A stretch of 64,000 bases of DNA, from assembly GCA_017656345.1 (NCBI GenBank), contig JACDNZ010000007.1:1-64000 (forward strand). The letters run 5' to 3'. Below, in pieces: positions 1-64,000 of this stretch (the stretch's first letter is position 1; every line of letters begins with the position of its first letter). The notes under the pieces were generated by a model. The model searched no databases, was not told where the DNA came from, and worked only from the letters and a program-made list of their open reading frames with translations. This DNA is from Thermosipho sp. (in: thermotogales) (GTDB taxonomy: Bacteria > Thermotogota > Thermotogae > Thermotogales > Fervidobacteriaceae). The position numbers were made by a program, and so were the translations under genes.

Positions 1-48
1 CCACCGGTGTGACAGACCGGCGTGATAACCAGGCTTCACCACGTCCCC
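1..48 (-). tRNA. tRNA-Asp (GUC), 3' part cut off by window edge
   Basis: The complement reads GGGGACG at the 5' end (position 48), then a D-arm and an anticodon stem CCGGT/ACCGG around the loop CTGTCAC, which places GTC at the anticodon. This gives tRNA-Asp. The variable loop, T-arm and acceptor 3' strand lie before base 1, so the gene is partial. It is downstream of and co-oriented with the transporter at 144-851 but has its own promoter candidate. Confidence 0.9.
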
Positions 49-85
49 GACTCTCTTAATCTCCTCATGTCAGAGACCAATATAT

Positions 86-114
86 ATTGTGCCATAAACT
101 GCTTAAATTGTCAA
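86..114 (-). promoter_or_regulatory. promoter candidate for tRNA-Asp
   Basis: On the minus strand a perfect -35 TTGACA (109-114) is followed after 17 bp by CACAAT (86-91), a 4/6 match to the -10, preceded by TGG as an extended -10. The start would fall near base 79, leaving about 30 nt of pre-tRNA leader. The -10 is weak, so this is only probable. Confidence 0.45.
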
Positions 115-143
115 TACTTTTATTGTTTACAGTTTTTGTAAAA

Positions 144-851
144 TTATTTATCTGTGCTTACTAATTCGTTAATCTTTCCTTTATCATGCATAATCTTTGC
201 TAAATACAAGAATGGTGTATCTGCAGCAGCAACAATCCATTTAAATATATAAGTTGTCCATAGTATACTCCAAAAAACTTTTATTTCAAAAACACCCCAA
301 AAAGCAATAAAACAGAACACCACACTATCTATTAATTGAGAAACCATAGTTGAAAAATTGTTTCTCATCCACAAAAATTTAAATTGTGGAAATTTATTTT
401 TCCAAAAATGATAAGCCCAAATATCATGTAATTGTGACAACCAATAAGCTATCAATGATGCTAAAACAATTCTTGGCATGAAAGAGAAAATCGTCTTTAA
501 AGCATCCTGTGAAAAGTCTGAAATATCTGGTTTAAACATTATTGCAAGTTGCATCAAAATTGTCATAGTGATTAAGCTCATAAAACCAACAATTACAGCT
601 TTTCTTGCTTCTTTCTTTCCATAGTTTTCAGAAAGAATATCAGTTACAAGAAATGTAGTTCCGTATACAATATTCCCAAGAGTAGCCACAAATCCAAAAA
701 GTTCCACTGTCTTTACTACTTGAATATTTGCAATAATCGCTGCCATAGCCACCCAAATATAAAGTCCTGTTCTACCTAGATATCTGTAAAAAATTAAAAT
801 TCCGACAAAGTTTACTATCATCAAAACTAACCACAAAACTTCATTTGCCAA
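144..851 (-). CDS. queuosine precursor transporter (YhhQ/DUF165 family)
   Basis: This integral membrane protein of about 235 residues has six or more hydrophobic segments and matches the YhhQ/VUT family, which imports queuosine precursors such as preQ0/preQ1. Supporting motifs are NIVYGTTFLVTDILSENYG after the second helix and DTPFLY in the last. The open frame can be extended to a GTG at 860, but that codon overlaps the GGAGGTG Shine-Dalgarno; the TTG at 851 lies 6 nt after it and is the better start. The gene sits about 20 bp behind an intrinsic terminator that closes the clpC-radA-degV operon, with little room for a promoter, so it may depend on read-through. queA elsewhere in the window fits the same pathway. 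Substrate is inferred from the family. Confidence 0.88.
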   Translation of the reverse strand: MANEVLWLVLMIVNFVGILIFYRYLGRTGLYIWVAMAAIIANIQVVKTVELFGFVATLGNIVYGTTFLVTDILSENYGKKEARKAVIVGFMSLITMTILMQLAIMFKPDISDFSQDALKTIFSFMPRIVLASLIAYWLSQLHDIWAYHFWKNKFPQFKFLWMRNNFSTMVSQLIDSVVFCFIAFWGVFEIKVFWSILWTTYIFKWIVAAADTPFLYLAKIMHDKGKINELVSTDK

Positions 852-880
852 ATCGCCCACCTCCGTTGATTAGTTTGATT

Positions 881-913
881 AAAAAAGATACTGCTGAGCG
901 CAGTATCTTTTTA
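881..913 (-). terminator. intrinsic terminator after degV, upstream of the queuosine-precursor transporter
   Basis: AAAGATACTGC and GCAGTATCTTT form an 11-bp stem around a 5-nt loop, with T-runs on both strands. On the minus strand it ends the degV transcript and leaves about 20 nt before the next ribosome binding site. Confidence 0.85.
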
Positions 914-932
914 TTTCGTTTGTTTATTATTT

Positions 933-1802
933 TCAATCTAGTATCTCCACACCAAACCCCGCCATTTTAAGGCCTACATGTGTTGAAATAACTTTTCCAG
1001 TATTTGCGTATTCAAAATACTCTACATTGTATCTTTCTTTTATCATTTTTAACATCTCATCTATATCTTCCTTTGCATTACAATGTACACCAATTAAACC
1101 AATTTTTTGCCCAATTTTGATTCCTTCCTCTTCCATTTTTCTTAAAATCATTTGATATGCTTTTTTTGCACCCCTTACCTTATCAAATGGGATCATTTCT
1201 CCGTTTTCATTTATAAAAATCCCAACTTTCAGTTTTAACAAATTACCCATAAAACCTTGTATTTTATTTATTCTTCCGCCTTTAACTAAAAAATTAAAAT
1301 CTGAAACAAAGAAAATTGCATGGAATTTTTTGTTTTTTCTCATTTCCAGAATTTTTTCAGATACTTCATCAAGTGAAAGGCCCTTATTTAACAACTCTCG
1401 TGCATATCTTGCTATAAGTGGAATAGAGGAAGATGCCATTTTCGTGTCAATAACCTTTACAGGAATATCAACTTCTGACGCTGCCAATAAAGCAGAATTT
1501 GACGTACCTGACATTTGGGAAGAAATTGTCAAAACTAAAATGTTATCATATCCTTCTTCCTTCGCCTTCAAATAAGCTTCTTGAAATTGTTTCACAGAAG
1601 GTTGTGAAGTTTTAGGAATTGCCTCAGAATTTTCCAGTTTTTTGTAAAATACCATCAATTCCTTTTCATCTCTTGTATCATCTGGCTCACTATCTCCATT
1701 TGGCCAAATAATATGTAATGGAACCAATTCAATATCAAATTTCTCAAGCCAGCTTCTTGGAATGTCAGAAGTACTATCCAATATAATTTTTGTCTTTTCC
1801 AT
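933..1802 (-). CDS. DegV family fatty-acid-binding protein
   Basis: The protein of about 289 residues opens with the family signature DSTSDIP and keeps the two-domain DegV architecture, including the TSQPS segment, TISSQMSGT and the C-terminal HVGLKMAGFG loop. DegV/FakB proteins bind a single fatty acid and in Firmicutes present it to the kinase FakA; no FakA is in this window. An upstream in-frame TTG at 1817 exists, but the GGGAGG Shine-Dalgarno lies 7 nt before the ATG at 1802, so that start is chosen. It follows radA closely and is the last gene before a terminator. Confidence 0.9.
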   Translation of the reverse strand: MEKTKIILDSTSDIPRSWLEKFDIELVPLHIIWPNGDSEPDDTRDEKELMVFYKKLENSEAIPKTSQPSVKQFQEAYLKAKEEGYDNILVLTISSQMSGTSNSALLAASEVDIPVKVIDTKMASSSIPLIARYARELLNKGLSLDEVSEKILEMRKNKKFHAIFFVSDFNFLVKGGRINKIQGFMGNLLKLKVGIFINENGEMIPFDKVRGAKKAYQMILRKMEEEGIKIGQKIGLIGVHCNAKEDIDEMLKMIKERYNVEYFEYANTGKVISTHVGLKMAGFGVEILD

Positions 1803-1819
1803 TCTCATCCCTCCCAATT

Positions 1820-3139
1820 CTAATCCTCTACAAAATATTTATATAAATCTCTTAAATTCCTAATTTTAATTATCCCTTCACCATTAACTTCATCATATGG
1901 TACTATAAATCTTTTGTAACCAGCTTTTCTTGCATTATCAATTCTTTTTTTCAAATTATGTACCTTCCTAACACTTCCGTCAAGCCCTACTTCACCTATT
2001 ATAACAGTTTTTCCTAAAAATTTATTAAATAACGACGATAAAACTGAAGAGGCAATAGCAAGGTCACATGCAGGATCTGTTATTTTCAATCCACCGGAAA
2101 CATTAACATAGATATCGTGCGAATCTATTGGCAAATTTAAATGCTTAGAAATAACTGCAGCGATGATTATTATTTTTCTAACATCAATACCATGACTTAT
2201 TCTCCTTGCAGTAGCCATTTTATCTCTTGAAACAAGACTTTGTACCTGAACAAGAATGGGTCTCGTACCTTCAAATAGAGAAGTTACAACATTGCCTGGC
2301 ATATTACTTTCTTCTATAAAAATCTTATCTTTCAATTCTTTTAAACCATCATTCTGCATCTGAAAAATTGCAATTTCACCACTTGGCCCAAATCTATTTT
2401 TTAAAACTCTCAATATTCTTAAATCAGTAGACTTTTCACCCTCAAAATATATTACCGTATCCACAATATGCTCAACAAGTTTCGGACCTGCTATATTTCC
2501 TTCCTTATTAACATGAGCAATTAACAATATAGGAACATTATTTTCCTTGGAAAATTTTCTAATCTTCTCTACAACTGTCCTTATTTGTAAAACACCACCA
2601 ACTACTCCTTCTACAGAATTAGAATATATAGTTTGAATTGAATCAAGTATAACCAAAACTGGCTTTTGCTTCTTTATTGCTAAAATTAAACTCTCAATCT
2701 CATTTTTCGTTGTGATGTAAATACTGTTTTCATTTAATCCCAATCTTTTTGCTCTTAAACCAATCTGTGAAACACTTTCTTCACCACTTACATATAAAAC
2801 ATTTCCATGAACAGAAAACTTTTCTGCCAATTGTAATGCTAAAGTGCTCTTTCCTACTCCTGGTTCTCCCCCAAGAAGAATTACCTGGCCAGGTACCACT
2901 CCTCCGCCAAGTAAATTATCTATTTCTTCTGAATAAGTTGAAAAACGTAAATTTTCCTCAATTTGCGATGCTTCCTTAAGCAAAAAAACATATGGGCGAT
3001 CATCGCCCATATTATTTATTTCCTCAAGTTTTAACTCTCTTGCGGTATTCCATTCAGCACATACTGGACATTTTCCAAACCACTTTGGTGATTCGTATCC
3101 ACAATTATCACAAACATATAAAGTTTTTTTCTTACTCAT
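1820..3139 (-). CDS. radA: DNA repair protein RadA (Sms)
   Basis: The 439-residue protein has the full RadA layout. A four-cysteine zinc finger uses C10, C13, C24 and C27; a RecA-like ATPase follows with Walker A GEPGVGKST near residue 91; then comes the RadA-specific KNRFG motif and a C-terminal Lon-protease-like domain. RadA is a branch-migration helicase acting on recombination intermediates. The start overlaps the last 8 bases of clpC, so the two are translationally linked. The clpC-radA pairing is familiar from Firmicutes clpC operons, although ctsR and mcsAB are absent here. Confidence 0.96.
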   Translation of the reverse strand: MSKKKTLYVCDNCGYESPKWFGKCPVCAEWNTARELKLEEINNMGDDRPYVFLLKEASQIEENLRFSTYSEEIDNLLGGGVVPGQVILLGGEPGVGKSTLALQLAEKFSVHGNVLYVSGEESVSQIGLRAKRLGLNENSIYITTKNEIESLILAIKKQKPVLVILDSIQTIYSNSVEGVVGGVLQIRTVVEKIRKFSKENNVPILLIAHVNKEGNIAGPKLVEHIVDTVIYFEGEKSTDLRILRVLKNRFGPSGEIAIFQMQNDGLKELKDKIFIEESNMPGNVVTSLFEGTRPILVQVQSLVSRDKMATARRISHGIDVRKIIIIAAVISKHLNLPIDSHDIYVNVSGGLKITDPACDLAIASSVLSSLFNKFLGKTVIIGEVGLDGSVRKVHNLKKRIDNARKAGYKRFIVPYDEVNGEGIIKIRNLRDLYKYFVED

Positions 3140-5585
3140 GCTTAACCTTTACCCCATTTTTCTTCTTTTTTCTAAAAATTATTTTTCCGTTAGAATAATT
3201 ACATACTATTGTATCTCCAGCACTAAATTTGCCTCTCAATAATTCTTCAGATAATGGATCTTCTATATATTTCTGAATTGTCCTTTTGAGCGGTCTAGCA
3301 CCAAATGAAGGATCAAAGCCTTCTTGAACAAGAAAACTTTTTGCAGCTTTTGTAAGTTCAAGTTTTATACCTTTCTCAGCAAGTCTTGCTCTTATATCTC
3401 TCAAAAGAATCTCAATTATTTGTTTAATATGCTCTTCATTCAGCTTATGGAAAACAACAACTTCGTCAATTCTATTTAAAAATTCTGGTCTAAATGTTTT
3501 CTTAACTTCTTCTAAAACTTTTTCCTTCATTTCCTTAAAATCTACTTCTTCAGAAGCATTTTCAATAAACCCTAATGACTTTTTACCAGTTACAATTTGT
3601 GCACCACCAATATTGCTAGTCATTATTATTATTGTATTTCTAAAATCAACTACATGACCTTGTGAATCCGTTAATCTTCCATCATCCATTATTTGTAATA
3701 ACAAATTAAATACATCTGGATGCGCCTTTTCAATTTCATCAAACAATATAACTGAAAATGGTCTTCTTCTAACTTTTTCTGTTAATGTTCCTCCCTCTTC
3801 ATATCCAACATATCCTGGAGGAGCTCCAATTAACCTTGAAACAGAAAATTTTTCCATATATTCACTCATATCAAATCTCACTAAAGCTTTTTCATCACCA
3901 AATAAATATTCTGCTAAAGTTTTTGCTAATTCAGTCTTACCAACACCAGTTGGGCCTAAAAATAAGAAAACACCAACAGGTCTTTTTGGATCTTTTAATC
4001 CGCTTCTAGCTCTTCTAATTGATCTTGCAATTGCTTTTACAGCCTCATCCTGGCCTACAACTCTATTATGTAATGCTTTTTCCAGTTTTAACAGTTTTTC
4101 ACTTTCGCCTTCCTCAAGTTTTTTCAAAGGAATTCCTGTCCAATTTGAAACTACCTCTTCTATTTCTGGAACATCAACAATAATAACACTCGATTCAACT
4201 TCATTTCTCCATTCATTGTACCTTTTATTATATTCAGCTTTCATACGATTTTCCTTTTCTTTTAACATTGCTGCTTTTTCATAATTTTGACTTGCAACTG
4301 CTAATTCTTTTTCAATTCTAATATTTTCAATTTCCATCTTAAAAAGTTGCAAGTCTGATGGCATTACAAATGCTTTTAATCTTGAACGAGCACCAGCTTC
4401 ATCTATAACATCAATTGCTTTATCAGGTAAGAAATGGTCAGTAATGTATCTCTGAGATAAATAAACAGCTGCTTCTAAAGCCTTTTCTGTATATTTAACC
4501 TTATGATGTGCTTCATATTTATGTTTTAAACCCCTTAAAATATCCAAGGTCATTTCTGTTGTAGGTTCCTGAACATAAATTTTTTGAAATCTTCTCTCCA
4601 ATGCCGCATCTTTTTCAATATATTGTCTGTACTCATCAGGTGTGGTTGAACCTATACACTTAATTTCTCCCCTTGCAAGTGATGGTTTTAATATATTTGC
4701 TGCGTCAACTGCACCTTCTGCAGAACCTGCTCCAACAATCATATGTATTTCATCTATAAATAGAATTATATTTTTTTCCTTCCTTAATATCTGTAAAAGC
4801 TTTTTCATTCTTTTTTCAAATTCTCCTCTATACTTTGTGCCTGCAACCAATGCAGCAACATCCAATGAAAAAATTGTTTTTCCTTTTAAAGGTTCTGGAA
4901 CTTCACCAGCTACAATTTTTTGTGCAAGTCCTTCAACTATTGCAGATTTACCAACCCCCGGATCACCAATCAATACCGGATTATTTTTCTTCCTTCTAAC
5001 CAGTACCTGCATCAATCTTTCAATTTCAGCTTCTCTTCCAATAACCGGGTCAAGCTCTCCTTTTAACGCTAATTCTGTAAGATTAATTCCAAAACCTTCC
5101 AATTGCCTTGTCCGCGTAGCAATTTCACTATCAAAATTATCATACACTCCTTCTTCGGGCATCGTTCCCGCCAACTCCTTTCTTAGTTGTTGCAAATCTA
5201 CACCAATCTTCTTTAATATATGTACTGCTATTCCTTCACCTTCTCTAAGTATACCCAAAAGCAAATGTTCAGGTTCGATCTTTTCCTCACCTAAACTTTT
5301 TGCTTCTTCATAAGCAAGTTCTGTCACCCTTTTCGCTCTTGGAGTCATTTGTGGTGACATTATAAAACCTCTCATTCCCATGCCTACAATGGAAATTATC
5401 TCATTTCTAATTCTGGAATAATTTATTCCATGATTTTCTAGAATTGCTTTCAAACTACTATCTTTAAGTTTTAAAATTGCTAAAAGTATATGCTCGGTTC
5501 CCACATAAGAATGGCCTAATTCTTTTGCTTCTTCCTGAGCATTAACAAAAACCTCTGCGGACCTCTCAGAAAATTTATCAAACAT
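3132..5585 (-). CDS. clpC: ATP-dependent Clp protease ATP-binding subunit ClpC
   Basis: This 817-residue Hsp100 unfoldase carries two N-terminal Clp repeats (about 1-145). AAA+ domain 1 has Walker A GDPGVGKS, a UvrB/UvrC-type linker (EKAAMLKEKENRMKAEYN) lies in the middle, and AAA+ domain 2 has GPTGVGKT. The linker and length identify ClpC rather than ClpB, whose middle domain is much longer. ClpC hexamers unfold substrates for ClpP. It is the first gene of the clpC-radA-degV operon and has a near-consensus promoter directly upstream; no CtsR-type operator was seen. Confidence 0.95.
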   Translation of the reverse strand: MFDKFSERSAEVFVNAQEEAKELGHSYVGTEHILLAILKLKDSSLKAILENHGINYSRIRNEIISIVGMGMRGFIMSPQMTPRAKRVTELAYEEAKSLGEEKIEPEHLLLGILREGEGIAVHILKKIGVDLQQLRKELAGTMPEEGVYDNFDSEIATRTRQLEGFGINLTELALKGELDPVIGREAEIERLMQVLVRRKKNNPVLIGDPGVGKSAIVEGLAQKIVAGEVPEPLKGKTIFSLDVAALVAGTKYRGEFEKRMKKLLQILRKEKNIILFIDEIHMIVGAGSAEGAVDAANILKPSLARGEIKCIGSTTPDEYRQYIEKDAALERRFQKIYVQEPTTEMTLDILRGLKHKYEAHHKVKYTEKALEAAVYLSQRYITDHFLPDKAIDVIDEAGARSRLKAFVMPSDLQLFKMEIENIRIEKELAVASQNYEKAAMLKEKENRMKAEYNKRYNEWRNEVESSVIIVDVPEIEEVVSNWTGIPLKKLEEGESEKLLKLEKALHNRVVGQDEAVKAIARSIRRARSGLKDPKRPVGVFLFLGPTGVGKTELAKTLAEYLFGDEKALVRFDMSEYMEKFSVSRLIGAPPGYVGYEEGGTLTEKVRRRPFSVILFDEIEKAHPDVFNLLLQIMDDGRLTDSQGHVVDFRNTIIIMTSNIGGAQIVTGKKSLGFIENASEEVDFKEMKEKVLEEVKKTFRPEFLNRIDEVVVFHKLNEEHIKQIIEILLRDIRARLAEKGIKLELTKAAKSFLVQEGFDPSFGARPLKRTIQKYIEDPLSEELLRGKFSAGDTIVCNYSNGKIIFRKKKKNGVKVKHE

Positions 5586-5625
5586 TATTTCACCGCCCTT
5601 TCTGTCCGCTGCTCAGTCTATATCT

Positions 5626-5654
5626 ATTATACCTTATATATCTAAAAATATCAA
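5626..5654 (-). promoter_or_regulatory. clpC operon promoter
   Basis: On the minus strand -35 TTGATA (5649-5654) and a perfect -10 TATAAT (5626-5631) are separated by exactly 17 bp. The expected start is near 5619, about 33 nt before the clpC ATG. The promoter lies just past the stop codon of the upstream PHP-domain gene. Confidence 0.8.
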
Positions 5655-5656
5655 TT

Positions 5657-7936
5657 TTAATTAATTTGAAAAATCTTTTTAATGAATTCCTTGTTATATT
5701 CAAAATCATAATCTGAAAAAATCGACTTTCCTAAAATTATTACTTCACCATTACCTACTTTTACTTTTACAGCCAAAATTACTTTATCAACTGGTAAAGC
5801 ATCATTATTACCATCTCTGTCTTCTGTATCTGCAGTATTTGATTCAAGTAATATCTCTGCATTTTCATCTTCAACAACCAATGAACAAGGACTATAAAAC
5901 CTCACATTGTTAACAAGAATTTTGTAGTATGCCCCATAATTATTGACATTATCTACAACTTGATCATCATTAAATCTTATCTTTACACCTAAATGTTCAA
6001 GAATTAAATTCATATCGTATGTATTCCCACCATTTGAATAATCACTTTTACTTGTTATAATCAATTTGCCGCCTTTTTTTACGAACTTGACAATATTTTC
6101 TAATTCCAGATTTGAATAATTCTTTCCATTCTGAATCACTAAAATATCACAATTTAAATCTTCCAAAACGTTTAAATACCTAACTTTTAGACCTCTAGAA
6201 ATTAGATATTGTTCCAACAGTTTTAATTTATCTCTTCTATAGTCATTACTGTGCCCTTCATCAATACATACAACATTAGTTTTCATAAATTCCGTTTCCA
6301 TTAATCCAAAATAACTTTTTATTTCTTCAACATTAATTATTTTCCCTTTAATTTTTTCAGAATAAATTTTAAAATACTTCTCGTCGCCTCCAGGGATTAT
6401 AACAATTTCTCCATTGAATTTGTTGAGTGCATCTAATTCTTGTGGAAATAAATCTTTTGAAAAATCAAATCCTCCACTTTTCGGAGTAGGAATTATTATA
6501 ATATCAATATTTTCAAATTCATTTAGCATTCTTTTGGAAAATAATACTGTATAACCTGCTTTTTCAAATAAGGGAACTAATGATTTTAAATAATCCAGAT
6601 GGTCGTTTTCGTGAAGAACATCTATTAATACTGTCTTTCCAATCTTTTTCTCTACAAAAATTTTATATGATTGCACAACTTTACCATTAATCAAAAACTT
6701 TATAGTATGAACCCCCTCAGACAAATTTGTTAATTCCACATTTTCTGCTTTTTTTTCATATGGAGAAAATAAAATAATTTGCTGTAATACTTCATTTTCA
6801 TTGTCAACAATTCTTAACTCCACTTTTGTAGCACTTTCAGTGACATTGTAAATATCAAAAAACACTTTTACATTGTCACCAGCTTGTAATTTCAACGGAT
6901 TTTGTCTGATATTGTTGATATAAACAGGTGATTCTATCTGAAACCATATTGGCGAAGTTACTATTTCATTTGAATCTATTTGCTGTGCATACACAAAATA
7001 CCACTCATATCCATCGGGAATTTCAACCAATATATCTGTCGAATAATTACTAACATTAGGATAATATTCAACTAATGTCCCTGATTGTGATACAATTGCA
7101 AAATAACGAAGAATATCTGTGTCTTGATATTCAAAATGAAGAACAACATTCTCAGGAGGATTATATACAATGTCACCCATAATATAATTTTTATACGAAA
7201 AATCAATTCTAACATTCTTATCCTCAGTACCAAAAGTATGTCTCTTCCATAAAGCACTCATAATGCTTTCATAAGCCAATTTATCAGAAATAATACCGGT
7301 TCTTCCTTCATTAGCACTCCCCCAATTGGGTTTATGGTTATCTTGCCCCACCGTTGCACCCAAGTGCCATCCTTTATTCAAGGCTAAAATATAATTACCA
7401 TACATTTCTGAATTAATAACATCACTTAATGCCCAATTACCATTCCCTACTTCAATTAGATTCATATATAAATCAGCTTCTGGATAATAAATAAAATCAT
7501 TAAACGTTCCAAACATATTAATTGGATGATTAAATTGCCCAAGTTTTTTATGGGCAATAAGCCACTTATACAAACCTTCTACTGATCCATCAATGTTTCT
7601 ACTGATCCACTCTACCGATTCATACACATTTATATGGCCTATTCCTGCAGTCCACTCGAAACCTTGCAAAGCAACAAATTGACCTGGAACAGTAAATCTT
7701 TCAGCCGCTTGCTTAGTCAAATAAGCTTTTTCTTTCCCATTTATAAGCTGCGTAAAATAGTAGGCATGATCTGTTATTGCCTGAACATCAACATAATTTT
7801 TTGCATAATTATAAGCATCTTCGGGATACAAACTCCCATCAGAATAAGAAGTATGAGCATGTAAATTCCCATAATATATATTTGAAAAAATTGGAACTGA
7901 TATTAAAACAAGTAAAACTAAAAGCAGTTTTTTCAT
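5657..7936 (-). CDS. secreted PHP-domain metallohydrolase (CehA/McbA-like) with long C-terminal region
   Basis: The 759-residue protein begins with a signal peptide (MKK, about 14 hydrophobic residues, then a likely cleavage near FSN). The PHP domain follows immediately: NLHAHTSYSDG supplies the first histidines, AITDHAYYF the next ligands, and GFEWTAG, FNHP and GQDNHKPNWG later ones. This resembles CehA/McbA-type hydrolases, so a metal-dependent phosphoester or carbamate/ester hydrolase is plausible. From about residue 330 there is a beta-rich region and then an alpha/beta region with two segments that look like glutamine-amidotransferase-type Rossmann folds (near 430-520 and 560-640). It stands alone with its own promoter. 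The substrate is unknown. Confidence 0.75.
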   Translation of the reverse strand: MKKLLLVLLVLISVPIFSNIYYGNLHAHTSYSDGSLYPEDAYNYAKNYVDVQAITDHAYYFTQLINGKEKAYLTKQAAERFTVPGQFVALQGFEWTAGIGHINVYESVEWISRNIDGSVEGLYKWLIAHKKLGQFNHPINMFGTFNDFIYYPEADLYMNLIEVGNGNWALSDVINSEMYGNYILALNKGWHLGATVGQDNHKPNWGSANEGRTGIISDKLAYESIMSALWKRHTFGTEDKNVRIDFSYKNYIMGDIVYNPPENVVLHFEYQDTDILRYFAIVSQSGTLVEYYPNVSNYSTDILVEIPDGYEWYFVYAQQIDSNEIVTSPIWFQIESPVYINNIRQNPLKLQAGDNVKVFFDIYNVTESATKVELRIVDNENEVLQQIILFSPYEKKAENVELTNLSEGVHTIKFLINGKVVQSYKIFVEKKIGKTVLIDVLHENDHLDYLKSLVPLFEKAGYTVLFSKRMLNEFENIDIIIIPTPKSGGFDFSKDLFPQELDALNKFNGEIVIIPGGDEKYFKIYSEKIKGKIINVEEIKSYFGLMETEFMKTNVVCIDEGHSNDYRRDKLKLLEQYLISRGLKVRYLNVLEDLNCDILVIQNGKNYSNLELENIVKFVKKGGKLIITSKSDYSNGGNTYDMNLILEHLGVKIRFNDDQVVDNVNNYGAYYKILVNNVRFYSPCSLVVEDENAEILLESNTADTEDRDGNNDALPVDKVILAVKVKVGNGEVIILGKSIFSDYDFEYNKEFIKKIFQIN

Positions 7937-7967
7937 GCTAACCCTCCTTAATGCATCGACTAGAACA

Positions 7968-7996
7968 ATTATACTATAAAATCACAATCAATATAA
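7968..7996 (-). promoter_or_regulatory. promoter candidate for the PHP-domain gene
   Basis: The minus strand has a perfect -10 TATAAT (7968-7973) and a poor -35 TTATAT 17 bp upstream. It is followed by a strong AAGGAGGG ribosome site 7 nt from the ATG. Confidence 0.5.
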
Positions 7997-8004
7997 AAGT
8001 TTTA

Positions 8005-8013
8005 TGTTAAAAT
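8005..8013 (+). promoter_or_regulatory. extended -10 candidate for the acylphosphatase operon
   Basis: TAAAAT at 8008-8013 is preceded by TG at 8005-8006 in extended -10 position. No good -35 is visible. The start codon at 8031 follows a GGGTGAT ribosome site. Confidence 0.4.
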
Positions 8014-8030
8014 AAAAATAGGGTGATAAT

Positions 8031-8300
8031 ATGAAATGGATCAAACTCAATGTTTTTGGAATCGTCCAAGGAGTTGGTTTTAGATATTACATAAAAACCA
8101 AAGCAAAAGCTTTTGGAATAAAAGGTTATGTAAAAAATGAACTTGATGGATCCGTCACAATCGTAGCCGGTGGTAATGAAGTTCAGCTAGAAGCACTAAA
8201 GGAATATATTAAAATAGGTAATGGTTACAGCCATGTAAAAGAAATTATAGAAACAGAAATATCACCCCAAAAATTTGATGACTTCTATATTCAATACTAA
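8031..8300 (+). CDS. acyP: acylphosphatase
   Basis: This 89-residue protein has normal acylphosphatase length and both signatures: the phosphate-binding loop GIVQGVGFRYY with the catalytic arginine, and GYVKNELDGSV with the catalytic asparagine. The enzyme hydrolyses the carboxyl-phosphate bond of acyl phosphates in the cytoplasm. It heads a short plus-strand run with the phosphoesterase and amidotransferase genes and diverges from the PHP-domain gene. Confidence 0.95.
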   Translation: MKWIKLNVFGIVQGVGFRYYIKTKAKAFGIKGYVKNELDGSVTIVAGGNEVQLEALKEYIKIGNGYSHVKEIIETEISPQKFDDFYIQY

Positions 8301-8370
8301 AATACTTCCAAAAAAATTAACTTTCAACAAACTTTAATATACATAAAAATAAAAAACTAGGGGTGAAAGT

Positions 8371-8847
8371 ATGTGGTTGATATTAAGTGATTCTCATGAT
8401 AATTTAACAAAAGCAAAAGAAATACAAAAAATTATTGAACAATACAACATACAAAAAATATTCCATTGTGGTGACTTTGTTGCTCCTTTTATACTTCCAT
8501 ATTTCTTAAATGACACTGCCGATTTTTACGGTGTTTATGGAAACAATGACGGTGAAAAACTTTTATTACATAAAAAGTCGAATGGAAGAATAAAGCCTGG
8601 CCCACTTGAAATCAATATAAACAAATACAAAATATTAATGATGCATGAACCTTTTGCACTTCATGCTGCAAAAAACAGTAAATTATACGATTTTATATTT
8701 TTCGGTCACACCCATGAACTAGTCACGGAACAATATGAAAATACTTTGGTTATTAATCCCGGTGAATCTTCTGGATGGTTAACAGGTAAATCTTCAATTG
8801 TGTTATTAAATCCAGAAAATAAGAAATTCGATGTTTTATATATTTGA
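8371..8847 (+). CDS. YfcE/MJ0936-type metallophosphoesterase
   Basis: The 158-residue protein shows the calcineurin-like motifs in order: DSHDN at the N-terminus, HCGD, the GNND metal/phosphate motif, MMHEP, and GHTHE near the C-terminus, followed by NPGE. Length and motif spacing fit the small YfcE/MJ0936 phosphodiesterases, which act on artificial phosphodiesters; the natural substrate is not established. An AGGGGTGAA ribosome site precedes the ATG. The next gene starts 9 bp after the stop. Confidence 0.92.
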   Translation: MWLILSDSHDNLTKAKEIQKIIEQYNIQKIFHCGDFVAPFILPYFLNDTADFYGVYGNNDGEKLLLHKKSNGRIKPGPLEININKYKILMMHEPFALHAAKNSKLYDFIFFGHTHELVTEQYENTLVINPGESSGWLTGKSSIVLLNPENKKFDVLYI

Positions 8848-8856
8848 GGGGATACC

Positions 8857-9504
8857 ATGTGTAGAATGATCGGCTTTTCTTTTTCAGATAACAAATATAT
8901 AGATGATTTATACAACATGTTAAAAGACATGGCAAAAAATGGAATTAAAAAACCGCATCCACACGGTTTTGGAATTTATGCCAAAAATGCTGAAGGTGAA
9001 ATTCTATATCATAAATTTGAGGAAACAATATATAACACCAATTTACAACTTCCTAAGTTAAAAATTGGAATCATGCATGCAAGAAAAGCTTCACCAAATT
9101 CACCAATTAGTTTTCTTCAATTACATCCTTTTATTGATGAAAAAGGTAATGTCTTCTGCCACAATGGAACAATATTTACCGCTGATAAAAATAACTTATT
9201 CAAAAGTGATAGTTACGAGTATTTTCAAAAAATAAAAAATTTTAAAAACAACGATGAACTAATCTGGAATTTAAAGAACTTTGTTTTAAACAATAAATTC
9301 ACTGGTGCTAATTTTTTGCTTATTAAAGAAGATAAACTATATGCATTTTGCTATTATAACTCAGAACCTGAATATTATACGATGTGGTACTCAGAAAATG
9401 TAGTCTCATCTGAAAGTCTTGGATACGGTTTTCAAAAAATGAACAAAGGTGAACTTTTAATTTTTGAAAACGGAACTTTAACTTTTAAAGAACTTGTTAT
9501 ATAA
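8857..9504 (+). CDS. class II glutamine amidotransferase (YafJ-like)
   Basis: The protein of 215 residues starts MCRMIGFS, so after initiator methionine removal Cys2 becomes the N-terminal nucleophile, as required for class II amidotransferases. HPHGFG, HARKASP and the FCHNGTIF segment complete the glutaminase fold. There is no synthetase or acceptor domain, as in the stand-alone YafJ/EgtC-like family, so the acceptor of the ammonia or the peptide substrate is unknown. It is co-oriented and tightly spaced with the phosphoesterase upstream. Confidence 0.88.
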   Translation: MCRMIGFSFSDNKYIDDLYNMLKDMAKNGIKKPHPHGFGIYAKNAEGEILYHKFEETIYNTNLQLPKLKIGIMHARKASPNSPISFLQLHPFIDEKGNVFCHNGTIFTADKNNLFKSDSYEYFQKIKNFKNNDELIWNLKNFVLNNKFTGANFLLIKEDKLYAFCYYNSEPEYYTMWYSENVVSSESLGYGFQKMNKGELLIFENGTLTFKELVI

Positions 9505-9518
9505 GATCTTTTAAGTGG

Positions 9519-9524
9519 TATAAT
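9519..9524 (+). promoter_or_regulatory. extended -10 promoter for leader peptide and corA-like gene
   Basis: A perfect TATAAT preceded by TGG forms an extended -10; no good -35 is seen at 17 bp. Transcription would begin near 9531, leaving about 29 nt before the leader ORF. Confidence 0.6.
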
Positions 9525-9559
9525 TTAGAAAGATTAAAAAAGCAGGAGGTGAAAAGGAA

Positions 9560-9619
9560 ATGAGCGGTGAAAGTTATACTAGTAGTTATTCGGAAGAACC
9601 GTTACCACGACCACCGTAA
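9560..9619 (+). CDS. 19-residue acidic/proline-rich leader peptide upstream of the CorA-type gene
   Basis: An ATG at 9560 lies 8 nt after a strong AGGAGGTG ribosome site (9544-9551) and opens a complete ORF ending with TAA at 9617-9619. The peptide reads MSGESYTSSYSEEPLPRPP, with an acidic pair followed by four prolines in the last six residues. It ends 22 nt before the ATG of a CorA-type magnesium transporter that has its own AAGGAGGT site. Known Mg2+-transporter leaders such as MgtL of Salmonella are also proline-rich and control elongation of the mRNA or translation. The leader role is inferred; the ORF and its ribosome site are seen. Confidence 0.65.
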   Translation: MSGESYTSSYSEEPLPRPP

Positions 9620-9641
9620 ATTAAAAAAGGAGGTATTAAGT

Positions 9642-10568
9642 ATGGTAAAATTCTATACTTCAAAAGATAACAAAATTGTTGAAATCAACAAATTTGCTCC
9701 TAATTCACTAATTAAAGTTGTAAACCCATCCGCTGACGAAATTCATATGTTATCCAGCCTGTTACAATTCGACCCAGATTTTATATTCGATTCCCTTGAT
9801 GATGACGAAAGAGCTCGTATTGAGGTGGATGAAGATACAATTCTCATAATTCTTAAAATTCCAAAAAAATTCAATGAAGCCTCTAAAATTCCTTATAGAA
9901 CCATTTCAATGGGAATAATTATAGGGAAAAATTATATTATTTTTTCGACTCGAGAACCTATAGAATTCATTGATCGTATGATAGAAGGTAATAAATTTGA
10001 TATAAATAAAAAAAGTAGAATGATTTTCCAATTGTTTTTAACAAATGCAAAAATATTCTTAGGTTATCTAAAAGAAGTTAATAAAACCATCGGGATCATA
10101 GAAGAAGAATTACACAAATCAATGAAAAATAAAGAACTTGAGGAATTAATGTATCTTGAAAAAAGTTTAGTTTATTTCACAACTTCTCTAAGATCTAATG
10201 AAATTATGATGGAAAAGTTACTCAGGGGAAATATTTTAAAAATATACGAAGAAGATCAAGATGTACTTGAAGATGCTATTATTGAAAATAGGCAAGCAAT
10301 AGAAGTTTCAAATATATACAGTGATATTCTTGCTGGTATGATGGATTCTTATGCTTCTGTTATTTCAAATAATTTGAATATGGTTATGAAAATTTTAACT
10401 GTTGTTACTATTTTAATGCAAATACCAACAATTATTACAAGTTTCTATGGAATGAATGTAGCATTGCCTCTTCAAAATAATCCACTTGCATATATCCATG
10501 TTACAATATGGTCAATTGGAACAATTATTTTGGCACTTGCATGGTTTAAAAAGAAAAAATGGTTATAA
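9642..10568 (+). CDS. CorA-family magnesium/divalent cation transporter
   Basis: The 308-residue protein has the CorA plan: a soluble N-terminal alpha/beta domain, a long helical region (about 160-245), and two C-terminal transmembrane helices joined by the YGMNV signature (the GMN loop) near residue 275. The frame is open back to 9567, but that extension overlaps the leader peptide; the ATG at 9642 has a AAGGAGGT site 8 nt upstream. CorA pentamers carry Mg2+ or Co2+ across the inner membrane. Transcription ends at the hairpin shared with the threonine aldolase gene. Confidence 0.93.
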   Translation: MVKFYTSKDNKIVEINKFAPNSLIKVVNPSADEIHMLSSLLQFDPDFIFDSLDDDERARIEVDEDTILIILKIPKKFNEASKIPYRTISMGIIIGKNYIIFSTREPIEFIDRMIEGNKFDINKKSRMIFQLFLTNAKIFLGYLKEVNKTIGIIEEELHKSMKNKELEELMYLEKSLVYFTTSLRSNEIMMEKLLRGNILKIYEEDQDVLEDAIIENRQAIEVSNIYSDILAGMMDSYASVISNNLNMVMKILTVVTILMQIPTIITSFYGMNVALPLQNNPLAYIHVTIWSIGTIILALAWFKKKKWL

Positions 10569-10572
10569 ATTA

Positions 10573-10607
10573 AAATTAAAGGCTCCGTCGGAGCCTTTAA
10601 TTTTTGA
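10573..10607. terminator. bidirectional terminator between the corA-like and threonine aldolase genes
   Basis: AATTAAAGGCTCCG pairs with CGGAGCCTTTAATT, giving a 14-bp palindromic stem with T-runs on both strands. The aldolase stop codon lies inside the stem. Confidence 0.9.
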
Positions 10608-11619
10608 AAAATTCCTTTATTTTATCAACAACATAATCAATATCTTTCTTTTTAATCCAATAATGAGTTACAAACCTAAATATACCATTTTCTGATGGAT
10701 TTATTTTTATTTTATTAGTTAGCATATGCTTTATAAATTCTTCCTCAATAAATTCTTTTTTTATTCTAAAGAACACCATATTTATTTCTACTTCCTCAAG
10801 TATATCTATAAATCCCAATTTCAATAACTCATTTGCCAGATATTGTGCGTTTTCATGATCTTCATACAATCTGAATCTCATTTTTTCAAGCGCTATTATT
10901 CCGGCTGCGGCAATAATTCCAGCTTGTCTCATCCCTCCACCCATTATTTTTCTTTTTCTCCTTGCCTCTTTTATAAAATCCTTAGAACCTACCAACAAAG
11001 ATCCAATTGGCGCACATAACCCTTTAGAAAGGCAAAAGCTTACCGAATCAGCATATTTTGCAATTTCTTTTGGATCAATATCTAAAGCAACTGCTGCATT
11101 AAAAATCCTGGCACCATCAAGATGTATAGGAATATCATATTTATCGGCTATTGACTTAATTTCTTCAAAATTACTAAGTGGAATAACCCTTCCATTCGAA
11201 TGAGCATTTTCAAGACATATTAATCCTGTTCTCGGATAATGTATATCTTCAACCTTTCTTATTGTCTCTAAAACCTTTTCTGGAGGCAACATTCCTTTAT
11301 ACGTTTCAATTGTTCTAAGTTGAACTCCCGATATTATAGCTGAAGCACCTGCTTCATGCTGTACTATATGCGTATCTTCACCTAAAATTACTTCATTCCC
11401 TCTTTCACAATGTGTAAAAAGCGCTAACTGATTTGCAAAAGTTCCACTTGGTACAAAGACTGCATCTTCTTTTCCAAGAATCTCTGCTGCCATTCTCTCT
11501 AGTTTATTTACAGTAGGATCATCTCCATATACATCATCACCTACTTCAGCATAACACATTGCTTTTCTCATTTCTTCAGTAGGTTGAGTCACTGTATCAC
11601 TTCTCAAATCAATGTACAT
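10597..11619 (-). CDS. low-specificity L-threonine aldolase
   Basis: The 340-residue PLP enzyme of the beta-eliminating lyase family opens with DLRSDTVTQP and GDDVYGDDPTVN. HxDGAR (IHLDGARIFNA) supplies the PLP-ring ligands and SFCLSKGLCAP carries the Schiff-base lysine. It cleaves L-threonine or L-allo-threonine to glycine and acetaldehyde. The ATG at 11619 is preferred to the GTG directly before it because of the GGGGTGA site. It is the last gene of the long minus-strand operon starting at 17829, just after the RlmN-like radical SAM gene. Confidence 0.94.
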   Translation of the reverse strand: MYIDLRSDTVTQPTEEMRKAMCYAEVGDDVYGDDPTVNKLERMAAEILGKEDAVFVPSGTFANQLALFTHCERGNEVILGEDTHIVQHEAGASAIISGVQLRTIETYKGMLPPEKVLETIRKVEDIHYPRTGLICLENAHSNGRVIPLSNFEEIKSIADKYDIPIHLDGARIFNAAVALDIDPKEIAKYADSVSFCLSKGLCAPIGSLLVGSKDFIKEARRKRKIMGGGMRQAGIIAAAGIIALEKMRFRLYEDHENAQYLANELLKLGFIDILEEVEINMVFFRIKKEFIEEEFIKHMLTNKIKINPSENGIFRFVTHYWIKKKDIDYVVDKIKEFFKN

Positions 11620-11633
11620 CACTTTTTCACCCC

Positions 11634-12575
11634 TTACTTGACATAAGAATAAGCCACATTAATTTTTTGCTTTTCTAAAATATGTTTTCTAACATATTGA
11701 CCACAATTACTACCTATTTGATTTTCCTCAATCTCACCAATACTTACAAGAACATCATAACCATAATCTTTTAACTTTTCTATAAAATCCCTATGAGTCA
11801 CTGGCATATTTTGCTCAATATCTATATCTGAAGTTAAATTGTTTTTAAGTGATGAATAAGTCGGATTTATTGGTGTAATTTTGATGAAAAACTTATCAGG
11901 TGAAAAATATTTTTTTATTACATCAGCATCAACTACATTTTCTTTCGCTAAAGCAAAATTCAAAGTAACTTTTCTATCACCTTTTTTTACAAACCTCTCA
12001 CCATACTCAGAGATTCTTTTAAAACTCCATTTCTTCACCGGAATTATCTTATTCCTTTGTTCCTCATCGGTTGAATGTATTGAAAATTGTAATTGAAACT
12101 TTCCATTGTAATATTTTTCTTTAACCTCAATTAATCTATCAAAAAAATCATCTGTGCCTATTGGAGCAATAGTGGAGATAGAAGGTAATAATCCTGGCGC
12201 TTTTAATATTTTTGGAAGCTCATCTAAAACATCAATTACTGCTTTGTTAAAAGCAGGCTCTCCCATCCTAGCAAATTGTATTTTGAATTTCTTCACTGGT
12301 ACATAGTAGTTTGAATACCTTGTTTTCACTAAATACAAAATTTGTTCCATAATTTCTTCCTTTGTTAATTTACCGCCATAAAATCCACCCGCATCACACA
12401 TTAAACATCCAACCGGACAACCATTTAAAGTTGAAACAATTAAAACCCACTTTTTCTCTCTTGGGATAGGAGGCTGAATAGATTCAACAAACTCTACAAC
12501 ATTCCCCATTGATGTTTGGCCCAAATACACATATGCTATTTCTTCTTTTCCAAATTTATTTAATATTTTCACCAT
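11634..12575 (-). CDS. RlmN/Cfr-like radical SAM protein
   Basis: The 313-residue protein has a radical SAM cluster motif CPVGCLMC (C53, C57, C60), which has RlmN/Cfr spacing. Near the C-terminus, NCGQY (C291) matches the catalytic cysteine region of RlmN. It lacks most of the N-terminal accessory domain of true RlmN and is shorter, so it is probably a paralogue with another substrate rather than the 23S rRNA A2503 methylase. It overlaps the FAD-protein gene by 20 bp and lies in a cassette with a second radical SAM protein, suggesting a shared pathway. The reaction is unknown. Confidence 0.8.
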   Translation of the reverse strand: MVKILNKFGKEEIAYVYLGQTSMGNVVEFVESIQPPIPREKKWVLIVSTLNGCPVGCLMCDAGGFYGGKLTKEEIMEQILYLVKTRYSNYYVPVKKFKIQFARMGEPAFNKAVIDVLDELPKILKAPGLLPSISTIAPIGTDDFFDRLIEVKEKYYNGKFQLQFSIHSTDEEQRNKIIPVKKWSFKRISEYGERFVKKGDRKVTLNFALAKENVVDADVIKKYFSPDKFFIKITPINPTYSSLKNNLTSDIDIEQNMPVTHRDFIEKLKDYGYDVLVSIGEIEENQIGSNCGQYVRKHILEKQKINVAYSYVK

Positions 12576-13356
12576 ACAACCTCCTTTGAATTATCTCCAT
12601 AGCTACTCTTATGCCATCTCCTACTGCAATTGATGCCTGTCTTTGGCCCGGATGTGCTACATCACCTATTAAATAGACACTGTTTGACTTTACAATTGAT
12701 AAATCAACTTTTCTACCTGTTGCTAATAACAAAGCATCAAAACTATATTTTTGTTTTATTGTTGACAAAGTTAAACTATCTTCGCAAGCAACAGAAATAA
12801 TCTTTTCATTTTCGTGATAACATATCTTCAAACTTTTTGCTATATTTACCAATCTTTTTAAAGCTTTTATTCTATCTCCTTTATTAAAGATATGAACATC
12901 AATTCCACTCAACCTTGCTTTGATAGCTCCATCAAATGCAACGTCACCAGCACCATATATAGCAAGTTTTTTTATATTTTTTGGCAAATATCTAAATTCG
13001 TAAAAAGTTCTGCTACTTTCAAACTCTTCAATCCTATTGGGGATTGTTCCAATCGCAACAATTATTTCGTCAAATTTATATTGAAAATTTTCAGTAACAA
13101 CCAAATTAGAATATATTTCTTTTACCTCTTCTTTTATCACATCAATTTTATACAATTCTACATAGTTCTTCATTAAATCAACAATTTTTTCACCCGAAGT
13201 CGGTTTTATAAAAGGTATATTTTCAACCCTCCAAGCATTATTCAACAAACCACCAAGTTCTTCTTTTTCAAATATTACAACATTAATGTTATATCTTTTT
13301 AGAAAAACTCCAGCAGCAATTCCCGCTGGACCCCCTCCAATTATTCCAATTTGCAC
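12556..13356 (-). CDS. FAD/NAD(P)-binding oxidoreductase lacking the thioredoxin-reductase CxxC
   Basis: The 266-residue protein has an N-terminal GIIGGGPAGIAAG dinucleotide fold, a central second Rossmann fold with IYGAGDVA, and a C-terminal YLIGDVAHPGQRQASIAVGDG segment that binds the flavin. This is the thioredoxin-reductase architecture, but where those enzymes have their redox CxxC, just before the second Rossmann motif, no cysteine pair is present. It is therefore not a classical thioredoxin reductase and more likely a ferredoxin- or protein-partner reductase. It overlaps both neighbours, indicating translational coupling with the isochorismatase-like and radical SAM genes. Confidence 0.82.
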   Translation of the reverse strand: MQIGIIGGGPAGIAAGVFLKRYNINVVIFEKEELGGLLNNAWRVENIPFIKPTSGEKIVDLMKNYVELYKIDVIKEEVKEIYSNLVVTENFQYKFDEIIVAIGTIPNRIEEFESSRTFYEFRYLPKNIKKLAIYGAGDVAFDGAIKARLSGIDVHIFNKGDRIKALKRLVNIAKSLKICYHENEKIISVACEDSLTLSTIKQKYSFDALLLATGRKVDLSIVKSNSVYLIGDVAHPGQRQASIAVGDGIRVAMEIIQRRLYGENIK

Positions 13357-13907
13357 AACAATTCCTCCAAATTTGTTATTACTGAAAAACCATGGGCTAA
13401 TGATTTCAAGGAATTAAAATGATAAAACTCATTTTTGTCCCACAACGCATCCTCAACCATAACAACATTAAATCCTCTAACAAAAGCACTACGTGCTGTT
13501 GTTTCACAGCATAAATGTGTCATAACACCCGTAATAACTACTTCTGTTATCTCATTATCTCTTAATAAATTTTCTAAGCTTGTATTATAAAATGCATCAT
13601 ATGTGTTTTTTTTAATATAAATACATTGTTTATCTCTAATTATCGGAAGTCCCCATTCATCTTCAACAATATTTCTCCACCACTTTTCCATCATTTTTGT
13701 ACCACCAACATGGAGTGTACAAATTACCAGAAAACCGTTACTTAAAAATGCATTTTTTAACTTTTGTATATTTTCATAAATCCTCTCAATTCCTGGCAAA
13801 TAAGCTTTACTATTTTTATCATAAAAATAATTTTGCATATCTATTATCAACAAAGCAGGTTTGTTTAAAGAAAGCTTGTGTTTCTCTTTTTCTTTGAAGA
13901 AAAACAT
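13341..13907 (-). CDS. isochorismatase-family cysteine hydrolase
   Basis: The 188-residue alpha/beta protein has the catalytic triad pattern of the isochorismatase/nicotinamidase superfamily: D23 in LLIIDMQNYF, a lysine in YIKKNTYDAFYNT, and the cysteine in GVMTHLCCETTARSA. The last motif resembles isochorismatase-like hydrolases more than nicotinamidase, which usually has metal ligands missing here. Substrates in this family include N-carbamoyl compounds, isochorismate and amides. Its place between a radical SAM and an FAD gene suggests it acts on the product or precursor of that cassette. Confidence 0.85.
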   Translation of the reverse strand: MFFFKEKEKHKLSLNKPALLIIDMQNYFYDKNSKAYLPGIERIYENIQKLKNAFLSNGFLVICTLHVGGTKMMEKWWRNIVEDEWGLPIIRDKQCIYIKKNTYDAFYNTSLENLLRDNEITEVVITGVMTHLCCETTARSAFVRGFNVVMVEDALWDKNEFYHFNSLKSLAHGFSVITNLEELLCKLE

Positions 13908-13908
13908 T

Positions 13909-14808
13909 TCAACCCTCCAATATTTCTTTAGCTTCAGTCTCTAGTTTTAAATTATAAATAAAATGATTATATGGTTCATTTTTTGGATTTTCGTTATAAA
14001 ATGGTCTTGTACAGAAGCTACATCCAGAAGTTAGAAATGCCTTTCCTAATCCTTCAAAGTAAGCATATTTTATTTCTTTTAACATATTATTTCCATCAAA
14101 TACAAATATATCTTCCATAACCTCCTTTTCAAAAATCAAATACCTAGCTAATTGAATCTTTCTATATCTTTCCCTTTCAGGAGGTGTTTTGTTTTCTAAT
14201 TTTGTACCTCTAATTGGTGTAAATGCGAAAAGCGCAACATTGACACCCAATTTTCTCATTTTAAAAAAGAAATCAATCAACTCTTTATCAGTTTCTCCCA
14301 ACCCCACTATTACATGTGTTGTAATCCTTCCATAAAAAATTTTAGATGCTTTTTCTATTAAATCCAACGCTTTATAAAAGTCTCCTCCTCTAATCTCTCT
14401 GTACAGTTCTGGATTTACTACATCAATTGATAAACCTACTGTATCAACACCTAAGTCAAAATAATTTCTTACTTCTTCTAAATTTAAAGCTCTCACCGAA
14501 ACAGAAACTTTATAACCTTCTAAATATTCCAAAACCTTAAGCAAATCATCTCTATAACCATGATAACTTACAACCTGTATACACACTCTTTTCACATCAC
14601 TTAATTTTTTTAAATCATCTAAACTTATCATTTTCCATATAATTCTTGAAAGAAATTTATTATCCGTATTTGCAAATTTGGCATGACTACAAAAACTGCA
14701 ATTAAATATACATCTACCATCCAGCATAAAATAGGCTGTATCCATTGCCAATCTTTTTTTTGTTAACCCTAGAAGACCTAAAGTACCATATGAAGCTCTT
14801 AGTATCAA
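13909..14808 (-). CDS. radical SAM protein resembling archaeal LipS2/biotin-synthase-like enzymes
   Basis: The 299-residue protein has the CIFNCSFC radical SAM motif (C33, C37, C40) after an N-terminal ASYGTLGLLGL. It ends with a second cysteine pair in SGCSFCTRPFYNE (C263, C266), which could bind an auxiliary cluster. From memory this N- and C-terminal pattern resembles the biotin-synthase-like LipS2 group of archaeal sulfur-inserting enzymes, but no alignment was run. The start is TTG at 14808 after a TGAGGTGAT site. It follows recG by 9 bp and opens a four-gene redox cassette. Confidence 0.78.
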   Translation of the reverse strand: MILRASYGTLGLLGLTKKRLAMDTAYFMLDGRCIFNCSFCSHAKFANTDNKFLSRIIWKMISLDDLKKLSDVKRVCIQVVSYHGYRDDLLKVLEYLEGYKVSVSVRALNLEEVRNYFDLGVDTVGLSIDVVNPELYREIRGGDFYKALDLIEKASKIFYGRITTHVIVGLGETDKELIDFFFKMRKLGVNVALFAFTPIRGTKLENKTPPERERYRKIQLARYLIFEKEVMEDIFVFDGNNMLKEIKYAYFEGLGKAFLTSGCSFCTRPFYNENPKNEPYNHFIYNLKLETEAKEILEG

Positions 14809-14817
14809 ATAATCACC

Positions 14818-17142
14818 TCATCCCACTTCTAATAATTTTAGTCGTTCTTTATATATTTCTTTTACTCTTTCCAATAACCTGCTATATTTTTCAGGTGTCT
14901 TGATAACTTCCTCAGCATCTTCTCTAGCCAATACCATTATTTTTACATCATTAACAATATCTGCAACTTTAAAATCTGGAAGCCCATGTTGTTTAACTCC
15001 CAAAAATTCACCTGGACCTCTTAATCTCAAATCATACTCAGAAATTTTGAAGCCATCATTTGTAGAAGCAAAAAATTCTAATCTCTCCCATGTTTCTCTT
15101 GACACATTTCCAACTGTTAAATAGCAATATGATTGTTTATTACTCCTTCCAACTCTCCCTCTAAGTTGATGTAATTGCGCTAATCCAAATCTCTCAGCAT
15201 TTTCAATTACTATTACTGTAGCATTTGGAACATCTATACCAACTTCTATAACAGTTGTTGAAACTAATATCTTTATCTCACCTTTTGAAAATTTATACAT
15301 AACATCATCTTTTTCATTGTCACTCATCTTTCCATGTATAAGTCCCATTTTTACTCCTGGGAAATAGTTTTTCGAAAGCGATTCATACATGGTAGTAGCA
15401 GCTTTTACCGCTAATTTATCTGACTCATCTATTAATGGATAAACAATATACGCTTGTCCACCTTCTTCAATTTCACTTCTGACAAATCTATACACTTCTT
15501 CTATTTTTGATTGATGAACTAAAAATGTTTTCACTTTTTTTCTACCTTTCGGCATTTCGTCAATAACTGATACATCTAAATCACCATATATCGCCAATGA
15601 AAGTGTTCTTGGGATAGGTGTCGCCGTCATTACCAAAGTATCAACTATTTTCCCTTTACTTATAAGTTCCTTTCTCTGTTCAACCCCAAATCTGTGTTGT
15701 TCATCTATAATTGCAAGTCCTAGATTTTTAAAATGAACATCTTCTTGAATCAAAGCATGAGTTCCAATAACCACGTCTATATCGCCATTTTTCAATCCAT
15801 TTTTTATTCTAATTTTTTCAGAATTAGAAGTTGCTCCAATCAAAAGAGCAACTCTCATACCAAATTTGACCAAATCATTATACATCTTCTTGTAATGTTG
15901 AATAGCAAGAATAGATGTTGGTGCCATTATCGCAGCTTGATAACCTGCTTCATAGTTATCAAGTATAGCAAGTTCAGATACAATAGTTTTACCAGAACCA
16001 ACGTCACCTTGGAGTAATCTATTCATTGGTTTCTCAGATTTTAAATCGTTTTTTATTTCCTCATACACTCTTTTTTGGGCATCAGTTAGCTCGAAAGGAA
16101 GCTCAGAAATTAATTGTGAAGAATACTTTCCAGAAAACTTTTTGGGAAATCCTCCAATTTTTTCAGTATTTTTCCTTGAATACAAAAATGCAAGTTGAAG
16201 GTATAAAATTTCCTCATATGCTAACCTAAATCTTGCTTTCTTTTGGTGAAACACGCTTTTGGGAAAATGCATACCAGTATATGCTTCGTACAAATCAATT
16301 AATTCTCTTTTTGATTTTATATCTTGAGGTAAGATATCTTCATAATTATAAACTTCAAATAAATTTTCTTTTAAAAGGTTTCTTAAAATGTTTTGATTTA
16401 ATCCTTCAGTTAGAGAATAAACTGGAAAAATTTCCCTTGCATTATCTTTTGAAATTTCTATTTCTGGATTCTGGATTTCAAGAACTCCGTAAAATCCTCT
16501 TTTAACAGTTCCAAAGACATAAACTTCCTTTCTTAAAAAATTTTTTAAAATATTTTCCATGTAATCCTGATTAAACCATTTCAATAACAACTGGTAAATA
16601 CCATCTGATAGAACTGCACTTACAATTGTAAGTCCTCCACGTTTTACCTTTTCTATGCTGGAGATTACCCCTTTGGTAACAACTTTGTCGTCTTCTTTTA
16701 AAAGGGAAATAGGGATTAATTTCCTTCTATCTTCATAATCTCGCGGAAAATAATTTAATAAATTTTCTAAAGTCTCTATACCCAGTTTTTTTAACTTTTG
16801 CGATCTTTTAGGTCCTACACCTTTTATATATTTAACTGGTGTATCTAAAGGTTTTAACTCATCTTTTCTTTTGACTTTATATATTAAATGTTTTAATCTA
16901 AATCTTTTTATCATTCCAGGAATATGTTTCAGTCTCTTATTAATTCTCTCTTCTGAGATATTTTTCATTTCAATAATATAATTGTAAAAATCCTGAAGCT
17001 TATTTCTTACTTCAGGATCATTTAATAACGGATCATCTAATCTTTTGAAATTATCTTCAACGTATTCTATTAATGAATTAGCATCATTTAAATGATTTTG
17101 AACTTCTTCAAAAAAATCTTCAATTAATAATGGGATATACAT
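14818..17142 (-). CDS. recG: ATP-dependent DNA helicase RecG
   Basis: The 774-residue protein contains a helix-hairpin region (IKGVGPKRSQKLKKLGIE), the wedge/OB domain, and helicase motifs I (LLQGDVGSGKT), II (IIDEQHRFG), III (VMTATPIPRT) and VI (QLRGRVGRS). RecG unwinds and regresses stalled replication forks and Holliday junctions. About 100 extra N-terminal residues before the hairpin match the longer RecG form of Thermotogales. A TGAGGTGAAAA site precedes the ATG; the ABC ATPase gene ends 3 bp upstream. Confidence 0.96.
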   Translation of the reverse strand: MYIPLLIEDFFEEVQNHLNDANSLIEYVEDNFKRLDDPLLNDPEVRNKLQDFYNYIIEMKNISEERINKRLKHIPGMIKRFRLKHLIYKVKRKDELKPLDTPVKYIKGVGPKRSQKLKKLGIETLENLLNYFPRDYEDRRKLIPISLLKEDDKVVTKGVISSIEKVKRGGLTIVSAVLSDGIYQLLLKWFNQDYMENILKNFLRKEVYVFGTVKRGFYGVLEIQNPEIEISKDNAREIFPVYSLTEGLNQNILRNLLKENLFEVYNYEDILPQDIKSKRELIDLYEAYTGMHFPKSVFHQKKARFRLAYEEILYLQLAFLYSRKNTEKIGGFPKKFSGKYSSQLISELPFELTDAQKRVYEEIKNDLKSEKPMNRLLQGDVGSGKTIVSELAILDNYEAGYQAAIMAPTSILAIQHYKKMYNDLVKFGMRVALLIGATSNSEKIRIKNGLKNGDIDVVIGTHALIQEDVHFKNLGLAIIDEQHRFGVEQRKELISKGKIVDTLVMTATPIPRTLSLAIYGDLDVSVIDEMPKGRKKVKTFLVHQSKIEEVYRFVRSEIEEGGQAYIVYPLIDESDKLAVKAATTMYESLSKNYFPGVKMGLIHGKMSDNEKDDVMYKFSKGEIKILVSTTVIEVGIDVPNATVIVIENAERFGLAQLHQLRGRVGRSNKQSYCYLTVGNVSRETWERLEFFASTNDGFKISEYDLRLRGPGEFLGVKQHGLPDFKVADIVNDVKIMVLAREDAEEVIKTPEKYSRLLERVKEIYKERLKLLEVG

Positions 17143-17145
17143 TTT

Positions 17146-17829
17146 TCACCTCAAAATCTCTTCACTTACTATTAATCCACTATCCATTCTTATTATTCTA
17201 TGTGCTCTTTGGGCTACCTGAGGATCGTGAGTCACTATAACAAAAGTTGTACCAAGTTCTTTATTCATTTCTAAAATAATCTGCATAATTTCTTCACTAC
17301 TTTTTGTATCTAAAGCTCCAGTAGGTTCATCAGCCCATACTATTTTCGGGTTATTAATTAAAGCTCTGGCAATAGCTACACGCTGTTGTTCACCACCTGA
17401 CATTTCCGACGGATAAGCTTTTGATCTATGGCTAATATGAAGCCTTTCAAGCCACTCAAATGCTTTTTTTCTAACTTCATTCACTGAAAACTTCTTAGAA
17501 ATTAACAATGGAATTTCTACATTTTCAACAGCATTTAAAACTGGTATTAGGTTAAAAAACTGAAAAATAAATCCCATGTTGTTAGCTCTAAATTGCGTTT
17601 TTTCTTCCTCACTCATTTTGCTTAAATCTTTCCCTGAAATAATTACACTACCTTCAGTTGGAGTATCTAAACCAGATAGACAATTTAAAAGCGTAGTCTT
17701 GCCACATCCTGACGGGCCTAATATTGCTAATATTTCCCCCTCATTAACTTCTAATGATATATCCTTTATTGCTACAAACGGTTCCTTTTTTCCATATACT
17801 TTTTTTAAATTCTTCGCTTTTACAACCAT
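17146..17829 (-). CDS. ABC transporter ATP-binding protein (LolD/MacB type), no adjacent permease
   Basis: The 227-residue ATPase has Walker A GPSGCGKTT, a Q-loop near FQFFNLIP, signature MSGGEQQRVAIARAL, Walker B IVWADEPTGALD and the H-loop VTHD. The VxxAxxLxKxYG start and GALDTKSS segment are typical of LolD/MacB-type ATPases that pair with FtsX-like permeases. No permease gene is adjacent: the next gene is recG. Its partner must be encoded elsewhere. It is the first gene of the long minus-strand operon and shares a palindromic promoter region with thiN. Confidence 0.88.
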   Translation of the reverse strand: MVVKAKNLKKVYGKKEPFVAIKDISLEVNEGEILAILGPSGCGKTTLLNCLSGLDTPTEGSVIISGKDLSKMSEEEKTQFRANNMGFIFQFFNLIPVLNAVENVEIPLLISKKFSVNEVRKKAFEWLERLHISHRSKAYPSEMSGGEQQRVAIARALINNPKIVWADEPTGALDTKSSEEIMQIILEMNKELGTTFVIVTHDPQVAQRAHRIIRMDSGLIVSEEILR

Positions 17830-17840
17830 ATTACCATCTC

Positions 17841-17870
17841 CATGATATAATCTAATTGTATTATATCATG
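17841..17870. promoter_or_regulatory. overlapping face-to-face promoters in an 11-bp palindrome
   Basis: CATGATATAAT and ATTATATCATG are perfect inverted repeats (17841-17851 and 17860-17870) with an 8-bp centre. Each arm contains a perfect TATAAT, at 17846-17851 on the plus strand for thiN and at 17860-17865 on the minus strand for the ABC ATPase. The -35 regions are poor on both sides. The two start sites would overlap, so initiation may be mutually exclusive. Confidence 0.6.
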
Positions 17871-17888
17871 ATAAACGGGGGTAAAAAA

Positions 17889-18500
17889 GTGAAAGCCACA
17901 ATTGTTTTAAATGGAAACACAAACAATCTACATATTCCAATTAATGATTTAATAATAGCAGTTGATGGTGGGGCAAATCTTCTCAGAAAAAACAATATTA
18001 TTCCAAATGTTATTATTGGTGACCTCGATTCAATTGATGATGAAACATTAAATTATTTTAAGGAAAGAAAAGTAAAAATTATTAAATTTCCAAAAGAAAA
18101 AGACAAAACTGATAGCGAACTTGCCATAATATATGCAATGGAAAATGGTGCCGATGAAATTAAAATCATTAATTATAACGGTGAAAGACTTGATATGATT
18201 TTAGCACTTTTTGGGTTAATGAAAAAATATAACTTAAATATCAAAGCTATTTCTGAAAAACTTGAAATTGGAATCATAAGAAAAAAACTTGAAATGAAAA
18301 CTCAAAAAAATGAAATTTGGTCATTTATTGCATTATGTGAGGCGGATATCTCACTCGAAGGATTCAAATATCCTTATAATGGTAAAATGACTTTTAATAA
18401 CCCAATAGGTGTTAGTAACGTAACTATTGATAATGAAATAAAAATTGAAGTTTCAAGTGGCGAGGTGATTTATTTCAGATGGAAAAAAAGTCCGTTGTAA
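17889..18500 (+). CDS. thiN: thiamine pyrophosphokinase
   Basis: The protein of about 203 residues has the motifs of thiamine pyrophosphokinase: AVDGGANLL, the GDLDSID metal/ATP motif, and FPKEKDKTDSELAI. It transfers pyrophosphate from ATP to thiamine to make TPP. The frame opens at 17856 inside the palindromic promoter, so the GTG at 17889, which follows a GGGGGT site, is the likely start. Its last 22 bases overlap dxr, coupling TPP synthesis to the isoprenoid gene; DXS, the step before Dxr, is TPP-dependent. Confidence 0.93.
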   Translation: MKATIVLNGNTNNLHIPINDLIIAVDGGANLLRKNNIIPNVIIGDLDSIDDETLNYFKERKVKIIKFPKEKDKTDSELAIIYAMENGADEIKIINYNGERLDMILALFGLMKKYNLNIKAISEKLEIGIIRKKLEMKTQKNEIWSFIALCEADISLEGFKYPYNGKMTFNNPIGVSNVTIDNEIKIEVSSGEVIYFRWKKSPL

Positions 18501-19549
18501 TTCTAGGTGCTACCGGTTCAATAGGCATTCAAACTCTTGAAGTTATTGAAAAACTTGATAATTTCTATATTTCAGGTATTGTGTTCGGTAAAAACATAAA
18601 TTTAGCAAGAGAGATCATCAAAAAGCACAATATTGAGAATTATTATTCTCCATATTTCCCAACCTATAAGTTCTCAACTTTGGAAGAAATGCTAGAAAAA
18701 TTAAACCCGGATATTGTTGTAGCAGCAATCCCTGGTTTTGATGGATTAATTGCTATTTTACAATCAATTCCATATACAAAACGACTTGCACTAGCAACAA
18801 AAGAAGCACTTGTATGTGCAGGCCCATTTATAAAAAATGAATGTGAAAAACATAAAGTCGAATTAATTCCAATAGATAGTGAACATTCTGCTATCTTCCA
18901 ACTATTTGACGAAAACGTGGTTAAAATAATGATTACAGCTTCTGGTGGAGCTGTTAGAAATGTTAAAAAAAATAAACTATCTAAATTAAAACCTAACGAT
19001 ATTTTAAAACATCCTGTATGGAATATGGGTAAACGCATAACTGTAGACTCAGCTACAATGGTTAATAAGGCCTTCGAAGTTATGGAAGCATATGAACTTT
19101 TTAATATTGAAAATATCGATGTACACATTCATCCAACCGGTACAGTTCATGGAGCAGTATTATTAAATGATGGCACCGTTAAAATTCATTTTGGCTTTCC
19201 AGACATGAAAGTACCAATTGCGTATTCCCTCACATACCCGGAAAGAAAATTTAATAATCCAAAATGGCCCAAGTTTGATCCAAAAAACTTTGAATTTTAC
19301 AATGTGGATGAGGAAAAATATCCTGCATTCTTCTATGGCAAATCTATCCTAAAAGACCTTGCAAAAAGAATCGCATTCAATGCTGCTGATGAAATAGCTG
19401 TTCAAAGATTTTTAACTGAAAAAATTAAATTCCCACAGATTGCTGATATTATTATTAATACATGCGAAAACATTAGAGGAAATGTCAACTCAATTGATGA
19501 TATCTTTGAAATCGATAAAATTTCAAGAAATTTTGCTCAAGAAATTTAG
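18479..19549 (+). CDS. dxr: 1-deoxy-D-xylulose 5-phosphate reductoisomerase
   Basis: The 356-residue enzyme shows the NADPH-binding GATGSIGIQTLEV, LATKEALVCAG, the metal/substrate motif PIDSEHSAIFQ, and TASGGAVR. It converts DXP to MEP in the non-mevalonate isoprenoid pathway. Length is slightly below the typical 380-400. The start overlaps thiN. A promoter for the downstream cobalamin riboswitch lies over its final codons. Confidence 0.96.
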   Translation: MEKKSVVILGATGSIGIQTLEVIEKLDNFYISGIVFGKNINLAREIIKKHNIENYYSPYFPTYKFSTLEEMLEKLNPDIVVAAIPGFDGLIAILQSIPYTKRLALATKEALVCAGPFIKNECEKHKVELIPIDSEHSAIFQLFDENVVKIMITASGGAVRNVKKNKLSKLKPNDILKHPVWNMGKRITVDSATMVNKAFEVMEAYELFNIENIDVHIHPTGTVHGAVLLNDGTVKIHFGFPDMKVPIAYSLTYPERKFNNPKWPKFDPKNFEFYNVDEEKYPAFFYGKSILKDLAKRIAFNAADEIAVQRFLTEKIKFPQIADIIINTCENIRGNVNSIDDIFEIDKISRNFAQEI

Positions 19550-19560
19550 TGTGATATAAT
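19533..19560 (+). promoter_or_regulatory. promoter for the btuFC riboswitch transcript
   Basis: TTGCTC (19533-19538) and a perfect TATAAT (19555-19560) are separated by 16 bp, with the -35 inside the end of dxr. Transcription would start near 19567, 16 nt before the riboswitch P1 helix. Confidence 0.65.
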
Positions 19561-19582
19561 ATAGTAAAAATTAATATACTCC

Positions 19583-19729
19583 ACTTTTCACAAAAGGGAA
19601 GCCGGTGAAAATCCGGTACGGGGACGCCACCGTAACCGGGGACGAACCCCACAAAAGCCACTGGGCTAATGCCTGGGAAGGCGTGGGTAGTAGGATGATC
19701 CGGAAGTCGGGATACCTTTTGTGAAAAGT
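19583..19729 (+). promoter_or_regulatory. cobalamin (AdoCbl) riboswitch
   Basis: The conserved core is clear: GCCGGTGAAAATCCGG, GCCACTGGG, GGGAAGGCG and CCGGAAGTCGGGATACC. P1 is a perfect 15-bp helix between 19583-19597 and 19715-19729. The element lies between dxr and btuF and is followed by an intrinsic terminator, so B12 binding is expected to stop transcription of the uptake genes. Confidence 0.95.
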
Positions 19730-19737
19730 CGTGGAAA

Positions 19738-19770
19738 CCACCTTTACGGTCCCTAAAGGTGGGCATTTTT
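19738..19770 (+). terminator. riboswitch expression-platform terminator
   Basis: CCACCTTTA pairs with TAAAGGTGG across a 7-nt loop, then GCATTTTT. The first arm can alternatively pair with GTGG at 19731-19734, a possible anti-terminator. It lies 33 nt before the btuF start. Confidence 0.85.
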
Positions 19771-19802
19771 CTTTAAATCATTTAAGGAGGAGGAGAAGAG
19801 AT

Positions 19803-20687
19803 ATGTTAAAAAAATTATTTGTCGTCACTTCACTTTTACTAACTTTTCTTACAGTTTTTTCATTAACCATTGTAGATGATGCTGGAAGGATAGTAACTAT
19901 TGAAGAAATTCCCACAAGAGTAGTTTCAGCAGCACCAAATGCTACAAAGTTTTTAACCTTCTTAGGTATTGAAAAAAATATCGTTGGTGTCACAGATTGG
20001 GATAGCTTTGAAGCAGAAAAAATTGGAAATATAGTACCATTAAATATTGAAAAAATTTTATCTCTCGAACCAGATCTAGTAATTACTTTTGGTGGATTCC
20101 AATTGCCTGAAGTTGAAAAACTGGAAAAATTTGGACTTAATGTCCTTGTTTTGAATCCAACAACTTTAAATGATATTGTGAAGGATATATCATTACTAGG
20201 AGCAATATTTGGAATTCAAGAAAGAGCAAGTAAACTTTCTGAGAACTTAAAAAATAAAATTGTCGAATTTGGCGTTAAAACTGCAAAAATACCATTGGAA
20301 ACCAGACCAACTGTATTTTTTACAATTACCACCCCAAATGATGACACAAAAGAACTATGGACAGCTGGTACAGGATCATATATTAATGAATTAATAACTA
20401 TTGCCGGCGGTGTAAATATTGCTGCCCCATACACCGGCAATAATGGTTGGTTGCCTGTAAACTGGGAATTCGTAGTTTATAACAACCCAGATATAATAAT
20501 TGTTGCTACATACGATGATCCTACTAAAACACTTGAAAAAATTAAAAACAGTGAAATTTTTGGCTCATTAAAAGCTATTAAAAATGGAAAACTACTTATT
20601 GTCGACGGAAATGACATTAGTGAAATATCTCCTAATATTGTTGAATACTTAGACATTTTTTATAACTTTTTCTATGGAGGTAACTAA
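19803..20687 (+). CDS. btuF: vitamin B12 ABC transporter substrate-binding protein
   Basis: The 294-residue protein has a signal peptide (MLKKLFVV plus a hydrophobic stretch ending near VFS) without a lipobox, then the periplasmic-binding fold of the FecB/BtuF group: TIVDDAGR, RVVSAAPNATKFLTFLG, VGVTDWD and SLEPDLVI. Substrate assignment to cobalamin or corrinoid rests on the riboswitch in its leader. The longer open frame from 19731 runs through the terminator and is not real; AAGGAGGAGGAG precedes the ATG at 19803. It overlaps btuC by one base. Confidence 0.92.
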   Translation: MLKKLFVVTSLLLTFLTVFSLTIVDDAGRIVTIEEIPTRVVSAAPNATKFLTFLGIEKNIVGVTDWDSFEAEKIGNIVPLNIEKILSLEPDLVITFGGFQLPEVEKLEKFGLNVLVLNPTTLNDIVKDISLLGAIFGIQERASKLSENLKNKIVEFGVKTAKIPLETRPTVFFTITTPNDDTKELWTAGTGSYINELITIAGGVNIAAPYTGNNGWLPVNWEFVVYNNPDIIIVATYDDPTKTLEKIKNSEIFGSLKAIKNGKLLIVDGNDISEISPNIVEYLDIFYNFFYGGN

Positions 20688-21676
20688 TGCAAAGAGAGAA
20701 ATACTTTAAAATTGGACGTATAGCTATTCCTATTTTATTTCTTATCACTATTCTTTTGAACTTAACTTTTGGAAGTGTAAAATTATCATTTTTAGATATT
20801 TTTAAATCATTATTTTCAGATGATCAAATTCATTTTCTTGTCTGGAAACTTAGATTTCCTAGAATTTTAATGGGAATAATTGCTGGTGCTGGACTCTCAA
20901 TCGTAGGATCAGTATTTCAAACAATAATGAAAAATCCTCTTGTAGATCCTTATCTAATAGGAACTTCTGCGGGTGCTGGATTTGGGGCTGTTCTTGCAAT
21001 ATATATTGCAGCTTCATACAACAGATTTTTTAATATCACTCTCTTTTCATTTTTATTTTCATTTATTGCATCACTATTAACTATAATTCTCGCGAAGAGA
21101 AAAGGAATAATACCAATTACACATTTAATTTTATCTGGTGTTTTAATTAGTACTACTTTTTCCTCTGCAACAGTTCTTTTAATAAATTTTTCTAGAAGAA
21201 ATATCACCAATGCATATGTATGGTTATTTGGAAGTCTTTCAGGAATTTCATTTAAAGATGTATTAATTCCAGCCATTTCAGTAATTTCTTTCTTCATATT
21301 CGCAATTTTTAAATCGAAAGAACTTGATGCACTTGCTTTAGGTGAAGAAGAAGCAAAATTACTTGGTATAGAAGTTGAACGCGAAAAGTGGATATTTTAC
21401 CTTCTCGGAGCATTCGTCGTATCTACTATCGTTTCAAAAACAGGAATTATAGGTTTCGTGGGATTAATCATTCCACATGCAGCAAGAATAATTACTGGAA
21501 GTAAGCATATAAATAGCCTCTTAGGTAGCTTTTTACTTGGGGGAATATTTTTATCTATTTCAGACACAATAGCTCGAACAATTGTTTCGCCAATTGAAAT
21601 TCCTATTGGAATTATTACCTCGTTTATCGGTGCCCCTTTAATGTTTATACTTATAAAAAAAGGGATGTCAAAATAA
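20687..21676 (+). CDS. btuC: vitamin B12 ABC transporter permease (FecCD family)
   Basis: The 329-residue permease has about ten transmembrane helices and family signatures LRFPRILMGIIAGAGL, NPLVDPYLIGTSAGAGFG and the ATPase-contact loop GFVGLIIPHAAR. With BtuF it forms the import complex. No ATPase gene follows: a terminator and the oppositely oriented tmRNA come next, so the BtuD subunit must come from elsewhere in the genome. Confidence 0.93.
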   Translation: MQREKYFKIGRIAIPILFLITILLNLTFGSVKLSFLDIFKSLFSDDQIHFLVWKLRFPRILMGIIAGAGLSIVGSVFQTIMKNPLVDPYLIGTSAGAGFGAVLAIYIAASYNRFFNITLFSFLFSFIASLLTIILAKRKGIIPITHLILSGVLISTTFSSATVLLINFSRRNITNAYVWLFGSLSGISFKDVLIPAISVISFFIFAIFKSKELDALALGEEEAKLLGIEVEREKWIFYLLGAFVVSTIVSKTGIIGFVGLIIPHAARIITGSKHINSLLGSFLLGGIFLSISDTIARTIVSPIEIPIGIITSFIGAPLMFILIKKGMSK

Positions 21677-21704
21677 AAAAGGGAGCAAAATTGCTCCCTT
21701 TTTC
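21675..21704. terminator. terminator between btuC and tmRNA
   Basis: GGGAGCAA and TTGCTCCC form an 8-bp stem extended by A/T flanks, with T-runs on both strands, so it can serve both convergent transcripts. Confidence 0.88.
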
Positions 21705-21708
21705 TTTC

Positions 21709-22070
21709 TGGTGGAGGCGGCGGGAATCGAACCCGCGTCCGAAAGTAGGTACCCCCGAGCTTCTCCGAGCGCAGTCCGTGTTTTAACTTTCGGATTTGAA
21801 GCGCCCACGGACAGGCTCTTCAAATCCTATCCTTCCTGAATATTCGCAACACCAGGCGGAAGGAAAACCTGAAGTTGCTAGGCTGGTTGTGTCACGCCCT
21901 AACCAGAACCCCAGCCAAATTCTGGCAGGACGGCAGCTTATCTATTAAGCTGCAAGAGCAAGTTCTTCGTTGGCACTTATCTTTTTTCCAGATTTTTACT
22001 GACGGGGAACCTGGAAAACCCCGGCTCGCTTCTCGGGGGCACCTACCCCCGTCGAAACCAGTTCGCCCCC
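21709..22070 (-). ncRNA. ssrA: tmRNA (transfer-messenger RNA)
   Basis: The 5' end GGGGGCGAACTGGTTTCGAC and the 3' TTCGATTCCCGCCGCCTCCACCA region form the tRNA-like domain, with 5' GGGGGCG pairing to CGCCTCC and an encoded CCA. The tag frame runs on the minus strand from 21974 to 21945 and reads ANEELALAA then TAA, the expected ALAA degradation end. Several pseudoknot arms lie between. Length is 362 nt. It releases stalled ribosomes with SmpB, which is not in this window. Confidence 0.97.
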
Positions 22071-22106
22071 AATAATATAGACTGAAATTTTGTTAAATTA
22101 GTTCCT

Positions 22107-22132
22107 AAAAAAAAGGGCCCCTTTTGGGACCT
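22107..22132 (-). terminator. terminator of tRNA-Leu
   Basis: On the minus strand GGTCCC, loop AAAA and GGGGCC (one G-U pair) are followed by eight T. It separates tRNA-Leu from the tmRNA promoter region. Confidence 0.75.
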
Positions 22133-22134
22133 GT

Positions 22135-22223
22135 TGGTGCCGAGGGCGGGACTTGAACCCGCACGGGCCACAATGCCCACATGGCCCTCAACCATGCGTG
22201 TCTGCCAATTCCACCACCTCGGC
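22135..22223 (-). tRNA. tRNA-Leu (GAG)
   Basis: The complement begins GCCGAGG and ends CCTCGGCACCA with encoded CCA. The anticodon stem CATGG/CCATG encloses TTGAGGG, giving GAG. The long variable arm GGGCATTGTGGCCC is typical of leucine tRNA. Length is 89 nt. Confidence 0.96.
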
Positions 22224-22233
22224 ATCACTATAT

Positions 22234-22262
22234 ATTATATCATATTTTATAAATTTCGTCAA
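22234..22262 (-). promoter_or_regulatory. tRNA-Leu promoter
   Basis: TTGACG (22257-22262) and a perfect TATAAT (22234-22239) are separated by 17 bp on the minus strand and sit just upstream of the tRNA. The rest of the 22224-22341 gap shows only AT-rich sequence. Confidence 0.85.
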
Positions 22263-22341
22263 CCTTGTTTTTTACTTGATCCACGGCACTTTTTATTATA
22301 TCATCATATCATTTTTTTTCAAGAGTTAATTTAAAAATTTT

Positions 22342-22800
22342 TCACTCAATTTCAAAGTAGTACCTCATTCCTAATCCTCCGCTTATTTCAAACGTAGATG
22401 CTGGTAATAAATTAAGTGTTGGCACAATCTCAAAGAAAAACTCAAAAGGAATATCTTTAAAATTAAAGCTAATACCTACTGGAAATCTAACACCAACAAC
22501 AATTTGATTTGCCAGTTTTATTTTTCCACCAATACCATAATATGTATCTAAAGCATTTTCCTCAACTTTAATCCAATTAAACTTATAAAACAAACAATCA
22601 GCGTGTAAATATAATGAATCATTATTTATGAGCGACCACGAAACTGCCCCAGTTAAAGCTTTATTGTAATCTTTCCAATTTTTAAAACTCAAACCGGTAG
22701 GTTCTCCTAAAATAAACCCCACACCAAGATTTCTAGAAAAAGCATTAAAATACATTAGTGTAATAACTACTAAAATTAAAATTAAAAATTTTTTGTTCAT
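22342..22800 (-). CDS. small secreted beta-barrel-like protein (DUF3996-like)
   Basis: The 152-residue protein has a signal peptide (MNKKFLILILVV to about FSR), then alternating aromatic/polar strands and the phrase GEPTGLSFKNW, ending in an aromatic strand GLGMRYYFEIE. This fits an eight-stranded outer-membrane barrel of the DUF3996 type known from spirochaetes and others. In this lineage it could sit in the toga. It lies 29 bp downstream of sufU in the same orientation and may be co-transcribed, though a functional link to Fe-S assembly is not evident. Confidence 0.65.
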   Translation of the reverse strand: MNKKFLILILVVITLMYFNAFSRNLGVGFILGEPTGLSFKNWKDYNKALTGAVSWSLINNDSLYLHADCLFYKFNWIKVEENALDTYYGIGGKIKLANQIVVGVRFPVGISFNFKDIPFEFFFEIVPTLNLLPASTFEISGGLGMRYYFEIE

Positions 22801-22829
22801 TTATTGCTCTCCTTCCACAATAATAATTA

Positions 22830-23240
22830 TTAAGACGATTCAATATTTTTAAGTATTAGTTCAAGAGTTTTCCATGAAAGTAAAAAACATTTTATTCGCA
22901 TAGGATAATTTTTTATATCTTCCATTTTAGTGATGAGTCCCAATTTATCACTTTCGTATTTTTCACCCTTAACCATTAATAAAACATTCTCGAGAATCAT
23001 TTTCACATCATCTAAATTTTTCCCGATAATATTCTCAATCATCAGATTTGCTGATGCTTGACTTATTGCACATCCAATTCCTTCAAATTTTGCATCAACA
23101 ATTTTATTTTCCTCAATTTTTACATACAAAGTGATTTCATCACCACAAGACAAATTTTTTCCTTCTTGAGCTAATGCATCCTCCAATTTTCCTTTATATT
23201 TCTGCAATTTTGCGTAATCCATTATCAATTCATTATACAT
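22830..23240 (-). CDS. sufU: Fe-S cluster assembly protein SufU
   Basis: The 136-residue IscU-like protein keeps three cysteines at the expected places: [16 protein letters not shown] and RIKCFLLSW, plus the SufU aspartate after the first. SufU is a zinc protein that takes persulfide sulfur from SufS. Its start overlaps the sufS stop by 8 bases. It completes the sufCBDSU operon. Confidence 0.95.
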
Positions 23241-24477
23241 TAAACCACTCCTTGATACTTTTTATACCTTTAACTAATATATCTATATCTTCATTGTTAT
23301 TATATATATAAAAACTTGCTCTGCAAGTCCCATATGGAAACACTTTAAGGTTACTCTCTTGTTTTAAAATACTCATTAGTGGCTGTGCACAATGATGCCC
23401 ACTCCTCACCGCCACACCAAACTTTTCATCAAGTAAATGAGCTAAATCATGTGGATGAACCCCTTCTAAATTAAAACTTATAATTCCCTGATGTCTTTCA
23501 TCCATTGGTCCATAAATCTCCAAACCTTTAATTTCGCTAAGCTTTTTTAATGCATAAGTAGTAAGACTACAAATATGATTCTTTATATTATCAAAACCTA
23601 ATGTTTCCAGATATTTTATAGCTTCTCCAAAACCAATTATTCCAGCAATATTTGGCGTTCCCGCTTCAAATTTATATGGTAATTCATTAAAAGTAACATT
23701 ATCAAAACTTACTTTATCAATCATTTCCCCACCATACAAAAATGGTTCCATATTTTCTAAATGTTCCTTTTTTGCGTATAAAATTCCCACACCAGATGGT
23801 CCAAGCATTTTATGCGCTGAAAATGCTAAAAAATCAATATCAAGACTTTTCACATCTATCTTCTCATGAGGCATTAATTGTGCGGCATCAACTATCAATA
23901 TTGAATTTGGGAAAATTTTTCTCAATTGCTCTATATCTATAACCTGCCCAGTTACATTTGAATGGGCAGTAACGCTTACAATTTTTGGATTAAATTCTTT
24001 AAATTTCAATAAATCCTTTTCTTCAATGGTTCCAAATCTTCCAGTTGGTTTTATAAAATGAACACTAAATCCAAAAAATTTTGATAATCTGACCCATGGT
24101 ACAAAATTTGCATGATGCTCAATCGCCGTGATTAAAACATTATCTCCTTCTTTTATAAATCCGCTTCTAATAAAACTTTCAACAATCATATTTATTGACA
24201 TTGTCGTTCCAGAAGTAAAAATTATTTCCTCACCATTAGCATTTAAAAAAGAAGCAAGAATTTCTCTTGCTTCTTCTAATTTCAGTGTTGATTCAGAAGA
24301 TAACGTATGAACAGCTCTATGAACATTAGCAAAATTATTTAAATAAAAATGAGAAATATTCTCAATTACAGATTTCGGCTTTAATGTGGTTGCAGCGTTA
24401 TCTAAATAAACCAATCTATTGCCATTGATTTTTCTCGATAAAGCTGGAAAATCATCCCATAAATTCTTCAAGAGCAT
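23233..24477 (-). CDS. sufS: cysteine desulfurase SufS
   Basis: The protein of about 414 residues is a class-V aminotransferase-fold PLP enzyme. [11 protein letters not shown] opens it, [11 protein letters not shown] and [16 protein letters not shown] follow, [14 protein letters not shown] holds the Schiff-base lysine, and [10 protein letters not shown] holds the active cysteine of the group II (SufS) type. It removes sulfur from cysteine for cluster assembly. The ATG at 24477 is preferred to the TTG at 24495; it overlaps sufD by 26 bases. Confidence 0.95.
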
Positions 24478-25588
24478 TTTCCACCAACCCCTCAAGCTTA
24501 TATTCAGAAAGTTCTTCTTTTAAAGACTCAAATATACCATTTATTATATATCTTTTCGCCTCTTCTTTTGAAAAACCCCTTGTCATAAGATAGAAAACAG
24601 AATCTTCATCTAAAGGCGATGAACTTGCAGCATGTGAAGCCACAATTTCATTTTCATCAACTAACAAACTAGGAATAGCTTCCATTGTTGAATCAGGAGA
24701 CAACAAAATACATCTTTCAGATTCAGAAGCTTCAACGTTTTTTGCACCTCTTCTAATATCAAGTATACCACGAAATATAACTTTTCCACTATCTGACATC
24801 GCACCTTCAGCTTTGAGCATACCAACATTTTCTTGCCCAATAAATCTAAATAAATAAAGAAGATCAAAAATCGAACTACCACTACCTAAAAAGTATGGTT
24901 TTAATTCAACTTTTGCGCGCGTATCCATTAATTTTACTCCTAAATAACTAGCTATTTTACCTTTTCCAGAATAAAAATCTCTAACGAACACTTTTGCATC
25001 ATTCTTTGCCCAAATAAATAAGTTATTTACCCCAAACGAATTTTGAGAACTAAAATATAAATTATATAAAGTCAATTTTGCATTATTCTCAACTACAAAT
25101 CTGACTGTATTATTTGAAAAGCTATCATTTCTTATTAATCTTATTACAACTGCATCCCCCGTAACCCTAATAAAATCGTTCGTAATTTCACTGTTTGTTT
25201 CTAAAATCATCTTCTGCGTATCATTAATTTCTATAAACTTTCCTTTCGAGGAAAAAATGTCTGAAAGAAGAACATATTTCCTATGAGCCCCTTCAAAATC
25301 GTAGTTCAAAATATACATCAATTGTTCTTTAGATAAATCATTAAAATAACTTTTATATTTATAAACTGGCAATTTTATATTTTTCACATTCATTCTTTTC
25401 CAAATTGGAAAACCAATATCAATATACTCTTTAAACCTTTCAATAACGTACTCCTTAGTATAAACATTTCCAACATTTTCCAGTACTTCTGCAAAAACAT
25501 TTTCATCATAATCTCCTTCGAAAGTTTCTTCTGGTGAAGCAACTACTGCTTTTTTCCCATCTAACATTAATTCAAGTGTTTTTTCCAT
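24452..25588 (-). CDS. sufD: Fe-S scaffold complex subunit SufD
   Basis: The protein of about 378 residues belongs to the SufB/SufD family by its C-terminal beta-helix region and the ending [19 protein letters not shown] and [15 protein letters not shown]. It lacks the conserved SufB cysteine context and has SufD size. It pairs with SufB on SufC. The ATG at 25588 follows a GGTGAGGTG site, so the GTG at 25603 is not needed. Confidence 0.92.
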
Positions 25589-25599
25589 ACATTTACACC

Positions 25600-26994
25600 T
25601 CACCCTATTGATGATTCAATTTCCATTTCAATTAATCTATTAAGTTCTACCGCATATTCAAATGGAAGACTTTTTACAATTGGTTCTATAAAACCTTTTA
25701 CAATCAAACTTTTTGCTTCGGCTTCATTTAATCCTCTTGACATGAGATAAAAAATTTGATCATCCTTTATCCTACCAATTCTTGCCTCATGACCTATATC
25801 AGAATCACTATTTAGAACTTCAATAATTGGCACAGTATCACTTTTTGATTTATTATCAAGCATTAATGCGGAACACTGAACATGCGACTTGCTTTTTTTG
25901 GCTTCTTTACCTATCTTTAACAGTCCTCTATAGAATGCCCAACCACCACCTACACTTATACTTCTAGCATCAATGGTAGAACTAGTATACGGGGCTAAAT
26001 GTACAACTTTTGAACCTGTATCCATATGTTGTCCAGGCCCTGCATAGGTGATTCCCAAGCTTTCGGTTTTTGCACCTTTTCCTTTTAGAATAGTCATAGG
26101 ATAAAGCATAGTTTTCATACTTCCCAAAGAACCAGAAACCCATGACATTACCCCATTTTCTTCTACAATTGATCTTTTTGTATTCAAATTATAAGTATTT
26201 TTACTCCAATTTTGAATAGTCATGTATTTTACTTTTGCATTTCTTTTCACATAGATCTCCACCATACCAGTATGCAAATTAATTACATTGTACCTTGGTG
26301 CTGAACATCCTTCAATAAATGTCACCTCAGATCCTTCATCGGCAACAATTATTGTATGTTCAAGCTGACTCATTCCAGGATTACTCATCAAAAAATATGC
26401 TTGCAATGGAAGTGGAACTTTAACACCTTTTGGTACATATAAAAAAGTACCTCCACTCCAAATTGCTCCATGCAGTGCAGCAAATTTATGATCGTGTGGT
26501 GGTACCAATTTCATAAAATACTCTTTTACAAGATCTGGATATTTTTGAACTGCAGTCTCCATATCCAAAAATATAACTCCCAGCTTTTCAAGTTCATTTT
26601 TGATATTCTGATACACAATTTCAGAATCAAATTGTGCACCAACACCTGCAAAATATTTTCTTTCAGCCTCAGGAATTCCTAATTTATCGAATGCATTTTT
26701 TATCTCCTCAGGAACCTCTTCCCAAGTAGTCGTCTTTCTAGCTTTTGGCTTTATATAAGGAATAATTTTATTTAAATCAACTTCAGAAATATCTACACCA
26801 AATTTTGGATCATGCCAAGTTTGAAAAATTTTCAAAGATTTTAATCTTAATTCTTTCATCCATCTTGGTTCATTTTTAACATCAGATATCTCCTCAATTA
26901 TTTCTTTCGTTAACCCAGGAAGTGCTTTATATTCAATTTCAACATCCGCAATGTAATTAAATTTATCATCATTAAATTCAAGATTAGTATTCAT
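25600..26994 (-). CDS. sufB: Fe-S scaffold complex subunit SufB
   Basis: The 464-residue protein has the SufB landmarks PPHDHKFAALHGAIWSGG, FIEGCSAPRYN with its conserved cysteine, TIQNWSKNTYNLNTKRS, and the C-terminal IGHEARIGRIKDDQIFYLMSRG. SufB is the main scaffold on which clusters form. The stop overlaps the region just before the sufD ribosome site and sufC ends 4 bp upstream. Confidence 0.96.
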   Translation of the reverse strand: MNTNLEFNDDKFNYIADVEIEYKALPGLTKEIIEEISDVKNEPRWMKELRLKSLKIFQTWHDPKFGVDISEVDLNKIIPYIKPKARKTTTWEEVPEEIKNAFDKLGIPEAERKYFAGVGAQFDSEIVYQNIKNELEKLGVIFLDMETAVQKYPDLVKEYFMKLVPPHDHKFAALHGAIWSGGTFLYVPKGVKVPLPLQAYFLMSNPGMSQLEHTIIVADEGSEVTFIEGCSAPRYNVINLHTGMVEIYVKRNAKVKYMTIQNWSKNTYNLNTKRSIVEENGVMSWVSGSLGSMKTMLYPMTILKGKGAKTESLGITYAGPGQHMDTGSKVVHLAPYTSSTIDARSISVGGGWAFYRGLLKIGKEAKKSKSHVQCSALMLDNKSKSDTVPIIEVLNSDSDIGHEARIGRIKDDQIFYLMSRGLNEAEAKSLIVKGFIEPIVKSLPFEYAVELNRLIEMEIESSIG

Positions 26995-26998
26995 TCAA

Positions 26999-27742
26999 TC
27001 ACCCCTTAATAACGGAATAACCTTTTTCTTCAACTTCATTTGCAAGTTCTATTCCACCAGACATAGCTATCCTTCCATCAACATATACATGTACTTTATC
27101 AACATCAAGATAATTAAGTATTCTTTTATAATGAGTAATTATTAAAACTGATGTTCCATCTTCTCTAATTTCTTTTATCTGATTTGCAACGATTCTTAAA
27201 GCATCTACATCAAGGCCTGAATCAATTTCATCAAGAATAAGCAATTTTGGTTTTAAAAAATATGCCTGCAATATTTCTGCTTTTTTCTTTTCACCACCAG
27301 AAAAACCAACATTAAGAAACCTATTGAGAAAATCATTAGAGACAGCTAACTTTTCAAGCCTTTCCTTCAAAATTTCATTAAGCTCCATAAATGATTCATT
27401 ATCACCATGTAATTTTCTATACGCTGTAATTAAAAATGTATTGAAATTTACTCCCTCTATTTCAAAAGGATTTTGGAAGGTCATAAAAATACCCATTTTT
27501 ACTCTCTCATCTGGTGTAAAATCTTTTATATCCTGACCCTTAAATAAAATATCTCCTTTTATAACTTTATATTTTGGATTTCCCATAATTATGTTAGCAA
27601 GAGTAGATTTTCCAGAACCATTTGGACCCATAATCGCATGTAATTCATTTTCACCTATTTCAAGATTAACACCTTTCAGTATTTCAGTTCCATCTTCAGC
27701 CAATGCAGCATGTAGGTTTCTTATACTTAATATATTTTCCAT
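26999..27742 (-). CDS. sufC: Fe-S assembly ATPase SufC
   Basis: The 247-residue ABC-type ATPase has Walker A GPNGSGKSTLAN, the SufC-specific FQNPFEIEGVNF, signature VGFSGGEKKKAEILQ and Walker B LLILDEIDSGLDVDAL. SufC powers conformational change of SufBD. It is the first gene of sufCBDSU and follows a promoter with a short palindrome in the leader. Confidence 0.97.
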   Translation of the reverse strand: MENILSIRNLHAALAEDGTEILKGVNLEIGENELHAIMGPNGSGKSTLANIIMGNPKYKVIKGDILFKGQDIKDFTPDERVKMGIFMTFQNPFEIEGVNFNTFLITAYRKLHGDNESFMELNEILKERLEKLAVSNDFLNRFLNVGFSGGEKKKAEILQAYFLKPKLLILDEIDSGLDVDALRIVANQIKEIREDGTSVLIITHYKRILNYLDVDKVHVYVDGRIAMSGGIELANEVEEKGYSVIKG

Positions 27743-27757
27743 AAGTTTTCCCCTCCT

Positions 27758-27777
27758 TAATTAGCTTTACCTAATTA
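27758..27777. promoter_or_regulatory. palindrome in the suf leader, possible operator
   Basis: TAATTAG, six bases, CTAATTA form a perfect inverted repeat between the probable -10 (TATACT/TATAAT just upstream on the minus strand, near 27780) and the sufC ribosome site AAGGAGGG. A TTTACG hexamer lies about 16 bp above the -10. A repressor site is plausible but not assigned. Confidence 0.4.
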
Positions 27778-27852
27778 TAGTATATCATATTAATTAAAAA
27801 CGTAAACCTTCATTTTGTTAATTTTAATTTAAAAAGATTTATATAAAAAATA

Positions 27853-27876
27853 AAAATCCCCCAATTGGGGGATTTT
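27853..27876 (-). terminator. terminator after the NifX-like gene
   Basis: ATCCCCC and GGGGGAT enclose AATT and are followed on the minus strand by TTTTATTTTTT, about 23 bp past the stop codon. Confidence 0.85.
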
Positions 27877-27899
27877 GATAAATCCATTATTTTCAATAT

Positions 27900-28298
27900 T
27901 TAATTCCTCGAAATAAATTTTTCAAGTTTGCCTTCTAAAAAATCTTCAATTATCTGATCCAAAGATTTGTTTGGAGTCTCAAAATATAAATCTATATTTC
28001 TTTTCATTAAATCCTCATATAATTTAGGACCTACTCTTACTGCTATTATTGCTTCAATATCGCCAAGAATAGTAAATAATTCGTCGTGTTCATGCCCTTT
28101 ATGAGAATGTTCATCATTTCCATGATGTTCTTCATGAGTTCCGTGATGCGTTTTCGCATGAAAGTTTTCAATCAACTCTTTAGTTTCAACTTTTCCATTT
28201 TTAATTTCTACTATCAAAAAATATTTTGATCTTCCAAAATGAGTTGCAATTAAATTACCGTCATCCGTCGGAATTAAAATTTTTAAATTATTTTTCAC
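27900..28298 (-). CDS. NifX/NifB-C-type dinitrogenase-cofactor-like protein with histidine-rich insert
   Basis: The 132-residue protein has the small alpha/beta fold of the NifX/NafY/NifB C-terminal family: ILIPTDDGN at the start, THFGRSKYFLIVE, and a late AIIAVRVGPKLYEDL. About 28 residues in the middle are rich in histidine and acidic residues (HHGTHEEHHG, then more), which suggests metal binding. Family members carry Fe-S or Fe-Mo precursors; there are no nitrogenase genes here, so a metal or Fe-S carrier role near the suf operon is inferred. The start is GTG at 28298 after GGAGGT. Confidence 0.82.
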   Translation of the reverse strand: MKNNLKILIPTDDGNLIATHFGRSKYFLIVEIKNGKVETKELIENFHAKTHHGTHEEHHGNDEHSHKGHEHDELFTILGDIEAIIAVRVGPKLYEDLMKRNIDLYFETPNKSLDQIIEDFLEGKLEKFISRN

Positions 28299-28366
28299 AA
28301 TTTACCTCCTTTCAGTTTTAAATCTATTTACTGTTTATAACTAATTATATTTTATCATTAGACATT

Positions 28367-28397
28367 TAAAAAAATCCCCCCTGCACTTACAGGGGGG
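28367..28397 (-). terminator. groEL terminator
   Basis: CCCCCCTG and CAGGGGGG form an 8-bp stem with a 6-nt loop and a downstream run of seven T on the minus strand. It also lies just upstream of the NifX-like gene promoter region. Confidence 0.88.
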
Positions 28398-28405
28398 CAT
28401 TTCTA

Positions 28406-30031
<1,626 letters not shown>

Positions 30032-30048
30032 TCACCTCCTTATTGGTT

Positions 30049-30321
30049 TTAATCTTCAATTCTTGCTAAAATATCATCAACATCAATTATGATGTAGTCT
30101 TCATCTTCAATCTTTATCTCTGTTCCAGAATACTTAGAGAATATAACTCTGTCACCTACACGAATTTCAAAATCAGTATCTTCAATATTACCAATCGCAA
30201 TAACTTCAGCTTTCATGGGTTTTTCTTTTGCGGTATCAGGAAGAACAATTCCTCCTTCTGTTCTCTTTTCTTCTTTAATTGGCTTAATTAAAAGTCTTGA
30301 ACCAAGTGGTATAACTTTCAT
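30049..30321 (-). CDS. groES: co-chaperonin GroES
   Basis: The 90-residue protein carries the GroES features [19 protein letters not shown] with the mobile loop ending GGIVLP, and the YSGTEI(K) roof segment. The ATG at 30321 is 6 nt after a GGGGGT site; the frame upstream to 30339 is not needed. It heads the groESL operon under a CIRCE-like element. Confidence 0.97.
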
Positions 30322-30349
30322 GCTTGTACCCCCTTTCAAAATTTTTATG

Positions 30350-30376
30350 TTATCACTCTCGTTTATTGACTGCTAA
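30350..30376. promoter_or_regulatory. CIRCE element (HrcA operator) of groESL
   Basis: TTATCACTC, nine bases, GACTGCTAA match the CIRCE consensus TTAGCACTC-N9-GAGTGCTAA with one substitution in each arm. It overlaps the promoter region and lies 29 bp before the groES ATG, as expected for HrcA control. Confidence 0.85.
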
Positions 30377-30390
30377 TTTTAGTTTACCAA
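30362..30390 (-). promoter_or_regulatory. groESL promoter candidate
   Basis: TTGGTA (30385-30390) is followed after 17 bp by AATAAA (30362-30367) on the minus strand. The weak -10 lies inside the CIRCE centre. Confidence 0.4.
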
Positions 30391-30507
30391 AAATGTGAAA
30401 AATGTGAAGTCTCATGTTTTAGAAATATTGGTAATTATAGCGGTTTATATGGCAATAACGCTTATTTTCTTGTTTTTTCACACCAAAACGTTTGCGCCAA
30501 AGATGAT

Positions 30508-30537
30508 AAAAAAAGGAAGGGAGGTTCTCTCCCTTCC
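30508..30537 (-). terminator. terminator of tRNA-Ala
   Basis: GGAAGGGAG and CTCCCTTCC form a perfect 9-bp stem with a 5-nt loop, followed by seven T on the minus strand, just past the tRNA 3' end. Confidence 0.9.
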
Positions 30538-30540
30538 CTC

Positions 30541-30616
30541 TGGTGGAGCCGATGGGATTCGAACCCACTGCCTCTACCGTGCCATGGTAGCGCTCTCCCA
30601 ATTGAGCTACGGCCCC
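30541..30616 (-). tRNA. tRNA-Ala (GGC)
   Basis: The complement begins GGGGCCGTAGCTCAATTGG and ends CATCGGCTCCACCA with encoded CCA. Anticodon stem CTACC/GGTAG holds the loop ATGGCAC, giving GGC. The acceptor stem contains a G-U pair near the fourth position. Length is 76 nt. Confidence 0.97.
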
Positions 30617-30627
30617 ACTCTTAAATA

Positions 30628-30656
30628 AATTTATCACATTTTGATAAAATAGTCAA
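30628..30656 (-). promoter_or_regulatory. tRNA-Ala promoter
   Basis: TTGACT (30651-30656) and TAAATT (30628-30633) are separated by 17 bp on the minus strand, upstream of the tRNA by about 12 bp. Confidence 0.75.
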
Positions 30657-30721
30657 TATTAACACGGAACTATATTTTTTGATGTATAATATAATATAAA
30701 ATAAAAAACGGAGGGAAAAAC

Positions 30722-31102
30722 TTGAACATATTTGAAAAAATACATCCTAATATCAATATACGAGAAATTCCAACTGATTCTTTAGCTTATCTTGGCGACG
30801 CTGTCTTTAATCTTTTTATAAAACTCCAATACTTTAAAAAAACTTCTGCTTACAATTTACATAAAAAAACTCAAGACTTTGTAAACAGAAAACACCAAGC
30901 TGAACTTTTAGATCGTATCTTCCCACTGCTTACTGATGAAGAAATTAATTTTGTAAAACGTGGTATCAATAGCAAAGGAGCAGGAAGATATGGAAACGAT
31001 CCCGCATATAGAAAAAGCACAGGCTTCGAAGTCCTCATTGGTTATTTATATTTAACTGATCATGAAAGGCTCTTTGAACTATTGAAAGGAGTGTTAGAAT
31101 GA
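30722..31102 (+). CDS. mrnC: Mini-ribonuclease III
   Basis: The 126-residue protein is an RNase III catalytic domain without the dsRNA-binding domain: LAYLGDAVFNLFIK provides the metal-binding aspartate region and KRGINSKGAGRYGNDPAYRKSTGFEVLIGYLYL the second half. MrnC matures 23S rRNA ends. It starts with TTG 7 nt after a GGAGGG site; TATAAT occurs near 30685. The stop overlaps the next start by 4 bases. Confidence 0.93.
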   Translation: MNIFEKIHPNINIREIPTDSLAYLGDAVFNLFIKLQYFKKTSAYNLHKKTQDFVNRKHQAELLDRIFPLLTDEEINFVKRGINSKGAGRYGNDPAYRKSTGFEVLIGYLYLTDHERLFELLKGVLE

Positions 31103-32826
31103 ATAGATCGGTAATCATCGACGGCTCAGTAATATATACAAACTTCAGTCAAATTATGGGACATAAAAAATTCGAAGAACTTTTAAAAGAATTTATTAAT
31201 CTTCTCGCAGAAAAAAATAGCCCATTAATTAAAACTTTAAATCCATTTAAAATTGGTGAAAATATTGATATTAAAAGATTAGTCGAATATCTTCATCTTT
31301 TGTCCATGCGAAACATTAAAGAAATCACAAATATAATCAATTACGTAAATCCCGAAGAACTTGAAAAATTTTTAGAAGGTTTTTACTCTTTTTGGAGAAA
31401 TAAACATAGATTTATGGTCAGGCAGGAAAAATATGTAGATGATTACAACAGAAGAGCCAGTATCGAATATACTATGACAATGGTTGGTGATCAATTTAAA
31501 GCCGTGATAAAAAATATGTATAGACAACTAATTTCAAACACCACAAACGAATTTCCGAAAGTAATGAGACAACTCCCAAGCGGGGTTCAAGTTATGTTTT
31601 TATATGATTATATAAAATGTGAAAACTTAGCCAATAATTGGATTAGTAAAATTCCTACAATTTGGGGTGCAATTTTTGATCCTCCCGCAATATTCTATAC
31701 AAAATCTAACAAACGGAAAGGAATTATCCCTTTGGTTGAAAAAAACTTTTTGAATAAATTAGAACTCTCTCCAACAGAATGGTTCAGAATACCAATAATG
31801 GTTGGTGATCTTTTATTCTTTAATTTCGTACATAAGGAATATTTAGCACACGGTGCAGGACTTGCAAATTTATTTGAGTTAGCATCTCCAAAAGTAATTA
31901 AAAGCAAAAAACCTGACGGGATAATTATTTTTGGATTACATCCTAGTTTAATTCCCGAGTACAATGAAAAATGGAAAAATGCTGTGATATTTAAAGACAA
32001 AGAAAATGAAGTCTACATAGGAATTATACCTGCCCTTGATGAGAATGATTACTTTGGATACATGAAAAAGACCACCTTAACAGTCCACAACCTAATTAAA
32101 CTAGACCATGGAAAACTTCCCATTCATGGTTCAATGGCCAAAATCACACTTAAATCTGGTAAAAGTGCTATAGCAATGTTTGTTGGCGATAGTGGTGCTG
32201 GAAAAAGTGAAACATTAGATGCACTAAATAGGCTAGAGGAAGTTGCAGATGTAAACATTATTATTGATGATATGGGAAGTCTTGATATTATTGACAATAA
32301 AATTGTGGCATTCGGAACTGAAACCGGCGCATTCGTTAGACTTGATGACCTTCCTCCAGGCTACGCATATCATACTATGGATAGAAGTATTTTTATGAAT
32401 CCAGATAAAATTAATGCAAGAGTTATAGTCCCCTTTAATAATTACAAAGAAATAATAACCCCTACACCCATCGATTTTATTTTTTATGCAAACAATTATA
32501 CAGAAGTATACAGAGATGACGAAAGAATAATATTTTTTGACAATCCTGAAGATGCTTTGAAAGTATTTTCAGAAGGAAAACGATTTGCAAAAGGAACGAC
32601 ATCTGAAACTGGTTTGACTACTTCCTATTTTGCAAATCCATTTGGAGCTATTCAAATGAAAGAAATACATCACAAAATAGCAGAAAAATTCTTCAATAAA
32701 ATGTTCGAGTTGGGGGTGAAAGTAGGCGAAATAAGAACAATGCTTGGCATTAAAGGTTTTGAGAAAGAGGGAACATTACTGGCTGCTAAAGCTTTGTTAA
32801 AAATAATTGAAAATTATAGGGGGTGA
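31099..32826 (+). CDS. HPr-kinase/PEPCK-like P-loop protein of unknown function
   Basis: The 575-residue protein has a long helical N-terminal region of no recognised type. The C-terminal half contains IHGSMAKI, the P-loop GDSGAGKSETLDAL and IIIDDMGSLDII, in the order seen in HPr kinase/phosphorylase and PEP carboxykinase folds. The P-loop with GKSE is of HprK type, but the protein is almost twice HprK size and residues around the kinase loop differ. It may phosphorylate a protein or small molecule. It overlaps mrnC and nearly touches tldD, so the four genes form an operon. Confidence 0.7.
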   Translation: MNRSVIIDGSVIYTNFSQIMGHKKFEELLKEFINLLAEKNSPLIKTLNPFKIGENIDIKRLVEYLHLLSMRNIKEITNIINYVNPEELEKFLEGFYSFWRNKHRFMVRQEKYVDDYNRRASIEYTMTMVGDQFKAVIKNMYRQLISNTTNEFPKVMRQLPSGVQVMFLYDYIKCENLANNWISKIPTIWGAIFDPPAIFYTKSNKRKGIIPLVEKNFLNKLELSPTEWFRIPIMVGDLLFFNFVHKEYLAHGAGLANLFELASPKVIKSKKPDGIIIFGLHPSLIPEYNEKWKNAVIFKDKENEVYIGIIPALDENDYFGYMKKTTLTVHNLIKLDHGKLPIHGSMAKITLKSGKSAIAMFVGDSGAGKSETLDALNRLEEVADVNIIIDDMGSLDIIDNKIVAFGTETGAFVRLDDLPPGYAYHTMDRSIFMNPDKINARVIVPFNNYKEIITPTPIDFIFYANNYTEVYRDDERIIFFDNPEDALKVFSEGKRFAKGTTSETGLTTSYFANPFGAIQMKEIHHKIAEKFFNKMFELGVKVGEIRTMLGIKGFEKEGTLLAAKALLKIIENYRG

Positions 32827-32830
32827 TTCA

Positions 32831-34219
32831 GTGATTAGCAAAGCTCTCATACAAGACATTATTGGAACTGTTCTGAAACATGGAGGAGATTTTGCTGAAG
32901 TCTTTTTTGAAAAAAGATATGATAATAAATTTCAATTAAAAGATGGAAAACTCGAAAGTGCATCTTCCGGAACAACCCTTGGAATAGGAATTAGGGGGTT
33001 TTTAGGTAATAAGGCCATATATGCTTATACAAACATCTTAAATAGAGAAAATTTATTATCAGTTGCAAAACGTGTTGGAGAAGCATTGGGAGAAATTAAA
33101 ATTTTAGAACATACTTTTAATTTTGACGATACTAAACTAAAAAATAAACATATTGTTTATTTTTACCCAAAAGATATCGAAAAAAATGAAAAAGTAGACG
33201 TAATGAAAAGAGCTTATTATGCTGCCAAAAATTTTTCCAATTTGATAAAGCAAGTTCACATAATGTATTGGGACTATGATCAAGAAATACTGGTAGCAAA
33301 TTCTGAAGGCACATGGGCAGAAGATAGAAGAGTTCGAACAAGGCTCATGATAAGTGCTATAGCTGAACATAATGGAAATATGGAGCGTGGGTTTTATGGG
33401 CCAGGTGCTGGAATGGGATTTGAATTTTTCAATAGATTAAATGTTGAGGAAGCTGCAAAAAGAGCTGCAAGAATTGCCGCAAGAATGGTAGATGCTGATC
33501 CTGCTCCTGCTGGTAAAATGCCAGTTGTAATATCTAATGAATTCGGTGGTGTAATTTTTCATGAAGCTGTTGGCCACGCATTAGAAGCTACCTCTGTAGC
33601 AAAAGGTGCTTCAGTCTTTGCTGGAAAATTAGGGCAAAAAGTCGCTGCAGAATGTGTATCAGCAGTTGATGACGCAACCATTCCAAATGCTTGGGGATCT
33701 GCTAATATTGATGACGAAGGAACTCCAACCCGAAGAAATATTTTAATAGACAAAGGTATTCTAGTTGGATATCTAATTGACAAACTTGGAGGCAGAAGAA
33801 TGGGAATGGAAAGTACAGGAAGTGCAAGAAGACAAGACTATACGTTCGCTCCAACTTCAAGAATGAGTAATACATTTATTCTTCCAGGTAATTATTACCC
33901 TGAAGAAATTATTGCAGCAACCGAATATGGTTTATATGCAAAAACAATGGGAGGCGGATCAGTAATCCCCGGAACAGGTGAATTTAATTTTGCAGTTATG
34001 GAAGCTTACTTAATAGAAAATGGTAAAATAACTAAACCTGTCAAAGGAGCTACTTTAATTGGAAAAGGATATGAGATAATCCAAAAAATAGATATGGTTG
34101 GTAATGATATCGACAGAGGTCAAGGTATGTGTGGATCACTTTCAGGTGCAATACCTGCAGATGTAGGACAACCAACTATAAGAGTTTCTGAAATAACTGT
34201 TGGGGGGCGAAACAAATGA
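32831..34219 (+). CDS. tldD: TldD metalloprotease subunit
   Basis: The protein of about 462 residues has the TldD zinc motif HEAVGHALEA near residue 245 and the conserved FAPTSRMSNTFILPG region and TKPVKGATLIG. TldD with TldE degrades unfolded peptides and matures certain modified peptides. The GTG at 32831 follows a GGGGGTGA site; an upstream ATG at 32807 overlaps the previous gene and is less likely. The stop overlaps the tldE ATG as ATGA. Confidence 0.95.
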   Translation: MISKALIQDIIGTVLKHGGDFAEVFFEKRYDNKFQLKDGKLESASSGTTLGIGIRGFLGNKAIYAYTNILNRENLLSVAKRVGEALGEIKILEHTFNFDDTKLKNKHIVYFYPKDIEKNEKVDVMKRAYYAAKNFSNLIKQVHIMYWDYDQEILVANSEGTWAEDRRVRTRLMISAIAEHNGNMERGFYGPGAGMGFEFFNRLNVEEAAKRAARIAARMVDADPAPAGKMPVVISNEFGGVIFHEAVGHALEATSVAKGASVFAGKLGQKVAAECVSAVDDATIPNAWGSANIDDEGTPTRRNILIDKGILVGYLIDKLGGRRMGMESTGSARRQDYTFAPTSRMSNTFILPGNYYPEEIIAATEYGLYAKTMGGGSVIPGTGEFNFAVMEAYLIENGKITKPVKGATLIGKGYEIIQKIDMVGNDIDRGQGMCGSLSGAIPADVGQPTIRVSEITVGGRNK

Positions 34220-35523
34220 CTTTCAATGAATTCAAAGAAAAAATTTTCATACTCGCCAAAAAAGAAGGATTTGAAGCACAAATTGAATTTAATGGTCAAC
34301 AAGAATTTTCAATAAGATACGCTAATAATGATATTGATCAATATACAGATGCCTCAAAATTCTCTGTATCTCTAAAAATATTGAAGAATGGGAAAATTGG
34401 GAATGCATTTACTGAATCATTTGATAATCCTGAAGAGCTATTCAATGAAGCAGTCACAAGTTGGAAAATAATAGATAGTGAGGAAGAAAATTTCTTCTAC
34501 GATGGAAAAGAAGAATATCCAAAAATGCGAACATATTTCGGCGAATTTGAAAAAGTTCCTGTAAAGGAAAAAATTGATTTTGTTAGAAAACTCTATTTAA
34601 GCTCTAAATGTAATGAGAAAATAGTTATGGTCCCATATGCCATGTTTAAAAACTTTGTTATAGAAAAAAAGATGGCAAATACCCTCGGCCTCAATATTGA
34701 AGCAAAATTTGATGGTGCTTTTTCTTTTGCAATGGCAATTTCTCAAGACACCAGTAACCACTCGGGCTTTTGGTTTGAACTTGGAAAAAAAGTCGAAGAT
34801 TTAAATCCAGAGGCAATTGGCAAAAAAGTATGCGAAGAAGCACTTTCGCTTCTTGGAGCAAAATCTGTTAAAAGTGGGAAATACCGAGTAATTCTCAGAC
34901 ACACAGCTTTTGAAGATATGCTATCGCTTCTTCGTTCAATGATTTCTGCTGAAAATGTTCAAAAAAATATGTCTCCATTAAAAGGAAAAATTAATAAAAA
35001 AATTGGTAGTGATATTTTAAACATACTTGATGTCCCTTACCACCCTTTAAGTATCACTAACAGACCTTTCGATGATGAAGGTGTACCAACCAAAGAAAAA
35101 TTCATAATAAAAGATGGAATTTTAACAACATATCTTCATAACTTAAAAACTGCTAAGAAAGATAATGTAGAGCCGACAGGTAATGCCATTGGCGCTTCGA
35201 TCTCACCAATAAATTTATTTATAAAACCCGGCAATTTAACATTTAATGAATTAGTTAATAAACTCGATGAAGGTTTAATTATAACAAGTGTAGATGGTAT
35301 GCATTCCGGTGCTAATCCTATATCTGGAAACTTTTCACTTGGTGCAAGAGGATATAGAGTAAAAAATGGAAAAATTATTGGTGCCGTTGAACAAATTACT
35401 ATTTCTGGAAATTTCCTTGAACTTCTTGAAAAAATTGAAGCAATCGGTAACGATTTAAAGGCTTCAGAAGGTATTTTAACTCCTAGTGTTTTAGTCAAAG
35501 AACTTGACATAGCTGGCGAATAA
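34216..35523 (+). CDS. tldE: TldE/PmbA protease subunit
   Basis: The 435-residue protein is the partner of TldD: it has the same overall fold with IRYANNDIDQY, TYLHNLKTAKKDN and DGMHSGANPISGNFSLGARGY, but lacks the HExxxH zinc site. TldE shapes the heterodimer and does not bind zinc itself. It is translationally coupled to tldD. Confidence 0.95.
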   Translation: MTFNEFKEKIFILAKKEGFEAQIEFNGQQEFSIRYANNDIDQYTDASKFSVSLKILKNGKIGNAFTESFDNPEELFNEAVTSWKIIDSEEENFFYDGKEEYPKMRTYFGEFEKVPVKEKIDFVRKLYLSSKCNEKIVMVPYAMFKNFVIEKKMANTLGLNIEAKFDGAFSFAMAISQDTSNHSGFWFELGKKVEDLNPEAIGKKVCEEALSLLGAKSVKSGKYRVILRHTAFEDMLSLLRSMISAENVQKNMSPLKGKINKKIGSDILNILDVPYHPLSITNRPFDDEGVPTKEKFIIKDGILTTYLHNLKTAKKDNVEPTGNAIGASISPINLFIKPGNLTFNELVNKLDEGLIITSVDGMHSGANPISGNFSLGARGYRVKNGKIIGAVEQITISGNFLELLEKIEAIGNDLKASEGILTPSVLVKELDIAGE

Positions 35524-35563
35524 TTTTGAATTTACCTTATTCATACCAACAAAACATAACACA

Positions 35564-35596
35564 AACATAGCCCCGATTAAAAGTCGGGGCTATGTT
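35564..35596 (+). terminator. 13-bp hairpin after tldE
   Basis: AACATAGCCCCGA and TCGGGGCTATGTT form a perfect 13-bp stem with a 7-nt loop about 40 bp past the tldE stop. There is only a GTTAATT tract after it, so it is a weaker terminator or a processing/stability hairpin. The remaining gap to 35799 is AT-rich, with TTGACA near 35636 and TATAAT near 35701 as possible promoter parts for the next gene. Confidence 0.6.
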
Positions 35597-35799
35597 GTTA
35601 ATTACATGATTTACTGATATTTATGGATATTTTGACAACTATTTTATTCGCCATTTTATCAAATTATTACATTGCGTATCTTGTAAAAATTGCCAACATA
35701 TAATGTAAAATAGAGATAAGATTAAACTCAAAATATTTAAAATCAACAAGTAGAATTATACTTTAAAAATAACTTACAACCCACTATTGAGGTGAAATA

Positions 35800-36747
35800 A
35801 TGATAATCATTGATGGTCATTTTGATCTTCTTCCACTTGTATATGAATTGCGACAAAAGGGTGAAAAAAATGTTATTGAAAAATACTTTTTAAGCGATAT
35901 AAAACAGGGAAATGTAAATATAATTGTTTCCTCACTATTTTTAATGGATAAGTATGTCCCAGAAATGTCACTTAAAGTTGCCTTAGATATGATAAGTTTT
36001 CTACTGTATGAAATTGAAGAAAGTGGGCAAAAATACATGTTTTGCAAAAATTATCATGATATAAATTATGCAATCAATAATAATTTACTGGGAATAATGT
36101 TGTCTTTTGAAGGAATTGAACCAATATATAATGATATATATCTTTTAAGAATTTTCTATAATTTAGGAGTAAGATTTGTTGGATTAACCTGGAATAGAAG
36201 AACGTATGCTGCTGATGGAATTGGAGTGAAAAATTCAAATCGCGGACTTACAGATTTTGGACTAGAGGTCATCAAAGAAGCCCAGAAACTTGGAATGCTA
36301 ATTGACGTCAGCCATTTAAATGAAAAAGGATTTTGGGACGTTATAAAAAATTCCACTAAACCTGTTATAGCTTCCCATTCAAATGCAAAAGCAATTTTTG
36401 ATTCTCCACGAAATTTATCAGATGAACAAATTAAAGCAATTGCACAAACAGGTGGGGTAATTGGCATCAATGCTAATGGTATATTCGTGACTGAAAACGA
36501 AAGAGAAAATAACGAACTAGGACTCTGTAAACATATTGAACATATAGTAAACCTGGTTGGAATTAATCATGTCGCACTTGGGCTTGACCTGTGTGATGCA
36601 TTTAGAAACACTCCAAAAGATTCTTTGAAAGGATATAAAGAACTCAACAAACTATTCAATGCTTTAGTAAAACATGGTTTTTCCCAAAAAGAAGTTAACA
36701 TGATTTTTGGAGAAAATTACATTAATTTATTTAAAAATTTCTTCTAA
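35800..36747 (+). CDS. membrane dipeptidase (peptidase M19)
   Basis: The 315-residue protein has the M19/renal dipeptidase motifs: DGHFDLLP with the first metal ligands, MLSFEGIEPI with the bridging glutamate, GVRFVGLTWN, IDVSHLNEKGFWDV and ASHSNAKAI with the two histidines, then VALGLDLCDA. It hydrolyses dipeptides, often with a D-residue at the C-terminus. The next gene, an amino-acid racemase, makes D-amino-acid turnover a plausible context. No signal peptide is visible. Confidence 0.9.
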   Translation: MIIIDGHFDLLPLVYELRQKGEKNVIEKYFLSDIKQGNVNIIVSSLFLMDKYVPEMSLKVALDMISFLLYEIEESGQKYMFCKNYHDINYAINNNLLGIMLSFEGIEPIYNDIYLLRIFYNLGVRFVGLTWNRRTYAADGIGVKNSNRGLTDFGLEVIKEAQKLGMLIDVSHLNEKGFWDVIKNSTKPVIASHSNAKAIFDSPRNLSDEQIKAIAQTGGVIGINANGIFVTENERENNELGLCKHIEHIVNLVGINHVALGLDLCDAFRNTPKDSLKGYKELNKLFNALVKHGFSQKEVNMIFGENYINLFKNFF

Positions 36748-36873
36748 TATTCTTCTCTTTAAAATCAAATTAATAAACTCTTAATTTAAGATTCAGTAGT
36801 ATATTTACAAAGATTTATTTTTATTTTAAAATTATAACAGAATTATTACAAAAAACTTCAAGGAGGAGATTTT

Positions 36874-37941
36874 GTGTCATACCCGCGTTTGATAATAAAT
36901 TTAGAAAAGATTTACCAAAATGCATATACTTTACAAAAAATATGTGAAAAGAATGATATTGAATTAGTTGGAGTTACAAAACTTGTATTGGGTGATCCAC
37001 AAATAGCGCAAGTATTAAAAGAAGCCGGAATAAATAAACTGGGAGATTCTCGATTAATTAATATTAAAAAAATGATTAAAAATAAAATTAGTGGACCTTT
37101 TCAATTACTTAGAATTCCTATGATTTCAGAGTTAGAAGAAGTTATTAAATATGTAGATGAAATATTAGTTTCAGAAATTGAAACAGCAATTATAATTGAA
37201 GAATTAGCAAAAAAGTACGATAAGAATATTCAAATCATTTTCATGATTGACGTTGGTGATTTAAGGGAAGGTCTCTGGTATGAAGATGCTCCAAAAAAAA
37301 TTGAAAAACTTGCTCAAAAACTTAAAACAGCCAAACTTAGAGGTATTGGCACGAATCTTGGATGTTTTGGAGGAGTTTTACCAACAGTTGATAACATGAA
37401 TTTGATGATTGAAATAAAAAAATATCTTGAAGAAAAATTAGGTAAAGAATTGATTATATCAGGTGGTAATACTGTTGCATTAAATCTTCTTGAAACCGGA
37501 AATCTTCCAAAAGGGATTAATCAATTTAGAGTTGGTGAAGCACTTTTACTTGGTACTGACGCAACTGGACATAGAGATATTCCATATCTTTCACAAGATA
37601 CTGTCATATTAGAATCCGAAATTATTGAAATCGATTATAAACCATCTGTCCCAGTTGGCGAAATTGGTAGAGATTCCATGGGTAGAATACCTCACTTTGA
37701 AGATAAAGGATGGAGAAAAAGAGCCATTTTAGCCATGGGGGAACAAGATATTGATCCAAGAGGTTTAAAGCCATTCGATGAAAAACTTGAGATTCTACAT
37801 GCCTCAAGCGATCATACTATAGTTGATATAAGTGATTCAGAAAATGATTACTCACTTGGAAATATTATCAGATTTCATATGTCATACGGTTGTGCTTTGC
37901 GAGCCTTTACAAGTCCTTATGTCGAAAAAATTTATAAATAA
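36874..37941 (+). CDS. PLP-dependent amino-acid racemase (ornithine/lysine racemase-like)
   Basis: The 355-residue protein has an alanine-racemase-type N-terminal barrel with LVGVTKLVLG carrying the PLP lysine, followed by IDVGDLREG, GIGTNLGCFGG and SGGNTVALNLLE. Length and motifs fit the YhfX/ornithine-racemase branch rather than Alr. Thermotogales peptidoglycan contains D-lysine, so a lysine racemase role is attractive, but ornithine is also possible. The start is GTG after AAGGAGGAG. It follows the M19 dipeptidase by 126 bp of AT-rich DNA. Confidence 0.82.
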   Translation: MSYPRLIINLEKIYQNAYTLQKICEKNDIELVGVTKLVLGDPQIAQVLKEAGINKLGDSRLINIKKMIKNKISGPFQLLRIPMISELEEVIKYVDEILVSEIETAIIIEELAKKYDKNIQIIFMIDVGDLREGLWYEDAPKKIEKLAQKLKTAKLRGIGTNLGCFGGVLPTVDNMNLMIEIKKYLEEKLGKELIISGGNTVALNLLETGNLPKGINQFRVGEALLLGTDATGHRDIPYLSQDTVILESEIIEIDYKPSVPVGEIGRDSMGRIPHFEDKGWRKRAILAMGEQDIDPRGLKPFDEKLEILHASSDHTIVDISDSENDYSLGNIIRFHMSYGCALRAFTSPYVEKIYK

Positions 37942-37968
37942 AAACTCCCGCAATCGCGGGAGTTTTTA
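37940..37968. terminator. bidirectional terminator after the racemase gene
   Basis: ACTCCCGC and GCGGGAGT form an 8-bp stem with loop AATC, flanked by A- and T-runs, serving the racemase and the convergent recombinase-like gene. Confidence 0.9.
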
Positions 37969-37981
37969 TCATTTATTGAAT

Positions 37982-39079
37982 TTATAATTTTGACTGTTCG
38001 TAAAACGCCACTCGTAATTTTCCTACCAGCAAAATGAAATAATTTTCCCCTTCTTTTCTTTTAATTTCATATCCGAGTTTTGTAAGGAATTTTTGCCATT
38101 CATCCAAATTTCTCACAACAAAAATGGTATTTAATCTTGAAAATTTCTCTCCCTTTTTTATATAAGCTGTTCGTGAAACAATATAAGCATTTTCAATTTT
38201 TCTAACTGGAATAGCTAGTTTTGTAAAAAATTCCAACACTGGCTCTAAATCATCAACAACTTCTATTGAAAGTATAGTCCTTAAATCTCCTTTTTCAGCA
38301 ATATATCTTGCAATATCTTCTATAGTTTTTGTTGAATTATATCTAAACAAATCCATAACATAAGGTAAAGATGGCTGAGCAATTACTTGTCTTCCAACGG
38401 CAACATTCCTTAAAATTTCCACAGATAGAGGTTTAGTAAGACTTATCGCTGCTTTCTTCTGCAACCCCCTTAACATTAACGCTAAATACGAGGGTTTTAC
38501 AGGATTTCCTTCAGCTGTTGAAATTAAGTAAACATCTCTTCCTTCATACTTATTAAGCCACTTATCTAATGGTGGTAAAATTGAATAGGATGTATTTTCC
38601 TCTTTAACAAAAATTTTGCCATTTTTTACATCTGTACCTTTCAAATTCACAATTTCACCAGATTTTAAACCTATAATCCCTGCCAATCCCACAAGTAAAA
38701 CATATTTTTCGTTACCTTTTTCAGCCATTTTTTCAGCTTCTTCATATAATTTCCAGAAATCTAAAAATGATATCATCTCGTAATCTGCTCTTTTATAAGG
38801 TACTTTTAATTCCTCAACAACCTCAGCAAAAATTACCGGATAAAATCTTTGTAAAAACGAACGTAAAGGAACAAAATACTGTCGCCAAGCAGTGTGTTTA
38901 TATGTAGTCCTAATCTTGTCTAACCATTTTTTTACATTTTCAACTGTTATTTCTTCATTAACATATTTTAAAAAAGACTCAACCATTGAGATATAATTTT
39001 TTTTAGTATTTTCAGAGATGTTTTGATTACTAACATATTCAATAAATCTTTTCAAATCATTGGGTTTATTCTTTGACAT
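37982..39079 (-). CDS. tyrosine-recombinase-like protein with degenerate active site and extra C-terminal domain
   Basis: The protein of about 365 residues begins like a Xer-type integrase: an N-terminal core-binding domain (NISENTKKNYISMVESFLKYV) and a catalytic-like domain with GLKSGEIVNLKGTDV. The first catalytic arginine of GLR is lysine, the HxLR histidine is missing in SVEILRNVAVGR, and no clear nucleophilic tyrosine follows the FRYNSTKTIED segment. About 115 residues of unrecognised alpha/beta sequence follow. It is probably a DNA-binding derivative rather than an active recombinase. The ATG at 39079 has GGAGGTG 5 nt upstream; the longer frame would overlap its own -10. Confidence 0.7.
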   Translation of the reverse strand: MSKNKPNDLKRFIEYVSNQNISENTKKNYISMVESFLKYVNEEITVENVKKWLDKIRTTYKHTAWRQYFVPLRSFLQRFYPVIFAEVVEELKVPYKRADYEMISFLDFWKLYEEAEKMAEKGNEKYVLLVGLAGIIGLKSGEIVNLKGTDVKNGKIFVKEENTSYSILPPLDKWLNKYEGRDVYLISTAEGNPVKPSYLALMLRGLQKKAAISLTKPLSVEILRNVAVGRQVIAQPSLPYVMDLFRYNSTKTIEDIARYIAEKGDLRTILSIEVVDDLEPVLEFFTKLAIPVRKIENAYIVSRTAYIKKGEKFSRLNTIFVVRNLDEWQKFLTKLGYEIKRKEGENYFILLVGKLRVAFYEQSKL

Positions 39080-39113
39080 CCAGACACCTCCGTTCTTAGT
39101 TATCTTCGTTTTC

Positions 39114-39119
39114 ATTATA
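39114..39119 (-). promoter_or_regulatory. extended -10 for the recombinase-like gene
   Basis: A perfect TATAAT preceded by TGC forms an extended -10 on the minus strand. The start would be near 39107, 28 nt before the ATG. No good -35 is visible. Between here and the queA stop at 39203 only AT-rich sequence is seen. Confidence 0.55.
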
Positions 39120-39202
39120 GCATACTTATTAATGTAAAATTCTTATTTAATATTTTAAATGAGTTACAGTTAGCATCACTAATTTTTCGGTTTTGTTACA
39201 AA

Positions 39203-40213
39203 TTAATAAATAAAACAGGCATCTCCAAAAGAAAAGAACCTATATCTTTCTTTCACTGCTATATTATATGCTTTTAATATAAAATCTTTACCGGCAAATG
39301 CTGAAACAAGCATTAACAAAGTTGACCTTGGAAGATGAAAGTTAGTTATCAAAGCATCAGTTAATTTAAATTCAAACGGAGGATAAATAAATATATCGGT
39401 TTTTCCGTGATAATGATCCTTTTTGGGTAATCTAGCTATTGTTTCCAATGTCCTCACACTAGTAGTGCCAACTGCAACTATTCTTCCATTATTTTTCTTG
39501 TAATCTCTTATCTTTTCAACTGTACTTTTTGGAACATAGTATGTTTCAGAGTGCATTTTATGTTCTTCGACCTTTTCTGCTTTTACAGGGCGAAATGTAC
39601 CAAGACCTACATGTAGAATAACATCTGCAAATTCCACTCCTTTTTTTTCCAACTCTTTTAGTAACCGTCCTGTAAAATGCAACCCAGCTGTTGGTGCTGC
39701 AACTGATCCCATTTCTTTTGAATACACCGTTTGATATCTATTAAAAGAAATATTATCACTTTTTATATACGGTGGTAGAGGAGCTCTACCATACTGAAAT
39801 ATTTTTTCATCACTTTCAACGTTAAATTCTAATATTCTAGATCCTTCTTCCGCCCAATCTTTACATGTAGCTTCTAAAAAGTCACCAAATATTATTTTGG
39901 TTCCTTTTTTTACCTTACTTCCAGGTTTTACAAGTGCTTTCCACACACCTTTGTCAATTTTTTCAAGTAACAACACTTCAATTTTTGCACCTGTTACTTT
40001 TTTCCCATATAATCTTGCCGGGATCACTTTAGTTATATTCCTTACCAGTAAATCACCTTCACCTAAATATTCAATAATATCTTTAAAAATTTTGTGTTCA
40101 ATAGTTCCTAAACTCCTATTTAAAACCATTAACCTAGATGAATCGCGCGGTTCAACTGGTTCTTGCGCTATCAATTCTTCAGGTAAATAATAGTCAAAAT
40201 CTTTTACTTCCAA
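39203..40213 (-). CDS. queA: S-adenosylmethionine:tRNA ribosyltransferase-isomerase
   Basis: The 336-residue protein shows QueA signatures [35 protein letters not shown] and [22 protein letters not shown]. It transfers and isomerises the ribosyl group of SAM to preQ1-tRNA to form epoxyqueuosine. The start is TTG at 40213, 7 nt after AAGGAGGG. The gene begins only 16 bp after the rpsO terminator, so its transcription may rely on read-through. Confidence 0.96.
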
Positions 40214-40228
40214 TATGTAACCCTCCTT

Positions 40229-40262
40229 AAAAATTTGGGGAGGTTTAAAACCTCCCCAAATT
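40229..40262 (-). terminator. rpsO terminator / queA attenuator
   Basis: On the minus strand TTTGGGGAGGTTT and AAACCTCCCCAAA form a long perfect stem with a short loop, then TTTTT, directly before the queA ribosome site. Confidence 0.9.
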
Positions 40263-40264
40263 CA

Positions 40265-40519
40265 TTATTTTCTCAATCCAAGTTTTTGAATTACCTGCTT
40301 ATACGATTCAGGATCTTTGTTTCTCAAATATTTTAATATCTTTCTTCTTCTACCAACCAATTTCATAAGTCCTCTTCTTGAATGGAAATCTTTTGGATGC
40401 TTCTTCAAGTGCTCTGTTAAATGTTTAATTCTAGCAGTTAATAAAGCTACTTGAACTTCTGCACTTCCAGTATCTCCTTCATGGATTTGAAATTCCTTAA
40501 TGATTTCCTCTTTGTTCAT
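40265..40519 (-). CDS. rpsO: 30S ribosomal protein S15
   Basis: The 84-residue protein has the S15 signature [34 protein letters not shown] and [17 protein letters not shown]. It binds the 16S rRNA central domain early in 30S assembly. The ATG at 40519 follows GGAGGTG; the upstream frame to 40534 is not needed. The mRNA leader is highly structured, suggesting autogenous control. Confidence 0.97.
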
Positions 40520-40542
40520 CCACAACACCTCCATAATATATT

Positions 40543-40583
40543 CCCGCTACCAAGTATGGGCTACACCCAAACCGAGTAGGGGT
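40543..40583 (-). promoter_or_regulatory. structured rpsO leader, candidate S15 autoregulatory RNA
   Basis: ACCCCTAC at the transcript start can pair with GTAGCGGG 25 nt later (with one bulge), and TGGG/CCCA forms an inner hairpin with loop TGTAG. The structure lies between the promoter and the GGAGGTG site. S15 represses its own mRNA through such leaders in several bacteria; this example was only folded by eye. Confidence 0.45.
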
Positions 40584-40590
40584 CAATAAT

Positions 40591-40619
40591 ATATTAAACC
40601 ATAAAATCTGAAAAGTCAA
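40591..40619 (-). promoter_or_regulatory. rpsO promoter
   Basis: TTGACT (40614-40619) and TAATAT (40591-40596) are 17 bp apart on the minus strand, placing the start near 40584 at the edge of the structured leader. Confidence 0.75.
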
Positions 40620-40624
40620 TACCA

Positions 40625-40652
40625 TTGACAATAAATCTTCATTTGTTATAAT
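40625..40652 (+). promoter_or_regulatory. promoter of the FTR1-like gene
   Basis: A perfect TTGACA (40625-40630) and a perfect TATAAT (40647-40652) are separated by 16 bp. The last two bases of the -10 enter the palindrome that follows. Confidence 0.88.
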
Positions 40653-40675
40653 TGAAATTGAAACTCAATCTCAAT
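40651..40675. promoter_or_regulatory. palindromic operator overlapping the FTR1 promoter (Fur-like)
   Basis: ATTGAAATTGA, AAC, TCAATCTCAAT form an inverted repeat with one mismatch, built from ATTGA repeats. It covers the end of the -10 and the expected transcription start of an iron-permease gene, the usual place for a metal-sensing repressor such as Fur. Regulator identity is inferred. Confidence 0.6.
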
Positions 40676-40694
40676 AAGAAAAGGTGGTACAAGC

Positions 40695-41486
40695 ATGGCT
40701 GTATTATTGATAACTTTTAGAGAAAGTTTAGAAGCCGCACTTATTGTTGGGATTCTTTTTGCTTTTCTTAAAAAAAACAATCTTCCTATTTTTAAAAAGC
40801 AAGTTTGGCTCGGAGTAATTTTTGGAGTTATATTAAGTATAATCATTGGTATCATTTTTGTAGCTGCTGAAAATATCTTTGACAAAACTACAGAAAGAAT
40901 ATTTGAAGGTATTATATCACTCATTGGAGCATTTCTTATCTCAACTCTCATTCTTTGGTTAAATAAGAATAAGTCTTTTAAAAAGCAAATCGAAGGTAAA
41001 TTGAATAACTTTATTATATCTCGTAATTTTGGTAAAATTTTGTTGCTTGTTACTCTTTTAAATATTCTCCGTGAAGGTTTTGAAACTGTTATATTTTTAT
41101 ATTCAATTCCTGGCGAAAATTATCCTTATCTTTTTACAGGTATTCTTGGGGTAATCATCGCTATTACTCTCGCATACCTTCTATTTAAAGGTTTTATTAA
41201 ATTGAAACTCTCAAACCTTTTTAAAATTACGAACTTTTTACTTATATTATTTGCTGGCGGTTTAGTTGCTTATGGGATTCATGAACTTCAAGAAGCACAT
41301 GTTATACCCATAATAATTGAACATATCTACGATATCAATTGGCTTATTAACGAAAAAGGAACTCTCGGTAGCATTTTAAAAGGATTGCTCGGGTATAATG
41401 GAAACCCATCATTGATCGAAACTGTGGCATATTGGACATATTTAATCCCCTCTATGTTTTTTTTATTCTTAAAAAAAGAAAAATAA
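40695..41486 (+). CDS. FTR1-family iron permease
   Basis: The 263-residue membrane protein has about seven helices and two REXXE-type motifs, RESLEAALIVG at the N-terminus and REGFETVIFL in the fourth helix, the iron-path motifs of FTR1/EfeU permeases. A third segment HELQEAHVIP is also typical. No EfeO or EfeB partner is adjacent. It imports iron across the inner membrane. A consensus promoter and palindrome precede it. Confidence 0.9.
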   Translation: MAVLLITFRESLEAALIVGILFAFLKKNNLPIFKKQVWLGVIFGVILSIIIGIIFVAAENIFDKTTERIFEGIISLIGAFLISTLILWLNKNKSFKKQIEGKLNNFIISRNFGKILLLVTLLNILREGFETVIFLYSIPGENYPYLFTGILGVIIAITLAYLLFKGFIKLKLSNLFKITNFLLILFAGGLVAYGIHELQEAHVIPIIIEHIYDINWLINEKGTLGSILKGLLGYNGNPSLIETVAYWTYLIPSMFFLFLKKEK

Positions 41487-41490
41487 AAAG

Positions 41491-41518
41491 AAAACCACCT
41501 CTTTTGAGGTGGTTTTTT
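41491..41518 (+). terminator. terminator of the FTR1-like gene
   Basis: AAAACCACCTC and GAGGTGGTTTT form an 11-bp stem with loop TTTT and a T-run. The rest of the gap to proS (to 41638) holds nothing recognisable. Confidence 0.9.
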
Positions 41519-41638
41519 ATTATTAAATTAAAATCTTACATAACTAGTAACTTCTATTTTTGGCTTTAAACTTCATAAAAATATACAACAAAAAATTTGA
41601 CTTCAACCATTCTACATGTTTTATATAATTAACTCTTT

Positions 41639-43342
41639 TTATTTTAAATACTCATCTTTCATCTCATTTAATGAAGCCAGGATTTCATTTAAATCTGCTT
41701 TAACTATTTTCTTCTTCCCAGTTCTATCTTTTAACTCAACTTGTCCATTTTTGTATAATTTACCAACAGTTATTCTTATTGGAAAACCTATTAAATCTGC
41801 ATCTTTAAATTTGACTCCAGGGGAAACTTCCCTATCATCAATAATAACATCAATATTGTTTTTAATCAGAAAATCATAAAGCTTTTCAGAAAATTCTTTT
41901 TCTAGTTGTTTACCAACAACTGTTACAATTACTTCAAAGGGAGCTACTGAAATTGGCCAAATTATTCCATTTTCATCATGTAACTGCTCTACAACTGCAC
42001 CTAAAGTTCTGGAAATTCCCCAACCATAACATCCCATAATAAATGGTTTTAATTTTCCATCTTTATCCATATATTTTACTCCCATTGTCTCTGAGTACTT
42101 TGTTCCTAGCTTAAAAATATGTCCTAACTCAATTCCTTTTTCACTTTTTAAAGGTTTTCCACAAACTGGACATGGTTCACCTTTTTGGACTACGATTAGG
42201 TCTGTATATTCTTTTATTTCAAAATCTCTTCCATGATTTACATTTATATAGTGATAATCCTCTTTCATTCCACCAACTACAAAATTTTTCAAATATTTTA
42301 CCCCATAGTCTGCAATTATTCTCACGTTTTTAAGGTTAACCGGGCCTAAAAATCCAATAGGCACACCGAACTCTTCTAATATTTCCTCAGGGAGTGCCAT
42401 TTGAAGTGATTGATCACCTAAATAGGCTTTTAATTTTTCAAAATTAAGTTCTCGATCCCCTGGAACTAATGCCATTACAAATCCTTTTCTCCCCTTAAAT
42501 ATTAACGATTTAACAATACGCCTTGTTTCAACATTTAAAAATTCTGCTACTTGTTCTACAGTTCTTACATTTGGGGTATAAACAAGTTCTATTGCTTTTT
42601 CTTCTTCATCATAAACTTTATATTCACCTTTGTAAGGCACTCTCTCATCACTACCTGCATATCCACATTCACAATACAAGACATTACTTTCACCTGTTTT
42701 AGCAAATGCAACAAACTCATGTGATTCACTTCCACCAATAGCTCCAGAAGATGCTTCAATAACTGTATATCTTAACCCTACTCTCTCCATTATTTTTGAA
42801 TAAGCATCTTTAAATTTTAAATAAACCTTGTCCAATGATTCCCAAGAATCATGAAAACTGTATGCATCCTTCATTATAAACTCTCTCGCTCTTAATACTC
42901 CAAATCTTGGCCTAATTTCATCTCTATATTTGCTCGCAATTTGATACAAAGTTACAGGAAGTTGTTTATATGAAGTAAGTTCATTTTTTACTAATTCTGT
43001 AACAAGTTCTTCGTGAGTAGGACCTAATGTAAAATCTCTGTTATGTCTATCCTTTAACTTCATCATTTCAGGTCCATAGTCATCCCATCTACCACTTTTC
43101 TGCCATAGTTCCGCAGGTTGAATTATTGGCATCAATATTTCTTGCCCTCCAATTTTATTCATCTCTTCCCTAACAATATTTTCAATCTTAAGTAAAGATC
43201 GTCTTGCAAGCGGAAGATAAGTATACACACCTGCAGCAATTTTTCTAACAAATCCAGCTCTTTGTAATAACGCTTGACTTGGTATTTCAGCATCAGCTGG
43301 ATCTTCTCTTAAAGTTGGAGCATATAACTGTGAAAATCTCAT
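41639..43342 (-). CDS. proS: prolyl-tRNA synthetase
   Basis: The protein of about 567 residues is the bacterial-type ProRS: class II motif 1 near [17 protein letters not shown], motif 2 [25 protein letters not shown], and motif 3 [13 protein letters not shown]. The YbaK-like editing insertion is present (about 220-390). The ATG at 43342 follows GGAGGTG and overlaps the cysS stop as ATGA. It is the last gene of the gltX-cysS-proS operon. Confidence 0.97.
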
Positions 43343-44751
43343 TGGTCCACCTCCATATTTCTTTCCCATTTTGTTCCTTCAGGAGTATCTTTTATGCTTA
43401 TTCCCGCATTTTTTAAAGCATCTCTTATTTGATCGGCTGCTAAATAATTTTTCTCTTTCCTAAAATATTGTCTTACTTTCAATATTTCTTCAATTATCTT
43501 CTCTGAATCTGAAGCTTCTCCTATTTTTACACCACCTTCAAATATTCCTAAAACATTTCCAAAAACTCTGGTAATTAAATGATAAATTTTTAAAGATTTT
43601 TCGTCATTTCCTTCATCCATTGCTTTGTTTAAATCTCTGGATAAATCAAATATCAATGCAATTGCTTTTGGAGTATTAAAATCGTCTTCCAATGCTTCTA
43701 TGAACCTTGATTCCATATCATTCATAAATTGATCTCTCTTTGGAACAAGTGAATATGGGTATTTTTCTTCAAATCTATTCAATGTATTTATTACTTTCAT
43801 AGCTGCTTTTTTATTCTCCAATAATATTTCATCTGAAAATTCAATTGGGGTTCTATAATGTTTTGAAAGCAAAAATAGTTTCACTGCATCTTTACCATAT
43901 CTTTTTACTGCTTCTCTTACAAGAAATACATTACCTATAGACTTACTCATCTTATCTCCCCGGGTAATTATCATTCCATTATGCATCCAATACTTTGCAA
44001 AAGGCTTGCCAGTTAACGCTTCACTCTGTGCTTTTTCATCTTCATGGTGAGGAAAGATAAGATCTTCGCCTCCAGCATGTATATCAAATGTATCACCTAA
44101 AAGTTTTTGTGACATAACTGAACATTCAATATGCCATCCAGGTCTACCACAACTCCAGGGACTTTCCCAATTAGGTTCCCCTGGCTTAACAGCCTTCCAA
44201 AGTGCAAAATCCAAAGGATCTTTTTTTAAAGTATTAACTTCCACTCTTGCACCGGATATTAGGTCTTCTATCTTCTTTCCAGAAAGTTCTCCATATTTCT
44301 CAAATTTTCTTACACTAAAATACACATCACCATTTTCTGCAACATATGCATAACCTTTTGATATTAATTTACCTACAGCATCTACAATTTCTTTAACATA
44401 ATCCGTTGTTCTCGGATGAAAATTAGCAGCTCGTAATCCCAGACTTTGAGCATCTTTCCAATATTCAACTATAAATGTATCTGCTACATCTTTAAAATCC
44501 ACACCCCATTCATTAGCTTCGTTTATTATTTTGTCATCAATGTCTGTAAAATTTTGAACCATTATTACTTTGTAACCTCTATACTCTAAAAATCTTCTAA
44601 ATGCATCAAAAACTACCGCAGGCCTTGCATTACCAACATGAATATAATTATAAACTGTTGGTCCACAAACATACATCTTTACAACGCCAGGTTCAAGAGT
44701 TTTTAATTCCTCTTTTTTACCAGTTGCGGTATTAGTAATAAATATTGCCAT
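43339..44751 (-). CDS. cysS: cysteinyl-tRNA synthetase
   Basis: The 470-residue class I synthetase has the zinc/HIGH region [19 protein letters not shown], the second zinc ligands [16 protein letters not shown] and HHEDE, and the KMSKS loop [11 protein letters not shown]. It charges tRNA-Cys. It follows gltX by 4 bp and is translationally coupled to proS. Confidence 0.97.
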
Positions 44752-44755
44752 TTTT

Positions 44756-46177
44756 TCACCCCAAATGTTTCTTTATTCTGTTAATTATTTTTTCTTTTCC
44801 CAGTAAATATACCACATCAATCAATTCTGGACCTTCTTCTCGACCTGTTAAAACTATCCTTAAATTCATATAAAAATCTTTCCCTTTCACTTTACTTCCT
44901 TTCATCGCATTTTTAAAAGCTTGATATATGGTTTTTTCATTCCAATCATCAATATTGCTTATTTCAATAATTAATTTTTTATAAACATCTTTAACTTCTT
45001 GCGAAAGCTCAATTTTACATTCTGGTTCAACAAAGAAAAATTCAACTAAATAAGGAATTTCTGTCAACTCTTCAACTCTATCTTTAATTGCTTTAATGAG
45101 ATTGATAAACCATTCTTTATTATTTTCAATATCCTTTTCAGTAGAATACTTTAAAAGATAGGGTTTTGAAACTTCCAAAGCTTTCTCATCACTTAAATTT
45201 CTAAAATGTTCTGCATTCATCCATTTAAGTTTTTTAGGGTCAAAAATTGCTGGATTTTTTCCAAGTCTTTCTAACGAAAAAGCATCTATCATTTCCTCTA
45301 AACTCATTATTTCTTTTCCTTCAGGATGTGACCAGCCTAAAAGTGCCAAAAAGTTTACCACTGCTTCAGGTAAATAGCCTCTTTCTTTAAATTCTTCTAC
45401 CGAAGTTGCTCCATGCCTTTTGCTCAGTTTTTTAGCGTCTGGCCCCAAAATCATCGAAACATGACCAAATTGTGGAGTTTCCCATCCAAATGCTTCGTAC
45501 AAGGCAATTTGCTTTACTGTATTTGAAAGATGATCATCTCCCCTAATTACATGTGTAATTTTCATTAAATAATCATCAATCACGCATGCAAAATTATAAA
45601 TTGGTATCCCATTACTTCTTATAATTGCAAAATCCCCGACAGTTCCTTCTTTGAAAACTACTTCTCCTTTTACAATATCATTTAAAACATATTCCTTTCT
45701 TGGCATGGAAAAATATATAGCAGGTTTTAACCCCTTTTCTTCATATTCTTTTTTTCTTTCAGGAGTTGTAAAACTTTCAAGCATCTCCCTTGTATAATGT
45801 GGGGGTTTACCTTCAGAAAGAAGTTTCTCTCTCAAACTTTCAATTTCTTCTGGATATGCATACACTTCATATGCTTTTCCTTCATCTATCAACTTTTGTG
45901 CATATTTTCGATAAATATCAAGTCTTTCACTTTGCCTGTATGGGCCAAATTCTCCGCCTACATCTGGACCTTCATCCCAATTTAATCCCAGCCATTTCAA
46001 AGCCTTTATCAATCCTTCTTCAAATTCCTTTTCAGATCTTTCAACATCTGTATCTTCAATTCTTAAAACAAATTTTCCTCCCATTTTCTTTGCATAAAGA
46101 AAATTAAATAATGCAGTACGAGCACCCCCAACATGTAAATAGCCTGTAGGACTTGGAGCAAATCTTAACCTTACCAT
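44756..46177 (-). CDS. gltX: glutamyl-tRNA synthetase
   Basis: The 473-residue class I synthetase has the HIGH-type [20 protein letters not shown] and the KMSKS-type [13 protein letters not shown]. Thermotogales usually carry two GluRS paralogues, one of which makes Glu-tRNA-Gln, so the tRNA specificity of this copy cannot be told from the sequence alone. It heads the synthetase operon. Confidence 0.96.
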
Positions 46178-46215
46178 TTCTGCACCTCCATTTTATCTTA
46201 ATTTATCTTTGCTAA

Positions 46216-46221
46216 ATTATA
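46216..46221 (-). promoter_or_regulatory. extended -10 for gltX operon
   Basis: A perfect TATAAT preceded by TGG on the minus strand, with no good -35. It is 39 bp before the gltX ATG. The rest of the 46222-46295 gap is AT-rich without other signals. Confidence 0.55.
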
Positions 46222-46295
46222 CCATATAATACTAAAAGTATATTTTTCCTCTTTTTAAAATAATATCACATTTACTGTTACAAAATATTTATTAA

Positions 46296-46328
46296 AAGCA
46301 GAGAGTTTATACACTCTCTGCTTAAAAA
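46296..46328 (-). terminator. terminator of the copper operon
   Basis: AAGCAGAGAGT and ACTCTCTGCTT form an 11-bp stem with a 6-nt loop; TTTTAAT follows on the minus strand. About 77 bp of AT-rich DNA separates it from the last SHOCT gene. Confidence 0.8.
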
Positions 46329-46405
46329 CAAAATGAAAAATTAAAAATTTTTAAAATATAACCTTAATTTTTTATTCCACAACAATTACAAAATGTTTTT
46401 TCTCT

Positions 46406-46609
46406 CTACTGTTCAATAAGTCTTTTTCTTTTTAGATATTCCTCTTCACTAATTTCACCATTAACAAACTTTTCATTTAAAATTTTTAACGCATTGCTTT
46501 TTGCATCTTTATCATTATTCTGAAAATTTCTTAATTTTTTTAATATATCTTCGTCTTTTAACAAATACCAAACAATAAAAATGAATCCTAATATAAAAAT
46601 TACCATCAT
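46406..46609 (-). CDS. small membrane protein with SHOCT domain
   Basis: The 67-residue protein has one N-terminal transmembrane helix (VIFILGFIFIVWYLL) and a C-terminal SHOCT-type helix pair ALKILNEKFVNGEISEEEYLKRK. SHOCT domains are short oligomerisation-type C-terminal modules found on many membrane proteins. It is the last gene of the copper operon. Function is unknown; the related neighbour at 46704 suggests a duplicated pair. Confidence 0.75.
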   Translation of the reverse strand: MMVIFILGFIFIVWYLLKDEDILKKLRNFQNNDKDAKSNALKILNEKFVNGEISEEEYLKRKRLIEQ

Positions 46610-46703
46610 TTTATCCTCTCCTTTTTTGATTTCTTATTTAAAACTTACAAAAGTAATCTTTTAATAACTATTCCTCTGCTTCAAATTGCAATATTTTTTC
46701 TGG

Positions 46704-46973
46704 TTAATTTTTCATTATAATTTCTTTTTTTCTAAAATATTCTTCCACACTAATTTCACCTTTGGCTAGTTTTTCATTCAAAATTTTCATTATTTCAGTT
46801 TGAGAACTCTCAGTTTTATCCCTTTTTGAACTTAACCTAAAAACTTTATACATAATATACAACACAATTACAAATAGCAAAGCAACAAATATCATTCCAA
46901 TAAAATAACCAATCATTCCGTATCCAAAAAAGCCGTAAGGCCCAAAACCACACCAACCTAAACCATGAAACAT
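46704..46973 (-). CDS. glycine/aromatic-rich membrane protein with SHOCT domain
   Basis: The 89-residue protein starts MFHGLGWCGFGPYGFFGYG, rich in glycine and aromatics with His3 and Cys8, then a transmembrane helix (about 24-44) and a C-terminal SHOCT motif EIMKILNEKLAKGEISVEEYFRKK. The C-terminal motif matches the next gene closely. It lies in the csoR-copA operon, and the N-terminal His/Cys could bind metal, but the role is unknown. Confidence 0.75.
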   Translation of the reverse strand: MFHGLGWCGFGPYGFFGYGMIGYFIGMIFVALLFVIVLYIMYKVFRLSSKRDKTESSQTEIMKILNEKLAKGEISVEEYFRKKEIIMKN

Positions 46974-46994
46974 AATTATTCCTCCTTTTCTACG

Positions 46995-47225
46995 TTACCC
47001 ATTTTCAGAAATTATTTTTTCAATATAATTTATTTCTTCAACTTTTTCATTCAATTTATTTAGCACTTTTTGAACATTCAACCCTTTATCCAAGCAGCTT
47101 TCTTTTAAAGTTTTCATCTTTGAACAACAAATATCAAATCCTAATTTTGAAATCTCATTAAACAATCTCTCATCCATTTCCATTATCTCCTTCAGTGTCA
47201 TATTTTCGTTTATCTTTCTAATCAT
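46995..47225 (-). CDS. small ScdA/RIC N-terminal-like (DUF542/DUF1858-type) protein
   Basis: The 76-residue protein reads MTLKEIMEMDERLFNEISKLGFDICCSKMKTLKESC, the pattern of the short domain found at the N-terminus of ScdA/RIC Fe-S repair proteins and as a stand-alone protein. The CC pair and a later cysteine suggest metal or redox chemistry. It sits between two small copper-operon genes, so a copper-handling or thiol role is likely but unproven. Confidence 0.65.
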   Translation of the reverse strand: MIRKINENMTLKEIMEMDERLFNEISKLGFDICCSKMKTLKESCLDKGLNVQKVLNKLNEKVEEINYIEKIISENG

Positions 47226-47247
47226 AAATTCACCTCCCGTACAAAAG

Positions 47248-47445
47248 CTAATCTTTCTTAATTAAACTTTTTAATTCGTCCAAAGCACCTGCAACAATTG
47301 TTTTATCGTCTATGATAACAAAAAGTTCCTTAGTACCACAACATATTTCACATTTGTCCACACAATTTTCAATCTGAAATTCTTCATTGTTGAATATTTT
47401 TACTAATTCTTCAAAATTTTTTACATGTTTACAAATTTTTATCAT
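47248..47445 (-). CDS. small cysteine-rich protein of the copper operon
   Basis: The 65-residue protein contains CVDKCEICCG in a small fold that ends VIIDDKTIVAGALDELKSLI. The cysteine pattern and length resemble DUF1450-type proteins. It follows copA by 15 bp, and no CopZ-type chaperone is encoded here, so it could be the copper carrier; this is inference. Confidence 0.6.
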   Translation of the reverse strand: MIKICKHVKNFEELVKIFNNEEFQIENCVDKCEICCGTKELFVIIDDKTIVAGALDELKSLIKKD

Positions 47446-47460
47446 ATTCTCACATCCTGT

Positions 47461-49620
47461 TTATTTCCTTTTCTCATATTTTTTCAAATTAATCTTGGAA
47501 GAATTCAGTATTACAGTTATAGAACTAAATGCCATTGCTGCCTCCGCAATCGCTGGATGAAGTAATCCCATCATTGCCATTGGTATAGCAATTATGTTAT
47601 AGAAAAATGCCCAGAACAAATTTTGCTTTATCACATTAAATGTAAGCTTAGAAATTTTTATAGCATCGACTATTTTTGAAATTCCACTTTTTGTAATAAC
47701 AATATCTGCGCTATCAATTGCCAAATCAGTTCCGGTTCCTATAGCTATCCCAACATCCGCTCCTTTTAAAGCTGCAGCATCATTCATTCCATCTCCAACC
47801 ATCAACACTTTGTAACCTTCCACCTGGTATTCTCCAACAATGTTTAATTTTTCATGGGGTTTTACCTCAGCATAGAATGTTTCAATTCCAACCTGACTTG
47901 CAACTATTTCTGCTGTTTTTTTATTATCCCCAGTTATCATAACAGGAACTATTCCCATTTCTTTTAATTTGCTTACCGCCTCTTTTGAATCCTCCCTTAT
48001 AGGATCTGTAATACCTAAATAACCAATATATTCACCATTTTTCCTAACTTCAACTACTGTATAACCCTTACTTAGTAATTCCTCGTATTTTGAATAATCA
48101 ACTGGTTTACCAACAAAGTACTCATCTTCATTTACTATGGCTTTTACACCTTCTCCACTTATCTCTTTGATTTCATTAACCTTAATAAATTTTTCTGACA
48201 ATTCTGTGATAGCCTTTGCAAGTGGGTGATTCGAATGCTTCTCAATCGAACCAACAATATTCAACATTTGCTGATCAAGATTATGCTCAATAACCTTAGG
48301 GTTCCCTTCAGTTATGGTACCTGTTTTGTCCATAAGAACTGTCTTAATTTCCCTCATTGTTTGAATTGCTTCTGCATTTCTAATTAATAATCCTTTTTTT
48401 GCTGCCAATCCCGTCCCAGTAACTAAAGCCATAGGAGTAGCTAAGCCTAAAGCACACGGGCATGCAATAACAACAGTAGCTACAAATACGAAAATTGCGA
48501 ATGAAAGAGGATCATTTGTTCTTAAAATCCAGGGTAGAAATTCTCTTGCTTTTTCCACAAACGGATAAAATTTTTCAAATCCAAAATACCAAAAAACACC
48601 ACTAAAAACTGCTAAAGAAATTATTCCAGGAACAAACCAGTTGGTGATTTTATCCGCTAGGGCTTGAATAGGAACCTTTGCGCCTTGGGCTTCTTGAATT
48701 AATTCGATCATTTTTGATAAAAACGTATCCTTGCCAACTTTTGTTGCTTTAATTCTCAATGTTCCTGTTAAATTCAAAGAACCACCAACTACTTCTTCTC
48801 CAACTGTTTTTTCTACAGGCATCGATTCACCATTTATAACAGATTCGTCTATCCCAGACATCCCTTCCACTATTTCTCCGTCTATTGGTATTCTTTCACC
48901 AGGTTTTACTAATACTACCATTCCTTCTTTTACTGCTTCAATAGGCATCAAAATTTCCTTTTCTTTCATAATTACTCTGGCTTCTTTTGCCTGTAATTTG
49001 AGGAGGTTTTTAATTTCTTTTGAAGCTTTATCTCTCAAATAAGACTCAATAAACCTTCCCAAAAGATGGAAAGATATTATCATAGTTCCAATTGCACCAA
49101 AAGAAGCTATTTCAAATCCCATCAGAGCCAAAATTGATGTTATCCACGATGTTACAGCTCCAAAAAATATCAACGTATCCATATTTGTATGTTTATGGGT
49201 TAATGCAATCCAAGCACCTCTAATAGTATCTCGACCAGCATAGAAAGTAACAATTGCTCCTCCAAATACCTCCATAATTGTAAAATATGGAACTTTGGTA
49301 ATAAACATATCTATAATCATTAAAATCGAAATAGGAATAGTGAAAAACAAAGCAATAATTAAATTTTTCTTATTTCTTTTATATCTCTTTTCTTCAAGCT
49401 TTTCAGAAGATTCATTCGAAATACTGTAACCTACACTTTCAACAATTTTTTTAATTTCCTCAATATCAACATCATCTCCAATAACAAAACCTGTATTTGT
49501 AGCAAGATTTACAGCAGCAAATTTGATCTTTTCATTTTTCTGAAGTGCTTTCTCGATAGTTTTTGCACAATTGGCACATGTCATACCTGATATAGTAAAA
49601 GTTTTCTTTTCTTCAGCCAT
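47461..49620 (-). CDS. copA: copper-translocating P-type ATPase
   Basis: The protein of about 719 residues has one N-terminal heavy-metal-associated domain with GMTCANC (C15, C18), the CPC motif VIACPCALGLATP, the phosphorylation site DKTGT, and GDGMNDAAAL. Terminal helices with YN and MxxSS (MAFSSITVILNSS) match Cu(I) P1B-1 ATPases. It exports Cu+ from the cytoplasm. The ATG at 49620 follows GGGGTGA. It lies 16 bp after csoR. Confidence 0.95.
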   Translation of the reverse strand: MAEEKKTFTISGMTCANCAKTIEKALQKNEKIKFAAVNLATNTGFVIGDDVDIEEIKKIVESVGYSISNESSEKLEEKRYKRNKKNLIIALFFTIPISILMIIDMFITKVPYFTIMEVFGGAIVTFYAGRDTIRGAWIALTHKHTNMDTLIFFGAVTSWITSILALMGFEIASFGAIGTMIISFHLLGRFIESYLRDKASKEIKNLLKLQAKEARVIMKEKEILMPIEAVKEGMVVLVKPGERIPIDGEIVEGMSGIDESVINGESMPVEKTVGEEVVGGSLNLTGTLRIKATKVGKDTFLSKMIELIQEAQGAKVPIQALADKITNWFVPGIISLAVFSGVFWYFGFEKFYPFVEKAREFLPWILRTNDPLSFAIFVFVATVVIACPCALGLATPMALVTGTGLAAKKGLLIRNAEAIQTMREIKTVLMDKTGTITEGNPKVIEHNLDQQMLNIVGSIEKHSNHPLAKAITELSEKFIKVNEIKEISGEGVKAIVNEDEYFVGKPVDYSKYEELLSKGYTVVEVRKNGEYIGYLGITDPIREDSKEAVSKLKEMGIVPVMITGDNKKTAEIVASQVGIETFYAEVKPHEKLNIVGEYQVEGYKVLMVGDGMNDAAALKGADVGIAIGTGTDLAIDSADIVITKSGISKIVDAIKISKLTFNVIKQNLFWAFFYNIIAIPMAMMGLLHPAIAEAAMAFSSITVILNSSKINLKKYEKRK

Positions 49621-49636
49621 CAACAATCACCCCAAA

Positions 49637-49909
49637 TCATACAACCTTGTTTAGGTATTCAATTACTACTTCAAGTTCCTTAATTTTCGTTTCAACTTCT
49701 TCAGGATCTTTTGAATAAAAGGCGTTTTTAACACAAGATTCAAGATGAGAGTTTAAAACAAGAACATTCGCTTTTTTCAAAAGAGAAATTGCTGCTAAGA
49801 TTTGTTTTGAAATATCTATACAATATCTTTCATCTTCAATCATTTTTATAACGGCATCTATCTGTCCTCTTGCTGTTTTTAAAATATTCAGACTGTCTTT
49901 ATGTTTCAT
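49637..49909 (-). CDS. csoR: CsoR-family copper-sensing repressor
   Basis: The protein of about 90 residues is all-helical and has the CsoR Cu(I) ligands with the right spacing: C30, H55 and C59 (RYC, then NSHLESC). This is the x-C-H-C arrangement that separates CsoR from RcnR and FrmR. Cu(I) binding releases it from DNA. The ATG at 49909 follows GAGGTG. A GC-rich palindrome lies at the expected transcription start. Confidence 0.93.
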   Translation of the reverse strand: MKHKDSLNILKTARGQIDAVIKMIEDERYCIDISKQILAAISLLKKANVLVLNSHLESCVKNAFYSKDPEEVETKIKELEVVIEYLNKVV

Positions 49910-49938
49910 TTTCTCACCTCTCAATTATTATTCTTGAA

Positions 49939-49958
49939 CCTCCCCCCATCGGGAGGGG
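49939..49958. promoter_or_regulatory. CsoR operator
   Basis: CCTCCC, CCCATC, GGGAGG form a GC-tract inverted repeat in otherwise very AT-rich DNA, the usual form of a CsoR/RcnR site. It covers the predicted transcription start between the promoter and csoR. Confidence 0.75.
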
Positions 49959-49965
49959 TAATTTA

Positions 49966-49994
49966 ATTATATAATATATTTTTTAACTTGTCAA
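49966..49994 (-). promoter_or_regulatory. csoR-copA promoter
   Basis: A perfect TTGACA (49989-49994) and a perfect TATAAT (49966-49971) with 17-bp spacing on the minus strand. The GC-rich operator follows 7 bp downstream. Confidence 0.93.
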
Positions 49995-50067
49995 ACAACA
50001 CTCTTTATCAAATCTACATACTAAAAACTTACTTAACAAAAATTAATTTATAAAAAAACTATTGACA

Positions 50068-50096
50068 AAATCACTTAAAAATGGTATTTATATTTT
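50068..50096 (+). promoter_or_regulatory. uraA promoter
   Basis: TTGACA followed after 17 bp by TATTTA on the plus strand, upstream of the PyrR-type leader. Confidence 0.6.
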
Positions 50097-50103
50097 GAAT
50101 GTA

Positions 50104-50137
50104 CCTTTAATTTGGTCCAGCGAGGCCAGAAAGGAGG
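50104..50137 (+). promoter_or_regulatory. PyrR-binding-type hairpin sequestering the uraA ribosome site
   Basis: TCCAGCGAGG matches the PyrR RNA-binding loop consensus UCCNGNGAGG and is closed by TGG/CCA. Below it CCTTT pairs with AAAGG, the first half of the AAAGGAGG Shine-Dalgarno. Binding of PyrR with UMP would stabilise the fold and block translation of the uracil permease. The sequence match is seen; control is inferred. Confidence 0.72.
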
Positions 50138-50143
50138 AATAGC

Positions 50144-51355
50144 ATGGTTGAGTTTCAGGAAACACTTGGTGTTTACACAAGTGTAGGTGGTTGGAAAAAA
50201 GTTGTCCTTTCACTTCAGCATTTCATTGCTATGTTTGGCGCTACTGTTTTAGTCCCTCTTCTTACAGGTCTTGACCCACTTGTAGCCCTCTTCACTGCCG
50301 GCCTTGGAACATTGATTTTCCATTTTGTTACAAAAAAAATTGTACCTGTCTTTCTTGGTTCAAGTTTTGCCTTCATTGGGCCAATTCTCATTGTAAAAGA
50401 ACAATATGGCGATCTCAGATTTGCAACTGGAGGAATCGTTGCTGCTGGTTCTGTTTACCTTCTTTTCGCTTTACTTGTAAAAATTATTGGAATTAAACGA
50501 ATCAAAAAATTATTCCCACCTGTTGTAACTGGCCCAATGATCATGGTAATTGGTTTGGGATTAAGTCCTGTTGCAATTAACTGGGCGTCACAAAACTGGG
50601 GATTAGCCATTATCGTTTTAATTACTGTCATACTTTCAACAACAGTGTTTAAAGGACTTTTTAACCTCATTCCCATCTTGATTGGCGTTAGCGTAGGATA
50701 TATAGTAGCCGCAATAACTGGAAATGTAAATTTCGAACCAATCACGAATAGTCAATTGATTTCTGTGCCAAAATTTATGCTTCCAAAGTTTGATTTGTCT
50801 GCCATTATGTTAATAGCACCTGTAGCAATTGCCACATTTATGGAACATATTGGTGATATAACAACAAACGGAGCAGTTGTTGAAAAAAATTTCATCGAAA
50901 ACCCTGGATTACACAGAACACTCATTGGTGATGGACTTGCAACAATGTTTGCAGGATTCATTGGAGGCCCCGCAAACACCACATATAGCGAAAACACCGG
51001 GGTTTTAGCTTTGACCAAAGTTTATGATCCCGCGGTTTTAAGACTTGCAGCTATATTTGCAATTTTTATGTCATTCTTTTCAAAATTCGGAAGCATTCTT
51101 CAAACAATTCCAAAACCTGTAATTGGTGGTGTTAGTCTTATTCTTTTTGGAATGATTGCATCAGTTGGAATCAGAACTTTAATCAACGAAAAAGTTGATT
51201 TTTCAAAACCGAAAAATTTAATTGTAGCATCTCTAATATTAACAATTGGGATAGGGGGAGCTAATATAAAAATAGGAACAGTTGAATTTAAAGGACTTGC
51301 ACTCGCAGCAATAGTTGGAATAATCGCAAATCTTTTAATACCGGATAAAAACTAA
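50144..51355 (+). CDS. uraA: uracil permease (NCS2 family)
   Basis: The 403-residue protein has about 14 hydrophobic segments and NCS2 motifs SLQHFIAMFGATVLVP, GSSFAFIGPI, FMEHIGDITT and FIGGPANTTYSENTGVLALT. It is a proton-coupled nucleobase importer; the PyrR-type leader favours uracil rather than xanthine. It stands alone between a promoter and a terminator. Confidence 0.94.
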   Translation: MVEFQETLGVYTSVGGWKKVVLSLQHFIAMFGATVLVPLLTGLDPLVALFTAGLGTLIFHFVTKKIVPVFLGSSFAFIGPILIVKEQYGDLRFATGGIVAAGSVYLLFALLVKIIGIKRIKKLFPPVVTGPMIMVIGLGLSPVAINWASQNWGLAIIVLITVILSTTVFKGLFNLIPILIGVSVGYIVAAITGNVNFEPITNSQLISVPKFMLPKFDLSAIMLIAPVAIATFMEHIGDITTNGAVVEKNFIENPGLHRTLIGDGLATMFAGFIGGPANTTYSENTGVLALTKVYDPAVLRLAAIFAIFMSFFSKFGSILQTIPKPVIGGVSLILFGMIASVGIRTLINEKVDFSKPKNLIVASLILTIGIGGANIKIGTVEFKGLALAAIVGIIANLLIPDKN

Positions 51356-51362
51356 TTCTAAC

Positions 51363-51395
51363 AAAAAGAGCTCAAGGTTAACCTTGAGCTCTTTT
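51363..51395. terminator. bidirectional terminator after uraA
   Basis: AAAAGAGCTCAAGGTT and AACCTTGAGCTCTTTT form a perfect 16-bp palindrome, with T-runs for both uraA and the convergent acyltransferase gene. Confidence 0.9.
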
Positions 51396-51406
51396 AATCT
51401 ATTTTA

Positions 51407-52375
51407 TTAATCACTCTTTAACAAATGAAACTGTCCTGATAATAAATGAATAAAATTCTTAGGTACAAATTTTAAAAAATAATACAAGATAGTTGTAGAA
51501 ATCAAAAAATATATGTACCAATATTTTTCAACAAAACTCAATGGATCTTTTAGCAATGGCGCAAAGAATCCAGGTAAAATCATATGATATCCAAGAATAA
51601 AAATTGTATATCTCCCAAAAAGCTCAAAAAATCTTTTTATCCCTTCTTTTTTAATCATATTCGAAAAAGATATGACTAGAAGAATAAAACTACCCTCGCC
51701 AATATATGACAGAATCGGATACTCACCCCAATTTGAATCACGCCAATCATTTAATCCGTTAATACCACCAATAATAATTAATATTACAAATGAAATTATA
51801 AATATTAACTCGGACTTCTTAATTTTAAATTTAAACCCTTTACTTTTAACAAGAAATCCTAAATAAAACCAGAGCAATCCATGCAATGCGATCTCTATTT
51901 TAAAAAAATATGTTTGTTTATGGACAAATAAAGTAGTTAAAATTGAAAGCAATGGTATAACATGGATGAGTCTTAATTTATAAAAAAGTAAAAACAAAAC
52001 CTCAGCAATTGCAAACATATATAAATACCACAAAGGCAAAACATTAACCGGCATATCAATGGGTGCATAACCAAAAAGCAAAAAGTTAAAATAACTTGAA
52101 AATACATCGTCACTGTAACCAATATTTTTATTGATTATGTAAAATATCACGTAACCAATTGAACTTAAAAAAACAAACGGAATCCACAAATTTAATACTA
52201 TCTTTTTTAACTTCACAGAAAAATTCTCATCTTTATATAAATAACCTGAAATAAACATAAAAGTTGATAAAAAATAAGAAATATATACCACTATAGAATA
52301 CGGAATATGTGAATGTACAAACACTACAATTAAAATTAGAATCCCTCTAGAAATATCTATCTCCCTTATTCTCAA
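51407..52375 (-). CDS. membrane acyltransferase (acyltransferase 3 family)
   Basis: The 322-residue protein has about ten transmembrane helices and begins IDISRGILILIVVFVHSHIP, the acyltransferase-3/OafA-type start with the conserved arginine and histidine. Such enzymes O-acylate surface sugars or peptidoglycan; the substrate is unknown. The start is TTG after GGGGTGA. It is a single gene, divergent from miaB. Confidence 0.85.
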   Translation of the reverse strand: MRIREIDISRGILILIVVFVHSHIPYSIVVYISYFLSTFMFISGYLYKDENFSVKLKKIVLNLWIPFVFLSSIGYVIFYIINKNIGYSDDVFSSYFNFLLFGYAPIDMPVNVLPLWYLYMFAIAEVLFLLFYKLRLIHVIPLLSILTTLFVHKQTYFFKIEIALHGLLWFYLGFLVKSKGFKFKIKKSELIFIISFVILIIIGGINGLNDWRDSNWGEYPILSYIGEGSFILLVISFSNMIKKEGIKRFFELFGRYTIFILGYHMILPGFFAPLLKDPLSFVEKYWYIYFLISTTILYYFLKFVPKNFIHLLSGQFHLLKSD

Positions 52376-52490
52376 TCTATCACCCCACTCGATAATTCTA
52401 TCATATTTAACAGGAATGTTATATTGTTTTTGCAGAAAAATTCCAATAAGATGATAAAATTATTTTGCATTAATTTATAGGAGGGAAAAG

Positions 52491-53780
52491 ATGAAAATTT
52501 ATATAAAAACATACGGCTGCCAAATGAACGAAAATGATAGTGAAGTTGCCAAATATTATTTGGAAATCGAAGGATACGAAATAACAGATGACGAAGAATC
52601 TGCAGATATAGTAATTTTAAACACCTGTGTAGTTCGAAAAAAAGCGGAAGAAAAATTTTATAGCGCAATTGGAGAATTTAAAAAGAAAAATAAAAAGATT
52701 GGCATAATGGGCTGTGGTGCAGATAAAGAAAAAGAAAATCTTTTTAAAAGAGGCGTAGATTTCATTGTCGGTACAAGGGCTATTCCAAGAATTTCTGAAG
52801 CTGTAGAATATTCTTTAAAAAACAAAAAAGTAGCTTTTTTTGATGACCTTTTAGATGAAATTGACTACAAGAAAATAATAAAAAGAAATTCAAAACATCA
52901 TGCCTGGATAACAATAATATATGGCTGTAATAGATTTTGTACATATTGTATAGTTCCATACACGAGAGGTCGTGAAAAATCAAGAAAAATGGAAGACATT
53001 CTTTCCGAAGCCTCAAATTTAGCAAAAACAGGCATCAAAGAAATCACCTATCTAGGACAAAACGTCGACGCTTATGGTAAAGATTTAAATGACGGTTCTT
53101 CACTTGCAAAGCTATTACATAAAACGGCAGAAATCCCACAAATAGAAAGAATTTGGTTTTTGACATCATATCCAACAGATTTTTCATTAGATATTGCAAA
53201 AGAAATTTCCAAAAGCAACAAAATAGGTAAAAATATTCATTTGCCAGTTCAACACGGAAGTAATAAAATTTTGAAAAAAATGAATCGAAGATATACAATT
53301 GAAGAATACAAAGAATTAATAAAAAACATACGAGAAATAGTACCCGATGCTTCTATTACTAGTGATATAATAGTGGGATTTCCCGATGAGTCCGAAGAAG
53401 ATTTCCTTAACACCGTTAAGTTAGTTAAAGAAATTAAATTTGAAAGGTTAAATCTTGCAATCTATTCACCAAGAGAAGGAACAATAGCTTGGAAATTCTT
53501 TCAGGATAATGTGCCTAGAATCATCAAAACAAGACGAATGGCTTATCTTTTAAATCTCCAAAAAGAGATTAATCGAGCATTGAATGAAAAATATTTAGAA
53601 AGGGAAGTAGAAGTAATAGTTGAGTCTGAAGGTAAAAATGGTATCTTCTATGGTAGGGACATTAGAAACAAAATTATAGGATTCAATGCTTCAGCTGAAA
53701 TGATTGGTAAAAAAGTCTTGGTCAAAATTAAAAAAATTACTGCAGGTCCTTTATATGGTGATATCGTAAAACTCCTGTGA
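52491..53780 (+). CDS. miaB: tRNA-2-methylthio-N6-dimethylallyladenosine synthase MiaB
   Basis: The 429-residue protein has the methylthiotransferase plan: N-terminal domain cysteines in [19 protein letters not shown] and MGCGA; radical SAM motif [18 protein letters not shown]; and a C-terminal TRAM domain. It methylthiolates i6A37 of tRNA. The GREKSR context and length favour MiaB over RimO or MtaB. RBS GGAGGG precedes the ATG. Confidence 0.95.
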
Positions 53781-53799
53781 AATAAAGGAGGAATAAATA

Positions 53800-54669
53800 A
53801 TGGTAAAAAATAAAAATATTCCAAAAAGTGAATTAGTAAAAGAATATGTTTTAACAACATTTGGAGTAGCTTTAACTGCCTTGGGACTAGTTATATTTCT
53901 AATCCCAAACAATATTGCAGCAGGTGGGGCTTCAGGTCTTGCAATTGTATTACATTCAGTAATTTCTCTACCTGTAGGTATTTGGATGTACATAATTAAT
54001 ATAATTCTATTCTTAATTGCTTTTATAACAATTGGTTTTGATTTCAGCTATAAAACAATTTATTCCACTTTTCTATTAAATTTCCTGATCGACTTTTTTG
54101 ATAGAATTATAAAAATTCCAAAATATACCTCTGGAGATATTATTCTGGCAGTATTTTTTGGTGATATCTTAACAGCCGTTGGTATGGCTATAACATTTTC
54201 ACAAAACTCTTCAACTGGTGGTACCGATATAATTGCAAAAATTTTTAACAGATACTTCAGTACACCAATTGGTACAAGTTTATTGATTATTGATTTTATT
54301 ATAGGATTTCTAGCAGGAGTTGCCTTCGATCCAAAAGTAGGTATGTATTCAATATTAGCTATAATTATAAATGGTATTACAATTGATTTTGTATTAAAAG
54401 GTCTCGAACTAGCAATTACTGTTACTATAATTACAGAAAATAACAAACCAATAGCAGATTTTATACTAAAAGACATGGGAAGAGGATTTACTTATCTAAA
54501 GGGAAAAGGTGGATACACCGGTAAAGATAGGGAAATTATTTACGTTTCAATTAGAAGAAGAGAATTAAGTGAATTAATCAATTTTGTTAAAAGGGTCGAT
54601 CCCAATGCTTTTGTAATTGTTACAGAATCAAGATATGTTTTAGGTGAAGGTTTTAAAAGGAATATATGA
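53800..54669 (+). CDS. YitT/DUF2179 family membrane protein
   Basis: The 289-residue protein has five or six transmembrane helices with the family motifs PNNIAAGGASGLAIVLH and SQNSSTGGTDIIAKIFNRY, and a soluble C-terminal DUF2179 domain ending VKRVDPNAFVIVTESRYVLGEGFK. Function of the family is not established. It follows miaB by 19 bp and ends 10 bp before the nicotinamidase-like gene. Confidence 0.88.
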   Translation: MVKNKNIPKSELVKEYVLTTFGVALTALGLVIFLIPNNIAAGGASGLAIVLHSVISLPVGIWMYIINIILFLIAFITIGFDFSYKTIYSTFLLNFLIDFFDRIIKIPKYTSGDIILAVFFGDILTAVGMAITFSQNSSTGGTDIIAKIFNRYFSTPIGTSLLIIDFIIGFLAGVAFDPKVGMYSILAIIINGITIDFVLKGLELAITVTIITENNKPIADFILKDMGRGFTYLKGKGGYTGKDREIIYVSIRRRELSELINFVKRVDPNAFVIVTESRYVLGEGFKRNI

Positions 54670-54679
54670 AGGTGATAAA

Positions 54680-55204
54680 ATGAAAGCTTTAATGGTTATC
54701 GACCTTCAAAATGATTTTGCAAAAAGCAACGGCGCTTTGTACTTTAAAGGTGCAGAAGCTGTAATTCCAAAAATCAAAGAGCTGATTTCAAAATATGTTA
54801 AAGAGAATAAACCAATTATTTTTACCCAGGATTGGCATGATGAAAATGATAGTGAATTTAATATATGGCCAAAACATTGTGTTAAAAATACCAAAGGTGC
54901 GGAAATTATTGATGAGTTAAAAAAGTTAATTGAAAATTATGATAAAGTTTACTTCATTAAAAAGAATAGATATTCAGCCTTCTTTAACACAAATCTAGAT
55001 GAACTATTAAAGAAACTGGATGTTTCCGAAGTCGATGTAGTTGGTTTAGTCACAAATATATGTGTGTTGTTCACAGTTGAGGAATTGAGGAATCGAGATA
55101 TAGTAGTCAACGTTTACAAAGATGGAACAAATACATATGATAAAAATATGTATAAATATTCTTTAGAAATCATGGAACAAATTCTCAAAGCTAATATAAT
55201 TTAG
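54680..55204 (+). CDS. nicotinamidase-like cysteine hydrolase
   Basis: The protein of about 174 residues has the superfamily triad: DLQNDF, the lysine in FIKKNRYSAFFNT and the cysteine in LVTNICVLFTVEELR. The segment DWHDENDSEFNIWPKHC holds metal ligands and the WPKHC signature of nicotinamidase (PncA). Deamidation of nicotinamide in NAD salvage is likely. The ATG at 54680 follows GAAGGTGA; an upstream ATG at 54644 overlaps the previous gene. It is unlike the second isochorismatase-family gene at 13341-13907. Confidence 0.85.
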   Translation: MKALMVIDLQNDFAKSNGALYFKGAEAVIPKIKELISKYVKENKPIIFTQDWHDENDSEFNIWPKHCVKNTKGAEIIDELKKLIENYDKVYFIKKNRYSAFFNTNLDELLKKLDVSEVDVVGLVTNICVLFTVEELRNRDIVVNVYKDGTNTYDKNMYKYSLEIMEQILKANII

Positions 55205-55214
55205 GAGTGATATT

Positions 55215-56135
55215 TTGGACAAAGAAATTAAAAAAGTTACTCTTATTGCTGTTTTAACAAATACAATACTTGCATTTCTAAAAGTAATCACAGGGCTAGC
55301 CTTCAATAGCATGGCTGTTCTTGCTGATGGAGTAGATTCATCAACAGATATTCTAACCTCAATTGTTGTATTTTTTGCAACTCGACTTTCTTCAAAACCA
55401 CCTGATAAACTTCATCCATACGGGCATCAAAAAATTGAAAACATTGCAGCTAAAATAATTTCCTTTGTAGTTTTTTATGCTGGTATTTCTTTATTAATTG
55501 AAAGTACAAAAAGAATAACAACTGGAAATTACGAAGTTATCATAGGTATAATTCCTATAATAGTTACTTTGGTTTCAGTTTCAGGTAAAATTTTCTTATT
55601 CATTATTGAATACAAAACAGGAAAAAAACATCATAGACCATCTCTTGTGGCTGAAGCTTTAAATATGCGAAACGATATAATGTTATCTTCAATTGTTTTT
55701 ATTGGAGTTTTACTAAATAAATTAGGATTATCCTGGATGGATCCATTGGTAGGTATAATTATGTCTTTGATAATCATTAAAGTTTCGTTTGAAATATTCA
55801 GTGAAAACTTCTTTTCTTTAATGGATGGTATTCATCCAAGAGATGAATGGTTATACGATATGGTATTTGAAAGTTGTACTAAATGTAAGGGAATTCATAA
55901 TCCTCATAAAATTAGGATTAGAAAGATTGGAAATAAATATGATATCGATATGGATATTGAAGTAGACCCAAATTTGACTGTTAAAGAAGCTCATGAAATT
56001 ACAAAATGTTTGAAAAATGAAATAACAAAATCACTTAACGAAAAATTATTTGATATAGTAATACATGTTGAACCACTTTCAAATGTTGAAAAAGAACCTT
56101 ATGGAATTAATAATGAAAACAAAAGGGCGAACTAA
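55215..56135 (+). CDS. cation diffusion facilitator transporter
   Basis: The 306-residue CDF protein has six transmembrane helices with ADGVDSSTDILTS in helix II, HPYGHQKIENIA after it, and a C-terminal metal-binding domain ending VHVEPL. In helix V the usual zinc HxxxD is NMRND, i.e. NxxxD, which points away from a zinc specialist toward another divalent metal. The start is TTG after TAGGAGTGA. Its stop lies in the loop of the following terminator. Confidence 0.88.
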   Translation: MDKEIKKVTLIAVLTNTILAFLKVITGLAFNSMAVLADGVDSSTDILTSIVVFFATRLSSKPPDKLHPYGHQKIENIAAKIISFVVFYAGISLLIESTKRITTGNYEVIIGIIPIIVTLVSVSGKIFLFIIEYKTGKKHHRPSLVAEALNMRNDIMLSSIVFIGVLLNKLGLSWMDPLVGIIMSLIIIKVSFEIFSENFFSLMDGIHPRDEWLYDMVFESCTKCKGIHNPHKIRIRKIGNKYDIDMDIEVDPNLTVKEAHEITKCLKNEITKSLNEKLFDIVIHVEPLSNVEKEPYGINNENKRAN

Positions 56136-56149
56136 ATCGCCCTTTTGTT
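56118..56149. terminator. bidirectional terminator between CDF transporter and galT
   Basis: AACAAAAGGGCGA and TCGCCCTTTTGTT form a 13-bp stem with a 6-nt loop that contains the CDF stop codon; T-rich tracts lie on both strands. Confidence 0.88.
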
Positions 56150-56150
56150 A

Positions 56151-57152
56151 TTATAATTCAATTTCTCTTAAATACTTTACTGCATCTTCTGGTGGAACTG
56201 GATTGATATAGAAACCTGATCCCCACTCAAAGCCAGCTACTTTAGTTAATCTCGGCATAATTTCAACATGCCAGTGATAATAAATTTTTCCTTCATCATA
56301 AGTTGGAGAAGTATGTATTACAAAATTATATGGTGGATTATCTAAAACTTTATATATTCTGTACAAGACATTTCTCATTATTTTAGAAAAAGTTTTTATT
56401 TCAGGTTCACTAATTTGTCCAAAATTATGAGAATGTTTTTTTGGCATTATCCATACTTCAAATGGGAATCTAGAAGCAAATGGTGCAAAAGCTATAAAAT
56501 CCTCATTTTCTTCTACTATTCTTTTGTTCTCAATCTTTTCCTGAGAAATCATATCACAAAATACACATCTTTCCTTGTAATCATAATAATCTTTCGCTCC
56601 ATTCATTTCTTCTTGAACTCTTTTTGGAACACTAGGAATAGCTATGATTTGACTATGAGGATGGGAAAGTGAGGCTCCACCCATTATACCATGATTTCTA
56701 AATATTAAAATATATTTAATCCTTTCATCTTCAGCAATTGTATTATATCTTTTAACATACGCCCAGACAACTTCTTCTGCTTGCTTATCATCAAGTAACG
56801 CAAAACTGCTATTATGATCAGGTGTTTCAATAATTACTTCATGATACCCAAAACCTGTCATTGCATCATACATTCCATGACCATATTTATTTATCTCTAT
56901 TTCAGGATTTACCGCGGGAAATTTGTTTGGTACAACTCGAACCCACCAACCTGGCGTATTAGGTTGTGTATCCATAGGTCTAAAAGCTAAAACTTCCGGA
57001 GGAGTTGTATGTTCATTCCCATAATCAAAAGGGCAAAAACTACTTTTATTTTCATCTTTTGGAATTGTAAAATCATGAGGCCTTTTTGCTCTCTCAGTTG
57101 CAATAATTACCCATCTTTTTACCACTGGATCTTTTCTATATTCTGGCATCAT
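56151..57152 (-). CDS. galT: galactose-1-phosphate uridylyltransferase
   Basis: The 333-residue protein has the histidine-triad-related GalT motifs: PTYDEGKIYYHWHVEIMPR, GGASLSHPHSQIIAIP with the catalytic HPHSQ, and zinc-type cysteines in SFCPFDYG and CVFCDM. It exchanges UMP between UDP-glucose and galactose-1-phosphate in the Leloir pathway. Two adjacent ATGs follow AAAGGAGG; the second, at 57149, has the better spacing. galK and galE are not in the window; glgA is 10 bp upstream. Confidence 0.93.
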   Translation of the reverse strand: MMPEYRKDPVVKRWVIIATERAKRPHDFTIPKDENKSSFCPFDYGNEHTTPPEVLAFRPMDTQPNTPGWWVRVVPNKFPAVNPEIEINKYGHGMYDAMTGFGYHEVIIETPDHNSSFALLDDKQAEEVVWAYVKRYNTIAEDERIKYILIFRNHGIMGGASLSHPHSQIIAIPSVPKRVQEEMNGAKDYYDYKERCVFCDMISQEKIENKRIVEENEDFIAFAPFASRFPFEVWIMPKKHSHNFGQISEPEIKTFSKIMRNVLYRIYKVLDNPPYNFVIHTSPTYDEGKIYYHWHVEIMPRLTKVAGFEWGSGFYINPVPPEDAVKYLREIEL

Positions 57153-57162
57153 AAAACCTCCT

Positions 57163-58617
57163 TTATTGTTTCTTGCTTTTTGCTCTTTCGTACAATTTCA
57201 CATATTCACGTGCAGATCTATCCCATGAAAAATCAGACTTCATGGCATTTTCAACTATCTTTTTCCAATGAACCTTTTTATTTTCATAAAAATCAACCGC
57301 TTTTGCAACTGATCTCAAAAGATATGCTGAATCATATTCCTTAAATCCAAAACCATTACCAGAAAAGTTCTTTTCATCATACTCTTTTACCGTATCCGCT
57401 AATCCTCCTGTATATCTTACTATTGGAATAGTTCCATATCTAAGACTGTATAACTGCCCCAAACCACATGGCTCATATCTAGACGGCATTAAAAACATAT
57501 CTGATCCCGCATAAATCTTTTGAGCAAGGTTAATATCAAACTTAATATTAGCTGAAACCTTTTCAGGAAATTCATTCGCTAATGTTTTAAACATACTTTC
57601 ATACTTTTCATCACCCGTGCCCAGTAAAATAAACTGTACATCTAACAACAGAAGATATCTAAACACATCAGCTAAAATATCTAAGCCTTTTTGATCTACA
57701 AGTCGACTAATCATTGAAATAACCGGAACATCTTTCACAGGCAAATTCAATTCTTCTTGAAGTTTTCTTTTATTTTCATATTTTTTGTTCAAATCATTTA
57801 TAGAATAATTGACATAAATTCTCGGATCAGTTTCTGGATTATAAACATCATAATCAATTCCATTTAGAATACCATACAAATCCGAGGTCCTAAGCCTTAA
57901 AACTCCATCAAGTTTTTCACCATATTCTTTTGTTTGAATTTCTTGTGCATATGTTGGACTAACTGTGTTGATAACATCAGCAAACAAAATTCCACCCTTT
58001 AAAAAATTAATTTTTCCATAAAATTCTATACCGTTAATATCATAAAGGAAACTTGGCAATCCTGCAAATTTCATATATTTGCTCTCAAAAATTCCTTGAT
58101 ACCCAAGGTTATGAATAGTTAGAATAGAAGAGGTTTTTTTAAACAATTCATTATCAGCATATAAAGTTTTTAAATACACAGGTATTAGAGCAGTTTGCCA
58201 ATCATTAACATGAATAATATCAAATGTCATATTTAAAGCTTTGATACTCTCCAAAACTGCTGCAGAAAAATAAATAGCCTGCTCTGCTAAATCAGGACCA
58301 TCATATACCTTTTCAGCTGAAAAATAATAATTATTCGAGATAAAATAAACTGGTACATTAGAACCAGGAATTTTTGACAAATAAATATCAAACTTTTCTT
58401 TAGTATTAAGAAATGGAATTTCTAAATTTTCTTTAATTTTTTCTAATTTATACGAAAACTTAACAGCATTATCTTCGGTTATTTTATGCTTTGGCATAAA
58501 AACAACAGGTGATACTGCCAATTTTTCAAGATATTTCGGTAAAGCACCAACAACATCCGCCAATCCCCCAACTTTTGCAAATGGAAAAACTTCATAAGAA
58601 ACTAAGGCAATTTTCAT
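57163..58617 (-). CDS. glgA: glycogen synthase
   Basis: The 484-residue GT5 enzyme has the ADP-glucose-binding KVGGLADVVGALPKYL at the N-terminus, the HNLGYQG segment and the C-terminal MPSRYEPCGLGQLYSLRYGTIPIVRYTGGLADTV. It elongates alpha-1,4-glucan. glgB, glgC and glgP are not nearby. It is 5 bp downstream of the MBL-fold gene. Confidence 0.95.
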   Translation of the reverse strand: MKIALVSYEVFPFAKVGGLADVVGALPKYLEKLAVSPVVFMPKHKITEDNAVKFSYKLEKIKENLEIPFLNTKEKFDIYLSKIPGSNVPVYFISNNYYFSAEKVYDGPDLAEQAIYFSAAVLESIKALNMTFDIIHVNDWQTALIPVYLKTLYADNELFKKTSSILTIHNLGYQGIFESKYMKFAGLPSFLYDINGIEFYGKINFLKGGILFADVINTVSPTYAQEIQTKEYGEKLDGVLRLRTSDLYGILNGIDYDVYNPETDPRIYVNYSINDLNKKYENKRKLQEELNLPVKDVPVISMISRLVDQKGLDILADVFRYLLLLDVQFILLGTGDEKYESMFKTLANEFPEKVSANIKFDINLAQKIYAGSDMFLMPSRYEPCGLGQLYSLRYGTIPIVRYTGGLADTVKEYDEKNFSGNGFGFKEYDSAYLLRSVAKAVDFYENKKVHWKKIVENAMKSDFSWDRSAREYVKLYERAKSKKQ

Positions 58618-58622
58618 TTATT

Positions 58623-59252
58623 TCACCTCCATTTGTCCAACTTCAACACACCATCATGCGTAAAAACCAAATAATCAGAATTATTTACAATCTCTCTAAC
58701 AAATCTTGCGCATTCATCGTCTCTCAGCATCCTCATTATATCATAAAATTCTACTCGAGTCATTACAATATCACCTGGGAAAAAAACTCTCCCCATATTT
58801 TCCGTTTCTATAACAAAAGATGAATGTTCTTTTGAATGCCAAGGTGTATGATACACCTTTATTTTATTAAATAAAACATCTCCATCTTTAAACACCTTAA
58901 CTTCTTTCCAACTATCCATTATTAACTTGTATTGTTTTCCAATTATCATTCCAAATTTTTCATAGTTTTTCTTTAAATAATTTTCGGAAATATGTACTGT
59001 TGCCTGAGGGAAAAATATTGAATTATAAACATGATCAAGATGGAAATGTGTTAGTAAAATATCAGTAACTTCCTCGGTTTTTATCCCTAATTCCTTTAAT
59101 TTATTTTCCAGTATACTATGTGTTACATAGTCACCTGGTTCTAAAAGAATTTTTCGATCTCCAGCTTCCAAAAGCACAATTGTAGAAAAAGAAGCTTTTG
59201 CTCTTCCAGGTATACTCAATATTCCACCCTCAAGTAGTACTGTCATTTTCAT
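58623..59252 (-). CDS. metallo-beta-lactamase-fold hydrolase
   Basis: The protein of about 209 residues has the MBL metal motif LTHFHLDHVYN (HxHxDH), HTPWHSKEHSSFV and FFPGDIVMTR. It is of the N-acyl-homoserine-lactonase/glyoxalase II-like size class, but no specific substrate is visible. The ATG at 59252 follows GGGAGG; the earlier ATG at 59285 overlaps the regulator gene. It lies in the operon between the PAS/AAA+ regulator and glgA. Confidence 0.82.
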   Translation of the reverse strand: MKMTVLLEGGILSIPGRAKASFSTIVLLEAGDRKILLEPGDYVTHSILENKLKELGIKTEEVTDILLTHFHLDHVYNSIFFPQATVHISENYLKKNYEKFGMIIGKQYKLIMDSWKEVKVFKDGDVLFNKIKVYHTPWHSKEHSSFVIETENMGRVFFPGDIVMTRVEFYDIMRMLRDDECARFVREIVNNSDYLVFTHDGVLKLDKWR

Positions 59253-59274
59253 AACAAAATTCCTCCCTTTTTTA

Positions 59275-60963
59275 TTACAATCCATACTTTTCCATTTTAT
59301 AATAAAGAGTTCTAAGACTTATACCTAATGATCGTGCTGTTTTTGTTCTATCGCCTTTGTTTTCTTTAAGTACACTTTCAATTACTTTTCTCTCAAAATC
59401 TTCTACCAAAGACTTTAACGAACCTTCGTATTTAAAACTTTCAAAAGTCTGTTCCAAAAACAATGTTGGGAAATGCCTTTTTTCAAGTACACTTTCATTA
59501 ATGTTCATATTTATAATTGCTCGTCCAATCACATTTTCTAATTCTCTAACATTACCTGGCCAATCATAGCTCATAAGGTACTTTATAGCAATCGTAGAAA
59601 TCTTATCAATCTTTCTTCCAAACTGTTGTGCTATCTTTTTAGAAAGACATTTTGCAAGCAGCGGTATATCATCCTTCATATCCCTTAAAGGAGGCAAATA
59701 TATTGGAAAAACATTTAATCTGAAATACAAATCACTTAAAAATTTACCTTTCCTTACCAAATCTTCAAGATCCATATTTGTTGCAGCAATTATCCTCACA
59801 TCAACTTTTTTAACCATTGTGGATCCTACAGGAATAAATTCTTTTGTCTCTATAAATCTAAGGATTTTCGCTTGAAGATTAATCGGCATTTTTCCTATTT
59901 CATCAAGAAATAAAGTTCCACCATCTGCTTCTTCTATTAAACCCATTTTTCCTTCTTTTCTTGCACCTAAAAAAGCCCCTTCAACATAACCAAAAAGTTC
60001 CAGCTCAAGAACATTTTCGGATATTGCTGCACAATTTACACTTACAAATGGCCCATTTCTTCTATTACTCTCATTGTGAATTGCATGTGCAAACAACTCT
60101 TTCCCTGTGCCACTTTCACCTCTTAAGAGAACCGTTGCAGGCGTCCTTGCAACCTTTTTAGCTTGTTCTTTTGCCATTTGGATTTTTTCAGAATTTCCAA
60201 TAATATCATCGAAAGTATATTGGGCTTTCACTTGTCTAATTATTCGTTTCATTTCTTCTAATTCTCTGGTTAACGCAAAAATCTTTGAAACATCATGTAC
60301 AACTGCAACACTCCCACTAAATTTTCCTTTCACAAATAAAGGTTCTGCATTGACAACTACCTCTTTTTTTGAAGGACCTACTTTTAACCTTGCATTATAA
60401 ATCGGTTTTCTTGTTTTAGCTATTAACATATGAATACTTTCACCTTCAGCAATATCTACAGTAGCTGGTTTCCCTATAACTTCTTCAGGCTTATAACCAG
60501 TAAGTTCAGTATATGCCTTATTTACTAAAACAACATTTCCAAACTCATCTGCTACTGAAATAGCATCATAAGTGGAATCAATTATTGCTTTTAATCTTGC
60601 TTCAATTTCATGTAAATTTGTAATTTCTTCAGCTAACTTTCGGATACTTGTTATATCTCTAAAAACTGCTACAGCTCCAACAATATTATCCATTTTATCT
60701 TTCAAAGGCATTCGTGACGTTACAATAATGTTTTTCCCAACATTTTGAACTTCGTCAATTTCCGGGATTCCTGTCCTAACAACTATATGTAATCTTGTAT
60801 TTGGTATCACGTCTGTTACCGGAATACCAACAAACTCGCCATCTAAATTTAAAAGACGCACGGCTGTCTTGTTAATATACAAGATCCGTGCGTCTTTATC
60901 CACAATAATTACTCCTTCAACAATTGACTCCAAAACTGACCTATACAACTGAGAAAGTTCCAT
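59275..60963 (-). CDS. PAS-PAS-AAA+-Fis transcription regulator with altered sigma-54 loop
   Basis: The protein of about 562 residues has two PAS domains (about 5-110 and 120-235), an AAA+ sigma-54-activator domain with Walker [16 protein letters not shown], Walker [13 protein letters not shown] and R-finger region [15 protein letters not shown], and a Fis-type HTH ([17 protein letters not shown]). The sigma-54 contact motif GAFTGA reads GAFLGA, as expected if it does not use sigma-54 in the normal way, similar to TyrR. It sits inside the operon between yjbQ and the MBL gene. PAS signals are unknown. The ATG at 60963 is preferred to GTG at 60972. Confidence 0.85.
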
Positions 60964-60964
60964 A

Positions 60965-61375
60965 TTACTCACCTATCACTTTTACTACTACTCTTTTCTT
61001 TCTCTGACCGTCATATTCAGCATAAAAAACCTGTTCCCAAGGACCAAGATCCAGTCTTCCATTTGTTACAGGTAATATAACTTGATGATGTGTTAAAATA
61101 CGTTTCAAATGTGCATCTCCATTATCTTCACCTGTCCAATGATGATTATAATCCCCAACAGGAGCCAGCTTTTCAAGCCATTCCCAAATATCTTTATGAA
61201 GCCCTGATTCATCATCATTGACAATTATACCAGCAGTAATATGCATTGCTGAAACCAAACAAAAACCTTCCTTTATTCCACTCTCCTCTACTATTCGTTC
61301 AATTTCATCAGTTATTCTAATTAAATCCTTTCTTTTTTTTGTATTAAACCATAAGTATTTCGTATAACTTTTCAT
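60965..61375 (-). CDS. YjbQ family (UPF0047) protein
   Basis: The 136-residue protein has the family motif [22 protein letters not shown] and [28 protein letters not shown] with its conserved aspartate and histidines. YjbQ homologues have shown weak thiamine-phosphate synthase activity, though the true role is debated. The start overlaps the ATP-grasp gene stop as ATGA, so both are expressed together. Confidence 0.85.
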
Positions 61376-62316
61376 AAATCTTCCCCCTTATAGCGTTTCA
61401 TTGAAACTTCTAAAATTTTTAATATTAAATCATCGTAGGACATTCCAGCAGCTTCCGCCATTTTAGTAATATCAGAATAAATTGGAACTAACTGTGGCAT
61501 TGAATTAACTTCAAGAAAGTAAATTTCATTATTTCTAATCCTAACATCCATTCTCGCATAATCTCTTAAAGAAAGTACTTTAAACAACTTCTTTGCATAA
61601 AATTCGAGTTTTTCTTTAATGTCATTGGGAATTCTTGCAGGACAAATATAATTTGTCTGTTCACCATAATTATGTTTTACATTATACGAATAAAATCTCT
61701 CTAAACCTTCTGGTAATACTGAAAAATCAATTTCTAAAATTGGAAGAACTTCTATCTCTTCACCATTACCTATCAACCCTACGCTTACTTCTGTACCATC
61801 TATAAACTCTTCCACCAAGGCGGGCTGATTAAATTCCTTGTGAATCTTTAAAACTTGCTCTCTTAGATCTTCAATATTGTTAACCACAGAATCTCTGGTT
61901 ATTCCTCTGGCACTTCCTTCTCTCGGTGGTTTTACAATATAAACTTTGTCATCCATACTTTCTGGGAGTTCTCCTATTTCAAAATATTCAAAACTTGGAG
62001 TCGGTATATTATGATATTTCATCATTATCTTTGTAGTTATTTTATCTAAACATAATGAATGCGAATAAGCGTTTGATGACGAATAAGGAATGTTTAATAA
62101 ATCAAGCAAAGCTGGAACATGAATTTGTTTTGTTTCCTTTCCACCCTTATTTGAAAGATTAAACACAAAATCATAATTTGTTATCTTTTCCATAAAATTT
62201 TCATCGAAAGGCACTAGTTTGCACTCAAATTTCTTTTCTATAGCATTTTTTACACTTTCAACCATTTTTTTCTCTTCAGCATTCAAATCCTTTTCAAACA
62301 CTATTGCTATTCTCAT
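61372..62316 (-). CDS. D-Ala-D-Ala-ligase-like ATP-grasp enzyme
   Basis: The 314-residue protein has the D-Ala-D-Ala ligase form of the ATP-grasp fold: [68 protein letters not shown] and [13 protein letters not shown]. Residues fit ligases joining an amine to a carboxylate. It differs from a housekeeping Ddl by being embedded in an operon with a B12-mutase-like gene, so a different amino-acid or peptide substrate is likely. It overlaps both neighbours by 4 bases. Confidence 0.82.
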
Positions 62317-63950
62317 ATCCCAGCCTCCTTTTTTAATATTCCTATTCTCCTACTTTCAGTTAAAATATTACCGTTTTCATCAATTGCAAAATTTGCACCA
62401 TTAATTATTCGCGTTTCAAACCTTCCCTTTGCCACTGAAAGTCCTTTCAATCCTGGAGCATCCAAAATTCCCACCTTGACAGCATTATAAATGACTTCTG
62501 GTACGACTAATGGATCATCATATTCGCTTCCAAGCTGTTTTATTGCTTCTATTATTTCCATAGCCTCTTCTTTTAATTCTTCAACTCTATTTCTTACATC
62601 TTTATCTTCCATAAAATCAGGTAATCCTAACATTGCATTTCTCATCGCCTGTTTCACCATTTTAACACTTTCTATAATTTCCTTACTGGTAGCCCTTCTA
62701 ATAGCTTCAGAATATGAAACTACATGTAAAATATCAGGCTTTAAATACATTCCATAAAACATTGTGCTCACTAATTGACCCATTGCCGAATTTTCATCAG
62801 CCGGGAATGATAAAAGTCCTGTTCTAACCATAGTATATGAAATAAAATTCTCATCATGTAATGTCTCAATAAGTTGCTTTTTTGCAATTTGCTTTGCTAA
62901 ATCAAATTTTGGTGAAAGTCCCGGAGGAGTCGTTAACATATACTGTGCAACGTAATGTTTTACACCTAATTTTTTTGCATTGTATGCAGCTAAATAAAAT
63001 GTTGCTACTTCTATAGCATCATGGGCATATCTTAAAGCCCATTGATGGGCTTCATTTATTTCAACAGGAACACCATTCATGGCATTCCATTTTATTGCTT
63101 CTTGATTCTCCTTTATGGCACTTAAAAGATCTCTATCGGATCTTCTATCAAGCTCCGAATACCATGTTAACGGTATGGCAGCCCATGCATTATTAATAGT
63201 TTCTTTTAAAATCTTCGAAAATTCTAGAAGATTATTCGTTCCCGAATAACAACGAATTAAAGGATAGTTACCTCTTCTTGATGCCTGGTATAATCTTTTA
63301 AAATCATCTACGGTCCTTATTGGGGCCCCGCCTGCACCATCTTGTTTTTTATCCATTTTTTCAGGTTCAAAAAAATGTTGTTGACAATTTTGATCAGGAG
63401 CAAGTGAAATTATATCGAGTAATCCAGATTCAGCCAAAATCCTTATGTGTTCTTCTGTTTCTTTAATTGTCGATAATCCTATATGATGTCTTATAAGTGG
63501 ATATGGACTTTTATATCTTATTCTTTCCGGAAGAGTTTGAGGAGGTATTTTTAACTCTCTTTTTTCCACTTCAATATTTCTAAGCCATAAAACAACCTCT
63601 TCAATTTCTTGGGTTCCATCAAAAACTTTTGAGATAAATTTAAAGTTTCTAGCAATATTACCTGTTTCAATAGTACCTCCAAATATGTAAACCTTATCCA
63701 ATAAATTATTTTGTTCCAGTTTTTTATATAATTCATCTAATAAGCTTTTTAAAGCCTTAGGATCCAGTCTATAACTAATTGCAACTATATCAGGATCAGT
63801 CTCTATAATTGCACCAATCAATTTATTTAAACTAACAGCTCCACCCAAATAAATTGTTTCATATCCCTCACTCTCAGCAAGTTTTAGAAAATTTAACAAC
63901 CCAGCTATGTGAACACAGCTGCCAATGGATGCCCCCAATATCTTTTTCAA
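62313..63950 (-). CDS. single-chain glutamate-mutase-like cobalamin protein
   Basis: The 545-residue protein joins an N-terminal B12-binding Rossmann domain (about 1-125) to a large barrel domain. The B12 motif GSCVHIAG replaces the usual DxHxxG with CxHxxG (C12, H14, G17); glutamate mutase S has GSDCHAVG here. The barrel resembles glutamate mutase E: RCYSGTNNLLEF, PVEINEAHQW, and the C-terminal AVKVGILDAPG. In glutamate mutase these are separate subunits. The start is TTG at 63950, overlapping an upstream stop. A radical carbon-skeleton or amino-group mutase is inferred; substrate unknown. Confidence 0.75.
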   Translation of the reverse strand: MKKILGASIGSCVHIAGLLNFLKLAESEGYETIYLGGAVSLNKLIGAIIETDPDIVAISYRLDPKALKSLLDELYKKLEQNNLLDKVYIFGGTIETGNIARNFKFISKVFDGTQEIEEVVLWLRNIEVEKRELKIPPQTLPERIRYKSPYPLIRHHIGLSTIKETEEHIRILAESGLLDIISLAPDQNCQQHFFEPEKMDKKQDGAGGAPIRTVDDFKRLYQASRRGNYPLIRCYSGTNNLLEFSKILKETINNAWAAIPLTWYSELDRRSDRDLLSAIKENQEAIKWNAMNGVPVEINEAHQWALRYAHDAIEVATFYLAAYNAKKLGVKHYVAQYMLTTPPGLSPKFDLAKQIAKKQLIETLHDENFISYTMVRTGLLSFPADENSAMGQLVSTMFYGMYLKPDILHVVSYSEAIRRATSKEIIESVKMVKQAMRNAMLGLPDFMEDKDVRNRVEELKEEAMEIIEAIKQLGSEYDDPLVVPEVIYNAVKVGILDAPGLKGLSVAKGRFETRIINGANFAIDENGNILTESRRIGILKKEAGI

Positions 63951-64000
63951 TCTATCACCCCTTCATTTAATAACTTCTTTATTTCATCTATGTTGAGATT
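63947..64000 (-). CDS. C-terminus of an upstream gene, cut by the window edge
   Basis: An open frame enters from beyond base 64000 and ends with the last 17 residues NLNIDEIKKLLNEGVID and a TGA that overlaps the TTG start of the mutase-like gene. The overlap and an embedded GGGGTGAT site mean the partner upstream gene is co-translated. The protein cannot be identified from this fragment. Confidence 0.7.
   Translation of the reverse strand, partial: NLNIDEIKKLLNEGVID

Follow-up and report, generated by a model that had tools for sequence, protein, structure and literature searches.

In the Thermotogota, a deep-branching phylum with no detectable M-box, most of the genomes searched have a short reading frame, conserved as coding sequence, that lies a small distance ahead of the gene for a main Mg2+ channel and typically ends in two proline codons and a stop (PP-stop). 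It accompanies either of two unrelated channel families, CorA and MgtE. The example from which we start is found in the window, a stretch of 64,000 nucleotides from a Thermosipho contig (JACDNZ010000007.1). The most likely reading, to which we give a probability of roughly 0.55, is that of a cis-acting leader peptide serving as a ribosome-based Mg2+ gate on translation of the channel gene. Most known cases of Mg2+ control by a leader peptide come from enterobacteria, and this family makes it testable whether a ribosome held at a Pro-Pro-stop reports Mg2+. The first-pass annotation knew of no report from Thermotogales, and our literature search agrees with it: in the literature searched, no leader peptide is described for corA or mgtE in Thermotogota, nor for corA in Bacillota, most subscription papers lying outside its scope, so that absence from print is unproven.

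The corA leader of Thermosipho

The complete ORF, strong ribosome site and nearby CorA gene described by the first-pass annotation are all borne out by the sequence as read (Table 1): the product of the gene 3' of the leader matches Pfam PF01544 (E 7e-54) and is the sole CorA match in its genome. A search of 103 Thermotogota genomes for MgtE found no match to an MgtE-type channel in the window genome; two weak matches were seen there, the best at E 5e-8, and the listed one spans query residues 180-260 only. corA probably does not begin at an in-frame GTG at 9567, from which the ORF would run through the leader and encode 333 aa.

Leader and corA probably share a promoter of their own, since the extended -10 TGGTATAAT precedes the leader. 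Read from the sequence, the -35-like and -10 elements of this putative promoter are 19 nt apart, and a consensus promoter scan restricted to spacings of 16-18 nt did not list it. The predicted leader 5' UTR is about 28 nt long, and GTGGTATAAT or near variants of it occupy the equivalent position in most same-family relatives. The probable corA terminator is common to a convergent gene (10597-11622) and lies below the criteria of the terminator scan, which listed none. Between leader and corA the scan likewise listed no intrinsic terminator or attenuator, and the gap has no room for one; an Rfam scan of the 64 kb window gave no element at the leader position and no M-box (RF00380). Elsewhere the window has an ordinary cobalamin riboswitch (19545-19737) and tmRNA gene (21709-22070). 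The gene directly upstream of the leader (8857-9504) resembles, by eye, a class II glutamine amidotransferase and has no Pfam match at E 1e-3.

Table 1. Features of the leader-corA locus in the window
Feature	Position	Strand	Remarks
Probable promoter	9494..9524	+	-35-like TTGTTA 9494-9499; extended -10 TGGTATAAT 9516-9524 (TATAAT 9519-9524)
Shine-Dalgarno (SD) of leader ORF, AGGAGGTG	9544..9551	+	strong
Leader ORF, MSGESYTSSYSEEPLPRPP-stop (TAA)	9560..9619	+	ATG at 9560, stop 9617-9619, 19 sense codons
Conserved core Pro-Pro-stop (CCA CCG TAA)	9611..9619	+	PP-stop in 65/73 leaders, ten Pro codon pairs
corA SD, AGGAGGT	9628..9634	+	begins 8 nt past leader stop
corA, CorA-type Mg2+ channel, 308 aa	9642..10568	+	ATG 9642, 22 nt past leader stop
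Probable intrinsic terminator of corA	10579..10605	+	AGGCTCC-GTC-GGAGCCT then T-rich run; read directly

Leaders on CorA and MgtE loci of Thermotogota

We searched the 103 Thermotogota genomes with the window CorA, took 43 percent identity or more as defining a close member (41 genomes) and read 220 nt upstream of each locus (198 nt for L116, at a contig end). An SD-led leader of the same kind is present at 33 of the 41 loci: 25 end in PP-stop, seven in PPL-stop and one in MPN-stop. All nine genomes of the window's family that hold this CorA have PLPRPP-stop or PLSRPP-stop endings. Seven loci of a Marinitoga type show MDYFSCSEDPLSRPP-stop or an almost identical peptide, one of them (L096) being the named Marinitoga lauensis locus L005; two leaders in f7 end in RPP-stop and one in g36 in LPP-stop. 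The Kosmotogaceae-like family f9 contributes fourteen genomes with MELYSSES-type leaders, six of them PP-stop, seven PPL-stop and one MPN-stop. Organism names come with loci L002-L006; Fervidobacterium, Pseudothermotoga, Petrotoga, Kosmotoga and Mesotoga are genus labels that we presume for relatives' genomes. Eight CorA loci (G024, G037, G086, G087, G088, G097, G098 and G099) have no leader within 220 nt, nor was one seen at the single locus examined, L090, of the more distant T. maritima CorA type.

A Fusobacteriales-labelled contig, L004, kept outside these counts, carries a CorA 69 percent identical to that of the window and the PP-stop leader MDCFNCDDDSKYKPP; either the bin is mislabelled or the gene was transferred. 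The 29 loci scanned in its order (96 genomes) gave no further PP-stop leader. At L246, L247, L251, L252, L257, L263 and L264, of the same order, SD-led short ORFs starting MDTYS or similarly (MDTSS, MDPYS) sit about 90-115 nt before the CorA match.

The first MgtE case, MDNCDSSKQKPP-stop in G072, came from the genome-wide pattern search described below; its TGA overlaps the SD of the downstream gene, an MgtE channel (PF01769, PF03448, CBS). At 45 percent identity or more, the same 103 genomes hold 48 MgtE loci in 46 genomes. With 330 nt scanned, 40 of these have a leader within 100 nt, every one ending in PP-stop and 28 starting with GTG or TTG; examples are MEYPSYSSNKPP, MESTSSSFSLPP, MESTSLPP, MDSTGSFFEFSDLPP, MEDPLSSYSNKPP and MEDYPGSRPP. 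At the other eight (G020, G022, G023, G057, G088, G100 and the first copies in G101 and G102) no leader lies within 330 nt. The earlier proposal of a coding leader, with acidic residues and prolines, ahead of a Mg2+ transporter is right, and the leader is conserved, being present at 33/41 CorA and 40/48 MgtE loci. It is not peculiar to CorA or Thermosipho, the same kind of leader standing on MgtE in genomes without this CorA.

The CorA subfamily and MgtE substitute for one another across genomes, occurring together in one genome only, G088 (Fisher p 7e-14), which has no leader on either gene. Since the leader is present with whichever channel a genome has, it follows function and not gene family. 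MESTSLPP stands on mgtE of G090, whose CorA is identical over 351 residues (100 percent) to the solved CorA 3jcf/2bbj, which we take to be that of T. maritima, a standard structural model. Judged by this CorA chain, T. maritima appears to have the 8-codon version on mgtE. This would rank among the smallest candidate regulatory peptides and should work there near 80 C. A second MgtE type, at L226 (G065) and L230 (G057), has leader ORFs of another kind, MSNEDSVPDSSCIYKG... and MEEDLPDSYKII...; as read by eye, the SD of these ORFs could pair with a stretch ahead of the mgtE SD.

Conservation of the peptide

Over both channels, 65 of 73 leaders end in PP-stop. Among these 65, ten Pro codon pairs occur, and each of the three stop codons is used (TAA 38, TAG 20, TGA 7); because the Pro codons vary synonymously, the peptide is what is kept. 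In seven aligned groups, variable sites are distributed 19/14/42 over codon positions 1/2/3 (chi-square p 1.3e-4, only a rough value since sites share ancestry). These figures point to selection at the level of the peptide. The first-pass annotation named, as what would refute it, an ORF not conserved in length, position and proline content; position and the terminal Pro-Pro are conserved, and length is not, ranging from 8 to 19 residues.

The C-terminal Pro-Pro-stop is the invariant-like element kept across the phylum, although it is not absolute, given the seven PPL-stop leaders and one MPN-stop leader of f9. Ser makes up about 24 percent of the peptides and Pro about 22 percent; most have two or three prolines only, and each of the 45 distinct peptides has 1-3 acidic residues (D/E), as in EEPLPRPP of the window. 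Acidic residues and prolines had been taken as the key: both are present, but the acidic ones are few and what is kept is the Pro-Pro-stop. The residue preceding PP in 43 distinct PP-stop peptides is L (16), R (15), K (7), Q (4) or P (1).

These data bear on two other explanations. The stretch could be an RNA element, with CCNCCN acting as an anti-SD and the peptide incidental: leader and surroundings are alike in the T. maritima-like genus and in f2, and a CCTCC that could pair with GGAGG occurs in 7 of the 65 PP leaders. The remaining 58 have other Pro codons, without CCTCC, and the third-position bias and the constant frame with start codon and SD also speak against this explanation, which we regard as already disfavoured and quite improbable; the variety of the Pro codons rules out an anti-SD function as what is conserved in them. 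Conserved peptides beside transporters can also bind them, as MgtR does, and the leader might be a stand-alone small protein acting on the channel or elsewhere. This we consider highly improbable for a peptide that can be as short as eight residues (MESTSLPP), has no membrane segment, is barely alignable between families outside PP-stop, and in one sequence type serves two unrelated channels.

Specificity of the pattern

Among the 83 SD-led short ORFs (7-25 codons) of the window, the leader itself is the only one with a PP ending, and at 61 other loci an in-frame PP-stop was found in 1 of 352 such background ORFs. A genome-wide search for the SD-ATG-short-PP-stop pattern, limited to ATG starts, returned 85 matches in the 103 genomes, 25 of them in frame; 23 of the 25 are CorA or MgtE leaders. 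The other two in-frame matches are MTGVGDLSSPP in G020, which is not a Mg2+ leader, and MKKLLLGIEPP in G064, which we discarded as lying, by our own reading, out of frame inside an integrase-like gene. The window genome has a single occurrence of the pattern. A stricter pattern applied to 20 genomes of the family matched the CorA leader a single time per genome in the nine that have this CorA, along with four out-of-frame matches inside a gene; PP-pattern matches in an aminotransferase gene of genus g4 were dropped, being out of frame and within the gene. The rarity of the pattern, its genome-wide linkage to CorA and MgtE and the background counts lead us to reject a chance ORF.

Spacing and RNA structure

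At 59 of the 73 loci, that is all those outside f9, leader stop and transporter start lie 11-33 nt apart (median 24). Counted from the leader stop, the SD of the transporter begins at -1 to 21 nt (median 11), and at 46 of the 59 it does so within 12 nt. A ribosome is described as covering about 12 nt beyond the codon that it is reading (PMC4833913); with the SD so near, a ribosome held at the leader stop would cover or abut it. The first-pass annotation had placed the leader in the MgtL class. A short acidic and proline-containing leader on a Mg2+ transporter does fit that class, but there is no long structured leader, and the 11-33 nt gap suits direct cover of the transporter SD better than MgtL-style RNA structure or Rho termination. 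Conserved feature and geometry point to a ribosome that arrests at termination and directly covers the ribosome site of the channel gene.

Short stop-to-start gaps have been proposed to favour reinitiation (PMC4833913), and ribosomes might simply stop at the leader and reinitiate on the channel gene, with the leader acting as an enhancer that senses nothing. The observed gaps exceed the 10-11 nt peak discussed in that source; a conserved PP-stop would be unneeded and slows release, and restriction to Mg2+ channels would be left unexplained. We hold this to be improbable.

The fourteen f9 loci (L109-L122) have a gap of 71-90 nt. Folding predicts their corA SD to be buried, with a mean unpaired probability of 0.09 vs 0.42 in the others. 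Covariation in the hairpin is weak (of 16 consensus pairs one is changed on both sides, and changes are mostly one-sided); that it sequesters the corA start and SD is moderately supported and leaves the sign of regulation unsettled. Since the gap is too long for direct cover and the hairpin would bury the corA start, coupling in f9 would have to run through RNA structure. A ribosome at the f9 stop would get in the way of the outer part of this hairpin; taken alone, that would favour 'stall = on'. The SSES codons of the leader may offer the outer strand of the hairpin a further pairing partner, and a three-way RNA switch is possible in this family.

A candidate Mg2+ gate

Linkage to the two channel families, coding conservation and spacing are observed; for the Mg2+ gate, we infer a stall at Pro-Pro-stop, its response to Mg2+ and its sign, namely that the stall turns channel synthesis off. 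The ribosome translating the leader would meet two prolines directly before the stop codon, where peptide release would be slow. Held with the stop codon in its A site, it would cover or abut the channel-gene SD with its front, and little channel would be made. At low Mg2+, a 70S ribosome carrying this short acidic, Ser/Pro-rich chain would come apart, before or at the Pro-Pro-stop; its departure would free the channel SD, and the channel would be made. Ribosome destabilisation is reportedly the subject of work by Chadani.

A review describes release after C-terminal Pro-Pro as poor and Pro-Pro C-termini as underrepresented in bacteria (PMC3985003), and the enterobacterial acidic/proline leaders of mgtA, corA and mgtB are described as responding to Mg2+ (PMC11552253, PMC8092293). 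We propose Mg2+ as the signal because of these precedents (mgtL, corL, mgtQ) and because none of the 103 Thermotogota genomes gave an M-box (RF00380) match, while control genomes did. Several points count against the gate: the sequence leaves the sign of regulation unfixed, 8 of 41 CorA and 8 of 48 MgtE loci are leaderless, and acidic content is low in the shortest leader, MESTSLPP. EF-P is present as well and also counts against it, although EF-P relieves Pro-Pro synthesis and not necessarily release.

The leader might instead sense proline, prolyl-tRNA, EF-P or release-factor status, so that the channel is tuned to translation capacity. EF-P reportedly affects mgtA, the sole invariant-like feature is the Pro-Pro-stop (65/73), and we consider this unlikely but not negligible. 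Related Salmonella leaders are described as responding to charged tRNA-Pro (mgtP, PMC8092293). However, most of the peptides offer only two or three prolines, and the genes that carry the leader are those of Mg2+ channels from two unrelated families, not proline or translation genes.

Comparison with known leaders

MgtL and CorL, which precede mgtA and corA in Enterobacteria, are likewise short ORFs with proline and acidic codons before a Mg2+ transporter gene, and where they are translated efficiently, expression of the transporter is believed to be low (PMC11552253). They are described as having a long leader, in which control is exerted through RNA structure and Rho-dependent transcription termination (PMC11552253), unlike the Thermotogota leaders with their 11-33 nt gap, lack of a terminator and C-terminal PP-stop, which is not among the key residues of MgtL/CorL. 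The window leader has in common with them a short ORF upstream of a Mg2+ transporter, whose translation is deduced from coding conservation, and acidic and proline codons (EEPLPRPP); a long structured region allowing transcription termination is absent from its 22 nt gap. By analogy, the leader would work like MgtL or TnaC, but it is not an MgtL member.

Salmonella mgtQ, an intergenic leader before mgtB, is another tiny ORF with acidic codons ahead of a Mg2+ transporter, and it acts on mgtB translation through ribosome destabilisation and SD access (PMC8092293). It differs in its alternative RNA hairpins and in a Pro codon that, according to that source, is not needed as an amino acid (PMC8092293). 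Most Thermotogota leaders have little room for such hairpins; f9 is closer to mgtQ.

The Pro codon directly before the stop, found in the 65 of 73 leaders with PP-stop, is shared with TnaC and other arrest-at-termination peptides, including uORF2 of human cytomegalovirus gp48. TnaC inhibits release-factor action and regulates its downstream gene in cis; it needs tryptophan and acts through Rho, with another ligand and another downstream gene (PMC3985003), and arrest in Thermotogota is predicted. RAPP/RGPP arrest peptides also lie ahead of a regulated gene and have an Arg/Pro-rich core at the C terminus that ends in Pro-Pro; they are described as longer and often secreted or membrane peptides (PMC12992588), unlike the Thermotogota leaders of 8-19 residues. 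Arg precedes PP in 15 of the 43 distinct Thermotogota PP-stop peptides, the others having Leu, Lys, Gln or Pro, and the window peptide ends PRPP and not RAPP or RGPP.

In vertebrates, uORF2 of the Mg2+ channel TRPM7 ends a few nt before the channel start, is better translated at high Mg2+ and represses the channel; its mechanism is eukaryotic scanning, and its peptide sequence is described as not conserved (PMC4227784). A gamma-proteobacterial corA RNA motif has been described upstream of corA in Gammaproteobacteria (PMC6429828).

Acidic-proline leaders on CorA of Bacillota

Leaders of another kind precede corA in Bacillota and are possibly a separate MgtL-like class. In the family of L027 (Mesobacillus; Bacillaceae), 101 genomes were searched and the best 30 loci examined (L271-L300): at all 30, the stretch of about 260 nt ahead of corA contains an ORF that has [DE]P[DE]P close to its start, for example MGYSKEPDPD and MSYSIDPDPS. 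These motifs resemble the EPDP that MgtL contains. The corA SD is mostly paired, with a mean unpaired probability of 0.06 over the ten loci where an SD pattern was found.

A joint reading, which we hold only tentatively, is that Thermotogota gate one main Mg2+ channel, of either unrelated family, by dedicated termination-arrest Pro-Pro-stop leaders. As an alternative to the M-box, such leaders would use the stability of the ribosome to sense Mg2+, at temperatures up to those of hyperthermophiles. These would be one of several leader solutions, the different [DE]P[DE]P leader before CorA in Bacillaceae and some Clostridia being another, and the Tyr-Ser/acidic-Pro stretch that they share, YSDEPLP in Thermosipho and YSIEPDP in Bacillaceae, may be a motif by which nascent chains of both kinds sense Mg2+.

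More distant CorA loci were also surveyed (L007-L081; 75 loci, reduced to 73 by two without upstream sequence). An ORF with [DE]P in its first 12 residues was seen at 25 of the 73 (L014-L079) vs 4 of 437 background short ORFs.

Follow-up and report, generated by a model that had tools for sequence, protein, structure and literature searches.

A single-chain B12-dependent mutase-like protein of Thermosipho coupled to an opine dehydrogenase, with a probable role in compatible-solute synthesis

A novel B12-dependent family was predicted by Zhang, Rodionov, Gelfand and Gladyshev in 2009 from 11 bacteria, Thermotogae among them; no function was given, and the family was described as carrying an N-terminal homologue of the B12-binding domain and as always standing beside an octopine/nopaline dehydrogenase, with D-Ala-D-Ala ligase and asparagine synthase near (PMC2667541). 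The closest enzymes of described function are glutamate mutase (MutE/MutS, GlmES), which holds its substrate by a claw of three arginines, R66, R100 and R149 (PMC10947579), and the aminomutases D-ornithine 4,5-aminomutase (OraE) and lysine 5,6-aminomutase, which bind PLP by a lysine in addition to B12. Here we describe a mutase-like protein encoded in a window of 64,000 nucleotides, the whole stretch of Thermosipho DNA that was analysed (GCA_017656345.1, contig JACDNZ010000007.1), and all window features discussed below lie on the minus strand. The protein almost certainly belongs to the family of Zhang et al., as matched by their description: an Octopine_DH gene is adjacent, and a Ddl or Asn synthase gene is nearby. 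Beyond that description, our analysis adds the glutamate-mutase fold, the Cys/Asp pattern of the B12 motif, the loss of the arginine claw, a fusion to MutL, an exact co-occurrence with the dehydrogenase, a much wider range that includes archaea, and riboswitch control. A later functional assignment or riboswitch association was not found in the literature searched, whose scope left out most subscription papers, and the riboswitch link appears to be unreported in that literature.

The gene (62313-63950) begins with a TTG start, encodes 545 residues by ORF translation, and has its closest named relatives in Thermosipho at 83% identity. It overlaps by 4 nt with the upstream opine-dehydrogenase gene and by another 4 nt with the downstream gene for a Ddl-like ligase, and through these overlaps it is translationally coupled to both. 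The preliminary description had claimed that one chain unites a MutS-like and a MutE-like part, and this was borne out by Pfam, Foldseek and hhalign. A B12-binding Rossmann domain (residues ~1-130; 63561-63950) is recognized by PF02310 at residues 3-65 (E 3.7e-7, 30.4 bits, just under the cut-off of 32.1), by PDB profile matches to corrinoid proteins, OraE and MutS, and by the resemblance of the N-terminal part of the model to B12 subunits such as 4r3u_C (Foldseek, 2.1 A across 131 columns). It is followed by a glutamate-mutase-E-like barrel (residues ~150-523; 62382-63503), supported by an hhalign alignment with MutE (probability 88.5, E 2.7e-6), by Foldseek, and by a PF06368 (MutE) match at residues 367-499 (E 4.2e-6, 26.0 bits, just under the cut-off of 26.6). 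The AlphaFold2 model built from 66 homologues has a mean pLDDT of 94.8 and a pTM of 0.91, and Foldseek ranks glutamate mutase E first among PDB structures (1cb7_B, E 1e-16), ahead of ornithine 4,5-aminomutase, lysine 5,6-aminomutase and then methylmalonyl-CoA mutase; the observation of the preliminary description is thus confirmed. The Cys that it had noted in place of the Asp of the DxHxxG motif is likewise present in the direct translation, as C12-V-H14-I-A-G17 (63900-63917). Judged from the translated residues, the elements of His-on B12 binding appear to be in place, namely H14, G17, the S-x-x-L element S59-Y-R-L62 and the GG pair G91-G92.

The protein thus shares with glutamate mutase the barrel fold, the B12 Rossmann domain and the motif His, but differs from it in having the B12 domain first in one chain, where MutS and MutE are separate, and in the residues of the active site. 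By profile alignment against eight MutE-type sequences, which is not a superposition, the claw residues R66, R100 and R149 of MutE align with H156, Q190 and Y235, and Glu171 aligns with P260. In the same alignment, Lys326 and Glu330, which we take to hold the adenosine in glutamate mutase, correspond to V411 and E415, so that the Glu330 equivalent is a further point of likeness. H156, Q190, Y235 and E415 are invariant in the 66 homologues and are kept in both distant subfamilies introduced below, as are R154, R233, D268, R270, E297, H302, R307, Q336, D350, K353, R376 and H409; as far as residue conservation can tell, these barrel residues may have a catalytic role. Because the three substrate arginines are replaced by the family-invariant His156, Gln190 and Tyr235, and Glu171 is not kept either, we rule out that the protein is glutamate mutase proper, and the MutE equivalog model TIGR01503 gave 16.2 bits at a cut-off of 390.1. 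With OraE and lysine 5,6-aminomutase, the protein shares B12 and the architecture of barrel plus Rossmann domain, in an order that is the reverse of that in OraE. Unlike in these two enzymes, there is no conserved counterpart of the PLP-binding Lys629 or Lys144: by profile alignment, Lys629 of OraE belongs to a segment that is inserted with respect to the mutase family, and no conserved Lys is found there. A PLP aminomutase of the OraE or KamDE type is therefore ruled out. A secondary amine would be unable to form an aldimine with PLP, and the missing lysine would hence fit an opine as the substrate.

The Cys of the B12 motif is not specific to the Thermosipho protein. Of the 66 aligned homologues, which span Thermotogota, Bacillota, Bacteroidota, Ignavibacteria and archaea, among others, 52 have Cys two positions ahead of the Co-ligating His and the remaining 14 have Asp, with no other residue in any of them, and His14 and Gly17 are invariant (66/66). 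On a tree built without the motif column, the Cys/Asp label requires 3 changes; a broad clade has Cys in all of its 43 members, and Asp is confined to a Thermotogota-centred clade. Two distant subfamilies, represented by loci L155 and L187 and related to the window protein at ~34-36% identity over the aligned length, have DAHTLG and, in the MutL-fused case of L187, CVHSLG. Since 52 of 66 homologues carry Cys and both states occur in distant subfamilies, Cys is the normal state of this mutase family, and the homologue alignment together with the tree rules out that it is a sequencing error or a private oddity. The preliminary description had read the Cys as a peculiarity that might hint at lost classical chemistry; this is not supported, as Cys prevails, Cys and Asp interchange, and a CxHxxG relative is fused to MutL. 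Its other suggestion, a mutase of another specificity, is supported by the replacement of the claw by other invariant residues. Cys12 would take over the role of the Asp as partner of the Co-ligating His14, and as Cys and Asp are both ionisable, the His-on mode is presumably kept.

The fusion in L187 (1063-4143; genome G064, contig 59) joins the mutase to a MutL/GlmL-type reactivase in a frame of 1232 aa, with a PF13941 match of E 1.5e-74, and lies directly behind another Octopine_DH gene. Its CVHSLG sequence shows a Cys in the motif to be compatible with a reactivase-dependent enzyme. A similar mutase-reactivase frame of 1245 aa was seen in another genome (G431). BtuR genes occur within 2 kb of the module in L086, L093, L123 and L124, and this proximity, together with the MutL fusion of a CxHxxG relative, points to working adenosylcobalamin (AdoCbl) radical chemistry. 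The co-occurrence of adenosyltransferases across genomes was considered as a proof of AdoCbl use as well and was dismissed as uninformative: BtuR or PduO is present in nearly all Thermotogota, with or without the mutase. As to the other distant subfamily, the 634-aa variant with DAHTLG (L155:5925-7829, genome G030) replaces the usual protein and lies in an operon of the order dehydrogenase-ligase-mutase, and similar forms of 600-660 aa were seen in Bacillota (L169-L172).

Most of the functional information comes from the genomic context, which the preliminary description had not covered and much of which lies outside the window. The partner gene upstream extends beyond the window, which contains its 3' end (63947-64000); the whole gene occupies 63947-65032 of the contig (C7; 5948-7033 of locus L036). 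Its product matches PF02317 with 152.9 bits at a cut-off of 30, and N-(1-D-carboxyethyl)-L-norvaline dehydrogenase (CENDH, 1bg6) with E 9e-78 over 348 residues. H198, R289 and D294, corresponding to the His, Arg and Asp that we take to be the catalytic residues of octopine dehydrogenase, are invariant in 88 homologues, so the partner resembles CENDH in its catalytic residues, while its substrate may differ. An Octopine_DH gene adjoins the mutase gene in ~92 of 101 loci. Among 61 Thermotogota genomes, both genes are present in 38 and both absent in 23, without exception; among the former, G030 has no mutase other than the distant 634-aa variant, and the co-occurrence figure of 2.7e-17 is not a proper probability, because the 61 genomes are related. 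The module ranges over Bacillota, Thermotogota, Bacteroidota and archaea, and the mutase was found in 85 of 398 sampled Bacillota genomes (about one in five); a plasmid search with the window protein gave no match. In some loci the dehydrogenase carries a PTS EIIA-2 (PtsN-like) domain at its N-terminus (L114:3135-4736, L123:3017-4594 and L124:6421-7992, the last by phmmer similarity only), as individual observations.

The third gene of the module (61372-62316) encodes a D-Ala-D-Ala-ligase-like ATP-grasp enzyme (PF07478), and a separate, better-scoring Ddl is encoded elsewhere in the same genome (C14:8405-9007). Such a Ddl-like gene is the module partner in 35 loci. In 20 loci an Asn-synthase-like gene is found, whose product has AsnB, beta-lactam synthetase and CarA among its relatives and is without the glutaminase Cys in 19 of these loci; another ATP-grasp protein (Hathewaya) or an NAD-synthase-like protein (Theionarchaea) occurs elsewhere. 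Common to all of these variants is the ATP-dependent activation of a carboxylate. As a rule the genes run in the order dehydrogenase-mutase-ligase, and the ligase gene precedes the dehydrogenase gene in some loci. In Hathewaya (L071) and a relative (L068), the ATP-grasp gene lies between dehydrogenase and mutase, and the module is situated inside a polysaccharide cluster with a flippase gene and glycosyltransferase-like genes. Around the window copy, the module is part of a long operon with genes for a DnaJ homologue, NAD synthase, glycerate kinase, a YjbQ/UPF0047 protein (60965-61375) and a PAS-sigma54-activator regulator (59275-60972), as well as two further genes resembling grpE and hrcA. 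The YjbQ protein and the regulator share the operon with the mutase in Thermosipho-type genomes; for both, membership in the pathway is uncertain. The closest NCBIfam model of the regulator is PrdR, with 452.5 bits and thus far below the cut-off of 795.

A further line of evidence comes from the leaders of the module in Bacillota. From genomes with the mutase, 60 Bacillota leaders were taken, and 40 of them were scanned with Rfam, by which the c-di-AMP riboswitch RF00379 was found in 22, on the same strand and near the gene start; other Rfam leader scans also placed such riboswitches before the module in L085, L092 and L178. With a model built from 13 of the found aptamers, 24 of the 60 leaders had a c-di-AMP riboswitch and 36 had none, and as this model was trained partly on the same leaders, the Rfam counts are the independent ones. 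Control DNA of 400 kb from 20 of the same genomes contained no c-di-AMP aptamer. Some of the Bacillota riboswitch loci are close relatives, and grouping of the dehydrogenases at 70% identity gives at least 9 clusters. In the loci inspected, the aptamer mostly lies ~90-120 nt before the dehydrogenase start, with exceptions in L205 (6 nt), L092 (200), L229 (463) and L219 (493), and in L238 our script found no dehydrogenase start behind the aptamer; many leaders show terminator-like hairpins with T-runs. Two c-di-AMP riboswitches stand in tandem before a single opine-dehydrogenase gene in L205 (1173-1299 and 1439-1562). One Desantisbacteria contig (L106) has two nhaA-I RNAs (6763-6816 and 11456-11508), of which one precedes the dehydrogenase gene and the other the Asn-synthase-like gene, and the pair is a small ion-responsive regulon. 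Rare variants of the nhaA-I RNA were reported to sense Na+, and osmolyte genes, ablA and eam among them, are known targets of c-di-AMP and Na+ riboswitches (PMC9337991). Genes of mechanosensitive channels (MscS) lie within 6 kb in L097, L098, L110, L112, L125 and L135, and Na/H-exchanger genes lie near the module in L098, L106 and L134, all as individual observations. A fluoride riboswitch was seen in the leader of a dehydrogenase-mutase pair (L117:6685-6746); FMN riboswitches in L173 and L174 lie downstream of the mutase gene, and the genes that follow are probably their targets. No cobalamin riboswitch was found among the loci scanned, and none of the riboswitches, RF00379 included, turned up in Thermotogota, with the window and its locus (L036) among the DNA scanned, so that the osmotic link of the window copy rests on homology.

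Taken together, we think it probable that the protein is an AdoCbl-dependent mutase in an opine-linked pathway that makes a compatible solute. The coupling to an opine dehydrogenase and the c-di-AMP riboswitch in many Gram-positive bacteria suggest this role in making a salt-stress protectant, and the MscS and Na/H-exchanger neighbours and the EIIA fusions are in keeping with osmotic control. The mutase would be a radical enzyme with the glutamate-mutase fold in one chain and another substrate. In the most likely order of steps, the opine dehydrogenase, as its homology predicts, would link an amino acid and a keto acid through a secondary amine and so yield an N-(carboxyalkyl)amino acid. Next, the B12 enzyme would generate an adenosyl radical, abstract a hydrogen and rearrange this product, and the ligase would convert a carboxylate to an amide. 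The pathway would probably end in a compatible solute, small and either neutral or zwitterionic, and osmotic and ionic signals may switch its synthesis through the c-di-AMP and nhaA-I riboswitches. In this complete form, with rearrangement of the opine, subsequent amidation and c-di-AMP switching in Bacillota, the proposal is tentative, and we put its chances somewhat below even. The set of mutase, ATP-grasp ligase and dehydrogenase recalls, by way of analogy, the logic of PylB, PylC and PylD in pyrrolysine biosynthesis; PylB is a radical SAM enzyme, unlike the B12 mutase.

The mutase could instead act first and deliver an unusual amino acid, such as a branched isomer, on which dehydrogenase and ligase act later, with a solute still as the product. 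Glutamate mutase and OraE, as known relatives, use free amino acids, and the ligase gene precedes the dehydrogenase gene in some loci; the loss of the substrate arginines and of Glu171 speaks against this option, as does, weakly, the usual gene order, and we regard it as possible and rather doubtful. That the module makes a building block for the cell surface, a residue with an opine or amide linkage in a capsule or wall polymer, is unlikely: the polysaccharide cluster of Hathewaya and its relative would fit a glycan-attached residue, the ligase is Ddl-like and c-di-AMP riboswitches also regulate cell-wall genes (PMC9337991), but most loci have no adjoining glycan genes, the module is present in archaea, and the nhaA-I riboswitches and the MscS or antiporter neighbours do not suit such a role. 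Opine dehydrogenases are reversible, and PrdR is the nearest model for the regulator at 59275-60972, from which a Stickland-like breakdown of opines or amino acids in anaerobes could be proposed. We consider this improbable, given the PrdR score far below its cut-off, the use of ATP by the neighbouring ligases and the off-switch c-di-AMP riboswitches, which are generally atypical of catabolic operons. Finally, the replacement of the conserved Asp could mark a corrinoid-binding regulator or an inactive protein; as many polar barrel residues are kept even at ~34-36% identity, and a relative is fused to MutL while others have BtuR neighbours, this is the least credible of the readings and very improbable.

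With few B12 mutases known and an active site different from theirs, this family bears directly on B12 enzymology, and the presence of Cys within the axial-ligand relay represents a natural experiment on the Asp-His-Co motif. Most sampled Thermotogota relatives and around a fifth of the sampled Bacillota genomes carry the mutase, and with the riboswitch evidence what was an orphan enzyme becomes part of a pathway that can be tested. If the compatible-solute proposal is true, salt or low c-di-AMP should induce the module, and NMR should reveal the solute that accumulates. To our knowledge, no other osmolyte pathway depends on B12, so this one would then be the first; secondary amines would be a new substrate class for B12 mutases, and a B12 and cobalt demand of salt-stressed anaerobes would be explained.
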